Source: Sphingobacteriales bacterium (GTDB taxonomy: Bacteria; Bacteroidota; Bacteroidia; Chitinophagales; Chitinophagaceae). From it: 44,145 nucleotides of DNA. Shown here piece after piece: positions 1-44,145 of this stretch; position 1 is the first letter of the stretch, and each line of letters starts with the position of its first letter. The stretch spans positions 1-44,145 of the forward strand of contig JAHEZE010000014.1 of NCBI GenBank assembly GCA_023251235.1, read 5' to 3'. A program made the translations under genes and the position numbers. Under the pieces are notes generated by a model. It ran no database searches. It had not been told where the DNA came from and saw nothing but the letters and a program-made list of their open reading frames with translations.

Positions 1-1398
1 AGTAGCTCCTCCATTCAAAGTCATATCATGAGGCTGGTTTGTTTTCCATGCGCTACGGGTGAAATCCGGAACATCAATTGTTTTTGATTTTGCTTTTACA
101 GATAGCTGGCTTAAATGAAAGATGCTGCTCCACGCTGCGGCATCATACACATTCTGATCAAGCGGTAATCCATTTCTTAAGCAATCAATCAATCTCCAGT
201 CCATAATAAAATCCATACCGCCATGTCCACCTACTTCTTTGGCAATTTCTCCAATATGTTTTACAATGGGCGGAGAGTATTTATCATACAAATCTTTCAA
301 GGCATCAGGCTTTATCCAGCTATGTCCAAAAGCAATCCGTTCAGGATCGGGCCATTTTTGTGCCACCCCTTTCGTGCCGCTTACCAAATGAATTCTTGAA
401 TAAGGACGAAGGGACGAAACATCATGCTGCAGCATGATGCTTTTATTATTATTAGTACGGATCAGGGTTGTATTCATATTGCCGCGGTAAGGTTTGTCAA
501 CATACTCTTTAAAAAAATCATCTTTTGCTGCCATTTCTTTCGCCAGGTTATTCAATGTAAAATCATTGGTGCTCATACTTACCAGGTGATCAAACTTATC
601 ACCACGGTTGATGTTCATGCATTGTGAAATGGGGCCAAGACCATGTGTGGGATAAAGATTTCCGTTTTTACCAATATTTTCTTTTAGCCGCCACATATCG
701 GCGTAAGCATTTTTATTAAACAGATAATCTTTTGAAAGATCATGGATATAGGCGCCTTCAGCATGTACCAGTTCACCAAACAGTCCTTGCCTTACCATAT
801 TTAATGTCAGCAGTTCAAAAAAATCATAACAGCAGTTCTCGAGCATCATGCAATGCTTTTTTGTTTTTTCAGAAGTTTCCACCAGCTCCCAGCATTGTTC
901 ACTTGTTTCTCCCACATTTACTTCCGTAGCTGCATGTTTTCCATTCTTCATTGCATATAATGCAATTGGTGCATGCATTTCCCATGGAGTGGGAGTATAT
1001 ACAAGATCCACATCCTTGCTTTCGCAAAGAGCTTTGTATCCTTCTTCCCCACTGTATTCTTTTGCCTTGGGTCTTCCCATTTTTTCCAAAGTCTTTTGTG
1101 CTTTGGTTACCCTGTCGGGATATTTATCACAAAGAGCAGTGATCTCTATGCCTTCAATAAAACTCAATCTTTCTACTGCATCAGAGCCACGCATACCCAA
1201 ACCAACAATGCCAATTCTTACTGTTTCCAGTTTGGGTGCTGCATAGCCGCACATATTAAATACTTGCTTGCCGGAATCAGTTGGAATTTCAATTTCTGAC
1301 TGATCTTTTTTTACACGGGCAAAAGAAGGCAGGCCAATAGTCAATGCTCCGGTGCCTAGTGAAAGATTGCGTAAAAATTTTCTGCGGTTTGATTTCAT
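1..1398 (-). CDS. Gfo/Idh/MocA family oxidoreductase, GH109-like (3' end outside window)
   Basis: The reading frame is open for 466 codons from the ATG at 1398 down to the first base of the window, so the C-terminus is missing. The N-terminus has a twin-arginine-type signal (NRRKFLRNLSLGTGA), implying folded, cofactor-loaded export. A Rossmann nucleotide-binding motif follows at about residues 50-62 (IGIVGLGMRG), and later stretches such as TPTPWEMHAPIA, ATEVNVGETSEQCW and YPTHGLGPISQCMNI are typical of the exported Gfo/Idh/MocA group that includes the GH109 alpha-N-acetylgalactosaminidases, which use bound NAD+ for glycoside cleavage. The substrate cannot be told from sequence. It stands alone, upstream of a decayed regulator gene, with no obvious partner in the window. 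Family assignment is strong, GH109 activity is an inference. Confidence 0.85.
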   Translation of the reverse strand, partial: MKSNRRKFLRNLSLGTGALTIGLPSFARVKKDQSEIEIPTDSGKQVFNMCGYAAPKLETVRIGIVGLGMRGSDAVERLSFIEGIEITALCDKYPDRVTKAQKTLEKMGRPKAKEYSGEEGYKALCESKDVDLVYTPTPWEMHAPIALYAMKNGKHAATEVNVGETSEQCWELVETSEKTKKHCMMLENCCYDFFELLTLNMVRQGLFGELVHAEGAYIHDLSKDYLFNKNAYADMWRLKENIGKNGNLYPTHGLGPISQCMNINRGDKFDHLVSMSTNDFTLNNLAKEMAAKDDFFKEYVDKPYRGNMNTTLIRTNNNKSIMLQHDVSSLRPYSRIHLVSGTKGVAQKWPDPERIAFGHSWIKPDALKDLYDKYSPPIVKHIGEIAKEVGGHGGMDFIMDWRLIDCLRNGLPLDQNVYDAAAWSSIFHLSQLSVKAKSKTIDVPDFTRSAWKTNQPHDMTLNGGAT

Positions 1399-1491
1399 AT
1401 TGCAATAGTTGAGGCTGCAAGTTTATGAAATAAAACTTAGAAAGCTGCGAGGCAAGGAAAAAAAACAATCGTTTGAGCAGTCATGATTTGT

Positions 1492-1701
1492 TTACACAAT
1501 AGAGCCATCAATTGCATCTAAAAAGTCATTGCGTTTGCGATGAGATACTTCCAGTTTTACATTGTTTTCCATAATAACATAGCCTCCATCAAAACGCTAA
1601 ACTCTTTTACGTGATGTAAATTGATAAGAATAGAATGATGAATACGGAAAAAATTATGAGTGATAAGTTGTTGTTCAAGCCTACTCTGTAATATAACGAC
1701 T
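1492..1701 (-). pseudogene. Remnant of a LytTR DNA-binding domain
   Basis: Conceptual translation of the minus strand closely matches the C-terminal LytTR domain of the intact regulator at 4195-4962. One frame gives LEQQLITHNFFRIHHS and then LINLHHVKEF; after a one-base deletion near 1600 a second frame gives RFDGGYVIMENNVKLEVSHR and KRNDFLDAI, ending at a stop at 1492-1494. Upstream of about 1701 no homology to the receiver domain remains. It therefore lacks the receiver, is frameshifted and cannot be functional. It lies just 3' of the TonB receptor, suggesting an old duplication or rearrangement of the regulator-receptor locus. Together with non-coding AT-rich sequence it fills the 1399-1722 gap. 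Confidence 0.85.
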
Positions 1702-1722
1702 TATTGCAACTCAAGGAGATCA

Positions 1723-4149
1723 TTATTTGTTGGGTTTATTAAAATTCAAATTTAGACCAAACATCCATGACGCTCCCGCTACCGGATTGCTTTTATCCCA
1801 ATCAGGAGTTGTATTGTTGGTGAAATTCCAAGCCTGTATAAAAAATTTCAGGTTGGGATGAAACTGGTAATCTACATTCAGGTTATACTTTGTAACCGCA
1901 GGTGTTTCCATATAATAGTAATTTGGTTTAGAATTAGGATTCGATCCACTGCCTGCTCTAAACCTGGCGAGGTCGATGATAAATTGGTAATAAGTCATTT
2001 CTATCATCTTTCCTGAAGAGGTCATACTCAGCGTAAGAGTTAGATGATCTGATTTACCAAATAGTTTTGGAAAAGAGTAATTCAATGAAGCGCCGGCAGC
2101 AAAATTCGGGATATAATCCACCCGGTCTCCTTTATGAAAGATTTTTCTGCCTATTGAGGAATCAATATAAGTGGCTTTTATAATAGAGTAATTGCCGGTA
2201 ATTTTAAAATTATTGATTTTATAGTCAGCAGAAAACTCCCACCCTTTATAAGCATATTTTCCAATATTTATATAACTGATAATAAGAGCAGTTCCATTAT
2301 TGATAGGTGTTCTTTTGGTGCCAAAACTATTTTTAATGATATTATCAAAGCGAACAACTTCCATTTTAAAATTGTTTTTCTTATCATATATTTCTATGGC
2401 TGCGTCAACACCACTCTGCTCCTTCGGCTTTATGTCAGGATTGGCTACAAATGTAAATGGCCCAAAAGAAGGCGGGGGATGAGTAATATAATAAGGAGGG
2501 GGTGTGATGCTCCTTCCCCAATTAATACGGGGCTTAATAATAAAATGAGGCAATTCGAAATTTGTCGTAAAGCCAATTCTTGGATTTACCACAGCGATAG
2601 AAATGTTGGATTTTTCATAACGCATACCTGCAACAAGGAAATATTTGTCGTTTAAGGACGGAGACAATTGTAAAAATGCACCTGTAAATTCTCTGTTATA
2701 ATTGTAAAATGGAGCACCTGTGACCCGGTTTGGATTATAGGTGAATCCTCCGGCGGTTGTATAATGGATCTCATTATTAAATATTATTTCATCATGTTGT
2801 GTGTGTGAATATTCAAAGCCTGAAAGTATATTCATTTTAAATGGATCATGAAGGCTGCCAATTTTTATAAGATTATTATAACTGAGCGTTGGGGTTTTGT
2901 CTTCTGAGGTCCAATCCTGCGCTGTTAATTCATAGTTATTGTGTTTAGCATTATAATTAATTAAAGTTGTATCTGTATAAATAGCAACATCAGTAAGATA
3001 ATGATATGTGTTTTCAGTATAGCCCATTATAAGGTTATGCGTCCACCAACTGGCGGGTTGAAAACTTGTACTGAATGAAACAACATCGGAATGTATACGG
3101 TAAGGTGATTTAAAATATCCGCTGTCCTTGTAAGACCAAAAAAAACTACCAACCCCGGAAACATTATCAAACACCGGCAATCGGCTATTAATTATTTTAT
3201 TTGCATTATAATTATTACTGAGCACAAACTTGAACTTGCCTTTATTATAGGTGAAATTTGCATAGCCTCCTCCCTCTTTTAATGATCCTTTAGGAAGATA
3301 ATCGTTCTGGGTTCTGTAATTGCCCCCGATAACATAACTGAAGTTTTTGATGCCCTGGTAAAATTCTGCATTATGTTCCTGCTGAAATTGTTTCGGCTTA
3401 TCTGTAAAGTCTGATCGCTGAAAGCCTAAACTGGTTTTCACATTGATTATCGTTTTATCAGCGCTTCCTTTTTTTGTATAGATCAGCATAACACCTCCAA
3501 TAGCGTCGCTACCATACAACGTAGCGGCAGATGGTCCTCTTACAATTTCAATCCTGTCAATATCATCTTTATTGAGCATGGCGAGATAGGCTGATCCGGC
3601 TGCATATACTACACCATCCACATACACTTTAATATCAGCGCCTCTTACCGATAGTCGTGAAATGAAATATTCTCCGGTACGAAAATTGGTTGTGCCGAGT
3701 GAAGAAACAGTTACACCGGGTACCACACCCTCTAATATATTGGTCAGGTTAAACCCGGGTAAAGCTTCTATATCTTCACCCGTTAACACGGTAACAGAAG
3801 ATACATCTGCCTTCTTTTTAACAGCTACCACATTTCCGCTTACCACAAGTTCTTCCAGAGATTTTACCAGCAAAGAAAGTTTTGTGATGACAGAGGCGCT
3901 GTTGATTTTCACTTCTTTTGTTTCGTAGCTAACTGCTGAAAATATCAATACATTTCCAATGCTTGCTGAAATAGAAAAATGACCATTAACATCTGTAGCG
4001 GTCCCTGTTTTTGTTCCTTTTAAAAGAACGCTAACACCTGCTATAGGCTTACCTTCCTGGTCAGTTACCCGCCCCGCAATTTCTTGTGAATATCCGTCGA
4101 CACAAATATGCATGGAGACAACTAAAATTAAAATGGCTGTAAATTTCAT
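1723..4149 (-). CDS. TonB-dependent receptor with carboxypeptidase regulatory-like domain
   Basis: An 808-residue outer-membrane receptor expected to import a ligand using TonB energy. After a signal peptide (residues 1 to about 21) comes a CarboxypepD_reg-like beta-sandwich (about 25-105; motif GRVTDQEGKPIAGVSVLLKG), then a plug domain (about 115-230; SSVTVLTGEDIEALPG, VRGADIKVYVDGVVYA, IEIVRGPSAATLYGSDAIGG) and a long beta-barrel ending in LNLNFNKPNK. No SusD partner is encoded next to it, so it is not a classical polysaccharide-utilisation pair; ligand unknown. It lies 45 bp downstream of the LytTR regulator gene on the same strand, so it probably shares that transcript or is controlled by it. 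Start chosen at the ATG that precedes the signal peptide. Confidence 0.9.
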   Translation of the reverse strand: MKFTAILILVVSMHICVDGYSQEIAGRVTDQEGKPIAGVSVLLKGTKTGTATDVNGHFSISASIGNVLIFSAVSYETKEVKINSASVITKLSLLVKSLEELVVSGNVVAVKKKADVSSVTVLTGEDIEALPGFNLTNILEGVVPGVTVSSLGTTNFRTGEYFISRLSVRGADIKVYVDGVVYAAGSAYLAMLNKDDIDRIEIVRGPSAATLYGSDAIGGVMLIYTKKGSADKTIINVKTSLGFQRSDFTDKPKQFQQEHNAEFYQGIKNFSYVIGGNYRTQNDYLPKGSLKEGGGYANFTYNKGKFKFVLSNNYNANKIINSRLPVFDNVSGVGSFFWSYKDSGYFKSPYRIHSDVVSFSTSFQPASWWTHNLIMGYTENTYHYLTDVAIYTDTTLINYNAKHNNYELTAQDWTSEDKTPTLSYNNLIKIGSLHDPFKMNILSGFEYSHTQHDEIIFNNEIHYTTAGGFTYNPNRVTGAPFYNYNREFTGAFLQLSPSLNDKYFLVAGMRYEKSNISIAVVNPRIGFTTNFELPHFIIKPRINWGRSITPPPYYITHPPPSFGPFTFVANPDIKPKEQSGVDAAIEIYDKKNNFKMEVVRFDNIIKNSFGTKRTPINNGTALIISYINIGKYAYKGWEFSADYKINNFKITGNYSIIKATYIDSSIGRKIFHKGDRVDYIPNFAAGASLNYSFPKLFGKSDHLTLTLSMTSSGKMIEMTYYQFIIDLARFRAGSGSNPNSKPNYYYMETPAVTKYNLNVDYQFHPNLKFFIQAWNFTNNTTPDWDKSNPVAGASWMFGLNLNFNKPNK

Positions 4150-4194
4150 AACAGGTGATTTGGGTTGATTGAATAAAATAAATTTTCGATTTTT

Positions 4195-4962
4195 TTATAC
4201 AACAAAATCATCAAGAGCTTTCAGGAAATCATTTCGTTTCCTGTGAGACACTTCTAGCTTTTCATTATTATCCATAATAACATATCCTCCGTTGAATCGC
4301 TGGAACTCTTTTACATGTCTTAAATTAATAAGATTGGAATGATGGATACGGAAAAAATCATGAGTGGCAAGTTGTTGTTCGAAGTCACCCAATGTTCTGG
4401 AAGCAACTATCTTTTTTCCGTCCGATAAATAAATATTTGTATAAGCACCCCCGGCTATGCAATAGAGGATATTGGCAATGTCAACAAACACGATTTTATC
4501 CGCCATGCCAATCCCGATCCTGAATTCTTTTACGCCGGCATTTTGCAGGAGCAACTTTTCAAGATTTTGCAATTGAGAATTGAAGCTGTATTCATTTTTC
4601 CGGATGTCCATTTTGATTTTTGTAACTACTCTTTCTATTTCATCCGGCTCTACCGGTTTCAATAAATAATCAATAGCACTCAGCCGAAGCGCTTCAATAG
4701 CATAGGCATCAAAAGCAGTGACAAATACTACCCGGAATGGCGGGTTAGAAAATGAGCGAACCAGGTCAATGCCACTCATGCCCGGCATTTCAATATCTAC
4801 AAAAACAAGATCGGGTTGATGTTTCTCAATTAACTCTTTACCCAACCGGGGTGAATTACTCGTAGCAATGATCTGTACTTCATCCCGGCATTTCTTTTTT
4901 AAAAGAAGCGTCAAAGCATCAATTGCCAAAGGTTCATCATCAATAATGATGGCTCTTATCAT
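4195..4962 (-). CDS. LytTR-family response regulator
   Basis: A 255-residue cytoplasmic transcription factor. The receiver domain (about 1-120) shows the acidic pair DDE at 8-10, the phospho-acceptor Asp56 in VFVDIEMPG, and the conserved Lys in LLKPVEPDE. The LytTR DNA-binding domain follows (about 145-255; FFRIHHSNLINLRHVKEFQR, KLEVSHRKRNDFLKAL). It begins 3 bp after the stop of the histidine kinase gene, so the two are one operon and presumably one phosphorelay. LytTR proteins bind short direct repeats; two such pairs (ACAGTT spaced 20 bp) lie upstream of the neighbouring plus-strand genes and are the natural candidate targets. A degraded copy of its DNA-binding domain lies at 1492-1701. 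Confidence 0.93.
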   Translation of the reverse strand: MIRAIIIDDEPLAIDALTLLLKKKCRDEVQIIATSNSPRLGKELIEKHQPDLVFVDIEMPGMSGIDLVRSFSNPPFRVVFVTAFDAYAIEALRLSAIDYLLKPVEPDEIERVVTKIKMDIRKNEYSFNSQLQNLEKLLLQNAGVKEFRIGIGMADKIVFVDIANILYCIAGGAYTNIYLSDGKKIVASRTLGDFEQQLATHDFFRIHHSNLINLRHVKEFQRFNGGYVIMDNNEKLEVSHRKRNDFLKALDDFVV

Positions 4963-4965
4963 TAC

Positions 4966-7080
4966 TTAATTGTATGATGGAAGTGAAAGTTGTATGGGTA
5001 CTTTTATCGTTACAAGTGTTCCCGCTATTTCATTACTTTTTATTACATCAGTTATATTTGTTTCTATTGATGAATTATATTCTCCATTTAATAGTTTAAA
5101 TCTTTTGCTTAGCAGTTCCATTCCTTTTGATTGGTGCTGTTTACGGAAAAGGCTTTTTAATTCTTCTGCTTTTTTTCTTCCAACCCCATTGTCTTCTATT
5201 TCATATTTTATTGTTCCATTATCCCTGCTGATGCGGATCTGCAATTGCTTATCAGTTTCTTTATAAGATAATCCATGCCAGATGGCATTTTCAACATAAG
5301 GCTGTAGGATCATATTGGGTATAAGAGTTTGCTCTGTGTTTAGGGTGGGATCTGTGGAGATCGAATATTGCAGATCGGGAACTCTTAAACTTTCAAGGCT
5401 CAGGTATAATTGAAGAAAATCTAATTCTTTCTGCAGGGGCACAAAAGGTTTTTCCGCATTTTCCAAAAGCATTCGTAACAAGCGGGCAAATCTTGATAAA
5501 TAAGATTGTGACCTGTCACTATCTTCTTTTAAAATAAGGGTTTGAATAGAGTTTAATGAATTGAACATAAAATGCGGGTTCAGCTGTGAGCGAAGACTCT
5601 GCATTTCAAGCTCGGCCATTCTATGAACAGATTCCGTCTTTTCCTCTGCTCTTTTTTTCAATTGTCTTTGTCGCAGGAATAAAAGAAGAAATACAGATAT
5701 GATCGTAACAGACATAAGTCCCACTAATAACAAATTATTTGCTTGTTTTTTTTCCACTTTCAATTTTTCCTGCTTTGCGATTTCTATTGCAAGATTTTTT
5801 TCTGAATTTGCTTTTTCCTGTGCTATCGCTTTTTCCTTTTCTACTTTTTCATCAGCAATAGCCTTTTCGCTTGCAATTTTCTCTTCCGACAAAATTTTTC
5901 CCTGTTCCAGTTTTTGATTGGCGAACATTTTTTCGTTATGGGCTTTTTCCAATGCTTGCTTGTTCTTTAATTCGACTGTTGCTTTTTCAGTTTCATATTG
6001 AGCTTTCAGATCTGCCAGCTTTGAATAATTTTCTTTACTGTAAATAGAATCTTTTATACTTGTATATAGGTTGTTGTACCGCAAAGCATTTTGATAGTCA
6101 TTCAAAGCTTCACATGCTTGCTTAAGAAGGTCATAGGTGTTCATTAAAGTTTCTTTACCACCGGCGCCTTCCGATAAAAGGGGTAAGCTTTTAGTTAAAT
6201 AATTTATCGCCTCGTTAAATAAAGCAGTTCGTTCATCATCTTTTGTAAGTGTACCGATCTTAAAATAAGCATCACCTAAATCCCTGTACCAAAGCCCGAC
6301 TAATCCCTTATAGCTCATTTCCTCTTTGCGATTGAATCGTTGGGGAAAAATTTTGATAGCGGCACGATAATTCTTTAGCGCTTCATCATAATTCTTCATT
6401 TCCATTTGGATCGAAGCCAGTTGGAGCTCACGTTCCCCTGCATAAAAGATTTCAGAATCATCAGGAAGCGTTTTCTGGTACCAGTTGAGAGCTTCTTCCC
6501 AATTTTTCATTTTGGTATAGACTCCTGTTATACTTACAGCTATTTGTCGAATATCCAATGGGACGCCATCATTTAATTGTTTTTGGTTCTCATAAGCAAG
6601 AATATAATTCTTTAAAGCTTCATTGCTGTTACCAAGGTTCATATAACATCCGGCGATGTTATTATAGGCGCCGGTCCTTAATCCTTTATTTTCATTTTTG
6701 AAAGAAATATTTAATGCATCGTAATAGTATTTTAATGCTTCTGCATGATCTCCTTTTTGTGTGTAGGTATTGCCTAAAAACATATTACAACGGCCGATAC
6801 AAAACTCGTTGTTAGTTTTTACGGAAAGTGTTAATGCTTTTTTCCACCACTCTATAGGTTCATTCCAGTTACCGGTATTCTGTGCGCCACCCATTTTCCG
6901 CTGAGCAATCCACATCATGTATCCGATTTTGATGCTGTCGTTTTTTTCTTTCCCTAATAGGTTGAGAACCGAATCCATTTTTTTCTTTGCCCGGTCGGGT
7001 TGTTGAGCATTTAGTTGATGAATTTCAATAAAAAGAAGTGATGTAAGGAAGACAAGTTTTATTGTTAGTCGACGCTTCAT
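4966..7080 (-). CDS. TPR-containing LytS-type sensor histidine kinase
   Basis: A 704-residue kinase. It has an N-terminal signal peptide, a periplasmic array of TPR repeats (about 40-345; for example AEALKYYYDALNISFK and YDEALKNYRAAIKIF), a long highly charged coiled coil built from repeated EKAIA/EKxxA units (about 360-450), one transmembrane helix (about 452-472, LLLVGLMSVTIISVFLLLFL), then a His_kinase domain with His503 in QLNPHFMFNSLNS and an HATPase domain (NMILQPYVENAIWHGL, EDNGVGRKKAEEL). This architecture is common in Bacteroidota; the signal is unknown and the TPRs suggest a protein partner. It is first in the operon with the LytTR regulator. The divergent intergenic region 7081-7330 carries one of the proposed LytTR repeat pairs. 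Confidence 0.92.
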   Translation of the reverse strand: MKRRLTIKLVFLTSLLFIEIHQLNAQQPDRAKKKMDSVLNLLGKEKNDSIKIGYMMWIAQRKMGGAQNTGNWNEPIEWWKKALTLSVKTNNEFCIGRCNMFLGNTYTQKGDHAEALKYYYDALNISFKNENKGLRTGAYNNIAGCYMNLGNSNEALKNYILAYENQKQLNDGVPLDIRQIAVSITGVYTKMKNWEEALNWYQKTLPDDSEIFYAGERELQLASIQMEMKNYDEALKNYRAAIKIFPQRFNRKEEMSYKGLVGLWYRDLGDAYFKIGTLTKDDERTALFNEAINYLTKSLPLLSEGAGGKETLMNTYDLLKQACEALNDYQNALRYNNLYTSIKDSIYSKENYSKLADLKAQYETEKATVELKNKQALEKAHNEKMFANQKLEQGKILSEEKIASEKAIADEKVEKEKAIAQEKANSEKNLAIEIAKQEKLKVEKKQANNLLLVGLMSVTIISVFLLLFLRQRQLKKRAEEKTESVHRMAELEMQSLRSQLNPHFMFNSLNSIQTLILKEDSDRSQSYLSRFARLLRMLLENAEKPFVPLQKELDFLQLYLSLESLRVPDLQYSISTDPTLNTEQTLIPNMILQPYVENAIWHGLSYKETDKQLQIRISRDNGTIKYEIEDNGVGRKKAEELKSLFRKQHQSKGMELLSKRFKLLNGEYNSSIETNITDVIKSNEIAGTLVTIKVPIQLSLPSYN

Positions 7081-7194
7081 ATGCTCCTTTAAGGTATGAA
7101 ATTAAATTCAATCCCCTGTTTACAGTAAGATGGATTTAATAACTGTGCCTTTATGGCAATAAGTGTAAAAAACTTCAATCGGTAGATACAACTC

Positions 7195-7220
7195 ACAGTT
7201 GTCTTTTCAAGGGTACAGTT
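7195..7220 (+). promoter_or_regulatory. Candidate LytTR operator: ACAGTT direct repeat, 20 bp apart
   Basis: ACAGTT occurs at 7195-7200 and 7215-7220, in the same orientation, start to start 20 bp. LytTR proteins (AgrA, AlgR and relatives) recognise direct repeats with a core of this type about two helical turns apart. It lies between the kinase gene and the exported protein at 7331. A weak -7-like TACTTTTA ends at 7285, 70 bp after the start of the second repeat. Confidence 0.5.
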
Positions 7221-7330
7221 AGAAAAAAGGGAAGTACGACTGTTAATCTGCTATAGCATACAGGCAACCAAGAACAATACTTTTAATGGTTTAAGGGACA
7301 TTCAATTTTTCAATTCTAAAATGTTTTAGT

Positions 7331-7867
7331 ATGAAAAAGATATTCTTATTGCTTTCTTTTGTTATAACCATGGAAAGTCAATCCCAGGTAACAAATCATG
7401 CCATAGTAATTGAGACCGACAATAACAACTCCGATGTTAAGGTACTTCAAGGAGATATGATGATCTCGGGCTTTAAAAATAATATTAGTGCAAATGTGTA
7501 CAGAACATTTTATGAAATGTTTGAAAATACCGAAATAGTGAGTTGGCGTGTAGATGCGAAAGAGGTGACTGCATTTTTTAAAAGAGATAGTGAATCTGTT
7601 ATAGCCCGGTTTAAAAAGAACGGTTATTTGATCTCCATCCGCAAAGTATATGGAATAGCAAGACTTGATTCACTGGTTAAAGATTTTATTTACAGGGAGG
7701 TTGATAAAGATTTTTCAATTAACCTGGTTACAGAATCCACCAATGAAAATCATACGGTTTACGAGATTAGTCTTTTTGAGAAAAATCGCTTTTATATTAT
7801 CCAGGTTGATAAGAAACAGGATGGCACACTTAGTTTAATTAGTAAAACACTCCTTACCAGGGGTTGA
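7331..7867 (+). CDS. Exported protein of unknown function, PepSY-like character
   Basis: A 178-residue protein with a clear signal peptide (MKKIFLLLSFVITMESQSQ). The mature part alternates short strands and helices; the pattern VSWRVDAKEVTAFFKRDSES followed by ARFKKNGYLISIRKVYG and repeated later as YEISLFEKNRFYIIQVDKKQ resembles PepSY-like or beta-lactamase-inhibitor-like small periplasmic proteins of Bacteroidota, but I do not recognise the family with certainty. It is transcribed divergently from the LytS/LytTR operon and has a candidate LytTR repeat pair about 110-135 bp upstream, so it may be a target or accessory of that system. No catalytic residues are evident. Confidence 0.7.
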   Translation: MKKIFLLLSFVITMESQSQVTNHAIVIETDNNNSDVKVLQGDMMISGFKNNISANVYRTFYEMFENTEIVSWRVDAKEVTAFFKRDSESVIARFKKNGYLISIRKVYGIARLDSLVKDFIYREVDKDFSINLVTESTNENHTVYEISLFEKNRFYIIQVDKKQDGTLSLISKTLLTRG

Positions 7868-7906
7868 AAGTATTCAGGACAAATTGGATGACTTCTTATT
7901 GTAATT

Positions 7907-7932
7907 ACAGTTATCCATTTTCAATTACAGTT
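7907..7932 (+). promoter_or_regulatory. Second candidate LytTR operator: ACAGTT direct repeat, 20 bp apart
   Basis: The 12-mer AATTACAGTTAT occurs at 7903-7914 and again, perfectly, at 7923-7934, a 20 bp period identical to that at 7195/7215. A perfect -7 element TATTTTTG lies at 7989-7996, its last base 69 bp after the start of the second ACAGTT, nearly the same distance as at the upstream copy. It would serve the lipoprotein gene starting at 8040. Confidence 0.55.
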
Positions 7933-8039
7933 ATTAAAAACATCAGGACAGTTGCTAACCTGTTATTGAATATGGCAAATCGTCAAGATATTTTTGAGAA
8001 TATGGAATGACTCTTCAATCAATTAATAAAAACTTATTT

Positions 8040-8792
8040 ATGAAACGAATTTCCTTTTACAAGCCAGCAACCTTTATTATCAACGTACTTTTTTTTGTTT
8101 TTGCCTTTACATCATGTAACAAACAAACTACAGATGTGGTATCAACCCAACCGGAAGAATTTGCCACTGCCAAAGCAGGATCAAAGCCGGGGACTTATCC
8201 TGCAGTCTCGTTGAATGTAACAATAAATGATGCTGCCGGTAATAATATAACAAGTGACGGCAAAGGAGATTATATAGACGGAACTGATTATGTACAAGCC
8301 ATTATTGATCAGTATGGGACGTTTGCCTTTAATACATTTAACTCAACAAGCCCTAAAACTGCTGCTAAAAGATATGTGGTTTATAATTTCAACAACCCAG
8401 TGGATCCAAACAATACATATCGGCCTTCGGCAAGTAACAGTACGAATTATCATTTTTCAACCGGCGGTTCACCATATGGCACTAATCCATTTATTCCATT
8501 GCAAAATCTTGGCATAAATGGAAACCCTGCATCTGAATGTATTTATATGGGTAATGGAATTGCAAACAGTACTACAGCCTGGAAGGTGAGTTTTCATAAA
8601 GGGCTTGAAGATACACAGACCAGCCCTACAGCTTTTGCAGTAGTAACAAGAAATAATTCAACTCAGTGGACAATTACCCCGATAGGCTCCTGTTCACCCA
8701 GCTCAAACGTAGCGTCTTTACGCAATAATGCCGATAATACATTGTATGGGTATTATTATTTGCCATTTTCTTTTACGCTAACGGCTAAATAG
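8040..8792 (+). CDS. Lipoprotein of unknown function
   Basis: A 250-residue predicted lipoprotein. I place the start at the ATG at 8040 because it directly precedes a typical lipoprotein signal (MKRISFYKPATFI...FAFTSC, lipid-modified Cys at residue 26); an in-frame ATG at 8007 would add 11 residues in front of the signal. The mature protein is rich in Asn, Ser, Thr and Gly and looks all-beta (DAAGNNITSDGKGDYIDG, NTYRPSASNSTNYHFSTGG). I do not recognise a family. It follows the 7331 gene on the same strand by 172 bp, has its own candidate LytTR repeats and -7 element, and is closed by an intrinsic terminator at 8831. Confidence 0.75.
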   Translation: MKRISFYKPATFIINVLFFVFAFTSCNKQTTDVVSTQPEEFATAKAGSKPGTYPAVSLNVTINDAAGNNITSDGKGDYIDGTDYVQAIIDQYGTFAFNTFNSTSPKTAAKRYVVYNFNNPVDPNNTYRPSASNSTNYHFSTGGSPYGTNPFIPLQNLGINGNPASECIYMGNGIANSTTAWKVSFHKGLEDTQTSPTAFAVVTRNNSTQWTITPIGSCSPSSNVASLRNNADNTLYGYYYLPFSFTLTAK

Positions 8793-8830
8793 AGCAAGAA
8801 TTTCATCCAATAGTTTTCTCTGATGACAAG

Positions 8831-8853
8831 GGCCAGTTCTCTGGCCTTTTTTT
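8831..8853 (+). terminator. Intrinsic terminator after the lipoprotein gene
   Basis: Perfect 6-bp stem GGCCAG / CTGGCC with a TTCT loop followed by seven T residues, 38 bp downstream of the stop at 8792. Confidence 0.85.
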
Positions 8854-8875
8854 ATTATTGACACAAATGAAATGA

Positions 8876-11107
8876 TTAGAGATTCAGCCACCAATTCATT
8901 TTAATAACAATAGCCCTGTTCCTGTTTTTTAAAAAGGGTTCACTGAAATAATTGTCGGTGTAAACAAGGAACACATCGCTCATCGGTTTGAACCGCCATT
9001 GAAAGCGGCTGTTGATGTTGAAATTGTTCTGTTGTGTATTGTATTGTATAAAAGTTGTCCAGTATAAATTATTACTGAAATTAATTTCAATCCTTGGCGC
9101 CACTAAGAAAAGATCTGTTTTGCCATAAGGATACGGAAATTTTAAATTATCCATTTCAAACATCACACTGAAATTTCCCCATGGCTGAGTACGATATGCC
9201 AGTGCAAGAGTGTACTGTATCAAATCACCATTGTAAAAACTACCGGCTTTAATACCTGTTTCCAGATTAAACTTACTTCTTATGTCTGAACGGTATTTGG
9301 CGCCATAATTAGTAAACCGGTAAGTCCCTATTGGCAATGGAACATCATCAGTGAATGATGTTGGAAACTGAAGATGTGTTTCCTGATTATTTATCCCAAA
9401 CCGAAATTCACCGGTATTTTTAAATTTTACTAAATAGAGAATCTCGACAATTCGTTCGTTAAAACTGCCATTGGGGTTCCATACAATGTCGCTGTTGAAG
9501 TTGATGCTATGATTATTAATACTTCCAGTCTTAGGATACATTTTATAACTCACATTGGTAAAAAGACTTTTATATCCTAAGCGAATGGTTGTATCACGGG
9601 CAGCATCGTAATTTTCTATACGCTGTACAAAGCCCATGTCAGTATAGTAATTTGTTCCGGTAACACTATAGTTAACGAAGGCAGAAATTTTTCTACCCGA
9701 ATATCCTGTGCCTCCATAATAAAAATGGTTGTCAGAAGTAATCTTATATTTCCAGCTTTGATGAAAAGCAAACCAGGATTGCAGATCGCCTTTGTTATTG
9801 GTAAACGATGCTTCTACTCCGGCATTTCTGCCATACCGGTCAAGGGGATTATCTTTTTTCTTTTGCTCACTCATGAAAGCTTCTCTTCCCATATAATAGG
9901 CTTTAATGGTGGAGCGTTTCAACACTCTTCTGGCAACGGAAAAAGCGCTGTAGTTCTGAGCGGCAAAATCTCCTTTTTTACCTGTTTGCATACTTAATAT
10001 GCCAAGACGGGTTTTGTTGTCAAGATTTCCGGTTAGTCTTATACCACCATAAATAGGAATGCGGTTACCATCTTTATCCAGGCCAATTGTTCTTGAATAA
10101 AAAGGTGTGGAACCGGGAAAACCATATTGAGTAAACAGGTCGGCATTTTCAATAAAAAAGGTTCTGCGTTCCGGGAAAAAAATATTAAACCTTGTAAGGT
10201 TGGTTACCTGCTTATCTACTTCCACCTGCGAAAAATTCGGGTTCACTGTAAGATCAAGATTCATTTTTGATGACAAAGCAATTTTTGCATCAAAGCCCTG
10301 GTCCGATTCCCTGTCTGGTTTTTCTCCATCTTCACGATTGCCCGTAGCTGCGGCAGTTACATAAGGTATTACAGAGATATTTCTTCCCGGTGGTGGAGGT
10401 GGTGCATCCCAAACCATTGCCCCGTTATATCCAAAATCATAAAATGGATAGTTGCGTGGAATCCTTGTCCAGGTACTGTACTCATTATTTTTTAGGTCGG
10501 CACGAATGAAATTAATACCCCAGATTGTTTTTCCTGCTTCGTAGCGCAGTGTTTTAAAAGGGATGGCCATTTCAGCAATCCAATGATCATTGTGTCTTGT
10601 GGTTTGCGAAAACCATTTATTATCCCAGCTAAAACTTATTTCGTCATCACCACTAAAGCCACCGCTTAGTAAATCTTCTGCCTGAACATTATAGGGATTA
10701 GTAACAAATAAAAATCCATTGGTCTTTGCATTTACAGGATCAATTACAACTCCGATACCATCGCTTTTGCCGGGATCTACATCTCTCTTTAATGTTTGAA
10801 TTACATAGTAACTGGTATCATAACTTATAATTCCCAGGTAAAGAAAATTGGCGTCGTAAGTGGCTCTTATTTCTGTATTTCTTTTTGCATAGCCTGTATC
10901 AGTAGGATCATGAAGCCAGAAATTTTTAATTGGTTTTGCATTTTGCCAGGATGCTTCATTCAGTTCGCCGTCCACTTTTATGATGTCGGTAGATTTGGCA
11001 ATATGCAGTTGAAAATCTTTCTGGTAATTGGTATTGTCAATCTGCTGGGAAAAAGAAACTTTAAGTCCGGAAAAAAATAAAAAAATAAATAGTATAGTCA
11101 GTCTCAT
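8876..11107 (-). CDS. DUF5916 protein with CBM9-like N-terminal domain
   Basis: A 743-residue exported protein (signal peptide about 1-20). The N-terminal 200 residues resemble a family 9 carbohydrate-binding-like domain (KVDGELNEASWQNAKPIKNF, TEIRATYDANFLYLGIISYD, VVIDPVNAKTNGFLFVTNPY). The rest, with PNFSQVEVDKQVTNLTRFN and FFPERRTFFIENADLF, is the hallmark of DUF5916, and the repetitive aromatic strand pattern up to a terminal FLKNRNRAIVIKMNWWLNL suggests an outer-membrane beta-barrel. Function of the family is not established. It is transcribed toward the lipoprotein terminator from the opposite side (convergent). Confidence 0.88.
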   Translation of the reverse strand: MRLTILFIFLFFSGLKVSFSQQIDNTNYQKDFQLHIAKSTDIIKVDGELNEASWQNAKPIKNFWLHDPTDTGYAKRNTEIRATYDANFLYLGIISYDTSYYVIQTLKRDVDPGKSDGIGVVIDPVNAKTNGFLFVTNPYNVQAEDLLSGGFSGDDEISFSWDNKWFSQTTRHNDHWIAEMAIPFKTLRYEAGKTIWGINFIRADLKNNEYSTWTRIPRNYPFYDFGYNGAMVWDAPPPPPGRNISVIPYVTAAATGNREDGEKPDRESDQGFDAKIALSSKMNLDLTVNPNFSQVEVDKQVTNLTRFNIFFPERRTFFIENADLFTQYGFPGSTPFYSRTIGLDKDGNRIPIYGGIRLTGNLDNKTRLGILSMQTGKKGDFAAQNYSAFSVARRVLKRSTIKAYYMGREAFMSEQKKKDNPLDRYGRNAGVEASFTNNKGDLQSWFAFHQSWKYKITSDNHFYYGGTGYSGRKISAFVNYSVTGTNYYTDMGFVQRIENYDAARDTTIRLGYKSLFTNVSYKMYPKTGSINNHSINFNSDIVWNPNGSFNERIVEILYLVKFKNTGEFRFGINNQETHLQFPTSFTDDVPLPIGTYRFTNYGAKYRSDIRSKFNLETGIKAGSFYNGDLIQYTLALAYRTQPWGNFSVMFEMDNLKFPYPYGKTDLFLVAPRIEINFSNNLYWTTFIQYNTQQNNFNINSRFQWRFKPMSDVFLVYTDNYFSEPFLKNRNRAIVIKMNWWLNL

Positions 11108-11207
11108 GTGTTGGTATGGTTAAACAAGGGCGCAATTTGAGCTAAAAACCTGGGTTTATGAGTTAAAAAAAGACGAATATGTAAAAAGGTGGGATGAATG
11201 GTTGAAA

Positions 11208-11918
11208 TTATTCTTTCTCTTTAAGTAAATCAGGTCTTCTTTCTTTAGTTCTTGCTAATGATTGTTCATACTTCCATTCGTCAATCAATTTATGATTGCC
11301 ACTCATTAATGCTTCTGGTACTTTCCATCCGCGAAAATCTTCTGGCCTTGTATAAACCGGAGGAGCCAATAAATTATCCTGGAAAGAATCGGTGAGAGCA
11401 GATGTTTCATCATTCAAAACACCGGGTATTAATCTTCCGATTGTATCCACCAAAACAGCTGCAGCCAATTCGCCACCACTGAGTACATAATCACCAATGG
11501 AAATTTCTTTCGTTACAAAATGTTCCCTTATTCTTTCATCGATGCCTTTGTAATGTCCGCAGACTATTAATAAATTTTCTTTTAGTGAAATGGCATTGGC
11601 CATTTTCTGATTTAACATTTCTCCATCAGGCGTTAAAAAAATAACCTCATCATACCCGCCCCGGTCACCGGGTCGGGCAGGTTTTCTTTCTTTTGACAGA
11701 CTTTCAATTGCTTTTGCCAATGGCTCACACATCATCACCATTCCGGCACCGCCGCCATATTGGTAATCGTCCACCTGCCCGTATTCATTAACTGCCCATT
11801 GCCGCAGTTGATGAATATGCACTTCAAGAAAACCTTTTTCCTGCGCCCTTTTCATGATGCTGTGCTGCAGGGGACTTTCCAATAGCTCCGGTAAAACCGA
11901 GAGAATATCTATTCGCAT
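11208..11918 (-). CDS. trmD: tRNA (guanine-37-N1)-methyltransferase
   Basis: A 236-residue SPOUT-class methyltransferase that uses S-adenosylmethionine to methylate G37 in tRNAs, preventing +1 frameshifting. Family motifs are intact: [20 protein letters not shown] at the N-terminus, [16 protein letters not shown], the knot sequence [12 protein letters not shown], and [19 protein letters not shown] followed by IGRLIPGVL, then the tail [20 protein letters not shown]. Length is normal. It is a housekeeping gene that marks the border of the respiratory block; the usual neighbours rpsP and rimM are not here. It lies 59 bp downstream of the SafE-like gene on the same strand. Confidence 0.97.
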
Positions 11919-11977
11919 AAAAACTCAATATCTATTTTATTATAGAATATATGAGATGCATCAAAGATAAATGAAGT

Positions 11978-12691
11978 TTACTGACATGAAACGGCTGCCT
12001 GTGCATGCATGTGAATAGAGGAAGGACTAATAAAAGGAATTCCTAATTCCAATCCCCGGAAAATAAGTAAGACTGCCATAATAAAAAGAAACACCGGTAA
12101 AGCTTTTGTTATTCTTAATCTTATTCTCTGGTTAAGATAACTACCCATAAAAACTGTTGCCAGCATCAAAGGAAAAGTTCCCATTCCAAAAAAGAACATA
12201 AATGCAGCACCATTTATTGAAGTTCCGGTAAGAACGGATGAAGTAAGAGCAAGATATACCAAACCACATGGAAGGAGTCCATTTAAAATCCCGATAAAAA
12301 AAAGGGAACTGAATTTTTTTGATTGAAACAACTTGCCGATGCTCTGCCTTAAAATTGAAAAAGGCGTATTGACAGCATTAACTTTTAAGTAGGAGTAAAA
12401 TTTTTTTGGAATAAATAAAAAAAACAAAATAATTATTCCCAGTGTTATTGATAATTTGTTTTGCAGGCCGGTGGAAATAATTAATTGGCCGATAGACCCA
12501 AAGGCCAATCCAAGGAGGGAATAAGAAAGTATTCTTCCTGCATTATAGATTAATCCTCCATTTAATCTTACTAAATCATTTTTATGAGAAACGGGTAATG
12601 ACAAAGCAAGCGGCCCGCACATGCCGATGCAATGCATACTGCCTGCAAGGCCCAGTACAAAAGCAGGCCCTATGATTTCTCCATTGATCAT
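11978..12691 (-). CDS. SafE/DsbD_2-like membrane protein of the cbb3 locus
   Basis: A 237-residue inner-membrane protein with about six hydrophobic helices. Near its start it has the motif M19-H-C-I-G-M-C-G-P, typical of the sulfite-exporter-TauE/SafE-annotated DsbD_2-like proteins that sit at the end of cco clusters in Bacteroidota and have been linked to copper handling for cbb3 assembly. The paired Cys21/Cys25 with Met19, His20 and Met24 could bind Cu(I) or shuttle thiols in the membrane. It is the last gene of the ccoS-to-SafE run, 9 bp after the small membrane protein gene. Role in oxidase maturation is inferred from family and position. Confidence 0.85.
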   Translation of the reverse strand: MINGEIIGPAFVLGLAGSMHCIGMCGPLALSLPVSHKNDLVRLNGGLIYNAGRILSYSLLGLAFGSIGQLIISTGLQNKLSITLGIIILFFLFIPKKFYSYLKVNAVNTPFSILRQSIGKLFQSKKFSSLFFIGILNGLLPCGLVYLALTSSVLTGTSINGAAFMFFFGMGTFPLMLATVFMGSYLNQRIRLRITKALPVFLFIMAVLLIFRGLELGIPFISPSSIHMHAQAAVSCQ

Positions 12692-12700
12692 TTATTAATT

Positions 12701-12994
12701 CTATTTTTCATTTTGTTTCCACCATTTAATTAGTATTACAATTGGCGCATAAGTAAGCAGTGCACCTCCTATGGCATATCCTGGTGAAGCACTATATAAA
12801 AAAGAATAAACAATTAGTGAAGCACCACCAAATAAAATCAATGTATTTCCTGCAAGGATAAACTGAAAAGAAACTATTAGCCCGGCTGCGCTGATAATAA
12901 GCAATGGCAATATTTGCTGACTATCTTTTTGTAAAAAATAAACAAGCAGCGTAATGCATAAACCTGCAACTGCAATAATTTTTTCTTTATTCAT
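12701..12994 (-). CDS. Small four-helix membrane protein in the cco operon, unknown
   Basis: About 97 residues, nearly all hydrophobic, with probably four short transmembrane helices (IIAVAGLCITLLVYFL, ILPLLIISAAGLIVSFQFIL, LILFGGASLIVYSF, AIGGALLTYAPIVILI) and a charged WWKQNEK tail. I chose the ATG at 12994; an ATG at 13048 would give 115 residues with a hydrophilic leader and a 23-bp overlap with ccoH, which also puts it immediately in the translational shadow of ccoH. It lies between ccoH and the SafE-like gene, so it is presumably made with the oxidase assembly factors. I do not recognise a family. Confidence 0.65.
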   Translation of the reverse strand: MNKEKIIAVAGLCITLLVYFLQKDSQQILPLLIISAAGLIVSFQFILAGNTLILFGGASLIVYSFLYSASPGYAIGGALLTYAPIVILIKWWKQNEK

Positions 12995-13025
12995 AGCCAA
13001 TTGATAAGTTAAGTTTAATGGAAGT

Positions 13026-13463
13026 TCAGAAAAATAGTTTCTTTTCATAATAGTAATTTTTGTTTTCAGACTGCCATTTTAATTTTAATTCAAATAAACC
13101 TGAGAAACCTCTGGGTAAAGCCTGGCTTATCTTCATGTTGCCACTTTCAAAGTGTATTTTAAAATCTTTCTTTTCATCAGATGGACAATAAAGATAAATT
13201 TCGCCAGTAATGTTTTTGTCTTTGAATTCTTCAGGGAAGCGGATAGTAATCTGTTCTTTATTTGTTTCAACCTGAACAGGTGCAGAAAGCTTTGCTGTAA
13301 GCGCTGATTCATCAATTACATTCTGGTATTTTAATTCTTCTTCATAGTATTTTGGCGTCACCATGTCTGTAGTCTGATTACCTGCTTTTACTGCAAGAAA
13401 AATAATGCCTCCGGCAAACAGGAGATAAACAATTGTTATACTATAACCCCAGGATATTTTCAT
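13026..13463 (-). CDS. ccoH: FixH/CcoH family cbb3 assembly protein
   Basis: A 145-residue protein with one N-terminal transmembrane helix (YSITIVYLLFAGGIIFLAVKA), the FixH signature region TTDMVTPKYYEEELKYQNVID, and a periplasmic beta-rich domain. CcoH is needed for stable assembly of cbb3 oxidase and associates with its catalytic subunit. It follows ccoG by 16 bp in the same operon. The sequence is diverged but length, topology, motif and position all agree. Confidence 0.88.
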   Translation of the reverse strand: MKISWGYSITIVYLLFAGGIIFLAVKAGNQTTDMVTPKYYEEELKYQNVIDESALTAKLSAPVQVETNKEQITIRFPEEFKDKNITGEIYLYCPSDEKKDFKIHFESGNMKISQALPRGFSGLFELKLKWQSENKNYYYEKKLFF

Positions 13464-13479
13464 AATATTTTTTTAAAAG

Positions 13480-14904
13480 TTAATAACCGGGACCAAGAAA
13501 AGTTGTTTTAATGGTTTCTATTTTTTTGTCATCCTGATACACTCCCAGTACAATCGGTGTTTTTCTGTTTTGTATAAGCTGCCTGTCAATTTTTAAAAAA
13601 AAAGGTGTTTGGTAATAGGATTCTTTCGGTACAATCAGTTTGTTCCCCACTATTGTTATTTCACCAATCATATTTTCAAGATGTAATGAAACCTGTAAAT
13701 CTTTTCTTGTTTTATTGATCAGTTTAATATTGTACAGATTGCTTATACGGCCATCGGGCAAAGATTGAAACATTTGTCCGGCTGTTCTTAATATCCTTGC
13801 ATCTACATCTGCTCTTGTAATCAGCATAATTGAAAGGGCACAAAGTAAGATGATCAATACAACTGAGTATCCCGAGATCCGCCAGTTGATTTTTGTTTTT
13901 TTACTGTGTTCAATATTTTCTTCTGATTCATAACGTATCAATCCTGTTGGCCTGTTCACTTTTTCCATAATTGAATTACAGGCATCAATGCATGCCGTGC
14001 AGTTTACACATTCCAGCTGTGTGCCATTGCGGATGTCAATTCCTGTCGGGCACACACGTACACAGTCGAAACAATCAATGCAATCGCCATATTCATTCGT
14101 ATCTTTCTTTTTTATTTTTCCTCTCGGCTCACCACGAACATAATCATAAGCGACAACGATAGATTTCTTATCAAGCAAAACTCCCTGTAATCTTCCGTAA
14201 GGACAAACCACAATGCATACCTGCTCCCGGAACCAGTAGTAAACAAAAAAGAAAATGGTGGTAAATATGATCAGGGAAATAAATGTTCCCATATTTGGAT
14301 TGATCCCTTCTTTTACCATCGCAAGCACACTATCCATGCCAATGATATAAGCAAGAAAAAAATTAGCGATGATAAAAGAGATAAAATAAAAAGCGGCAAT
14401 CTTGATAGCCCGTTTCCGAATCTTGTAACCGTTCCATGGCATTTCTTTAAGCCTGCGTTGCTGATGAGCTGTACCATCAATCCAAAATTCTATTTTCCGG
14501 AAAATCATTTCCATAAAAATTGTTTGGGGACAAGCCCATCCACAAAACACTCTTCCGAATACAACAGTGAAAAGAATGACGAACATTATGAATGTGAGAA
14601 AGCCAATTGCAAAAATGAAAAAATCCTGTGGCCAGAAAATCTGGCCAAAGAAGATAAATTTTCGTTGAAGAACATTAAACAGAAAAACAGGCTCCTCATT
14701 TACTTTAATAAAGGGAAGGGTAAAAAAAACTAATAGATAAATCAGTGAAGCAACTGTACGCCAGTTATAAAATTTCCCTTTTGGTTTTTTGGGAAGAATA
14801 AAATTTCTTTTCCCCTGTTTGCTGATGGTGGCTACAGAATCACGGAAGGATTGATCCAGATATTCTTTCTTCTCCTCTGCAATATTTGGATATAATTCTT
14901 CCAT
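13480..14904 (-). CDS. ccoG: Cytochrome c oxidase accessory protein CcoG (FixG/RdxA)
   Basis: A 474-residue polyferredoxin membrane protein. It has several transmembrane helices (about 45-65, 90-112, 160-190, 205-225, 340-360), the membrane motif FCGWACPQTIFMEMIFRKIE, and two ferredoxin-like cysteine motifs (CIDCFDCVRVCP and CVNCTACIDACN) that can hold two [4Fe-4S] clusters, then an IgG-like periplasmic C-terminal domain (about 365-474). CcoG reduces Cu(II) to Cu(I) for the CuB centre of cbb3 oxidase. It lies 32 bp downstream of ccoP. Confidence 0.95.
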   Translation of the reverse strand: MEELYPNIAEEKKEYLDQSFRDSVATISKQGKRNFILPKKPKGKFYNWRTVASLIYLLVFFTLPFIKVNEEPVFLFNVLQRKFIFFGQIFWPQDFFIFAIGFLTFIMFVILFTVVFGRVFCGWACPQTIFMEMIFRKIEFWIDGTAHQQRRLKEMPWNGYKIRKRAIKIAAFYFISFIIANFFLAYIIGMDSVLAMVKEGINPNMGTFISLIIFTTIFFFVYYWFREQVCIVVCPYGRLQGVLLDKKSIVVAYDYVRGEPRGKIKKKDTNEYGDCIDCFDCVRVCPTGIDIRNGTQLECVNCTACIDACNSIMEKVNRPTGLIRYESEENIEHSKKTKINWRISGYSVVLIILLCALSIMLITRADVDARILRTAGQMFQSLPDGRISNLYNIKLINKTRKDLQVSLHLENMIGEITIVGNKLIVPKESYYQTPFFLKIDRQLIQNRKTPIVLGVYQDDKKIETIKTTFLGPGY

Positions 14905-14936
14905 GATTCATTAACTCTCTGTTTAGTACTGATTAA

Positions 14937-15845
14937 TTATTTTTTTAAAACAGAATCTTTTTTTACTGATGAACTATCTGCTTTGGCAGTTGGAGAAAAT
15001 AAATCTCCCTGCGACGCTTTAGCATTGGCAGGATTGCTTCCCTGCAGAGATAAAACATAACTTGCAATATTTTTTATTTCTGCTGATGAAAATGTTTTTC
15101 CCCATGCCTGCATTCCTTTATCAGGAACTCCGTTGGTGATTGTTTTAAAAACATTACTTAAAGAACCACCATGCAGCCAGTACTTATCTGTAAGGTTAGG
15201 GCCCACTGCATTTCCTTCTCCATTAGCGCCATGGCAAGGGAAGCAAGTGCCGGTAAATACTTTTTTCCCTGCAGCAATACCATTTGCATCAGCAAGGGTT
15301 ACTGTATTTTCATTAACTGCATTTTTATCTGTGCTTCTGTTTAGTTCAATCTCTGCTGCGGCCACTTGCATTTCTTTATTATACTCTTCTTCCGGCGTAG
15401 GCCCAGTGTGCCAAACATGAAAACGAAACATATAAAAAACACCAATGATAAGTGTGATATAGAATCCCCATTTCCACCAGGGTGGCAAAGCATTATCCAG
15501 TTCTCTTACGCCATCATAATCATGATCAAGCAACACATCAGCTTCTTTTTCTACAGGTACAGCTCTGGTAAATAATTTTTTATCAAGATTACTCCACCAT
15601 TTTCCCAAGCCAGTTGTTTCAATCTGCCTGCCGGTTTTAAGAGAAACTTCTTTTTTATATTTTTTAAGTTTTATTACCAATAAAACTGCAATAGAGCCGG
15701 CAACAATGATAAACCCGGCAGCAGCATATAAAAGATAAAGCATTCCGCCTGAAACTCCTTTTGATGTTTGTGCAAGTGCAGGAGAAGTAAAGCCGGCGAT
15801 TGCTATGGCAAATAATACTAAACGTGATGTTATTTTTTTTCTCAT
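14937..15845 (-). CDS. ccoP: cbb3 oxidase subunit III, mono-heme CcoP
   Basis: A 302-residue cytochrome c subunit that passes electrons to the catalytic subunit. It has an N-terminal signal/anchor and a helix at about 34-60, a second transmembrane segment (about 124-142) preceded by the FixP-type sequence DNALPPWWKWGFYITLI, then a single cytochrome c domain with C201-F-P-C204-H205 and axial Met in GVPDKGMQAWG. Classical proteobacterial CcoP carries two hemes c; here only one CxxCH is present, a form common in Bacteroidota. The tail after residue 275 is low-complexity and charged. It is 11 bp downstream of ccoQ. Confidence 0.93.
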   Translation of the reverse strand: MRKKITSRLVLFAIAIAGFTSPALAQTSKGVSGGMLYLLYAAAGFIIVAGSIAVLLVIKLKKYKKEVSLKTGRQIETTGLGKWWSNLDKKLFTRAVPVEKEADVLLDHDYDGVRELDNALPPWWKWGFYITLIIGVFYMFRFHVWHTGPTPEEEYNKEMQVAAAEIELNRSTDKNAVNENTVTLADANGIAAGKKVFTGTCFPCHGANGEGNAVGPNLTDKYWLHGGSLSNVFKTITNGVPDKGMQAWGKTFSSAEIKNIASYVLSLQGSNPANAKASQGDLFSPTAKADSSSVKKDSVLKK

Positions 15846-15856
15846 GTTTAAGCTTT

Positions 15857-16063
15857 TTAATTAATTGTTTTGGGTAAACCGTCTGAAATGTTTTCATCAT
15901 TATCCAAAGGCAGTTGGCTTATCTCATTTATTTTATTCTTGTCCATGTTTCTTACATAATTCAGAAGCACAATAAAAAACAAAAAGAATATAAGCAAAGA
16001 AATGATCGGGTAAATACTCACACCACCGATAGATTCTGCATATTGTTTAATATATCTGAACAT
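15857..16063 (-). CDS. ccoQ: CcoQ-like small subunit
   Basis: A 68-residue protein with one transmembrane helix (IYPIISLLIFFLFFIVLLNYV) followed by a hydrophilic tail. Its place between ccoNO and ccoP, spacing of 12 bp to ccoNO and 11 bp to ccoP, and single-helix topology identify it as the CcoQ/FixQ component that stabilises cbb3 oxidase. Sequence identity within this family is always low, so the call rests mainly on position. Confidence 0.82.
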   Translation of the reverse strand: MFRYIKQYAESIGGVSIYPIISLLIFFLFFIVLLNYVRNMDKNKINEISQLPLDNDENISDGLPKTIN

Positions 16064-16075
16064 ATTATTTTGATT

Positions 16076-18196
16076 TTATTTTTTTTCTATATCAGTTCCC
16101 AGTCTTTGCAGGTAAGCAATGATGGCCAGTATCTCTGCATTAGGTCTTACTCTTACACTGTCAGTTAAAAGGTTCATCTGAATTTTTCTTGCCTGTTCAC
16201 TTAAATCTTTATTCGCTTTGTATTCATACCCTTTTTCATAAGGAACTCCAAGTGTACGCATTGCATTTATTTTAGCAGCTGTTGAAGCTGTATCAATTTC
16301 ATTGGATAATAAGAAAGAATAAGCAGGCATAATAGAGCCCGGCGAAATTGCCTGCGGATCATCCATATGATTAAAATGCCAGGCATTTGATTTTTTCAGA
16401 TTAGAAGTTCCTTCTCTTGCTAAATCCGGCCCTGTTCTTTTAGATCCCCATTGGAACGGATGATCATAAACAAACTCACCAGCTTTTGAATATTCACCAT
16501 AGCGTTCGGTTTCTGAACGGAACGGACGTATCATTTGTGAGTGACAGGTATAACAGCCTTCTCTACGGTAAATATCTCTTCCCTGTAATTCAAGAGGAGT
16601 ATATGGCTTAACACTTGAAATGGTAGGCACGTTGGATTTAATCAGAAATGTAGGAACCAGTTCTACAATGCCACCAATAAGAATAACCACTAAAGCGAGA
16701 ATCATAAAGCGAATGGGTTTTCTTTCAATACGGCGATGCCAATGTTCGCCCTGATGTGTATCATAAGCAGTTGCTAATGCCGGGGCTTCTGCATCTTCAT
16801 TGGCAACTAATTTTCCTTTTTGCACAGTCTTAAATAAATTATACATCATCAGCAATGCGCCGATAAGAAACAATCCTCCGCCAAATGCACGGGTAGCATA
16901 AAATGGTTTCATGTAAGTAACTGTTTCCAGGAACTGGTATTTCAATTGGCCCGTACCTGTGAATTGCTTCCACATGAATGCCTGTTGAAATCCTGCCCAG
17001 TACATCGGCACGGCATAAAAAATAATTCCGAGAGTTGCAATCCAGAAATGTAAATTGGCTAATCGTTTTGAAAATAATTCAGTGCGGAAAATTCTTGGTA
17101 TTAACCAATACAAAATTCCGAATGTCAGCATTCCGTTCCAGCCTAATCCGCCAATATGTACGTGTGCTATTGTCCAGTCTGTATAATGACTAATTGCATT
17201 TACCGTTTTTAATGCCAGCATTGGTCCTTCAAATGTGGCCATACCATAAGCAGTAACAGCTACCACCATGAATTTTAAAATAACATCTTCTCTTACTTTA
17301 TCCCATGCGCCACGTAATGTGAGTAAGCCATTGATCATTCCTCCCCAGCTTGGGAATATGAGTGTAAATGAAAATACAATACCGAGCGACTGTGCCCAAT
17401 TGGGTAAAGCAGTATATAAAAGATGATGCGGGCCGGCCCAGATATAAAGAAATATCAATGCCCAGAAGTGAATGATGGAAAGTTTGTAAGAATAAACAGG
17501 ACGGTTTGCCGCTTTGGGTAAATAATAATACATCAAACCCAGGTACGGTGTGGTAAGAAAAAATGCAACTGCATTATGACCATACCACCATTGCACCAAT
17601 GCATCCTGCACGCCTGCATACCAGGAATAGCTTTGAAAAAAACTTACCGGTAACTCAAATGAATTTACAAGATGTAAAACAGCCACTGTAACAAACGTGG
17701 CTATGAAAAACCAGATGGCTACATACAAATGCCTTTCTCTTCTTTTCAGAATAGTGGCAAACATATTCCAGCCAAACACTACCCAGATAATGGTGATGGC
17801 AATATCAATTGGCCACTCCAGCTCTGCATATTCTTTTCCTGTTGTCATTCCTAAAGGAAGAGTAAGTGCTGCAGCTACAATGATTAATTGCCAACCCCAA
17901 AAATGTATTTTACTGAGTGCATCACTTGCCATACGGGTTTTTAATAATCGCTGAAGCGAATAATAATAACCCATGAAAATGCCGTTGCCTACAAATGCAA
18001 AAATGACCGCATTGGTATGCAAAGGACGGATGCGGCCGAAGTTGAAATAAGGTTGCAGGTTTAATGCTTTCGGAAAAACTAACTGCAAAGCAATCCATAG
18101 ACCTACTAACATTCCAACTACACCCCAGATGATGGTGGCAAAAGCAAAGTTTCTGACGATTTTATTGTCGTACTGAAATTTTTCCAGTGGTTGCAT
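16076..18196 (-). CDS. ccoNO: cbb3 cytochrome oxidase, fused catalytic subunit CcoN-CcoO
   Basis: A 706-residue fusion of the O2-reducing subunit I and the membrane cytochrome c subunit II. Residues 1 to about 480 form the 12-helix heme-copper core: low-spin heme ligand His60 in IRPLHTNAVIFA, CuB region WWYGHNAVAFFLTTPYLG, the His pair in AGPHHLLY, and the heme ligands in AHVHIGGLGWNGM. From about residue 490 a new helix (RFMILALVVILIGGIVEL) starts the CcoO part, with heme c motif C548-Y-T-C-H552 and the family sequence GSKRTGPDLAREG. The fusion is typical of Bacteroidota. C-type enzymes have high O2 affinity, so this serves micro-oxic respiration. It is second in the operon, 4 bp after ccoS. 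Confidence 0.97.
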   Translation of the reverse strand: MQPLEKFQYDNKIVRNFAFATIIWGVVGMLVGLWIALQLVFPKALNLQPYFNFGRIRPLHTNAVIFAFVGNGIFMGYYYSLQRLLKTRMASDALSKIHFWGWQLIIVAAALTLPLGMTTGKEYAELEWPIDIAITIIWVVFGWNMFATILKRRERHLYVAIWFFIATFVTVAVLHLVNSFELPVSFFQSYSWYAGVQDALVQWWYGHNAVAFFLTTPYLGLMYYYLPKAANRPVYSYKLSIIHFWALIFLYIWAGPHHLLYTALPNWAQSLGIVFSFTLIFPSWGGMINGLLTLRGAWDKVREDVILKFMVVAVTAYGMATFEGPMLALKTVNAISHYTDWTIAHVHIGGLGWNGMLTFGILYWLIPRIFRTELFSKRLANLHFWIATLGIIFYAVPMYWAGFQQAFMWKQFTGTGQLKYQFLETVTYMKPFYATRAFGGGLFLIGALLMMYNLFKTVQKGKLVANEDAEAPALATAYDTHQGEHWHRRIERKPIRFMILALVVILIGGIVELVPTFLIKSNVPTISSVKPYTPLELQGRDIYRREGCYTCHSQMIRPFRSETERYGEYSKAGEFVYDHPFQWGSKRTGPDLAREGTSNLKKSNAWHFNHMDDPQAISPGSIMPAYSFLLSNEIDTASTAAKINAMRTLGVPYEKGYEYKANKDLSEQARKIQMNLLTDSVRVRPNAEILAIIAYLQRLGTDIEKK

Positions 18197-18200
18197 GAAT

Positions 18201-18383
18201 TTATTTTTGTTTTGGTTTTAAAGATGTTTTATTTTCTTTTGGAGGCTGATCATCAAAAAGCATTCTTACGGATGGCGTATAGTCATCATCAAACTGGCCG
18301 TTTTTTACTGACCAGATAAAAGCAATAAGAAAGCCTCCGGCCACCAGAATACTTACTCCAATCAATATGATCAACACACTCAT
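18201..18383 (-). CDS. ccoS: cbb3 oxidase assembly protein CcoS
   Basis: A 60-residue protein with one N-terminal helix (LIILIGVSILVAGGFLIAFIWSV) followed by KNGQFDDDYTPSVRMLFDD, which is the recognisable CcoS signature (W-x-x-K-x-G-Q-F-D-D). CcoS is required for cofactor insertion into cbb3 oxidase. It is the first gene of the cco operon, and the FNR-type promoter at 18403-18445 lies directly upstream. Confidence 0.95.
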   Translation of the reverse strand: MSVLIILIGVSILVAGGFLIAFIWSVKNGQFDDDYTPSVRMLFDDQPPKENKTSLKPKQK

Positions 18384-18402
18384 AATTTTTTATTAATAGT
18401 TG

Positions 18403-18445
18403 CAAAAATATTTTTCATAGAATAGCTGCCACATGACCAGTATCA
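18403..18445 (-). promoter_or_regulatory. FNR/CRP-type class II promoter of the cco operon
   Basis: Palindrome TGACCAGTATCA at 18434-18445 (centre 18439.5) and, on the minus strand, a perfect -7 element TATTTTTG running 18410 to 18403. The centre is 36.5 bp from the final G, the same spacing as at seven other promoters in the window. Predicted start near 18399, 16 bp before the ccoS ATG. Confidence 0.8.
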
Positions 18446-18473
18446 GATTTTCCATTGAGGAAAATCATTTCAT

Positions 18474-20924
18474 TTAAAGCCTTCGTTTCTTCGCAAAAAC
18501 GGAAGCAGCTATCGTTACAAATATTACGATGCTTATCGAACTCACCGGCATCAGAACAGCCGCCACAACAGGAGATAAAAGTGCCTGCACAGCAAAGCCT
18601 AGTCCAACAATGTTATAAGCAATAGAAATGATAAAACTTGCAGTAATGATTCGCTTACCTGCTTTTGCATAACTGATAAATTGCGGCAGCTTTTGTACTT
18701 CATTACTGTCCAGTATAGCATCGCATGCCGGTGTAAACTGGCTGGTGTTTTCACTTACTGCTATTCCCACATCGCTTGCCTGTAATGCTCCGGTATCATT
18801 CAGGCCATCGCCAAGCATCATCACTTTTTTATTTGTATCAATTCTTTTAAGATTTTTTATATAATTCAATTTGTCTTGTGGCGATTGAAAAAAGCTCAAC
18901 TTGCTTTTTTCACCAAGAACAGATTGCAGATTTTCTTTTTCTGCATCGTTATCGCCAGATAAGATATGCAGATCAAATTTTTTTGGTACAAGTTTTTTAA
19001 GCATTTCCTCAACACCTTCACGATATTGATTGCTGATTCTGAAAACACCCTTGTATTTATTATTTATTGAAAGAAATACCAAGCCACTCCCTGTCATTTC
19101 ATTCATGGTTTCATCTTCATTCACAAATTGCCAGGAGCCCATTTTTATAAAATGATCTTTTATTTTTCCTTCAATTCCTTTTCCGGCTTTTTCTGAAAAA
19201 AATTCAACTGGTAAAGAAATAAGGAGATTTTCTTCCAATAAATATTGTTTAATAATTATGCTCAGTGGATGCACCGATTCTTTTACCAGCGAGTAGATGA
19301 AACTCATTTCTTCATTAGTCAATTGCTTTCCTTCATATTTCACATTAGCACGGGATGAATGAGTAAGGGTTCCTGTTTTGTCTAAAACGATCGTATTGAT
19401 TGCTGATATTGCTTCAATGACGGATGAATTTTTCAGGTAAAATTTATTTTTTCCGAAATGACGGAGCATATTACCAAATGTGAATGTGGCAGAAAGCAGT
19501 AATGAACAGGGGCAGGCTACAATTAAAGATGCCGTAACTGCCGGTAAGATCTTTGATGTATCATTGAATGCCCAAAATAATGCAGCAGTTGCTGCAATGG
19601 TAAATAAGATGACGGTGAAGTATCGGCTCCAGGGATGTATAAATGATTTGGCTTTATTTTTCTGTTCGTTTATCACAGCAGTATTATTCCAGAGTTGTGT
19701 AATATAGCTTTGCTCAACAGGATTCACTACCTGCATTTCCAAACTGCCTCCCATTTGTTTACCTCCGGCGTAGATCAATTCTCCTTTTCTTTTGAGAACA
19801 GGTGTGTTTTCTCCTGATACAAAGCTGTAGTCGATATTTCCTTCTCCCTTAATGATTATTGCATCCGCAGGAATCATTTCATTATGCCTGACTAAAATAA
19901 TATCCTCTTTCAGCAAAGCATTTATAGTAGAAGTTTCTTCTTTACCATTTTTTATAATAGTTACCCCCAGCGGAAAATAGGATTTGTAGTCCCGGTCAAA
20001 AGAAAAGCTGTCATAAGTTTTATCCTGGAACCAGCGGCCAATGAGCATAAAGAAAACTATGCCACTCATTGAATCCAGATAGCCGGCCCCGGTACCAGTC
20101 AATATTTCAAATACGCTTCTGCAAAAAGTTATCAGTATCGCCAAAGCAATAGGGGCATCTATATTCAGCCATTTTTGCTGCAATCCTTTCCAGGCAGAAA
20201 TAAAAAATTCAGAAGCGCTGTAGAAAAATACGGGTAGTGATAATGCGAGGTTGAGATAGTTGAATACTTTTTCAAGGTAGGGCTGGTTGATATTGCCTGA
20301 TGAAAAATATTCAGGAAAACTCAGCATCATGATATTGCTGAAGCAAAATCCGGCAATTCCTATTTTAAAAAGTTTAGTGCGGTTTATTTTCTTTGCTTTT
20401 TTTACTTCTCCTTCTTTAAGGCTGATATAGGGTTCGTAACCCGTATAGGCCAGCAGTTCAACCACTTTTCGTAATGAAGTTTCAGCGGGATCAAATGCTA
20501 TAAAAATTTCTTTTCTTGAAAAATTTGTTTTTGAAAAAATTATCCCGGGTTGAATGGTATGAAGATTCTCCAGCAACCAGATGCAGGAGGCGCAATGCAT
20601 CTGGGGTAAATAGAAACTGATATTGCATTGCTGATCGTCCTTGAAGCGCAGCAGCTTTCTTTTCACTTCTTCATTATCCAGGTAGGCAAAACGGCTGGAA
20701 GAAAACTTACCTTTTACTTTAATGCCGGGAGTTTTACTAAGATCATAGTAATTACAAAGACCATTTTCCTGTAAAAGTTGGTAAACAAACTGGCAGCCCT
20801 CGCAGCAAAAATATTTTTCGTCTGCAAAAATGCTTTTATCACAGACTTCTCCGCAGTGATGACATTGCAGTGCAGTCTTTTTTCTTGGTTTGGTTCCCGT
20901 TTCTTTAATTATAAGCTCTTCCAA
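18474..20924 (-). CDS. ccoI: Copper-translocating P-type ATPase CcoI
   Basis: An 816-residue P1B-type ATPase that moves copper across the inner membrane for cbb3 assembly. It starts with a cysteine-rich metal-binding module (C21-x2-C24, C28, C40-C41-x2-C44) and a heavy-metal-associated domain (MHCASCIWLLENL). It has about eight membrane helices, the transport motif ACPCSLLLS, the phosphorylation site DKTGTLTHSS, and the hinge MLGDGLNDTGALQASDVGIAV. The N-terminal zinc-ribbon-like module followed by HMA is typical of FixI/CcoI rather than the CopA detoxification pumps. It is separated from ccoS by a 90-bp gap with its own promoter, and has its own FNR-type promoter upstream at 20971-21013. Confidence 0.95.
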   Translation of the reverse strand: MEELIIKETGTKPRKKTALQCHHCGEVCDKSIFADEKYFCCEGCQFVYQLLQENGLCNYYDLSKTPGIKVKGKFSSSRFAYLDNEEVKRKLLRFKDDQQCNISFYLPQMHCASCIWLLENLHTIQPGIIFSKTNFSRKEIFIAFDPAETSLRKVVELLAYTGYEPYISLKEGEVKKAKKINRTKLFKIGIAGFCFSNIMMLSFPEYFSSGNINQPYLEKVFNYLNLALSLPVFFYSASEFFISAWKGLQQKWLNIDAPIALAILITFCRSVFEILTGTGAGYLDSMSGIVFFMLIGRWFQDKTYDSFSFDRDYKSYFPLGVTIIKNGKEETSTINALLKEDIILVRHNEMIPADAIIIKGEGNIDYSFVSGENTPVLKRKGELIYAGGKQMGGSLEMQVVNPVEQSYITQLWNNTAVINEQKNKAKSFIHPWSRYFTVILFTIAATAALFWAFNDTSKILPAVTASLIVACPCSLLLSATFTFGNMLRHFGKNKFYLKNSSVIEAISAINTIVLDKTGTLTHSSRANVKYEGKQLTNEEMSFIYSLVKESVHPLSIIIKQYLLEENLLISLPVEFFSEKAGKGIEGKIKDHFIKMGSWQFVNEDETMNEMTGSGLVFLSINNKYKGVFRISNQYREGVEEMLKKLVPKKFDLHILSGDNDAEKENLQSVLGEKSKLSFFQSPQDKLNYIKNLKRIDTNKKVMMLGDGLNDTGALQASDVGIAVSENTSQFTPACDAILDSNEVQKLPQFISYAKAGKRIITASFIISIAYNIVGLGFAVQALLSPVVAAVLMPVSSISIVIFVTIAASVFAKKRRL

Positions 20925-20970
20925 CTTAATAAGTTTAGTAAAAGCAGGTAAAGATTATTTCAGATACAGA

Positions 20971-21013
20971 CATATTTAATGAGAATTATCAGAAAGAGGC
21001 CTGACTTAAGTCA
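20971..21013 (-). promoter_or_regulatory. FNR/CRP-type class II promoter of ccoI
   Basis: Perfect palindrome TGACTTAAGTCA at 21002-21013 (centre 21007.5). A -7-like TAAATATG runs 20978 to 20971 on the minus strand, one mismatch from TAnnTTTG, with the usual 36.5-bp spacing. It abuts the terminator of the upstream ric gene. Confidence 0.75.
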
Positions 21014-21044
21014 ATTAAAAAGAAACCCCTGAAGAATCAGGGGT
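21014..21044 (-). terminator. Intrinsic terminator read on the minus strand, after ric
   Basis: Perfect 8-bp stem ACCCCTGA / TCAGGGGT (21025-21032 with 21037-21044), loop AGAA. On the minus strand it is followed by TTCTTTTTAATTG. It ends transcription from ric immediately before the ccoI promoter. Confidence 0.75.
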
Positions 21045-21187
21045 CGTAATTGAAACGAAAACCAACGATTGCCCATCCTAAGATGGGATAGAGGTATTAA
21101 TTTTTTGAAATACGGTATTGTAAATGATTAATTCTGAACAAAGCTATCTGTAACCGTTATCTGACGAAATGATTCCTGTCAACAGGC

Positions 21188-21228
21188 GGCCTGATATAAC
21201 TCAGGTCTGAAAATCGTTTTCAGGCCTG
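21188..21228. repeat. Overlapping inverted repeats in the ric-ccoI gap
   Basis: A 12-bp stem (21202-21213 with 21217-21228, one G-U pair, 3-nt loop) overlaps a second possible pairing, CCTGA at 21190-21194 with TCAGG at 21201-21205, and the first arm can instead pair with the third (GGCCTGA with TCAGGCC). The strands are mutually exclusive partners. This is the only structure I see in the gap 21045-21371 apart from a small CCCATC/GATGGG hairpin at 21072-21087; no gene is evident there. Confidence 0.55.
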
Positions 21229-21371
21229 TATTTACTTTTAGAAGGATATAATTTCAATTTAAAGACAATGCTTATGTGCCTCATGCCCTTTACTTTCTGT
21301 TTTGTTTGATTTTCACCAAAACCATTTAAAAATGGGAAGCTGACATTTCAATCCGGGAGGTTAGCCCATCT

Positions 21372-22115
21372 TTAATTTAATATCGCTTCCTGCAACTCTT
21401 TAAATGTGCCAATTGCTTTTGGGAATAGAATATTATTCTCCAGGTGTACATGCTGATGTAAATCCAGTTCAAAAGCTCTTAAAGAGGCAAAACTTAAAGC
21501 ATAAGTTGTACATGCATCCGGAGGAGCTGTATAATCATTGCTCAGCATTCTTATCTCATTCAGCAAATTTCCTGCATGATCATGTTCCTGCTCCATAATC
21601 GTAATCGGTGATTGCAGGTAAGTAATATTGAGTTGCAGATTTACAGCTTCCAGGTCAGCCAGTTTCTGTAATTCTTTTATGCGGGGAAATAAAATATGTT
21701 CTTCTTTTTTCATGTGCCCTTCCATTTCTTCTTTTACCGCAGCAAAAATCTGAAATATTTTATACAATTCCGGGTGTCGTTCACCATGCTTTGATGAAAC
21801 CTTTTGCAGATAAGCATTGAGTTGAGGCATTTCATCTTTTACATAGGCATGATGTGTGTGTACGATATAGTCACATAGTTGGGTCATATTCATATTGTCA
21901 AACTCAATTGCTTTTGTTTTGTCATTTCCGTTAAAAATATTTTCCAGTTCGGCCGTTACAACAGTAACAGGAATTTCCTGCTCTGCACAGGCTTGTTCTA
22001 AAGAACGTTTTCCTTTGCAGCAAAAATCAAGGCGGTATTTTTCAAATATGTTTGCTGCTTTATGATTACTGTTTACGATCTGGGCCAGCGTAAGAGAGGT
22101 CAAAGATGTATTCAT
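21372..22115 (-). CDS. ric: Iron-sulfur cluster repair di-iron protein (Ric/ScdA/YtfE)
   Basis: A 247-residue protein that repairs Fe-S clusters damaged by NO or peroxide. The N-terminal DUF542 domain has the family motif DFCCKGKRSL (Cys32-Cys33), and the rest is a hemerythrin-like four-helix bundle with His/Glu ligands of a di-iron site (VHTHHAYVKDE, EGHMKKEEHILFPRI, MEQEHDHAGN, DLHQHVHLENNILFPKAI). It has its own promoter with two FNR-type boxes. It lies downstream of the heme-copper cluster on the same strand, with a 195-bp gap, and has a paralogue at 36795-37541. Confidence 0.93.
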   Translation of the reverse strand: MNTSLTSLTLAQIVNSNHKAANIFEKYRLDFCCKGKRSLEQACAEQEIPVTVVTAELENIFNGNDKTKAIEFDNMNMTQLCDYIVHTHHAYVKDEMPQLNAYLQKVSSKHGERHPELYKIFQIFAAVKEEMEGHMKKEEHILFPRIKELQKLADLEAVNLQLNITYLQSPITIMEQEHDHAGNLLNEIRMLSNDYTAPPDACTTYALSFASLRAFELDLHQHVHLENNILFPKAIGTFKELQEAILN

Positions 22116-22132
22116 ATTAAATTGTTTGTGTA

Positions 22133-22196
22133 CAAAAATGTCAAGATGATCCTTCTGTCTTTATGATCTTAGTCGCCTTTCTGTTGATTTAAGTCA
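22133..22196 (-). promoter_or_regulatory. FNR/CRP-type promoter of ric with two boxes
   Basis: A perfect palindrome TGATTTAAGTCA at 22185-22196 and a one-mismatch copy TGATCTTAGTCG at 22164-22175, 21 bp apart. The minus-strand -7 element CATTTTTG runs 22140 to 22133. The proximal, imperfect box has the standard 36.5-bp spacing to it; the distal one sits two helical turns further up. No gene is seen in 22197-22310. Confidence 0.72.
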
Positions 22197-22310
22197 GTAT
22201 TGCTGAAAAGAAGGCTGGTATTATGTTTCAAAAACTCAATCCAATAATTGATCCTGTTTCGAAAAACGATTTTTTTTCAATAAATAAATACTTCAAATTT
22301 TTTTCGATTT

Positions 22311-24272
22311 TCATTTCACTGGTTTTGATTCTTTGGTGGCTTTGGCTAGCTTTCCATCTTTTAAGATAATAAATATGCCATCACCCCTTTCCATAGTTAC
22401 ATGTTCAAGACTTTGCTTTTTATCGGTAAATGCAGTTTCAGTCAGGTAAACATTTATTTCATCTTCTTTTAATTTCAATTCTGTATAAATAAACATGGCA
22501 ATATCCTGTCGCCAACCTCTTGGTGTAAATTCTTTTTCATAAAGAAGTTTTCCATCTTTTGCAGAGGTAATTTCAAGTTTTACCGGGCTTCTTTTCTTTA
22601 CCACCGGAATCTTTGATTGCATGTGCTTTTCCTCCGATTGTATTTTTTCAAATTCAGTGGGAGCAGAAACATATTTCATGTTCACTATTAGTGTTTTTTC
22701 ATTTTTATCATAAAAACGGACTACGGTACTGCTCAGTGGAATCATCAGCAGGAAGAAACCGGTCATAATACCGGCCGATAATACATGATTAATGCGGAAG
22801 TAATCTTTATATTGAAATTTATTTTCCTGAACAGCAGTATTTGTTTTACCTGCTGCTTCCACAAATCCTTTCAGCAGTTCCGGTTTATATTGCGAGATGG
22901 TGAACAGCTTCACATTACTCACATTTATTTTTTTTGAAAATACCGGTGGTCGTTTTCTCAAAAAACGAAGTATGGCCCATGTTTTTCCTTTCCGGTAATA
23001 ACAATCCTCGCAACTCAGCATAGCCACCGCCTTGGAACGGTTTTGTGCAATAGCCTGAACATCTTTTGCCAGCACACTTCCAATACAAGGAACTTTAAGG
23101 TGCTCATACTGTAAGCCGCTTGGGATATCAAATTCTTTAAAATATTCGCAGGAAAGAACAGTAAGGTCATTTTTCTGTTCCAATGAATTTCTATTGATTT
23201 CAGGAAACCCAGGCATAGTAATAGCATGTTCACGGCATGAACCGATACAGATGCCACAGCTTACACATTTGGCAGGATTCAAAATGGCTTTTCTTTCACC
23301 TTTATAAATAAGCATATCAATAGCATCGTAGGGACAATCATAAGAACATAAATTACAGGAATCACATTTATCAAGATCAATAAGTGCCGGTGGTCTTTGT
23401 TTTCTTTTTAAAACATGAGGAATGATGGAAAGTAATAACCCAGAGCCAATAAGGATCATCCAGTTTACTCTTACAGAAAAGAGTTTAAGCAGGTAATAAC
23501 CGAAATAATAATACCAGTCAAACGTGGTTTCAACAGGAAGAAAAGTTTGCTGCGCCGGGGAATCACTTTTTACGGGAAACACAATTGAAATAACAGCGAC
23601 AGCTGCCAAAACATAGATCATTAATAATCTGGAAGGAAATATTTTTGGTTTGGAAATTTTCATCACATGAATCCATAGAATGATTACGGTAAGCACCGAA
23701 AAGAAAATATGACCAAACAAGGCTACCCTGAAGAAGCCACCGATAGTTTCCAGATCATTCAGTAAAAAAGCACCGGCAATTGACGCATCAAAGATGGGAA
23801 GACCTGAAAAAAATCTGGCAGTGAGAAAGCCTACCAGTTTTGCTTTCTGATCCCATACCAGCAGAAATCCGGTAACACCGATAAGCAGAACAACAAGAAA
23901 AGAAATCACTCCACTGATCCATGAAAGCATTCTTTTGAATTTTCCTGTAATCAAGGTATGAATCAGGTGGAGCAGAATAAATATGACCAAAAGATCGGAA
24001 GAATAACGGTGTACTGTTCTCATCCAGTCATTAAAAAAGTTAGTTGAAATTTTTTGAACTGAATCATATGCATGTAAAGGATCTATATTGTAAAAGAGAA
24101 AGACATAGAAGCCTGAAATAACTGCTACGGTAAATAAAAAGACAGCAATAGTTCCCAGTTGGTAAAGGGGATTGAGTTCTGTAGAATAGATGCGGCTGAA
24201 AAAAGAAGCAAAACGCTGGTAAAGTTGATGGCCTTTTATTCTGACCGGTAGAATTTTTATTGCTTCATTCAT
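22311..24272 (-). CDS. Cytochrome b / ferredoxin / MvhD-like fusion membrane protein
   Basis: A 653-residue modular redox protein. Residues about 35-235 are a cytochrome b N-terminal domain with two His pairs, His88/His102 and His188/His202, each spaced as in bc-complex cytochrome b, so two hemes b. Another helix follows (about 271-286), then two [4Fe-4S] motifs (C303, C306, C309, C313 and C336, C339, C342, C346). Residues about 370-440 (Cys375, Cys396, Cys421, Cys424; motif LSCEDCYYRKGKTWAILRF) resemble the MvhD/FlpD hydrogenase iron-sulfur subunit. A last helix (about 485-508) precedes a basic C-terminal domain. It overlaps the sco gene by 8 bp, so it is translationally coupled to the heme-copper operon and likely moves electrons between the quinone pool, a soluble donor and that enzyme. 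Exact partner unknown. Confidence 0.8.
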   Translation of the reverse strand: MNEAIKILPVRIKGHQLYQRFASFFSRIYSTELNPLYQLGTIAVFLFTVAVISGFYVFLFYNIDPLHAYDSVQKISTNFFNDWMRTVHRYSSDLLVIFILLHLIHTLITGKFKRMLSWISGVISFLVVLLIGVTGFLLVWDQKAKLVGFLTARFFSGLPIFDASIAGAFLLNDLETIGGFFRVALFGHIFFSVLTVIILWIHVMKISKPKIFPSRLLMIYVLAAVAVISIVFPVKSDSPAQQTFLPVETTFDWYYYFGYYLLKLFSVRVNWMILIGSGLLLSIIPHVLKRKQRPPALIDLDKCDSCNLCSYDCPYDAIDMLIYKGERKAILNPAKCVSCGICIGSCREHAITMPGFPEINRNSLEQKNDLTVLSCEYFKEFDIPSGLQYEHLKVPCIGSVLAKDVQAIAQNRSKAVAMLSCEDCYYRKGKTWAILRFLRKRPPVFSKKINVSNVKLFTISQYKPELLKGFVEAAGKTNTAVQENKFQYKDYFRINHVLSAGIMTGFFLLMIPLSSTVVRFYDKNEKTLIVNMKYVSAPTEFEKIQSEEKHMQSKIPVVKKRSPVKLEITSAKDGKLLYEKEFTPRGWRQDIAMFIYTELKLKEDEINVYLTETAFTDKKQSLEHVTMERGDGIFIILKDGKLAKATKESKPVK

Positions 24273-25008
24273 TGATGCGGGCAGTTTTAAAAGTTTTCAG
24301 CAGGAGAGTAGAGATGATAATAATAAAAAATATTCCGGCACTGGTGGAAATTATAAAGCCCCAGTTCAGCAAATAAGTTTTTGTAACCGGATCAAATGCG
24401 AAACATTTCAGGTAAAGACCTTTGAAAAGACTCAGCCTTGTTTTTTCGGTACTGGCTTCCAACACGGCCAGTTTAATATCTTTTGCTTTTGGAGTTAATC
24501 CATAAATGTATCTTGAAATTCTTCCACTCGGAGTAAGAATAATAATCACATTGGGATGAATAAACTCCCCGCTCTTGGAAATATCATATTGATAATCTAA
24601 AGATTTCAACAATTTTTGAATTTCGGGATAAGAAGCAGTGGTGGCTCTCCAGGCTTCACCATCAATATTCCAATGGGATTCAAAATTTTCAAGTTCTTCT
24701 TTTCTATCACTACTGTCGAATGAAAAACTAACGATAAAAAAATCTTTCCCAAGTGTTCCAAGTCTATCTGTACTTTCTTTTAACCCATTACTTACAATGG
24801 AACATGTGGAAGGACATTTGGTATAAATAGGGCTAAGGATGATTGGCTTTTTATTCAGTAAAGAAAACAATTCATATTGTCTCCCTTTGGCATCCTGCAG
24901 TAAAATGTTTTCCACCTTGCGGCCGATAAATTTATTTTCATCAGGAAGATTGAAACTGCTGCACAGGAATAACAGCATACATAATAGTATGAATTTACTT
25001 TTTAACAT
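24265..25008 (-). CDS. SCO1/SenC family copper chaperone with C-terminal anchor
   Basis: A 247-residue protein with a signal peptide, a thioredoxin-like SCO domain (about 30-190) and a C-terminal transmembrane helix (about 214-236). The copper ligands are present: C-P-S-T-C in IYTKCPSTCSIV and the distal His in GEFIHPNVIII. SCO proteins build the CuA centre; the adjacent subunit II has a complete CuA site, so that is its likely client. It lies 80 bp after subunit I, with a strong hairpin in the gap, and overlaps the following cytochrome b fusion gene. Confidence 0.92.
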   Translation of the reverse strand: MLKSKFILLCMLLFLCSSFNLPDENKFIGRKVENILLQDAKGRQYELFSLLNKKPIILSPIYTKCPSTCSIVSNGLKESTDRLGTLGKDFFIVSFSFDSSDRKEELENFESHWNIDGEAWRATTASYPEIQKLLKSLDYQYDISKSGEFIHPNVIIILTPSGRISRYIYGLTPKAKDIKLAVLEASTEKTRLSLFKGLYLKCFAFDPVTKTYLLNWGFIISTSAGIFFIIIISTLLLKTFKTARINE

Positions 25009-25032
25009 TGTCTACAGCGTTTGGCGAACAAC

Positions 25033-25055
25033 CGGGGCTTCCATAGGAAACCCCG
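25033..25055. repeat. Intercistronic hairpin between subunit I and sco
   Basis: Stem CGGGGCTTCC (25033-25042) with GGAAACCCCG (25046-25055), 10 bp with one G-U type pair, 3-nt loop ATA. No T-run follows on the minus strand, so it is more likely an mRNA stabiliser or attenuator than a full terminator. Confidence 0.6.
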
Positions 25056-25088
25056 TGTCGCCTTACATAAGCAGTCAGTCCCGGTTCA

Positions 25089-26777
25089 TTAATTTACATT
25101 CCATGTTGCAGCCAGCCACTTCCAGTTCAAGAAAAACAGAACAAGGAAAGTAAGCAGGAACAATAGGGTGAGTATAAGGGTACCGGGTGCCTCATACCCT
25201 TTATGTTTCTTACCTTCCGGTGCCAGCGCAGAAATTTTCAATTGCATATCCTGCGGTCCATTTACTCTTGGCCCAAAGAAAACAGATACTACTACCTGTA
25301 AAACCCAGAGAAGCGCTGCTGTAAATGCAAGAGAGCCGCCCAACATCATCAGGGTCCAAAAGAAATCAACGGCAGGATTAAAATTGTGTGTAAATGGCCC
25401 ACCGCTGAATGATGCGTCCCAGTGACGGCGGGGTACACCAAACTGACCCAGCACAATCATGGATACAGACAATATGGCTATGCCGATGAAAAATAACCAG
25501 GGTATTGCTTTCGCAAGTTTAAATGCTACAATTTTTCTGCGAAATATTAATGGAATGAGATAGTAAGTAATGCCCATGAATGTAAGCGTAGTGCCAATTA
25601 CAACTGTTCCTTTAAAATGACCGGGAATTGCCAATGTATTGTGAACAATAATATTGGTTTGCTCCATTCCGAAAATAACTCCGGTGGTACCACCAATAAA
25701 ACCAAATCCGATACAAGCCAGCACAATGGATGAAAATGCGGGGTTACCCCAAGGCGCTTTACTCAGCCATTCAAATAATCCTTTACTGTATCCCCATCTT
25801 CTTTGTGCCGATTCAATAGATGATGGAACAGCAAATGCATGTATCATTGATGCCAATACAGCGAGATACATTGCATAACTGGTGTTCCAAACTTTCCATG
25901 CACTGCTGAGTCCGGGGTCAGTCATGAGGTGATGTGCTGAAGCTAGGCAGATAAAGAAAATGTATAAAACAAAAGCCGTTCTTGAAATTCTTTCATTGAT
26001 ACTGGTGCCTCCGACAGCTAAAAAGGATACGAGATACCAGATACTAACCATGGCCGCCACATTGATTTGTTGTGATGAGTGGCCAAGCCCCCACCAGATC
26101 AGTTTGTACATTCCAGCATCAATATTCTGAATCAACCCGACTGACCATAAAAAAGTTGGAATATAAATAATAGCTCCTGATGCAAGAGTGATAACTGCAA
26201 TGATTGCGGCCGCCATCAAACCATATGTGAACAAGGGTAAGGTTTCACCATAAGTTTTTTCTTTTCTTGCAATCATCAGATTACCGAAGAAAAGAGCTAC
26301 GCCCAGTAAGGCGCCAACGGCAAATAAAATAATGCCCAGATAATATAATGGATGTGCTTTTATGGGAGCATAAGATGTCATCATCACATCGGCTTTTCCA
26401 CTCAGCACCATTACATTTACCATAATCATACCTCCAACCATTAATATAAAAGAAAGCCATCCCAGTTTCGGGGCACAGAATCTTGTATTTAACACAACGG
26501 TGGACCCAAAATACAAACCGGCTATTTCAAAAAACACAATCCAGAAAATGAGGGCATTTAATCCATGAAATGTGACCAACCGGTAATACCATTCTGCGGA
26601 AAGTAAATGCACCGGTTGATAACGGGTAAATACCAGCAGGATAGCGCCAACTATAGCCATTAATAAACAAACAACTGCTACCACGGCGTTCACCCGGATA
26701 AGTGTTTGTGATCTCAGATCCACTTTGAAGCCGGTGATATCGCATGTGCGGTGAGGTATATTTAGTAAGGTATCCAT
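25089..26777 (-). CDS. Heme-copper reductase subunit I, B-family-like, probable NO reductase
   Basis: A 562-residue, about 13-helix catalytic subunit related to ba3-type oxidases. Low-spin heme ligand His71 (TFHGLNALIFW), CuB ligands His233 and the pair His282-His283 (SAHHLMTDPG), and high-spin heme ligand His387 (IPGHFKGTV) are all present. Two key positions differ from O2 reductases: the helix VI motif is HSSQQ, so Gln237 replaces the cross-linked Tyr, and Lys389 stands where the second low-spin heme His is expected. Loss of the Tyr is a feature of NO-reducing members of the superfamily (eNOR and similar lineages), and no NorB/NorC is present although nosZ and two ric genes are. I infer NO reduction; O2 reduction cannot be excluded. 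It lies 15 bp after subunit II. Confidence 0.8.
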   Translation of the reverse strand: MDTLLNIPHRTCDITGFKVDLRSQTLIRVNAVVAVVCLLMAIVGAILLVFTRYQPVHLLSAEWYYRLVTFHGLNALIFWIVFFEIAGLYFGSTVVLNTRFCAPKLGWLSFILMVGGMIMVNVMVLSGKADVMMTSYAPIKAHPLYYLGIILFAVGALLGVALFFGNLMIARKEKTYGETLPLFTYGLMAAAIIAVITLASGAIIYIPTFLWSVGLIQNIDAGMYKLIWWGLGHSSQQINVAAMVSIWYLVSFLAVGGTSINERISRTAFVLYIFFICLASAHHLMTDPGLSSAWKVWNTSYAMYLAVLASMIHAFAVPSSIESAQRRWGYSKGLFEWLSKAPWGNPAFSSIVLACIGFGFIGGTTGVIFGMEQTNIIVHNTLAIPGHFKGTVVIGTTLTFMGITYYLIPLIFRRKIVAFKLAKAIPWLFFIGIAILSVSMIVLGQFGVPRRHWDASFSGGPFTHNFNPAVDFFWTLMMLGGSLAFTAALLWVLQVVVSVFFGPRVNGPQDMQLKISALAPEGKKHKGYEAPGTLILTLLFLLTFLVLFFLNWKWLAATWNVN

Positions 26778-26792
26778 ATAATTTTTTTTAAA

Positions 26793-27719
26793 TTATTTTT
26801 TCAATGATTTGATGTAAACGATCAGCTGATCGATCTCTTCATTGCTGACTGTCAAAACCGGCATCAGGACCTTTTCAAATCCTTTGGTGATTTTTTTCTG
26901 TGGTTCAAGAACGGATTCTTTAATGTATTCTTCATTCACTATTACATCTGAAGTATTTCCATCGGCAATTACCGTTTCTTTTTTACCAAATAATCCATTC
27001 CAGGCCGGAGCCAGTAGTGTGGTGCCATCAGTTTTATGGCAGGTTACACACCCTTTCAAAGTATAAAGTTGTTCCCCGGCTGACATCATTTCCGCTTCTG
27101 TTTTGGGCACTCCGGCATTTGCCGAATCTTTTTTAAATACTGTGGGAGCTTTCAATTTGTCATATCCATATTTAACTAAATCCGCATCTGATTCAATCAC
27201 CACTATTTTTCCTATCATAGTATGATGGCCGATGCCGCAGAATTCATTACAGATAATTTTAAATTCACCGCTACTGGTAGGTTTAAAATGAAGTACATAA
27301 TCATAGCCGGGGTAAATCTGGAAATTCATATTGACAGGCTGAAGAGAAAAGCCATGCATCAGATCTTTGGATGAAATGTGAATATTGTACTGTTCATCTT
27401 TTTTCAGAATCAGCACAGGTGACCAGCGCCACATTTCACCCATCACCAGCACATCACTGTTCGGTTCAGGCTTTACTACCGGCACCCCGTTATCCACTCC
27501 CATCATATTCTTTTTGAGATAGGCCTCAGCCATTTTAGCGTATTCTTTTGGCGATGTGCGGTAGGTGACATTAGATGGATTTTGTTTTCCATACACGTGC
27601 CACATAATCATCCATACAAAAAGCATAATGCAAAGCAATAGTGATATCACCATCCACATTCTTTCATCTTTAGCCACCGGTTTGTGATACCAGCCCTGGA
27701 CAGGTGTTAGTAAACTCAT
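26793..27719 (-). CDS. Heme-copper reductase subunit II with CuA and fused cytochrome c
   Basis: A 308-residue electron-entry subunit. One N-terminal helix (about 21-41) anchors a cupredoxin domain with a complete CuA site: His122, Cys157, Glu159, Cys161, His165, Met168 (MHGFSL and CNEFCGIGHHTM). A C-terminal cytochrome c domain follows (C224-V-T-C-H228 in LKGCVTCHKT, axial Met in EKVLMPVLTV). This caa3-like layout means electrons come from a soluble cytochrome c or cupredoxin through heme c to CuA and then to subunit I. It follows the small subunit gene by 26 bp. Confidence 0.93.
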   Translation of the reverse strand: MSLLTPVQGWYHKPVAKDERMWMVISLLLCIMLFVWMIMWHVYGKQNPSNVTYRTSPKEYAKMAEAYLKKNMMGVDNGVPVVKPEPNSDVLVMGEMWRWSPVLILKKDEQYNIHISSKDLMHGFSLQPVNMNFQIYPGYDYVLHFKPTSSGEFKIICNEFCGIGHHTMIGKIVVIESDADLVKYGYDKLKAPTVFKKDSANAGVPKTEAEMMSAGEQLYTLKGCVTCHKTDGTTLLAPAWNGLFGKKETVIADGNTSDVIVNEEYIKESVLEPQKKITKGFEKVLMPVLTVSNEEIDQLIVYIKSLKK

Positions 27720-27745
27720 AACAAAAATTTTAAGTGAAGAATGAA

Positions 27746-27931
27746 TTATTTAAGGATCTGATCTTTCAGATCGCCGGGAAACTGGGGCAGGTTGGATAAT
27801 TCCATTACTCCCCAAATGAGATAAAAGATGGCGTAAATAGTAACGCCGATAAAGAGGAGCAACATGTAATCATCCATAATCATTTTCCAGAAAGGAGTTT
27901 TTTCATTCTCCTCGTTGATGTTATTTTCCAT
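27746..27931 (-). CDS. Small single-helix subunit of the heme-copper enzyme
   Basis: A 61-residue protein with one transmembrane helix (YMLLLFIGVTIYAIFYLIWGV) and hydrophilic ends. I use the ATG at 27931 (MENNINEENEKTPFWKM); an in-frame ATG at 27994 would add a Cys-containing hydrophilic leader. As the gene directly before subunit II it is probably an accessory subunit comparable to the small IIa subunit of ba3 oxidases. A good -7 element TAAATTTG (27975 to 27968) lies upstream but without an FNR-type box at the usual distance, so it may be cotranscribed with the regulator gene 138 bp upstream. Confidence 0.72.
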   Translation of the reverse strand: MENNINEENEKTPFWKMIMDDYMLLLFIGVTIYAIFYLIWGVMELSNLPQFPGDLKDQILK

Positions 27932-28068
27932 GTTGTTTTGGTTTGAAGTGAAACAATGCTCGCAGGCCAAATTTACCTGCTGTGATTGCTGCATTTCTTT
28001 GTCATACAGCTGTTAATTCTTTAAAAAGTATGTTTTCGTAAAAAAGACAGGGAGGTATGAAATGAAAC

Positions 28069-28779
28069 TTATAGAGATTGATCAGCGGAGGTAACTGCTT
28101 CTAGTTTTTGAATATCCAGTAATTTGAAATGCTTTGCCCTGAAATTAATCAGTTTTTCATTTTTAAAATCTGTAAGAACTTTTGAAACCTGTTCTTTTGT
28201 AGTAACGGTAAGATCGGCTATTTCCTGTCTTGTTAAATGAATATGTATGCCGTTGGGTTGTAATTTGTATTTATATACTTCTGCAATATGCAATAATATA
28301 CCGGCAATTTTTTCTCTGACAGTTTTATGCACCAGGTGAAGGGTTCTCATTTCGATATTTTTCATTTCTCCGAGGTAGGCTTTTATAATTTCTTTGCGGA
28401 AGTCGGGGCAGTTTTCCATCAGGAATTGGAAATGATGAGTGGCAAGGAAACAAACCTGTGAATTTTCAACTGCCACAACAGAAACCGGGTACTGGTTAAT
28501 GCTTTCGGTAATCCGATGTCCAATAATATCACCTTCTTTTGCCAACCGCATGATTAACGGCCTGTTCTTTTTACCATTCAGCTCAATTTTTATTACACCT
28601 GATTTTACAAAAGCTACATTCAATGCCTCTTTTCCTTCATTGAAAATTTTTTCGCCCCGTTTAATTTGCCTAAAAATTTTTTTATCAGTAATTTCTTTTA
28701 ATACATGACTGCTGCAGTTATTTAAAACAGAGCAACCCCTTGCCCTGCAGGTGAGGCAGGATGGATTTGAATAGGTCAT
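28069..28779 (-). CDS. FNR-like CRP-family regulator with N-terminal cysteine cluster
   Basis: A 236-residue transcription factor. Four cysteines at the N-terminus (Cys8, Cys11, Cys16, Cys22) resemble the iron-sulfur cluster region of FNR, so O2 or NO sensing is plausible. A cyclic-nucleotide-type effector domain follows (about 30-145), then a helical dimerisation region and a winged helix (LTRQEIADLTVTTKEQVSKV). The recognition helix has E-Q-V-S-K, close to the E-x-x-S-R of FNR, fitting half-sites with a TGA core. Its own promoter carries such a site, and it stands at the head of the heme-copper cluster. It is the leading candidate for the regulator of the TGA-N6-TCA regulon. Confidence 0.9.
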   Translation of the reverse strand: MTYSNPSCLTCRARGCSVLNNCSSHVLKEITDKKIFRQIKRGEKIFNEGKEALNVAFVKSGVIKIELNGKKNRPLIMRLAKEGDIIGHRITESINQYPVSVVAVENSQVCFLATHHFQFLMENCPDFRKEIIKAYLGEMKNIEMRTLHLVHKTVREKIAGILLHIAEVYKYKLQPNGIHIHLTRQEIADLTVTTKEQVSKVLTDFKNEKLINFRAKHFKLLDIQKLEAVTSADQSL

Positions 28780-28879
28780 ACAGCAATTGTTTATCCTTTT
28801 AAGAAATACGGAAAAGCATTTTTTAATAAAAAAACTTTCCGTTGTATTTTCTTAAGGGTAAAATTTCAGTTTAACATTG

Positions 28880-28922
28880 CAAAGACAAATGATTTTCGGG
28901 AATACCCGGATGATTTTAGTCA
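28880..28922 (-). promoter_or_regulatory. FNR/CRP-type class II promoter of the FNR-like gene
   Basis: Perfect palindrome TGATTTTAGTCA at 28911-28922 (centre 28916.5) and a minus-strand -7-like element TGTCTTTG (28887 to 28880), 36.5 bp apart. A degenerate half-copy TGATTTTCGGGA lies 21 bp closer. The leader to the ATG at 28779 is about 97 bases, the longest of the set. Confidence 0.75.
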
Positions 28923-28966
28923 GTTTTGCTCTCCATTGAGGAAGCAATGCTCAAGGTCTACAGCAA

Positions 28967-28991
28967 AGTTGCCCCCATTTTGGGGGCAACT
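28967..28991 (-). terminator. Hairpin closing the nos operon
   Basis: Perfect 11-bp stem (28967-28977 with 28981-28991, GTTGCCCCC / GGGGGCAAC core) with a 3-nt loop, 5 bp after the nosY stop. Only a short T tract follows on the minus strand, so termination may be partial, but the stem insulates the next promoter. Confidence 0.7.
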
Positions 28992-28995
28992 GGTT

Positions 28996-29763
28996 TTATA
29001 AATCCTTCTTTTTAAAAATTCGTAATGCCCCCCAAAGCGGCAGGATGATCCAGAGAAACATGATACCGACAGTAAACAGAATACCCGAGCCACTGCCGAA
29101 GAAATCTTTGTACAAAGCGCCGGTATATCCCATCAGTGCACTTACATCCATTTTCAGCATTATTGAAATTCGGCCAAGATCAATCGGGTTTAAAGCGGTT
29201 AAGACCAATGTTAATTTTTCAAGGGGGTAATCGCTGAAGGTGAAAAGAATTAATAAAATCAATCCATCATAGATTAAGGCAAAATAGAACCATAACAGCA
29301 ATGCAAAGCCAATGCCTCTTGCTTTATCTCTTGCGATCACGGAAGTTAGGAATGCCAATGATGTAAATACTAATGTCAATGCCCCCCCCGTAAATAAAAA
29401 TGAAAAACCAATGGCGTCTGGTGAATACACAAGAATAGGTATACCCACACCGATAAGAAAACTGCTTAATAAAGAAACGCTGACTCCGGCATATTCGCTT
29501 AAAAGTATTTTCCTCCGGCTCATTGGCTGGGAAAGCATTAATTCGATAAACTCATACGAATTATAATAGTGAATGGTGGTGAAGATCATGCTGATCATCG
29601 GGACTACTATAAGGATAATAGTCAACAGACTCATAATTGCCTTACTGCTGTTTTCTTCCATATTAAATAAACTGAAAGAAACGAGAAACAAAAAGAGAGT
29701 ATAGGCAAGAATTATTTTGCTTCTTACAATATCGTAGAGAACGTATTTTGATAGTTTTAACAT
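28996..29763 (-). CDS. nosY: NosY, ABC transporter permease of N2O reductase maturation
   Basis: A 255-residue protein with about six transmembrane helices and the ABC-2 type fold of NosY (SYEFIELMLSQPMSRRKIL, ARDKARGIGFALLLWFYFAL). Together with NosF and NosD it forms the complex needed to assemble the CuZ site of NosZ. It is the last gene of the nos operon, 36 bp after nosF, and is followed by a strong hairpin. Confidence 0.92.
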   Translation of the reverse strand: MLKLSKYVLYDIVRSKIILAYTLFLFLVSFSLFNMEENSSKAIMSLLTIILIVVPMISMIFTTIHYYNSYEFIELMLSQPMSRRKILLSEYAGVSVSLLSSFLIGVGIPILVYSPDAIGFSFLFTGGALTLVFTSLAFLTSVIARDKARGIGFALLLWFYFALIYDGLILLILFTFSDYPLEKLTLVLTALNPIDLGRISIMLKMDVSALMGYTGALYKDFFGSGSGILFTVGIMFLWIILPLWGALRIFKKKDL

Positions 29764-29799
29764 AAGCCTTATTGAAACCTCTTTTCAGAGAGTGGTTTA

Positions 29800-30567
29800 T
29801 TAATAAATATTTCCTTCTTTATTTATTTCAAACATTTTATCAATCCATTCGTTACTGAATTTTTCTCCTTTCATAATTCTTGCGATCGCTTTTCCCAGTT
29901 TTAGTTCGCCGGTTTCTTCCCGAAGTGATTCTATTTCTTTAAAAAACTGAAGTTTCCCTTCCTGCATATATATAATATGAGTGGTCAATTCATCAAGATC
30001 ACTAAGTATGTGGGAGGTGATCAGGATGAGTTTCTTCTTCATTTTTTCTTTAATAATTTTTTCTTTTAATATTTCCGAGGCAAGCGGATCAAGGCCAGCG
30101 GTTGGTTCATCCAGGATCAATACTTCGGGGCTGAATAGAAATGACAGGGCAGCGCTGACTTTTTGCCTTGTTCCGCCAGAGAGGGTACGCATTGGTTTAT
30201 CAGCAATCTCCCCAAGTTTAAATTGATGATATAGTTCTTCGTCCAGTTTTTCAGCAGGAACATTGCGTATATTCTTCAGCATTTTAAAAAGCTGCCCTAC
30301 TTTCATATTGTCAGGATAGCGGCCAATTTGCGGCATATAACCAATTTGGGAGCGGTAAGAAGGATCACCATTAATAAGTTCATTATTGAAATATATTTTT
30401 CCAGAATCCGCTTTTACCATTCCAAGAATACATTTTATGAGTGTGGTTTTACCGGAACCATTGGGCCCGATTAAAGAAACTACCTGGCCTTTTTCAAATA
30501 AAGCATTTATCTCAATTAATGCCTGCAGCTTTTTAAATCGTTTGTTTATGTTTTCAATCCGGATCAT
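29800..30567 (-). CDS. nosF: NosF, ABC transporter ATPase of N2O reductase maturation
   Basis: A 255-residue ABC ATPase: Walker A GPNGSGKTTL at about 35-44, Q-loop YMPQIG, signature LSGGTRQKVS, Walker B VLILDEPTAGLDP and switch His in LITSHILSDLDE. It powers the NosDFY complex. It overlaps the nosD stop by 4 bp, indicating translational coupling, and is followed by nosY. Confidence 0.95.
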   Translation of the reverse strand: MIRIENINKRFKKLQALIEINALFEKGQVVSLIGPNGSGKTTLIKCILGMVKADSGKIYFNNELINGDPSYRSQIGYMPQIGRYPDNMKVGQLFKMLKNIRNVPAEKLDEELYHQFKLGEIADKPMRTLSGGTRQKVSAALSFLFSPEVLILDEPTAGLDPLASEILKEKIIKEKMKKKLILITSHILSDLDELTTHIIYMQEGKLQFFKEIESLREETGELKLGKAIARIMKGEKFSNEWIDKMFEINKEGNIY

Positions 30568-31799
30568 AATTTGTTAGGCTTTAGCATAGGTTTATCATCA
30601 ATTAAATTTTCTGGTGTAAGGCTGGGAATTGCTTTTTCAGCCTTATCTAATAAAGAAACCATAAAACTTCTGAGCAGGATGAGAGCATTCGGATTTTCTT
30701 CCACTATCATTGAATACATACTGACAGGATGATAAGGAACATCCCCGATTCCATCTTTATTCCTGTCATAGCCTTCATATTTATCCCAATAGTTGTTATA
30801 GAATTTGTTTAGCATCATGGTACCATTAGTAGAAATTTCAAAACTGTTACCATAAAAATTGTTCTGGTAAAAATTATTGTCATCGCAACTTGCCTGTACT
30901 TTAATGGCCCATCCATTTTCTTTAAAAATGTTTTGAGATATCTCAATCCGGCTGCTTCCTTCCATGTGAATTCCCACTGAGTTTTTAAGAAAAGAATTGT
31001 GTTGAATACGGCTGTCACTTATATCTTTTAAAAGTATGCCATAAGAAGAGGCTCCCCAATTCTGTTCAAAAGTGTTTCGTTCCATTGTTACGTTATGAGA
31101 ATACATGACGGCTACGCCGGCTCCATTATCATTGAATGTATTATCGAAATAGGAATTGTAATGGGAAAACATGAAATGAATTCCATAACGTATATTTTTT
31201 GTGCTGTAATTATTCCGGATCATGGACTCGGTTACAAATTCAAAATATATACCATCGCGGTGACCGGAAATGCGGTTATTTTCAATAAGGGCATGATTAC
31301 ATTTCCAGAGATGGATACCATTTCCTGTAGTTTGCTCCATAGCAGGAGAACCGGTTATTGTATTGTTACGGATAGTAACATAGGAGGAATTGGAAAAATG
31401 AATACCAAAATAAGCATTGATTACCTTGTTATTTTCAACAAAAATATTTTTCGCATCAATTACTTTTACAGAAGCATAATCGTTCATGGCTGACGATCCG
31501 CTATTTTGAAACTGGAAACCTTTGATGGTAATATCAGAGCCACTGACTGTAAATATTTCATATTTATTTTCACCATCAAGAATTGGGAAGTTCTGACCTG
31601 CCAGGGTAAGTGATTTATTAATTACAATATTTCCTTCTTTATAAATACCGGGAAGAACCAGAATGCTGTCTTTATTCTTAGCAATTTCCACTGCTTTACG
31701 AATTGTAGTAATCGATTGATTTTTTCCAACTACAATTGTTTTAGCAAAGGTGGGTATACAGTAAATAATCGTTGGTAATATTAAAATGAGCCGTAGCAT
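30564..31799 (-). CDS. nosD: NosD, periplasmic copper-site maturation protein
   Basis: A 411-residue exported right-handed beta-helix protein (signal peptide about 1-19). Parallel-beta-helix repeats with N-N-x-I/F steps run from about residue 60 to 330 (FVENNKVINAYFGIHFSNSS, HALIENNRISGHRDGIYFEF, NVTMERNTFEQNWGASSYGI), after the NosD/CASH entry AVEIAKNKDSILVLPGIYKE. NosD accepts copper from NosL and passes it to NosZ in concert with NosFY. The C-terminal end contains the conserved NYWDKYEGYDRNKDGIGDVP segment. It starts 4 bp after the nosL stop. Confidence 0.95.
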   Translation of the reverse strand: MLRLILILPTIIYCIPTFAKTIVVGKNQSITTIRKAVEIAKNKDSILVLPGIYKEGNIVINKSLTLAGQNFPILDGENKYEIFTVSGSDITIKGFQFQNSGSSAMNDYASVKVIDAKNIFVENNKVINAYFGIHFSNSSYVTIRNNTITGSPAMEQTTGNGIHLWKCNHALIENNRISGHRDGIYFEFVTESMIRNNYSTKNIRYGIHFMFSHYNSYFDNTFNDNGAGVAVMYSHNVTMERNTFEQNWGASSYGILLKDISDSRIQHNSFLKNSVGIHMEGSSRIEISQNIFKENGWAIKVQASCDDNNFYQNNFYGNSFEISTNGTMMLNKFYNNYWDKYEGYDRNKDGIGDVPYHPVSMYSMIVEENPNALILLRSFMVSLLDKAEKAIPSLTPENLIDDKPMLKPNKL

Positions 31800-31803
31800 T
31801 TTT

Positions 31804-32241
31804 CTATTCTATCTTATTATAAAGTTCGTTCCAATTCAGTTCTTTTCCGGGTTTATCTGCCAGGAATTTATCTGCTGCATCTTTAGATGAAAAAGCTGCT
31901 GCATTAAAATTCATTGGACTACGGATGGCGTCACTAGCCGCAAAAATTGCTTTATTTACATTGATAAAATCATTTTGCTTTTCAAAATTGATGACTGCGG
32001 TTTGTGCAATATCTTTTTGTTCCAGCAAGCCGGACTTTAAGTAGCGTACCATACAACCTACATCATCAAATTTATAATTTTTACCTTTTTTTGTAACCAG
32101 TTCACCACCGAATTTCGGATCGATAATTCCCATTTTACAGTTATAACAAATATCAGTTCCATATTTAAATGGCTCAACTTGTGTTGAACAGGAAGCAAAC
32201 ACCAGCAATGAAATTAGAGCAGTAATCATGGCAGTTTTCAT
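31804..32241 (-). CDS. nosL: NosL, copper chaperone lipoprotein
   Basis: A 145-residue lipoprotein (lipobox LVFASC, Cys18) with the NosL copper site region TDICYNCKMGIIDPKFGGEL and FDDVGCMVRYLKSG. NosL binds Cu(I) and hands it to NosD for assembly of the CuZ centre. It overlaps the preceding membrane protein gene by 4 bp. Confidence 0.95.
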   Translation of the reverse strand: MKTAMITALISLLVFASCSTQVEPFKYGTDICYNCKMGIIDPKFGGELVTKKGKNYKFDDVGCMVRYLKSGLLEQKDIAQTAVINFEKQNDFINVNKAIFAASDAIRSPMNFNAAAFSSKDAADKFLADKPGKELNWNELYNKIE

Positions 32242-32825
32242 TTTAATTTCATTTTATGTGAACGATACCATCCATGCAACCAAACCAGGAAAGCAATTGT
32301 AGCAGCGCCTATTACAATCCATCCACCAATGTCAGGAAAAGAATAGGCATCAAAATTCAGCAATCGTTTATGACCAAACATTGGAGGTTGGTAAGAGAGG
32401 CCAGGTACTTTAATCGGGGCTGTTGGATCAAGATCGTGTCCATATTCATAACCCCAGCGATAAAAATCAAACATGGCAAATGCACCACCAAAAGCGGTAA
32501 AAACAAGATACCAGAATAAAACTTTTCTGTTACCGATTACAGATACGGCAAGACCAAGAATGATATAGAATCCTACTATATAGGTGAGGAAAGAAAATTC
32601 AGGAAACATTGCCACATTAATTTTCCTCATGCCTATATAATGATTCAAGCCGTTGATAATATCTACCTGGCCTTTTATATCATTCAACCATATTTTCATA
32701 GTTAAACCTTCGGGATATTGAGGAGCAAAAAGATCAATTCTCCAGATAGGCGTGAAGTAAGTAAGGATTAATGATAGAGAGATAATTGCTATAATGATCC
32801 GGGAAGAAGTACTTAATTTGTTCAT
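32238..32825 (-). CDS. Four-helix membrane protein of the nos operon (NosB-like position)
   Basis: A 195-residue inner-membrane protein with about four helices (about 9-27, 78-97, 103-120, 166-186) and a periplasmic loop containing MFGHKRLLNFDAYSFPDIGG. It lies between nosZ/fasciclin and nosL and overlaps nosL by 4 bp. In clade II clusters of other phyla a membrane protein called NosB occupies a comparable place, but I cannot show homology; the proteins may be analogous. It probably helps electron delivery to, or maturation of, NosZ. A terminator-like hairpin precedes it. Confidence 0.75.
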   Translation of the reverse strand: MNKLSTSSRIIIAIISLSLILTYFTPIWRIDLFAPQYPEGLTMKIWLNDIKGQVDIINGLNHYIGMRKINVAMFPEFSFLTYIVGFYIILGLAVSVIGNRKVLFWYLVFTAFGGAFAMFDFYRWGYEYGHDLDPTAPIKVPGLSYQPPMFGHKRLLNFDAYSFPDIGGWIVIGAATIAFLVWLHGWYRSHKMKLK

Positions 32826-32836
32826 GGTTTTCGTTT

Positions 32837-32869
32837 AAAAAAGAGGCCGGAATAAATTCGAAGCCGGCC
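32837..32869 (-). terminator. Terminator/attenuator inside the nos operon
   Basis: Stem GGCCGG / CCGGCC (32845-32850 with 32864-32869), 13-nt loop, followed on the minus strand by TCTTTTTT. It sits between the fasciclin gene and the membrane protein gene, so it likely lowers expression of the maturation genes relative to nosZ. Confidence 0.72.
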
Positions 32870-32899
32870 CACATCAGTTATTAAAAATTTCTTCAGAAA

Positions 32900-33463
32900 T
32901 TACTGTTTTTTGGCTGGTGGTAACAATACGGCATCTACTACATAAATAATCCCATTGGATGCTGGAATGGTGGCTATAACATTTGCAGAACCATTCACCA
33001 TTACTTTACCATCTTTTATACTTAAAGTTATATCATCAAGGTTGACCATATTTATTTTCTGGCCATCCTGCATATTTTCAGTTTTATATACTCCGACAGC
33101 TACATGATATTCCAGTATATTCCGGAGATCTGCTTTTTTATCATCTTTCATTAAGCCTTCTACAGTGCCTGCCGGCAATTTATTAAAAGCATCATTTGTT
33201 GGTGCAAAAACAGTAAACGGACCTGCGTTAGCTAAAACTTTTACATAGTCTGCTTGTGTTAATGCCGCAACAAGAGTGGTATGATCTTTTGATCCAACTG
33301 CAATTTTTACAACATCTTTTTGTGACACATCATCTTTAACTGCTTCCTGACCGGCTGTAGCAGTTGCTTCGGGGGTTTCAGTTTTAGCGGGTTCAGTATT
33401 GCTGTTGCATGCAACAAATACAAGTACAAGAACAGCAGGTAATATGTTTAATATCTTTTTCAT
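32900..33463 (-). CDS. Fasciclin-domain lipoprotein
   Basis: A 187-residue lipoprotein. I start at the ATG at 33463, directly before the signal MKKILNILPAVLVLVFVAC; an in-frame ATG at 33493 would fall in the upstream hairpin. One fasciclin (FAS1) domain covers about residues 55-185: DHTTLVAALTQADYVKVLAN, GPFTVFAPTNDAFNKLP, and IPASNGIIYVVDAVLLPP. FAS1 domains mediate adhesion or protein-protein contact. Its position directly after nosZ suggests a structural or scaffolding role for the surface-anchored N2O reductase, but no such function is proven. Confidence 0.9.
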   Translation of the reverse strand: MKKILNILPAVLVLVFVACNSNTEPAKTETPEATATAGQEAVKDDVSQKDVVKIAVGSKDHTTLVAALTQADYVKVLANAGPFTVFAPTNDAFNKLPAGTVEGLMKDDKKADLRNILEYHVAVGVYKTENMQDGQKINMVNLDDITLSIKDGKVMVNGSANVIATIPASNGIIYVVDAVLLPPAKKQ

Positions 33464-33486
33464 AATTATTTTTTTTAAGTATAGAT

Positions 33487-33516
33487 AAACCACTCCCTTA
33501 AAAGAGGGAGCGGTTT
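33487..33516. repeat. Intercistronic hairpin after nosZ
   Basis: Stem AAACC-A-CTCCCT (33487-33498) with AGGGAG-C-GGTTT (33505-33516), one internal mismatch, 6-nt loop, 7 bp after the nosZ stop. No long T tract on the minus strand. Probably protects the nosZ mRNA end or gives partial termination. Confidence 0.6.
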
Positions 33517-33523
33517 ATGAAAA

Positions 33524-35524
33524 CTATTTTTTATCTGTTGTGGTTGTAACTGCAGGAGCTGTTTTACCGGTACTAAATGATATCGGAACATTAGAACCGG
33601 CAGCGCTTACTCTTATATACCCCTGCATTTCCTGGTGCAATGCAGAACAGAAATCAGTACAATATATTGGATATACACCCGGCTTTTCAGGTTTCCATGC
33701 CAGTGTTTGAGTTTCACCTGGCATAATGAGTAGTTCAGCATTATTTGCTCCTTTTACTGCAAAGCCGTGTGGCACATCCCAATCCTGTTCAAGATTAGTT
33801 ACATGGAAATAAACCATATCACCCATTTTTACACCTTCTATATTGTCTGGGGTAAAATGGGATCTGATTGCTGTCATGTAAACATGTATTTCATTTCCTT
33901 TGCGCTCTACCCTGGCAAACTTATCTCCAAGTGCTGCATAAGGATTTTTATTTTCTTCTATCTTATAAATTTTCTGACTGTTTTTCATAATCAAAGAAGC
34001 TGGTATTGCCTCCGCATAGTGTGGTTCGCCAATGGTGGGGAAGTCAAGAATCAATTTCATCTTGTCACCGCTGATATCATACAATTGTGCACTTTGAGCC
34101 AGCTCGGGACCTGTAGGCAGGTAACGGTCTTTGGTTATTTTATTGTAAGCAATAAGATACTTACCCCATGGTTTTCTTGTTGGGCCTCCCGGAACACTCA
34201 GATGGCCTACGGAATAATAAGTTGGCACACGGTCTACCACCTCCAAAGATTTTACATTCCATTTTACAACTTCAGAAGATACAAAGAAAGAAGTATAGGC
34301 AAATCCATTATCATCAAATTCAGTATGCAAAGGTCCGAGGCCCGGCTTCTTAACTTCACCATGAAGAACTGCATCATATTTCAATACTGGGATACCTTCA
34401 TAGTCTCCTTCATAATTTTTAGCAGCAATGGCGGCCTGAATTTTTGTAAATGAGAATACAGGAATTACGGCTGCCAGCTTACCGCTTCCTACAATATATT
34501 CACCAGTAGGATCTGTATCGCAACCATGTGGAGATTTTGGACAAGGCATAAAATAAACCATGTCGGGACAATCTTTTGGATCCAGCATCATCACCTGATT
34601 TTCGATGGCAGAAGATGCCATCTGTTTTTGTTCATCATAAATATTATGCGCATATTTTACTGACTGCAATTTCCCTTTTCCCGCTTTTGCATATTCTTCT
34701 GCTTTTTTCCAGTTTACACAAAGAATAAAATCTTTATCTTTTTGAGTAGAGTTAACTTCAAGAAGCGTATTGGCTCTTTCTGAATTATAACAGCTAAAAA
34801 ACATCCAGCCATGTGATTTTCCTTTGCCAGCCCGGGCAAGATCAAAATTTACACCCGGTAATAAAATCTGGAATGCAATATTCATGTTTCCTGAAGTTTT
34901 ATCAACACCAATAAAACTTACGGTACCATGGAAATTTTGTTTATAAGTATTGATTGGAACATCTCCATTACTATTATCCATTGGGATACTAAAACGGGTA
35001 CCGGCTACTACGTACTCAGAATTTTCTGTAATAAAAGGAGAGGAGTGGTTACCTGCGCTGTTGGGAATTTCAATAATTTCTGCTGTGCGGAAAGTTTTTA
35101 AATCTATCCGGGCAATACGCGGAGTATTGTTTCCATTTCCAAAAACCCAGCGGCCATCCTGGATGCCATCAGTTTCAGATAATGCTATATGGTGCAGATC
35201 ATCCCAGGGAACGAAACCATGTGAAGTATTCAGCATTGCTTTTGTTTCCTCACTATATCCATATCCTTTTTCAGGATCTACAGAAAAAACGGGAATGACA
35301 CGAAACAAACGACCGGATGGAATTCCATACACTGACATTTGCCCGCTAAAACCTCCGGATACAAAGTTGTAAAATTCATCATACTTGCCGGGGGCTACAT
35401 ACACTTTTGATGCGGCATCACCACTAACCGCTGATTGAGCTCCTTTTGGTTTACAACTTTGCAGCCAGGTAAAAGTGGAGGCTGTCAAAGCAACCAGCAG
35501 GAATGTTTTGAATAAAGATTTCAT
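33524..35524 (-). CDS. nosZ: Nitrous oxide reductase, clade II, lipoprotein type
   Basis: A 666-residue enzyme reducing N2O to N2. The N-terminus is a Sec lipoprotein signal (TFTWLQSC, Cys24) rather than the Tat signal of clade I, which marks clade II. The beta-propeller bears the His-rich CuZ segments (WDDLHHIALSETDG, NHSSPFITE, SPHGCDTDPTGEYIVG, GPLHTEFDDNGFAY, GEPHYAEAIPASL). The C-terminal cupredoxin has a full CuA site, Cys622, Cys626, His630, Met633 in CTDFCSALHQEMQGYI. Length is normal. It follows a cytochrome c lipoprotein gene, its likely electron donor, by 95 bp with no FNR-type box between, so it is transcribed from the shared promoter at 36146-36188. Confidence 0.98.
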   Translation of the reverse strand: MKSLFKTFLLVALTASTFTWLQSCKPKGAQSAVSGDAASKVYVAPGKYDEFYNFVSGGFSGQMSVYGIPSGRLFRVIPVFSVDPEKGYGYSEETKAMLNTSHGFVPWDDLHHIALSETDGIQDGRWVFGNGNNTPRIARIDLKTFRTAEIIEIPNSAGNHSSPFITENSEYVVAGTRFSIPMDNSNGDVPINTYKQNFHGTVSFIGVDKTSGNMNIAFQILLPGVNFDLARAGKGKSHGWMFFSCYNSERANTLLEVNSTQKDKDFILCVNWKKAEEYAKAGKGKLQSVKYAHNIYDEQKQMASSAIENQVMMLDPKDCPDMVYFMPCPKSPHGCDTDPTGEYIVGSGKLAAVIPVFSFTKIQAAIAAKNYEGDYEGIPVLKYDAVLHGEVKKPGLGPLHTEFDDNGFAYTSFFVSSEVVKWNVKSLEVVDRVPTYYSVGHLSVPGGPTRKPWGKYLIAYNKITKDRYLPTGPELAQSAQLYDISGDKMKLILDFPTIGEPHYAEAIPASLIMKNSQKIYKIEENKNPYAALGDKFARVERKGNEIHVYMTAIRSHFTPDNIEGVKMGDMVYFHVTNLEQDWDVPHGFAVKGANNAELLIMPGETQTLAWKPEKPGVYPIYCTDFCSALHQEMQGYIRVSAAGSNVPISFSTGKTAPAVTTTTDKK

Positions 35525-35619
35525 GTTACTTGTTTTAGCGTTAAAAATTAATTTTCGACTGTTGTGTTTATCCTATCGTTGTAATCGTTTGTATGGGTAT
35601 TGCAGTATTGGAGCTGACA

Positions 35620-36093
35620 TTATTTTTCTCCATCATTGCTTCTCATAAATTCCAAAACTTTTCTTGCATCTTCTTTTGCAAGATTCTGGTTGGGCATTCT
35701 TACCATACATAATTCCAGCAATTTTTGCGCTTCAGGGTCTGTTTCAAGCATCATATCTACATTAGTAGCCATATTCATAATCCACAATGGCTTTCTTCTT
35801 TTCGTAACATTTTTCCAACCGGGGCCAACAAGCTTATCTTCAGTCAGTCTGTGACAACTTTGACATTTTAATTCATAAATATTTTTACCAAAGGTTACCC
35901 ATTCTGCATTTAATGGATTTGTGATCTGGATATCACTTTCTTTTAGTTCTGTACCATGGGTTTCCGGTTGGTTTTTTTGAAGTTCCTGAAGGTCTACTTG
36001 CTTGGCGTTTTTATCAACGCCGCCACCGCATGACATAAATAAAATAACACCTGTTAATATCAGGGTTTCTGCAATCATTGTTTTTAGTTTCAT
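35620..36093 (-). CDS. Cytochrome c lipoprotein, probable electron donor to NosZ
   Basis: A 157-residue lipoprotein cytochrome. I start at the ATG at 36093, directly before the signal MKLKTMIAETLILTGVILFMSC; the longer frame from 36189 would run through the promoter. One heme c site (LKCQSCH) and an axial Met in LELCMVRMPNQN are present, in the order of a small class I cytochrome. As the first gene of the nos operon, membrane-anchored like NosZ, it is the obvious immediate electron donor. Clade II nos clusters often carry such cytochromes. Confidence 0.9.
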   Translation of the reverse strand: MKLKTMIAETLILTGVILFMSCGGGVDKNAKQVDLQELQKNQPETHGTELKESDIQITNPLNAEWVTFGKNIYELKCQSCHRLTEDKLVGPGWKNVTKRRKPLWIMNMATNVDMMLETDPEAQKLLELCMVRMPNQNLAKEDARKVLEFMRSNDGEK

Positions 36094-36145
36094 TTTTCTG
36101 ATTTTTTGGTTTAAAACATAAAAGATACGAACATCTTTTATTCCA

Positions 36146-36188
36146 CAAAAGTATCTGAGGGTAAAAAGGGGCATCATGATATGAGTCA
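36146..36188 (-). promoter_or_regulatory. FNR/CRP-type class II promoter of the nos operon
   Basis: Perfect palindrome TGATATGAGTCA at 36177-36188 (centre 36182.5) and, on the minus strand, perfect -7 element TACTTTTG (36153 to 36146); spacing 36.5 bp. Predicted start near 36142, 49 bp before the cytochrome ATG. Confidence 0.82.
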
Positions 36189-36198
36189 AAATATAAGA

Positions 36199-36241
36199 TG
36201 ATATTAATCACCTGCTTTGGCAAACAGCCCTGTTATTTTTG
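36199..36241 (+). promoter_or_regulatory. FNR/CRP-type class II promoter of the Rrf2 gene
   Basis: Perfect palindrome TGATATTAATCA at 36199-36210 (centre 36204.5) and perfect -7 element TATTTTTG at 36234-36241; spacing 36.5 bp. The centre lies 22 bp from that of the nos box, so the two divergent promoters stand back to back with boxes on the same helix face. Confidence 0.82.
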
Positions 36242-36257
36242 GCTGAAATACATTGGC

Positions 36258-36701
36258 ATGTTCTTATCAAAATCTTTCGGGTATGCTTTACGGGGTATAT
36301 TATATGTGTCATTAGTGCAGGATGAAAAACGGAAAGTGCAGATAGATGAAATAGCCGATAAGCTTTCTGTACCCAAACATTTTTTAGGCAAAATCATGCA
36401 ACAGGTGGTAAAGGCTGGTTTACTTCAATCTACTAAAGGACCCTATGGTGGATTTTTTATAACACCAGATACATTAAGTTCTCCTTTGATGAAATTGGTT
36501 GAGGTTACTGATGGAATGGATTTGTTTAAACTATGTGTATTGAAACTGAAATTTTGTGACAGCATCAACCCATGTCCATTGCATCAGGACATGGAAGAAA
36601 TGCGGGACAAGCTGATGAAAGTATTTACAAATACTACCATCGGCGATTTATTGAAGGATAATAAAAAAGTAAATATCAGGAGTTTGGCAGCCAATTATTA
36701 A
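36258..36701 (+). CDS. Rrf2-family regulator, NsrR/IscR-like with three cysteines
   Basis: A 147-residue winged-helix repressor. I choose the ATG at 36258 (MFLSKSFGYALRGILYVSL), the normal Rrf2 N-terminus; the frame from 36198 would overlap the promoter box. The helix-turn-helix is at about 28-52 (IDEIADKLSVPKHFLGKIMQ) with the wing GPYGGFFI. Three cysteines Cys93, Cys100 and Cys106 (CVLKLKFC-DSINPCPLH) match the [2Fe-2S] ligand region of NsrR-type NO sensors. It is divergent from the nos operon and followed by ric2 and osmC, so it probably senses NO or Fe-S status and acts on this neighbourhood. Confidence 0.9.
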   Translation: MFLSKSFGYALRGILYVSLVQDEKRKVQIDEIADKLSVPKHFLGKIMQQVVKAGLLQSTKGPYGGFFITPDTLSSPLMKLVEVTDGMDLFKLCVLKLKFCDSINPCPLHQDMEEMRDKLMKVFTNTTIGDLLKDNKKVNIRSLAANY

Positions 36702-36717
36702 TTGTCATTAACAGAAA

Positions 36718-36760
36718 TGATAAAAGTCATTACTGTTTAATTTCAAGAAAGTTAATTTAC
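36718..36760 (+). promoter_or_regulatory. FNR/CRP-type class II promoter of ric2
   Basis: Perfect palindrome TGATAAAAGTCA at 36718-36729 (centre 36723.5). The expected -7 position holds TAATTTAC (36753-36760), which keeps TA and two of the three T but lacks the final TG; spacing to its last base 36.5 bp. Confidence 0.68.
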
Positions 36761-36794
36761 CAGAAATAAATTTTAAATCACAGTATACATTTCT

Positions 36795-37541
36795 ATGCAA
36801 GCATTCAAAATAGATGCTACATCATTTGTCAGCGATATAGTCACTCATGATTATAGGAGTGCTGATGTTTTTCGTAAATATGACATAGATTTTTGCTATG
36901 GAGGCAAGTGGTCTTTAGAATTGGCCTGCAAAGCCAAAGGCCTGGATACTGAAGAAATATTAAAAGAACTAAAGCGTTCAATGAGGCATTCTGTTTCAAG
37001 CGCTTCATTGGAATTTGATGAATGGAATATTGATTTCCTGGCTGATTATATACTGAATATTCATCACCGGTTTTTGAGTAAAGCGCTTCCGGAAGCAAAT
37101 GATTATGTAAAAAGGTTTCTCGAGGGTCACAGAAAAAAATATCCTGAGATGGCGGAACTTGAAACTATTTTGCAGAGAATGATGAAGGAAATACCCCCCC
37201 ACATGAAAAAAGAAGAAGATGTTATTTTCCCGTATATTAAACAAATAAATCATGCCTGGCGTCACCGAGAGTCGTATGCCAGCTTGTTGATCCGCACCTT
37301 ACGCAAACCGGTAGAAGAAGTGATGCAAGGGGAACATGAAACTGTTGGCAAACAACTTCATCGTATAAGGGAAATCACTAATCATTATACCCCTCCGGAA
37401 AATGCCTGTGTTACGCATAAAATAACTTATAACAAACTTCAGGAAATGGATAATGATCTGGTTCAGCACATCCATCTCGAAAACAACATTCTTTTCCCCA
37501 AAGCTATTGCTATGGAAAAAGAATTACTTCAAAGTTTTTAA
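36795..37541 (+). CDS. Second Ric/ScdA-like di-iron protein, variant DUF542 motif
   Basis: A 248-residue paralogue of the protein at 21372-22115. It shares the DUF542 plus hemerythrin layout, with di-iron ligand segments LNIHHRFLSKALPE, PPHMKKEEDVIFPYI, MQGEHETVGKQLH and DLVQHIHLENNILFPKAI. In the DUF542 motif the usual Cys-Cys is Cys34-Tyr35 (IDFCYGGKWSL), so one conserved cysteine is lost. It may have a different role, for example NO or O2 scavenging rather than cluster repair. It has its own FNR-type promoter 93 bp after the Rrf2 gene. Confidence 0.88.
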   Translation: MQAFKIDATSFVSDIVTHDYRSADVFRKYDIDFCYGGKWSLELACKAKGLDTEEILKELKRSMRHSVSSASLEFDEWNIDFLADYILNIHHRFLSKALPEANDYVKRFLEGHRKKYPEMAELETILQRMMKEIPPHMKKEEDVIFPYIKQINHAWRHRESYASLLIRTLRKPVEEVMQGEHETVGKQLHRIREITNHYTPPENACVTHKITYNKLQEMDNDLVQHIHLENNILFPKAIAMEKELLQSF

Positions 37542-37590
37542 TAATCAACCGGCATCTTTCATTTCTAATTACACAGGTCATCCGCTGCTG

Positions 37591-37633
37591 TGATGTAAAT
37601 CATTGCCAATACATTTTAACCAGAATAATTTTG
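37591..37633 (+). promoter_or_regulatory. FNR/CRP-type class II promoter of osmC
   Basis: Perfect palindrome TGATGTAAATCA at 37591-37602 (centre 37596.5) and perfect -7 element TAATTTTG at 37626-37633; spacing 36.5 bp. Predicted start near 37637, 13 bp before the ATG. Confidence 0.82.
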
Positions 37634-37649
37634 GGTAAAGAAAATTTAT

Positions 37650-38174
37650 ATGAGTGAGAAACCAGGCAATCAGATTTTATTTACATCAGAGTTAAAGTGG
37701 CCAGATAATAAACACAAAAGGCATGCTACAGCAATATGCCAACCTGTTTCAATAAATACTCCTCCTGAATTCGGTGGTAAAGAAGATAAATGGAGTGCAG
37801 GGAATTTATTTCTGAGTTCTATAACCACCTGTTATTTAAGCATGCTTTTGGCGTTCTCAAAAAAAATGAAATTCAAAATCTTTCGTTTTGAGTGCAGTAT
37901 TACCGGGCAGGTAGAACTGGAAGAGGGAAAATATAAATTTACCTATATACATATGTATCCGAAAGTCAATGTTAAAGATGAGGCAGCAGCAAAAAAAGCG
38001 GAGCTAGCCATGGAAAAAACACAGAACAATTGTTTAATTTCTACCTCCTTAAATGCCCAGGTCATCTATCATGGTGAAGTGGCAATTGGGGCACTTCAAA
38101 AAAATAAAACCAACACTACGATTATTAAAAGAAAATTATTAGAAGTAACCCCGGGGAGATTAATGATTGTTTAA
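37650..38174 (+). CDS. OsmC/Ohr family protein
   Basis: A 174-residue protein of the OsmC fold, a family of cysteine-based hydroperoxide reductases. The two family cysteines are present: Cys61 in LSSITTCYLSML and Cys128 in KTQNNCLISTSL. A C-terminal extension of about 30 residues (IIKRKLLEVTPGRLMIV) goes beyond the usual domain. It has its own FNR-type promoter and follows ric2 by 108 bp, so it is probably part of the response to reactive nitrogen or oxygen species met on entering anoxia. The substrate is not predictable. Confidence 0.88.
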   Translation: MSEKPGNQILFTSELKWPDNKHKRHATAICQPVSINTPPEFGGKEDKWSAGNLFLSSITTCYLSMLLAFSKKMKFKIFRFECSITGQVELEEGKYKFTYIHMYPKVNVKDEAAAKKAELAMEKTQNNCLISTSLNAQVIYHGEVAIGALQKNKTNTTIIKRKLLEVTPGRLMIV

Positions 38175-38353
38175 GAAGCAGTGAATTAAGAAAATTTTTT
38201 AAACATTCTGTGCGTTTTAAGTAAACTTTTCCTTTAATTATTTTTCAAAACAGATGAAATTTTATTAAAAATTCAATCCGTATTTTATTAAAGTATTTTT
38301 ATTTATTCCTTTATATATTTACCAATTAATATCATCAGAATATTTTATTACGA

Positions 38354-39589
38354 ATGCACAAATATGAGCATATAGAATCTCTGTTTGAAAATGCAACTGA
38401 AGGAATTATTCTTACAAACAGATCAGGGGAAATTGTGTTAATGAACCCTGCTGCAGAAAAAATGTTTGGTTATCATAAGGGAGAAATTATTGGCAGTTCT
38501 ATCGAAATCCTTATTCCAGAAAAACACAAGCCTCATCACGGAGAGTTAAGGGAGGAATTTTATAAAAATCCGGGAAACCGGGCAATGGGTATTGGGCGGG
38601 ATCTGAATGGCAGGAAGAAAGATGGAAGCAATATCCCGGTGGAAGTCAGCCTAAGCCATTACAAACGGGATGACGAACTTTTCGTAATTGCCTTTCTGGT
38701 GGATATAACAAAACGAAAGGAAGTAGAACAAAATCTGATTGATAAACAAAGTGAATTGGAAAAAGTAACGAATGACATCAGGAAGCTGAATACAGAGTTG
38801 GAATTAAAAGTAGATGAGCGAACTCATATTCTGAAAGAAGCTTTGCAAAGGCTGGAGCAATCACAAAATGAATTAAGTGAAGCCCTGGATAAAGAAAGGC
38901 AATTAAATGAAATAAAAAGCCGCTTTGTTTCTATGGCCTCACATGAATTCAGAACTCCTCTGAGTGCAGTGCTGTCATCCGCTTCTTTGCTTTCAAAATA
39001 TAATAAGGAAAGCGAACAGGAAAAAAGAGACAGACATATAACACGAATAAAAGAATCGGTAAAACACCTGAATGATATTCTGGAGGATTTTCTTTCCCTT
39101 GGCCGACTGGATGAAGGCAGGATTGCAGCCGATCCGTCCGAATTTAATATTAATGAAACTATAACGGACACGTTATCCAATTTTAAACTTCTTTTAAAAA
39201 AAGGACAACACTTCAATAAAAATTTTGAAGGAATAGAAATTTGTTATGCAGATAAAAAACTATTAAGAAATATTCTTATTAATCTTATTAGTAATGCTAT
39301 TAAATTTTCGGTGGAAGGATCATCTATTGATATTGGCGTAACGGTAAATGAAAATCAGGGGGTAATAACCATAACAGATCATGGTATCGGCATTTCAAAA
39401 GAGGACCAGCAACATCTTTTCAGCAGTTTCTTCCGTGGCTCCAATGCACTAAACATTCAGGGTACCGGGCTGGGGTTGCATATTGTAAAACGATATATTG
39501 ATTTAATGAGCGGAACTGTACATTTGCAAAGCGAACAAGGCAAGGGGACTACTGTCATTATTTCATTCCCTTGCCTCCAAAAGAATTAA
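38354..39589 (+). CDS. Soluble PAS histidine kinase with FixL-like heme-binding residues
   Basis: A 411-residue kinase without signal peptide or membrane helix. The PAS domain (about 3-125) aligns without gaps to the heme pocket of FixL over 37 residues; His62 falls on the proximal heme ligand (His200 of Bradyrhizobium FixL) and Arg82 on the O2-regulated Arg220. A coiled coil (about 122-185) leads to the HisKA domain with His197 in SMASHEFRTPL, then HATPase motifs NILINLISNAIKFS, DHGIGI and GTGLGLHIVK. It is 2 bp upstream of its partner regulator. I predict a cytoplasmic O2 sensor; heme binding needs testing. The 178-bp gap before it is AT-rich with no FNR-type box. Confidence 0.88.
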   Translation: MHKYEHIESLFENATEGIILTNRSGEIVLMNPAAEKMFGYHKGEIIGSSIEILIPEKHKPHHGELREEFYKNPGNRAMGIGRDLNGRKKDGSNIPVEVSLSHYKRDDELFVIAFLVDITKRKEVEQNLIDKQSELEKVTNDIRKLNTELELKVDERTHILKEALQRLEQSQNELSEALDKERQLNEIKSRFVSMASHEFRTPLSAVLSSASLLSKYNKESEQEKRDRHITRIKESVKHLNDILEDFLSLGRLDEGRIAADPSEFNINETITDTLSNFKLLLKKGQHFNKNFEGIEICYADKKLLRNILINLISNAIKFSVEGSSIDIGVTVNENQGVITITDHGIGISKEDQQHLFSSFFRGSNALNIQGTGLGLHIVKRYIDLMSGTVHLQSEQGKGTTVIISFPCLQKN

Positions 39590-39591
39590 AT

Positions 39592-40647
39592 ATGAAGTCA
39601 ATTTTAGTCATTGATGACAACCGGGATATAAGAGAAAACACCACAGAAATTCTTGATTTGGCAGGCTATAAAACATTTTCTGCTGAAAACGGCAAAAAAG
39701 GCGTAGATATAGCTATCAAAGAAAAACCCGACGTTATTGTTTGTGATATTATGATGCCGGAACTGGATGGATATGGTGTTCTGCATTTATTAAGAAAGAA
39801 TGCAGAAACTCAAAACATCCCATTTATTTTTTTAACTGCCAAAACTGAACGCAGTGATTTCAGAAAAGGAATGGAAATGGGCGCTGATGATTATATTACC
39901 AAGCCATTTGAGGATATTGAATTACTGAATGCCATTGAAATAAGGTTAAAAAAAGCGGAAGTTCTTAATAATATGTATCCTTCCTCTCTGCAGGGAATTA
40001 ACCAGTTTATCAAGGATGTAAAAGGCGCTGGTTTTATGCAGCAATTGGCTGATAGATATGATATCGAATCATACAACAAAAAACAAACGCTTTACCAGGA
40101 GGGAAAACGCCCCCGGTTTCTATTTTATATTGTGAAAGGGAAAGTGAAAGGAATAAAAACACACGAAGATGGTAAAGAATATATCACTGATCTTTTCAGT
40201 GAAGGAGATTTTATCGGGTATCCCGCATTGATTGAAGATAAAAATTACGACGACAGCACCATCATTTTAGATGAAGCGGAAATTATGCAGATACCGAGGG
40301 AAGATTTTCTTCAAATGATCTTTGGCGATATAAATATTGCCACCAAATTCATCCGCATCATTACACAAAATGTAAAAGAAAAAGAAGAAAGACTGCTGAG
40401 CCTGGCATATAGTTCACTTCGTAAACGGGTGGCCAAAGCTTTGGTGGATATTCACAGTAAATTCAATACAGAGGGGGAGAATAAACCCATTGAAATTTCG
40501 AGGGATGACATTGCACATTATGTAGGAACAGCCACTGAATCACTGATCAGGACATTAAGTGATTTTAAATCAGAAAAATTAATAGAGATTAAAGATGGTA
40601 AGATTTCTATAACTAATCTGGAGAAACTTAAACATCTTCTGTATTAA
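39592..40647 (+). CDS. Response regulator fused to a CRP/FNR-type DNA-binding module
   Basis: A 351-residue regulator. I start at the ATG at 39592, 2 bp after the kinase stop; the in-frame ATG at 39571 overlaps the kinase. The receiver (about 1-120) has the acidic pair Asp8-Asp9, phospho-acceptor Asp52 in VCDIMMPELDG and the Lys in DDYITKPFED. A cyclic-nucleotide-type beta-roll follows (about 150-250) and a CRP winged helix (ISRDDIAHYVGTATESLIRTL) with E-S-L-I-R in the recognition helix. It merges in one chain what rhizobia split into FixJ (phospho-receiver) and FixK (CRP-type activator). It is a second candidate for binding the TGA-N6-TCA boxes. Confidence 0.92.
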   Translation: MKSILVIDDNRDIRENTTEILDLAGYKTFSAENGKKGVDIAIKEKPDVIVCDIMMPELDGYGVLHLLRKNAETQNIPFIFLTAKTERSDFRKGMEMGADDYITKPFEDIELLNAIEIRLKKAEVLNNMYPSSLQGINQFIKDVKGAGFMQQLADRYDIESYNKKQTLYQEGKRPRFLFYIVKGKVKGIKTHEDGKEYITDLFSEGDFIGYPALIEDKNYDDSTIILDEAEIMQIPREDFLQMIFGDINIATKFIRIITQNVKEKEERLLSLAYSSLRKRVAKALVDIHSKFNTEGENKPIEISRDDIAHYVGTATESLIRTLSDFKSEKLIEIKDGKISITNLEKLKHLLY

Positions 40648-40656
40648 AATAAAAAT

Positions 40657-40690
40657 GCCCCCGCTTTTCAAATATCAGCGGGGGCTCTTT
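40657..40690. terminator. Bidirectional terminator between converging genes
   Basis: Perfect 8-bp stem GCCCCCGC / GCGGGGGC (40657-40664 with 40678-40685), 13-nt loop. TCTTTT follows on the plus strand and ATTTTTATTTT on the minus strand, serving the receiver-CRP gene and hsp20. Confidence 0.88.
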
Positions 40691-40704
40691 TCAGCGCCAT
40701 CCCA

Positions 40705-41154
40705 TTAATTCACAGAGATGTTTTTGATTTTTTTCAATTCCTTTACTTCCTTTTTTGGAATGAGAAGTCTTAGTTCCCCGTTTTCGTACTTAGCATCAAT
40801 TTTGTTGAATTCGCATCCTTCCGGCAGAGTGAAACTGCGCATCCAACTATTGTAGTTGTATTCACGGCGGTTAAAACGACCATGCTCTTCTTTTTCTTCT
40901 TTTTCTTTCTCTGCACTGATGGTCAGCATGTCATTAATCATTTCAACTTTGAAATCTTTTTTCTCCAGCCCGGGAGCAGCTACACAAAGTTTAAACTCCT
41001 TATCTGTTTCTGTTACATTTACAGCCGGCACGTTCATTACCTTACCAAAATTGAAAAACTCATCTAACGGGGCATTGAAGAATTTTTCCATCCAGCCGCT
41101 GTCGAATAAAGTCGGCCAGGAAGTTTTGGGTTTATCAACGGCTCTTGTTTCCAT
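40705..41154 (-). CDS. Hsp20 / alpha-crystallin family small heat shock protein
   Basis: A 149-residue ATP-independent holdase chaperone. The alpha-crystallin domain spans about 45-140 (VNVTETDKEFKLCVAAPGLE, FKVEMINDMLTISAEKEKEE, RSFTLPEGCEFNKIDAKYEN) and ends in the family pattern GELRLLIPKKE. It is monocistronic. A palindrome fitting the FNR-type pattern lies 96 bp upstream (41245-41256) but no -7 element sits at the required distance, so I do not include it in the regulon. Confidence 0.95.
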   Translation of the reverse strand: METRAVDKPKTSWPTLFDSGWMEKFFNAPLDEFFNFGKVMNVPAVNVTETDKEFKLCVAAPGLEKKDFKVEMINDMLTISAEKEKEEKEEHGRFNRREYNYNSWMRSFTLPEGCEFNKIDAKYENGELRLLIPKKEVKELKKIKNISVN

Positions 41155-41253
41155 AAATTTTATTTTAAAGTAAATAATTTTGTTAACGGGTGCAATCTCG
41201 ATTATTTTCCTTCTTTAAAAAATGATGGTGGTGTGAGGAAAAAGTGATTGTCA

Positions 41254-41651
41254 TCAGTGATCCACCCGGTTTTCCAAAAAATCATCAATATCTCTTTTCT
41301 GCTTTTTGGTTGGTCTTCCGATTTTACTTTGTCTTTTTCCTTTATGAAAACTGGCAGCCCAGAATTTTATCCGGTCTGATTCTTCAGCCGGAATAATGTC
41401 TGCATAAAAATTAATTGCTTCACTGTATACAACCTTTTTAAATAATAAGCCAATATCTTTTATGCGCCATCGTTTTACTTCTGTCTTTATTTCGTAATCA
41501 TCATCCATCTTTACTGTTCTGGAAGCTTTTGCCTGAGGCCATTGAACATTACTTTTCCATTTTCACAAGCTGCAGTAGCCAACGACCTGGTGTTATACAT
41601 TCGGATAGACCAGAGATATTTATCGAGGCGGAGTTTTTCCTTTGCTGCTAT
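41254..41651 (-). pseudogene. Decayed S4-domain RNA-binding protein gene (Hsp15-like)
   Basis: The minus strand encodes an S4 RNA-binding domain followed by its usual C-terminal part, but in two frames. The first, after ATA at 41651-41649, reads AAKEKLRLDKYLWSIRMYNT then RSLATAACENGKVMFNG; a frameshift near 41531-41540 is followed in another frame by KASRTVKMDDDYEI and the ending GRPTKKQKRDIDDFL, typical of Bacteroidota S4 proteins. The start codon is ATA (TAA stands in frame just before) and the frame is broken, two independent lesions. An 84-codon ORF from the ATG at 41508 is only the C-terminal remnant and lacks the S4 domain. Confidence 0.82.
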
Positions 41652-41696
41652 TTAAAAGAAGCTTTAATTTTCCACAGTAAAAAAAGATACAGTTAT

Positions 41697-43847
41697 CTAT
41701 TTAATTAACGGGGATTTAATAATGGTAAATGATTTGCCCAATTTTCCAAGCGCCCTGTCTTTTTCGAATGCGGTAATTGTATACAAAGTAGGTTCTACAA
41801 TCACTTTACCTGCTTTATCCATTGCACCCCACCCGTTATTATAGAAAGTAAAAATTCCGGTTTCTCCCGGTACAATATTTTCATATTTCGGTTCAATTAT
41901 TTCAGTGCCGGATTTATCTATGATGCCCCATTTGGTTCCCGTCTTTACTTTGGCATATCCATATTTGAAACTCTCGCAATCATCATATTTCGGATTCACT
42001 ATGTAATCTCCTTTCTGGTTTATATATCCCCATTTACCTTTTTCTTTTACAGCCAGCATTCCTTCGCTTGTAAATTTCAGTGTTTCAATTCCCGTTAAGG
42101 TTTTGAATATTTCTCCCTTTTTATTCATCAATTCAAATGTTTTACCATCACGGCTTACTACTGCCACATCCTCCCAAAATTGATAGCCTGAAGTTGCTGC
42201 AATAGAAAATTCTTCCTTCAACTGTGTATTTAAATAATAATAAGTGTTCTGGTTATTGCCTTTTCCTTTTACAGTTCCAGTTGAATACCCGGATCTGAAT
42301 TCTGTAATCTCATCATATTTTCTAGAAGTTTCTTTCAGGTTACCATTTTTATCAACAAAAAAGAAGTTGCTATCCTTTTTTATAATGCCCCAGCCTTCTC
42401 TGAAGTTATATGCACTTTCATAAACAACCGGAACAATCACATTTCCTTTATTATCTATATATCCATTCTTGGTTTTGCCATCAGTTATTTTACTCACTTT
42501 CGCTATGCCATCTACAAATCCATTAAAGCTATCATAATCACAAGGGATAATTTTATTTCCATTTAAATCAAGAAAACCGTATTTGCCATTGGATTTGCAT
42601 TTATAACCGGCAATGCCATTGGAAAAAGAATAAATTCCATCACAATCATCAATTGTTTTAATCACTTTTCCTGTTTTGTCCATCAGTACATAGGGCTTTT
42701 CTGCATCTTCATAAATAGTGTATCCACTATCTCCAAAAAAATAATATTTTTCTCCTTTGCTGTCAATGGTGCCAAAATCCTTACCAGCTTTAGAAATGTA
42801 ATGTTGTTTTCCATCAGTCATTTTTACCCATACTCCACCCATAACATCAGCATTGATAGCCTCAAGATAAATTGGTGGGAGTACCCATTTGCCCGTTTTG
42901 TCAAGATAGCCAAAGCGATTGGTCTCCTGATTCTTTGCTTTAATCAATCCATATTGAAATAAACCCAAATTTCCGGAAGGATAAGTAAGAGGTATGATCT
43001 CATTGGCTTTTTTATCAATAAACCCATACAAAATGGTACTTCCTGAAGCGGCATTCTTTTTCCCAACTCTTGCCAGGCCATTTGCAAAATCATTGGCATC
43101 ATCATAGCGGGTAACAATCGCTTCATTTCCTTTTAAATCAAGGTACCCGTATTTATCATTTACTGTGCATCGTATCATCCCTTCGCTGCATCCTTTTATA
43201 GCGTATACATTTTTTGCTTTTTCAAAAAGTAATTTGCCTGATTGATCCATGAATTTAAGCTGATCTCCTTTTGTTGCCTGTACTAATTTTTCCCGGCTGT
43301 AAGTGGTGATTGCATCATATTCATTTGGCAGAATTTGTTTTCCTGAAAGATCAAACAGTCCCCACTTCCCGTCTTTTTTTACTTTTATCAGATTACTATC
43401 CATCAGCATTTCATCGTATATTATTGGTATAATAGCTTTATTCTGTGAGTTGATTACGCCAAAAAGGTTTTTTCCATTTTCTTTTTTTAGTGCAGGAAAT
43501 GCATTGTTTACCTGGTAATGGGTATAAACATTGTCATATTCAAACGGGATAATTATTTTTCCCGATTTGTCTATGATGCCCATTTTACTTTCTTTTTTAA
43601 CAGCAATTATCCCTTTATAAAAGAAAGGAATTGAATTGTTATTCAGACTGTAGGAGTATTCGGCAGAGATAACAACTTTTCCGGTTTTATCCATATAACC
43701 GAATTTGTCGTTTGTTTCAAATCCAAATAGTCCTTCTCCTTTGTATTCTACTCTATTAAATAGTAAGCCGGTCTTAACTACAAAAGCCGGGTTAACCTGG
43801 CAAACAGCCATTACAGGAAATATTAGAAGCAGAATTAATATTCTCAT
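41697..43847 (-). CDS. Exported WG-repeat protein
   Basis: A 716-residue protein with a signal peptide (about 1-16) followed by about 15-18 WG-type repeats of the form K-x-G-x-I/L-D-x-x-G-K-x-I-I-P-x-x-Y-D (FGYMDKTGKVVISAEY, MGIIDKSGKIIIPFEYDN, WGLFDLSGKQILPNEYD, KWGIIDKSGTEIIEPKYEN). Such repeats form propeller-like surfaces for protein contacts; the family has no common enzymatic activity. It stands alone, bounded by a terminator upstream and the S4 remnant downstream. Confidence 0.9.
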   Translation of the reverse strand: MRILILLLIFPVMAVCQVNPAFVVKTGLLFNRVEYKGEGLFGFETNDKFGYMDKTGKVVISAEYSYSLNNNSIPFFYKGIIAVKKESKMGIIDKSGKIIIPFEYDNVYTHYQVNNAFPALKKENGKNLFGVINSQNKAIIPIIYDEMLMDSNLIKVKKDGKWGLFDLSGKQILPNEYDAITTYSREKLVQATKGDQLKFMDQSGKLLFEKAKNVYAIKGCSEGMIRCTVNDKYGYLDLKGNEAIVTRYDDANDFANGLARVGKKNAASGSTILYGFIDKKANEIIPLTYPSGNLGLFQYGLIKAKNQETNRFGYLDKTGKWVLPPIYLEAINADVMGGVWVKMTDGKQHYISKAGKDFGTIDSKGEKYYFFGDSGYTIYEDAEKPYVLMDKTGKVIKTIDDCDGIYSFSNGIAGYKCKSNGKYGFLDLNGNKIIPCDYDSFNGFVDGIAKVSKITDGKTKNGYIDNKGNVIVPVVYESAYNFREGWGIIKKDSNFFFVDKNGNLKETSRKYDEITEFRSGYSTGTVKGKGNNQNTYYYLNTQLKEEFSIAATSGYQFWEDVAVVSRDGKTFELMNKKGEIFKTLTGIETLKFTSEGMLAVKEKGKWGYINQKGDYIVNPKYDDCESFKYGYAKVKTGTKWGIIDKSGTEIIEPKYENIVPGETGIFTFYNNGWGAMDKAGKVIVEPTLYTITAFEKDRALGKLGKSFTIIKSPLIK

Positions 43848-43882
43848 TTTGGATAATTTGAATTAAAGTTATAAATAAAATT

Positions 43883-43915
43883 AAAAACCTCATTCACAAA
43901 TTGAATGAGGTTTTT
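43883..43915. terminator. Strong bidirectional-type terminator after the peptidase gene
   Basis: Perfect 13-bp stem (43883-43895 with 43903-43915, AACCTCATTC / GAATGAGGTT core), 7-nt loop. The A/T arms supply U tracts on both strands; on the minus strand it closes the M20 peptidase gene just before the WG-repeat gene. Confidence 0.85.
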
Positions 43916-43937
43916 TTAAAGTTTTTTCTTTCAACAT

Positions 43938-44145
43938 TTACATTTCTGCAAAATGCTTATGGAAATAAGGAATCGTTTCTATTCCCTTATAATAATTTGC
44001 CAAATTGAATTTTTCATTCGGACTATGCAGGTTATCACTATCTAATCCAAAACCCATAAACACAATTTTAATTCCCAGCTCTTCTTCAAACAGGGAACAG
44101 ATTGGAATACTGCCACCACCACGCACCGGAATAGGATCCTTGCCG
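43938..44145 (-). CDS. M20-family dipeptidase, C-terminal part (5' end outside window)
   Basis: The last 68 residues of a zinc peptidase run in from the right edge to the stop at 43938-43940. The sequence GKDPIPVRGGGSIPI, IKIVFMGFGLDSDNLHSPNE and KFNLANYYKGIETI matches the end of the M20 dipeptidase catalytic domain, where HSPNE supplies the final metal-ligand His. An internal GTG at 44126 is not a start. The substrate range cannot be told from this fragment. Confidence 0.88.
   Translation of the reverse strand, partial: GKDPIPVRGGGSIPICSLFEEELGIKIVFMGFGLDSDNLHSPNEKFNLANYYKGIETIPYFHKHFAEM

Follow-up and report, generated by a model that had tools for sequence, protein, structure and literature searches.

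The gene at positions 25089..26777 (minus strand) of the window, the whole stretch of 44,145 nucleotides of Sphingobacteriales bacterium DNA that was analysed, encodes a heme-copper subunit I of the eNOR type (562 residues) with two unusual residues. Gln237 (codon 26067..26069, minus strand) stands in place of the Tyr that is cross-linked to a CuB ligand in O2 reductases, and Lys389 (AAA codon, 25611..25613, minus strand) in place of the second His of the low-spin heme. We consider it probable, at roughly two chances in three, that this protein is an NO reductase of the eNOR type, in which His71 and Lys389 would hold the low-spin heme.

Gln237 and Lys389 in subunit I and its relatives

The protein belongs to the heme-copper superfamily, as its COX1 domain scores far above the curated cut-off (PF00115, 216.6 bits; cut-off 34.8), and the plus strand over 25089-26777 has many stops. 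The phmmer search identified Thermus ba3 oxidases as its nearest solved relatives (best E 4.2e-45), in agreement with a profile search. The alignment placed GHSSQQ on GHPIVY in helix VI and PGHFKGTVV on PGHFHLQVA in helix X. Because it is ungapped at both places, Gln237 corresponds to Tyr237 of ba3, which we take to be the cross-linked Tyr, and Lys389 to His386, presumably the low-spin heme ligand. The remaining ligands are all present: His233, His282 and His283 for CuB, His387 for the high-spin heme and His71 for the low-spin heme. The subunit thus has five of the six His ligands (three for CuB, one for the high-spin heme and two for the low-spin heme), the sixth being Lys389. To our knowledge, ligation of the low-spin heme by two His residues is a fixed trait of heme-copper enzymes. 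The earlier note had claimed Gln for the active-site Tyr, GHFK for GHFH with His387 retained, and the presence of His71, His233 and His282/283; translation and alignment bear out all of these. A shift of the alignment that would let another His fill the ligand place can be set aside, as the nearest one, two residues earlier, is His387 itself. The protein therefore shares the fold and ligand frame of the Thermus ba3 oxygen reductase (1ehk), and ba3 oxidases are its best PDB matches in both sequence and structure, but it differs from that enzyme at these two positions.

The residue at the Tyr position also distinguishes the classes of NO reductases: according to the accessible part of PMC8756737, it is Gln in eNOR, Asn in sNOR and CuANOR, and Asp in gNOR. 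The protein of the window resembles CuANOR/bNOR, sNOR and gNOR as heme-copper NO reductases without the Tyr, but Gln237 separates it from the Asn of CuANOR and sNOR and from the Asp of gNOR, and likewise from the B-family (ba3) oxidases with their cross-linked helix VI Tyr. The features in common with eNOR, as described in the portions of PMC8756737 and PMC4653789 available to us, are this Gln, a cupredoxin subunit II encoded beside subunit I and a denitrification context. Apparently unlike eNOR, the enzyme of the window has Lys rather than His as the second putative ligand of the low-spin heme, and a cytochrome c motif on subunit II.

We then assessed how widely the two residues occur. The conservation set contains 163 rows, of which the 139 with at least 40% identity were kept on identity alone. 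Position 237 is Gln in all 130 of these that cover it, and position 389 is occupied by Lys (109 rows) or His (29 rows) and by no other residue among 138 covering rows. Merging near-copies reduced this set to 105 rows: 75 carry Lys, 29 carry His and one does not cover position 389. All 24 rows below 40% identity have His at position 389, and 22 of them have the Tyr. Among the rows from the whole-genome search with at least 40% identity, the four centre genomes excluded, we counted 40 Lys and 27 His, with one row short of position 389.

In the host's family, 12 of 294 genomes, its own included, gave matches at E <=1e-60, and all 12 rows (the window and 11 others at 81-88% identity) have both residues. 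Twelve of the 298 genomes of the host's order matched, with eight new loci, seven with Lys and one short of position 389. In the phylum sample, 45 of 395 genomes matched at 1e-40, again counting its own; the 29 new loci that were scored (L017-L045) comprise one with Lys and Gln (72% identity), 14 with His and Gln (40-52%) and 14 with His and Tyr (29-32%), matches beyond these 29 being unscored. Three further phyla were chosen because the Lys form was already known there: Nitrospirota, the phylum of Candidatus Magnetobacterium (15 of 148 genomes matching at 1e-90; 3 Lys, 12 His), Aquificota (19 of 136; all 19 Lys) and the phylum of bin HR19 (3 of 5; 2 Lys, 1 His). In three Nitrospirota loci of the His form (L137, L139 and L140), subunit I ends at ~512 residues. 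A small open reading frame directly downstream, with its own ATG, supplies the final membrane helix, with a sequence like ..PGTFVIG..NWKWL..; in the window, this helix is fused to subunit I.

A codon-level scan of GTDB genome contigs for P-G-H-F-K-[GA]-T-V-V, a pattern that selects for Lys, yielded 56 stretches. Fifty-five contain a subunit I frame that has Lys; Gln is present in all 47 stretches that cover helix VI. One locus (L080, Mucilaginibacter) proved to be a chance DNA match devoid of a subunit I frame, and its row was dropped. As the pattern demands both the proline and T-V-V, the scan misses Thermus (VVGHFK) and many Aquificota (PGHFKGAVV).

Operon, gene neighbourhood and host genome

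In gene direction, the operon codes for an FNR/CRP-type regulator, a small membrane protein, subunit II, subunit I, a Sco protein and a cytochrome b-ferredoxin protein, all on the minus strand. The regulator (28069..28779) matches cNMP_binding and HTH_Crp_2 and lies below the FnrL cut-off. The small protein (27746..27994; 82 residues, start codon uncertain) has one likely membrane helix, and a search for family matches gave none. Subunit II (26793..27719; 308 residues) harbours a COX2 domain (PF00116, 24.2 bits) with the CuA motif CNEFCGIGHHTM, followed by a C-terminal cytochrome c domain (CVTCH; PF00034, 31.2 bits); a cupredoxin-type subunit II is thus encoded beside subunit I, as in eNOR. 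The SCO1/SenC-like protein (24265..25008; PF02630, 23.5 bits, cut-off 22.8) likely has a role in CuA assembly. The last gene (22311..24272) codes for a cytochrome b (PF00033, 58.9 bits) fused to a two-cluster ferredoxin region (Fer4, 35.6 bits), possibly the entry point of electrons to the eNOR-type enzyme. This protein also has a long C-terminal part, and its gene belongs to the operon in different phyla; a cytochrome b gene is found in a His-form locus of Defluviimonas as well.

The composition of the operon is conserved. Among 55 Lys-form loci, counting only those with room and matches on the same strand, subunit II is encoded in 37/37, the small protein in 35/36, Sco in 48/48, the cytochrome b-ferredoxin protein in 30/33 and the FNR/CRP-type regulator in 20/33. 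The CuA motif adjoins 92 Lys-form, 26 His-form and one further Gln-form loci, ten others being too short upstream; L108, the sole locus with room that lacked the motif in a first count, has it as well. In 54 Lys loci of this survey, a cytochrome c motif is fused to subunit II. NosZ-labelled matches beside some loci were taken as the CuA domain of subunit II and not as nosZ genes.

The operon of the window is located between a nos cluster and a RIC gene. Profile matches above cut-offs were obtained for a Sec-type nosZ (33524-35524; TIGR04246, 944 bits, cut-off 625), for two RIC proteins (21372-22115 and 36795-37541), and for nosD (TIGR04247), a cbb3 gene (CcoN/O fusion) and CcoG; NosF, NosY, NosL and CcoP were named by reading or from matches below cut-off. 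The region 13480-37541 thereby combines cbb3 genes, the two RIC proteins, the eNOR operon and the nos cluster. These matches agree with the earlier description of an FNR-led operon next to ric and nosZ, and reading the open reading frames of at least 150 residues in the window revealed no norBC, as that description also had it. FNR-like boxes in the window (7 versus 6.0 expected) gave no signal, and PADLOC returned no match.

In the host genome, which is 95% complete, COX1 was matched four times: by a protein with an aa3-like GHPEVY motif (contig C26), by the cbb3 gene and the eNOR-type gene (both on C18), and by a qNOR-like protein (C101), which was named from its sequence and has no NCBIfam match at 1e-10. 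Because of this qNOR-like protein, the eNOR-type enzyme need not be the main NO sink of the host. No match to PF02239 (NirS) was found in the genome, and the two TIGR02376 (NirK) matches are weak, far below cut-off; hence, the genome itself shows no source of NO. The host may consume NO and N2O without carrying out the whole of denitrification.

Plasmid copies in Thermus and the phylogeny of the Lys form

A tblastn search of plasmids retrieved 32 records at 1e-30, ten of them from Thermus. Four of these ten were examined, all of them denitrification plasmids of Thermus thermophilus (TF24, NAR1, SNM6-6 and HB5018), and all four code for subunits with Gln and Lys. A plasmid of Thermomicrobium roseum (L104) carries a form with Gln and His; its helix X reads PAHFHMTVV, with Ala instead of the Gly that normally precedes the high-spin His, and it is adjoined by a heme O synthase gene. 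In all four T. thermophilus plasmids, an Rrf2-type gene directly follows that of subunit I, and the next small gene codes for a DUF542 protein in three and a hypothetical protein in TF24. The Lys-form genes are located beside nirS in TF24 and NAR1 and beside a multicopper oxidase gene in SNM6-6 and HB5018, with no nirS listed in the stretch examined of the latter two.

The NAR1 locus (L110) corresponds to the gene pair published as 'CbcBA' (TTHNP4_195/196), to which it was matched by its place before nsrRST. The sections of PMC7694296 at hand report that norCBH is absent from NAR1 and that its authors found it tempting to propose NO as the substrate of the two 'oxidases' encoded just before nsrRST. 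They also describe an insertion sequence between this pair and nirK, and suggest that nitrite respiration has been lost; in the passages on the gene pair, the heme ligand is not mentioned. The Lys form thus occupies the place at which NO reductase genes are located in denitrifying strains. The NAR1 protein has the same Gln and Lys as that of the window but is only 45% identical to it, and subunit II of the related locus L103 lacks the cytochrome c motif. Perfect matches to NsrR boxes in three of these loci (L108, L109 and L110) were found only near nirJ and nsrS, and none just before the eNOR operon.

For phylogenetic analyses, the 123 non-identical rows with at least 400 aligned residues, out of 163, were thinned to 93, 71 and 45; column 389 was omitted from the 71-row tree, and the trees comprise no characterised eNOR, sNOR, gNOR, nNOR or bNOR sequence. 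In the 71-row tree, the 60 Gln rows group together in a single clade, separate from 11 ba3-type Tyr rows (SH-aLRT 100), and the more careful 45-row tree separates 36 Gln rows from nine such rows with a support of 100/100. The Gln clade is thus apart from the ba3-type O2 reductases sampled, rather than grouped within them. A main Lys clade was recovered in both trees (34 rows at 100 and 19 rows at 93/99, respectively), with members from Bacteroidota including Kapaibacteria, magnetotactic Nitrospirota, Aquificota and the unclassified bins HR19 and HR21. The two Thermus Lys rows fall outside it in both. In the 71-row tree, they neighbour a group of His rows that came from the Bacteroidota phylum sample (91, with a long-branch warning); in the 45-row tree, they neighbour a single His row (L175), adjacent to the main Lys clade (94/95). 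Both trees need two changes to account for Lys, and a single origin was not rejected by the AU test (p 0.152).

Heme pocket and proposed function

The pocket of the low-spin heme appears to be maintained. In the set of 139 rows, His71 (125/125), His387 (138/138), Arg450 (135/135) and Arg451 (135/135) are present in all covering rows, which is what retention of a six-coordinate low-spin heme would predict. Together with the alternation of His and Lys at position 389, this pattern leads us to infer that Lys389 is a ligand of the low-spin iron. The proposal of Lys as an axial ligand in the earlier note therefore stands in part: the Lys is genuinely present, is conserved and occupies the position of the axial ligand, and its binding to iron is what the sequences suggest.

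Alternatively, Lys389 might pair with a heme propionate or water in an eNOR whose heme near His71 would be five-coordinate, which we regard as unlikely. The few His/Lys hemes reported often have labile Lys ligands, in the part of PMC6879331 consulted, in line with this alternative. The AlphaFold model, for which the protein of the window was combined with 21 relatives of the Lys form (22 rows in all; mean pLDDT 72.7), has a ba3-like fold according to Foldseek (TM 0.72, 24% identity), but its pLDDT is below 50 at residues 367-390, and the geometry at Lys389 is hence not usable. The residues found at position 389 in the 138 covering relatives, Lys and His, are both able to bind iron, which argues against an unbound Lys. 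The main Lys clade and the His rows differ at 23 positions, 389 included; those that are acidic in the Lys clade, D13, D20 and D510, are not close to 389 in the sequence and offer no obvious partner for the charge of the Lys. Another of the 23 is residue 75, a turn beyond His71: 32 of 34 Lys rows of the main clade have Ala there, and 23 of 24 His rows have Met or Leu, but the two Thermus Lys rows keep Met, which speaks against a simple link with Lys389.

The adjoining cbb3 operon makes an oxygen-related role thinkable, and the enzyme could be an O2 reductase for low oxygen that dispenses with the Tyr and is under FNR control. We find this improbable. The FNR/CRP-type regulator and the ba3 oxidases as nearest solved structures are compatible with it; against it stand the invariant Gln in relatives of at least 40% identity, the split of the clade from the ba3-type oxidases and the location of the Thermus copies in nitrite/NO islands. 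Among the sequences used for the trees, positions that are fixed in the Gln rows and different in the ba3-type rows include Glu84, Gln236, Gln237, Asn239 and His313.

Replacement of one axial ligand could also mean that the low-spin heme has been lost, with CuA electrons passing directly to the active site. This is very improbable, given that His71 is present in all 97 Lys rows covering it and that both Arg residues are kept, and that the substitution is by one residue only rather than by drift. The other likely NO reductase of the host would fit a Lys that is an accident of this lineage in a decaying gene, but this reading, like that of an assembly error, is barely credible in view of the 55 subunit I frames in the GTDB scan, the many independent assemblies with Lys-form genes and the purifying selection seen when the gene was compared with five relatives (pS 0.72-0.85 vs pN 0.09-0.21).

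The assignment to eNOR is thus well supported, since the literature names Gln in place of the Tyr as the mark of eNOR, the alignment leaves no other His for the ligand place and the protein does not group inside the ba3-type O2 reductases sampled. The position of the genes beside nirS or a multicopper oxidase gene in the Thermus plasmids, the absence of norCBH from NAR1 and the location between a nos cluster and RIC in the window also speak for it. Loss of the Tyr, which the earlier note had taken as a sign of an NO reductase, is in this respect well supported by the sequence comparisons. Besides the cbb3 operon, the qNOR-like protein of the host, its lack of NirS and of NirK above cut-off, the missing NsrR box before the Thermus operon, and the insertion sequence in NAR1 with the suggested loss of nitrite respiration count against the eNOR reading. 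In the eNOR-type enzyme, electrons would be transferred from cytochrome c, here fused to subunit II, to CuA, and from there to the low-spin heme putatively held by His71 and Lys389. They would then reach the site formed by the high-spin heme (His387) and CuB (His233, His282 and His283), where two NO would be converted to N2O, with Gln237 at the place of the cross-linked Tyr of O2 reductases.

One might go further and regard the protein as having a natural His/Lys low-spin heme that breaks the six-His rule, was possibly gained more than once (in Thermus and in the main clade) and uses Lys as a labile or proton-linked ligand to gate electron entry to the NO site; this extension is speculative, and we rather doubt it. 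A studied His/Lys heme is that of TsdA, an unrelated diheme thiosulfate dehydrogenase, for which the available portion of PMC6879331 states that amine for thioether ligation lowers the potential.

Sequences without six His ligands were discarded in the classifier described in PMC3084760, as far as its accessible text goes, and the Lys forms would thus drop out of such data. In the open literature searched, parts of which were accessible, we found no Lys-ligated heme-copper enzyme; an earlier report may exist in the main eNOR study, which lies outside that literature. The Lys variant of the eNOR-type enzyme may hence be new, with the caveat of a possible earlier mention.

The diversity of NO reductases has reportedly been covered by Murali et al. 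(PNAS). Our analyses indicate that Lys has replaced His at the position of a low-spin heme ligand throughout a clade of probable NO reductases whose members come from several phyla. Thermus thermophilus is a cultured, genetically workable species, and its plasmid copies make the question of His or Lys ligation testable. The swap of His and Lys within one enzyme family would represent a natural experiment on the role of an axial ligand in respiratory electron transfer and N2O formation.
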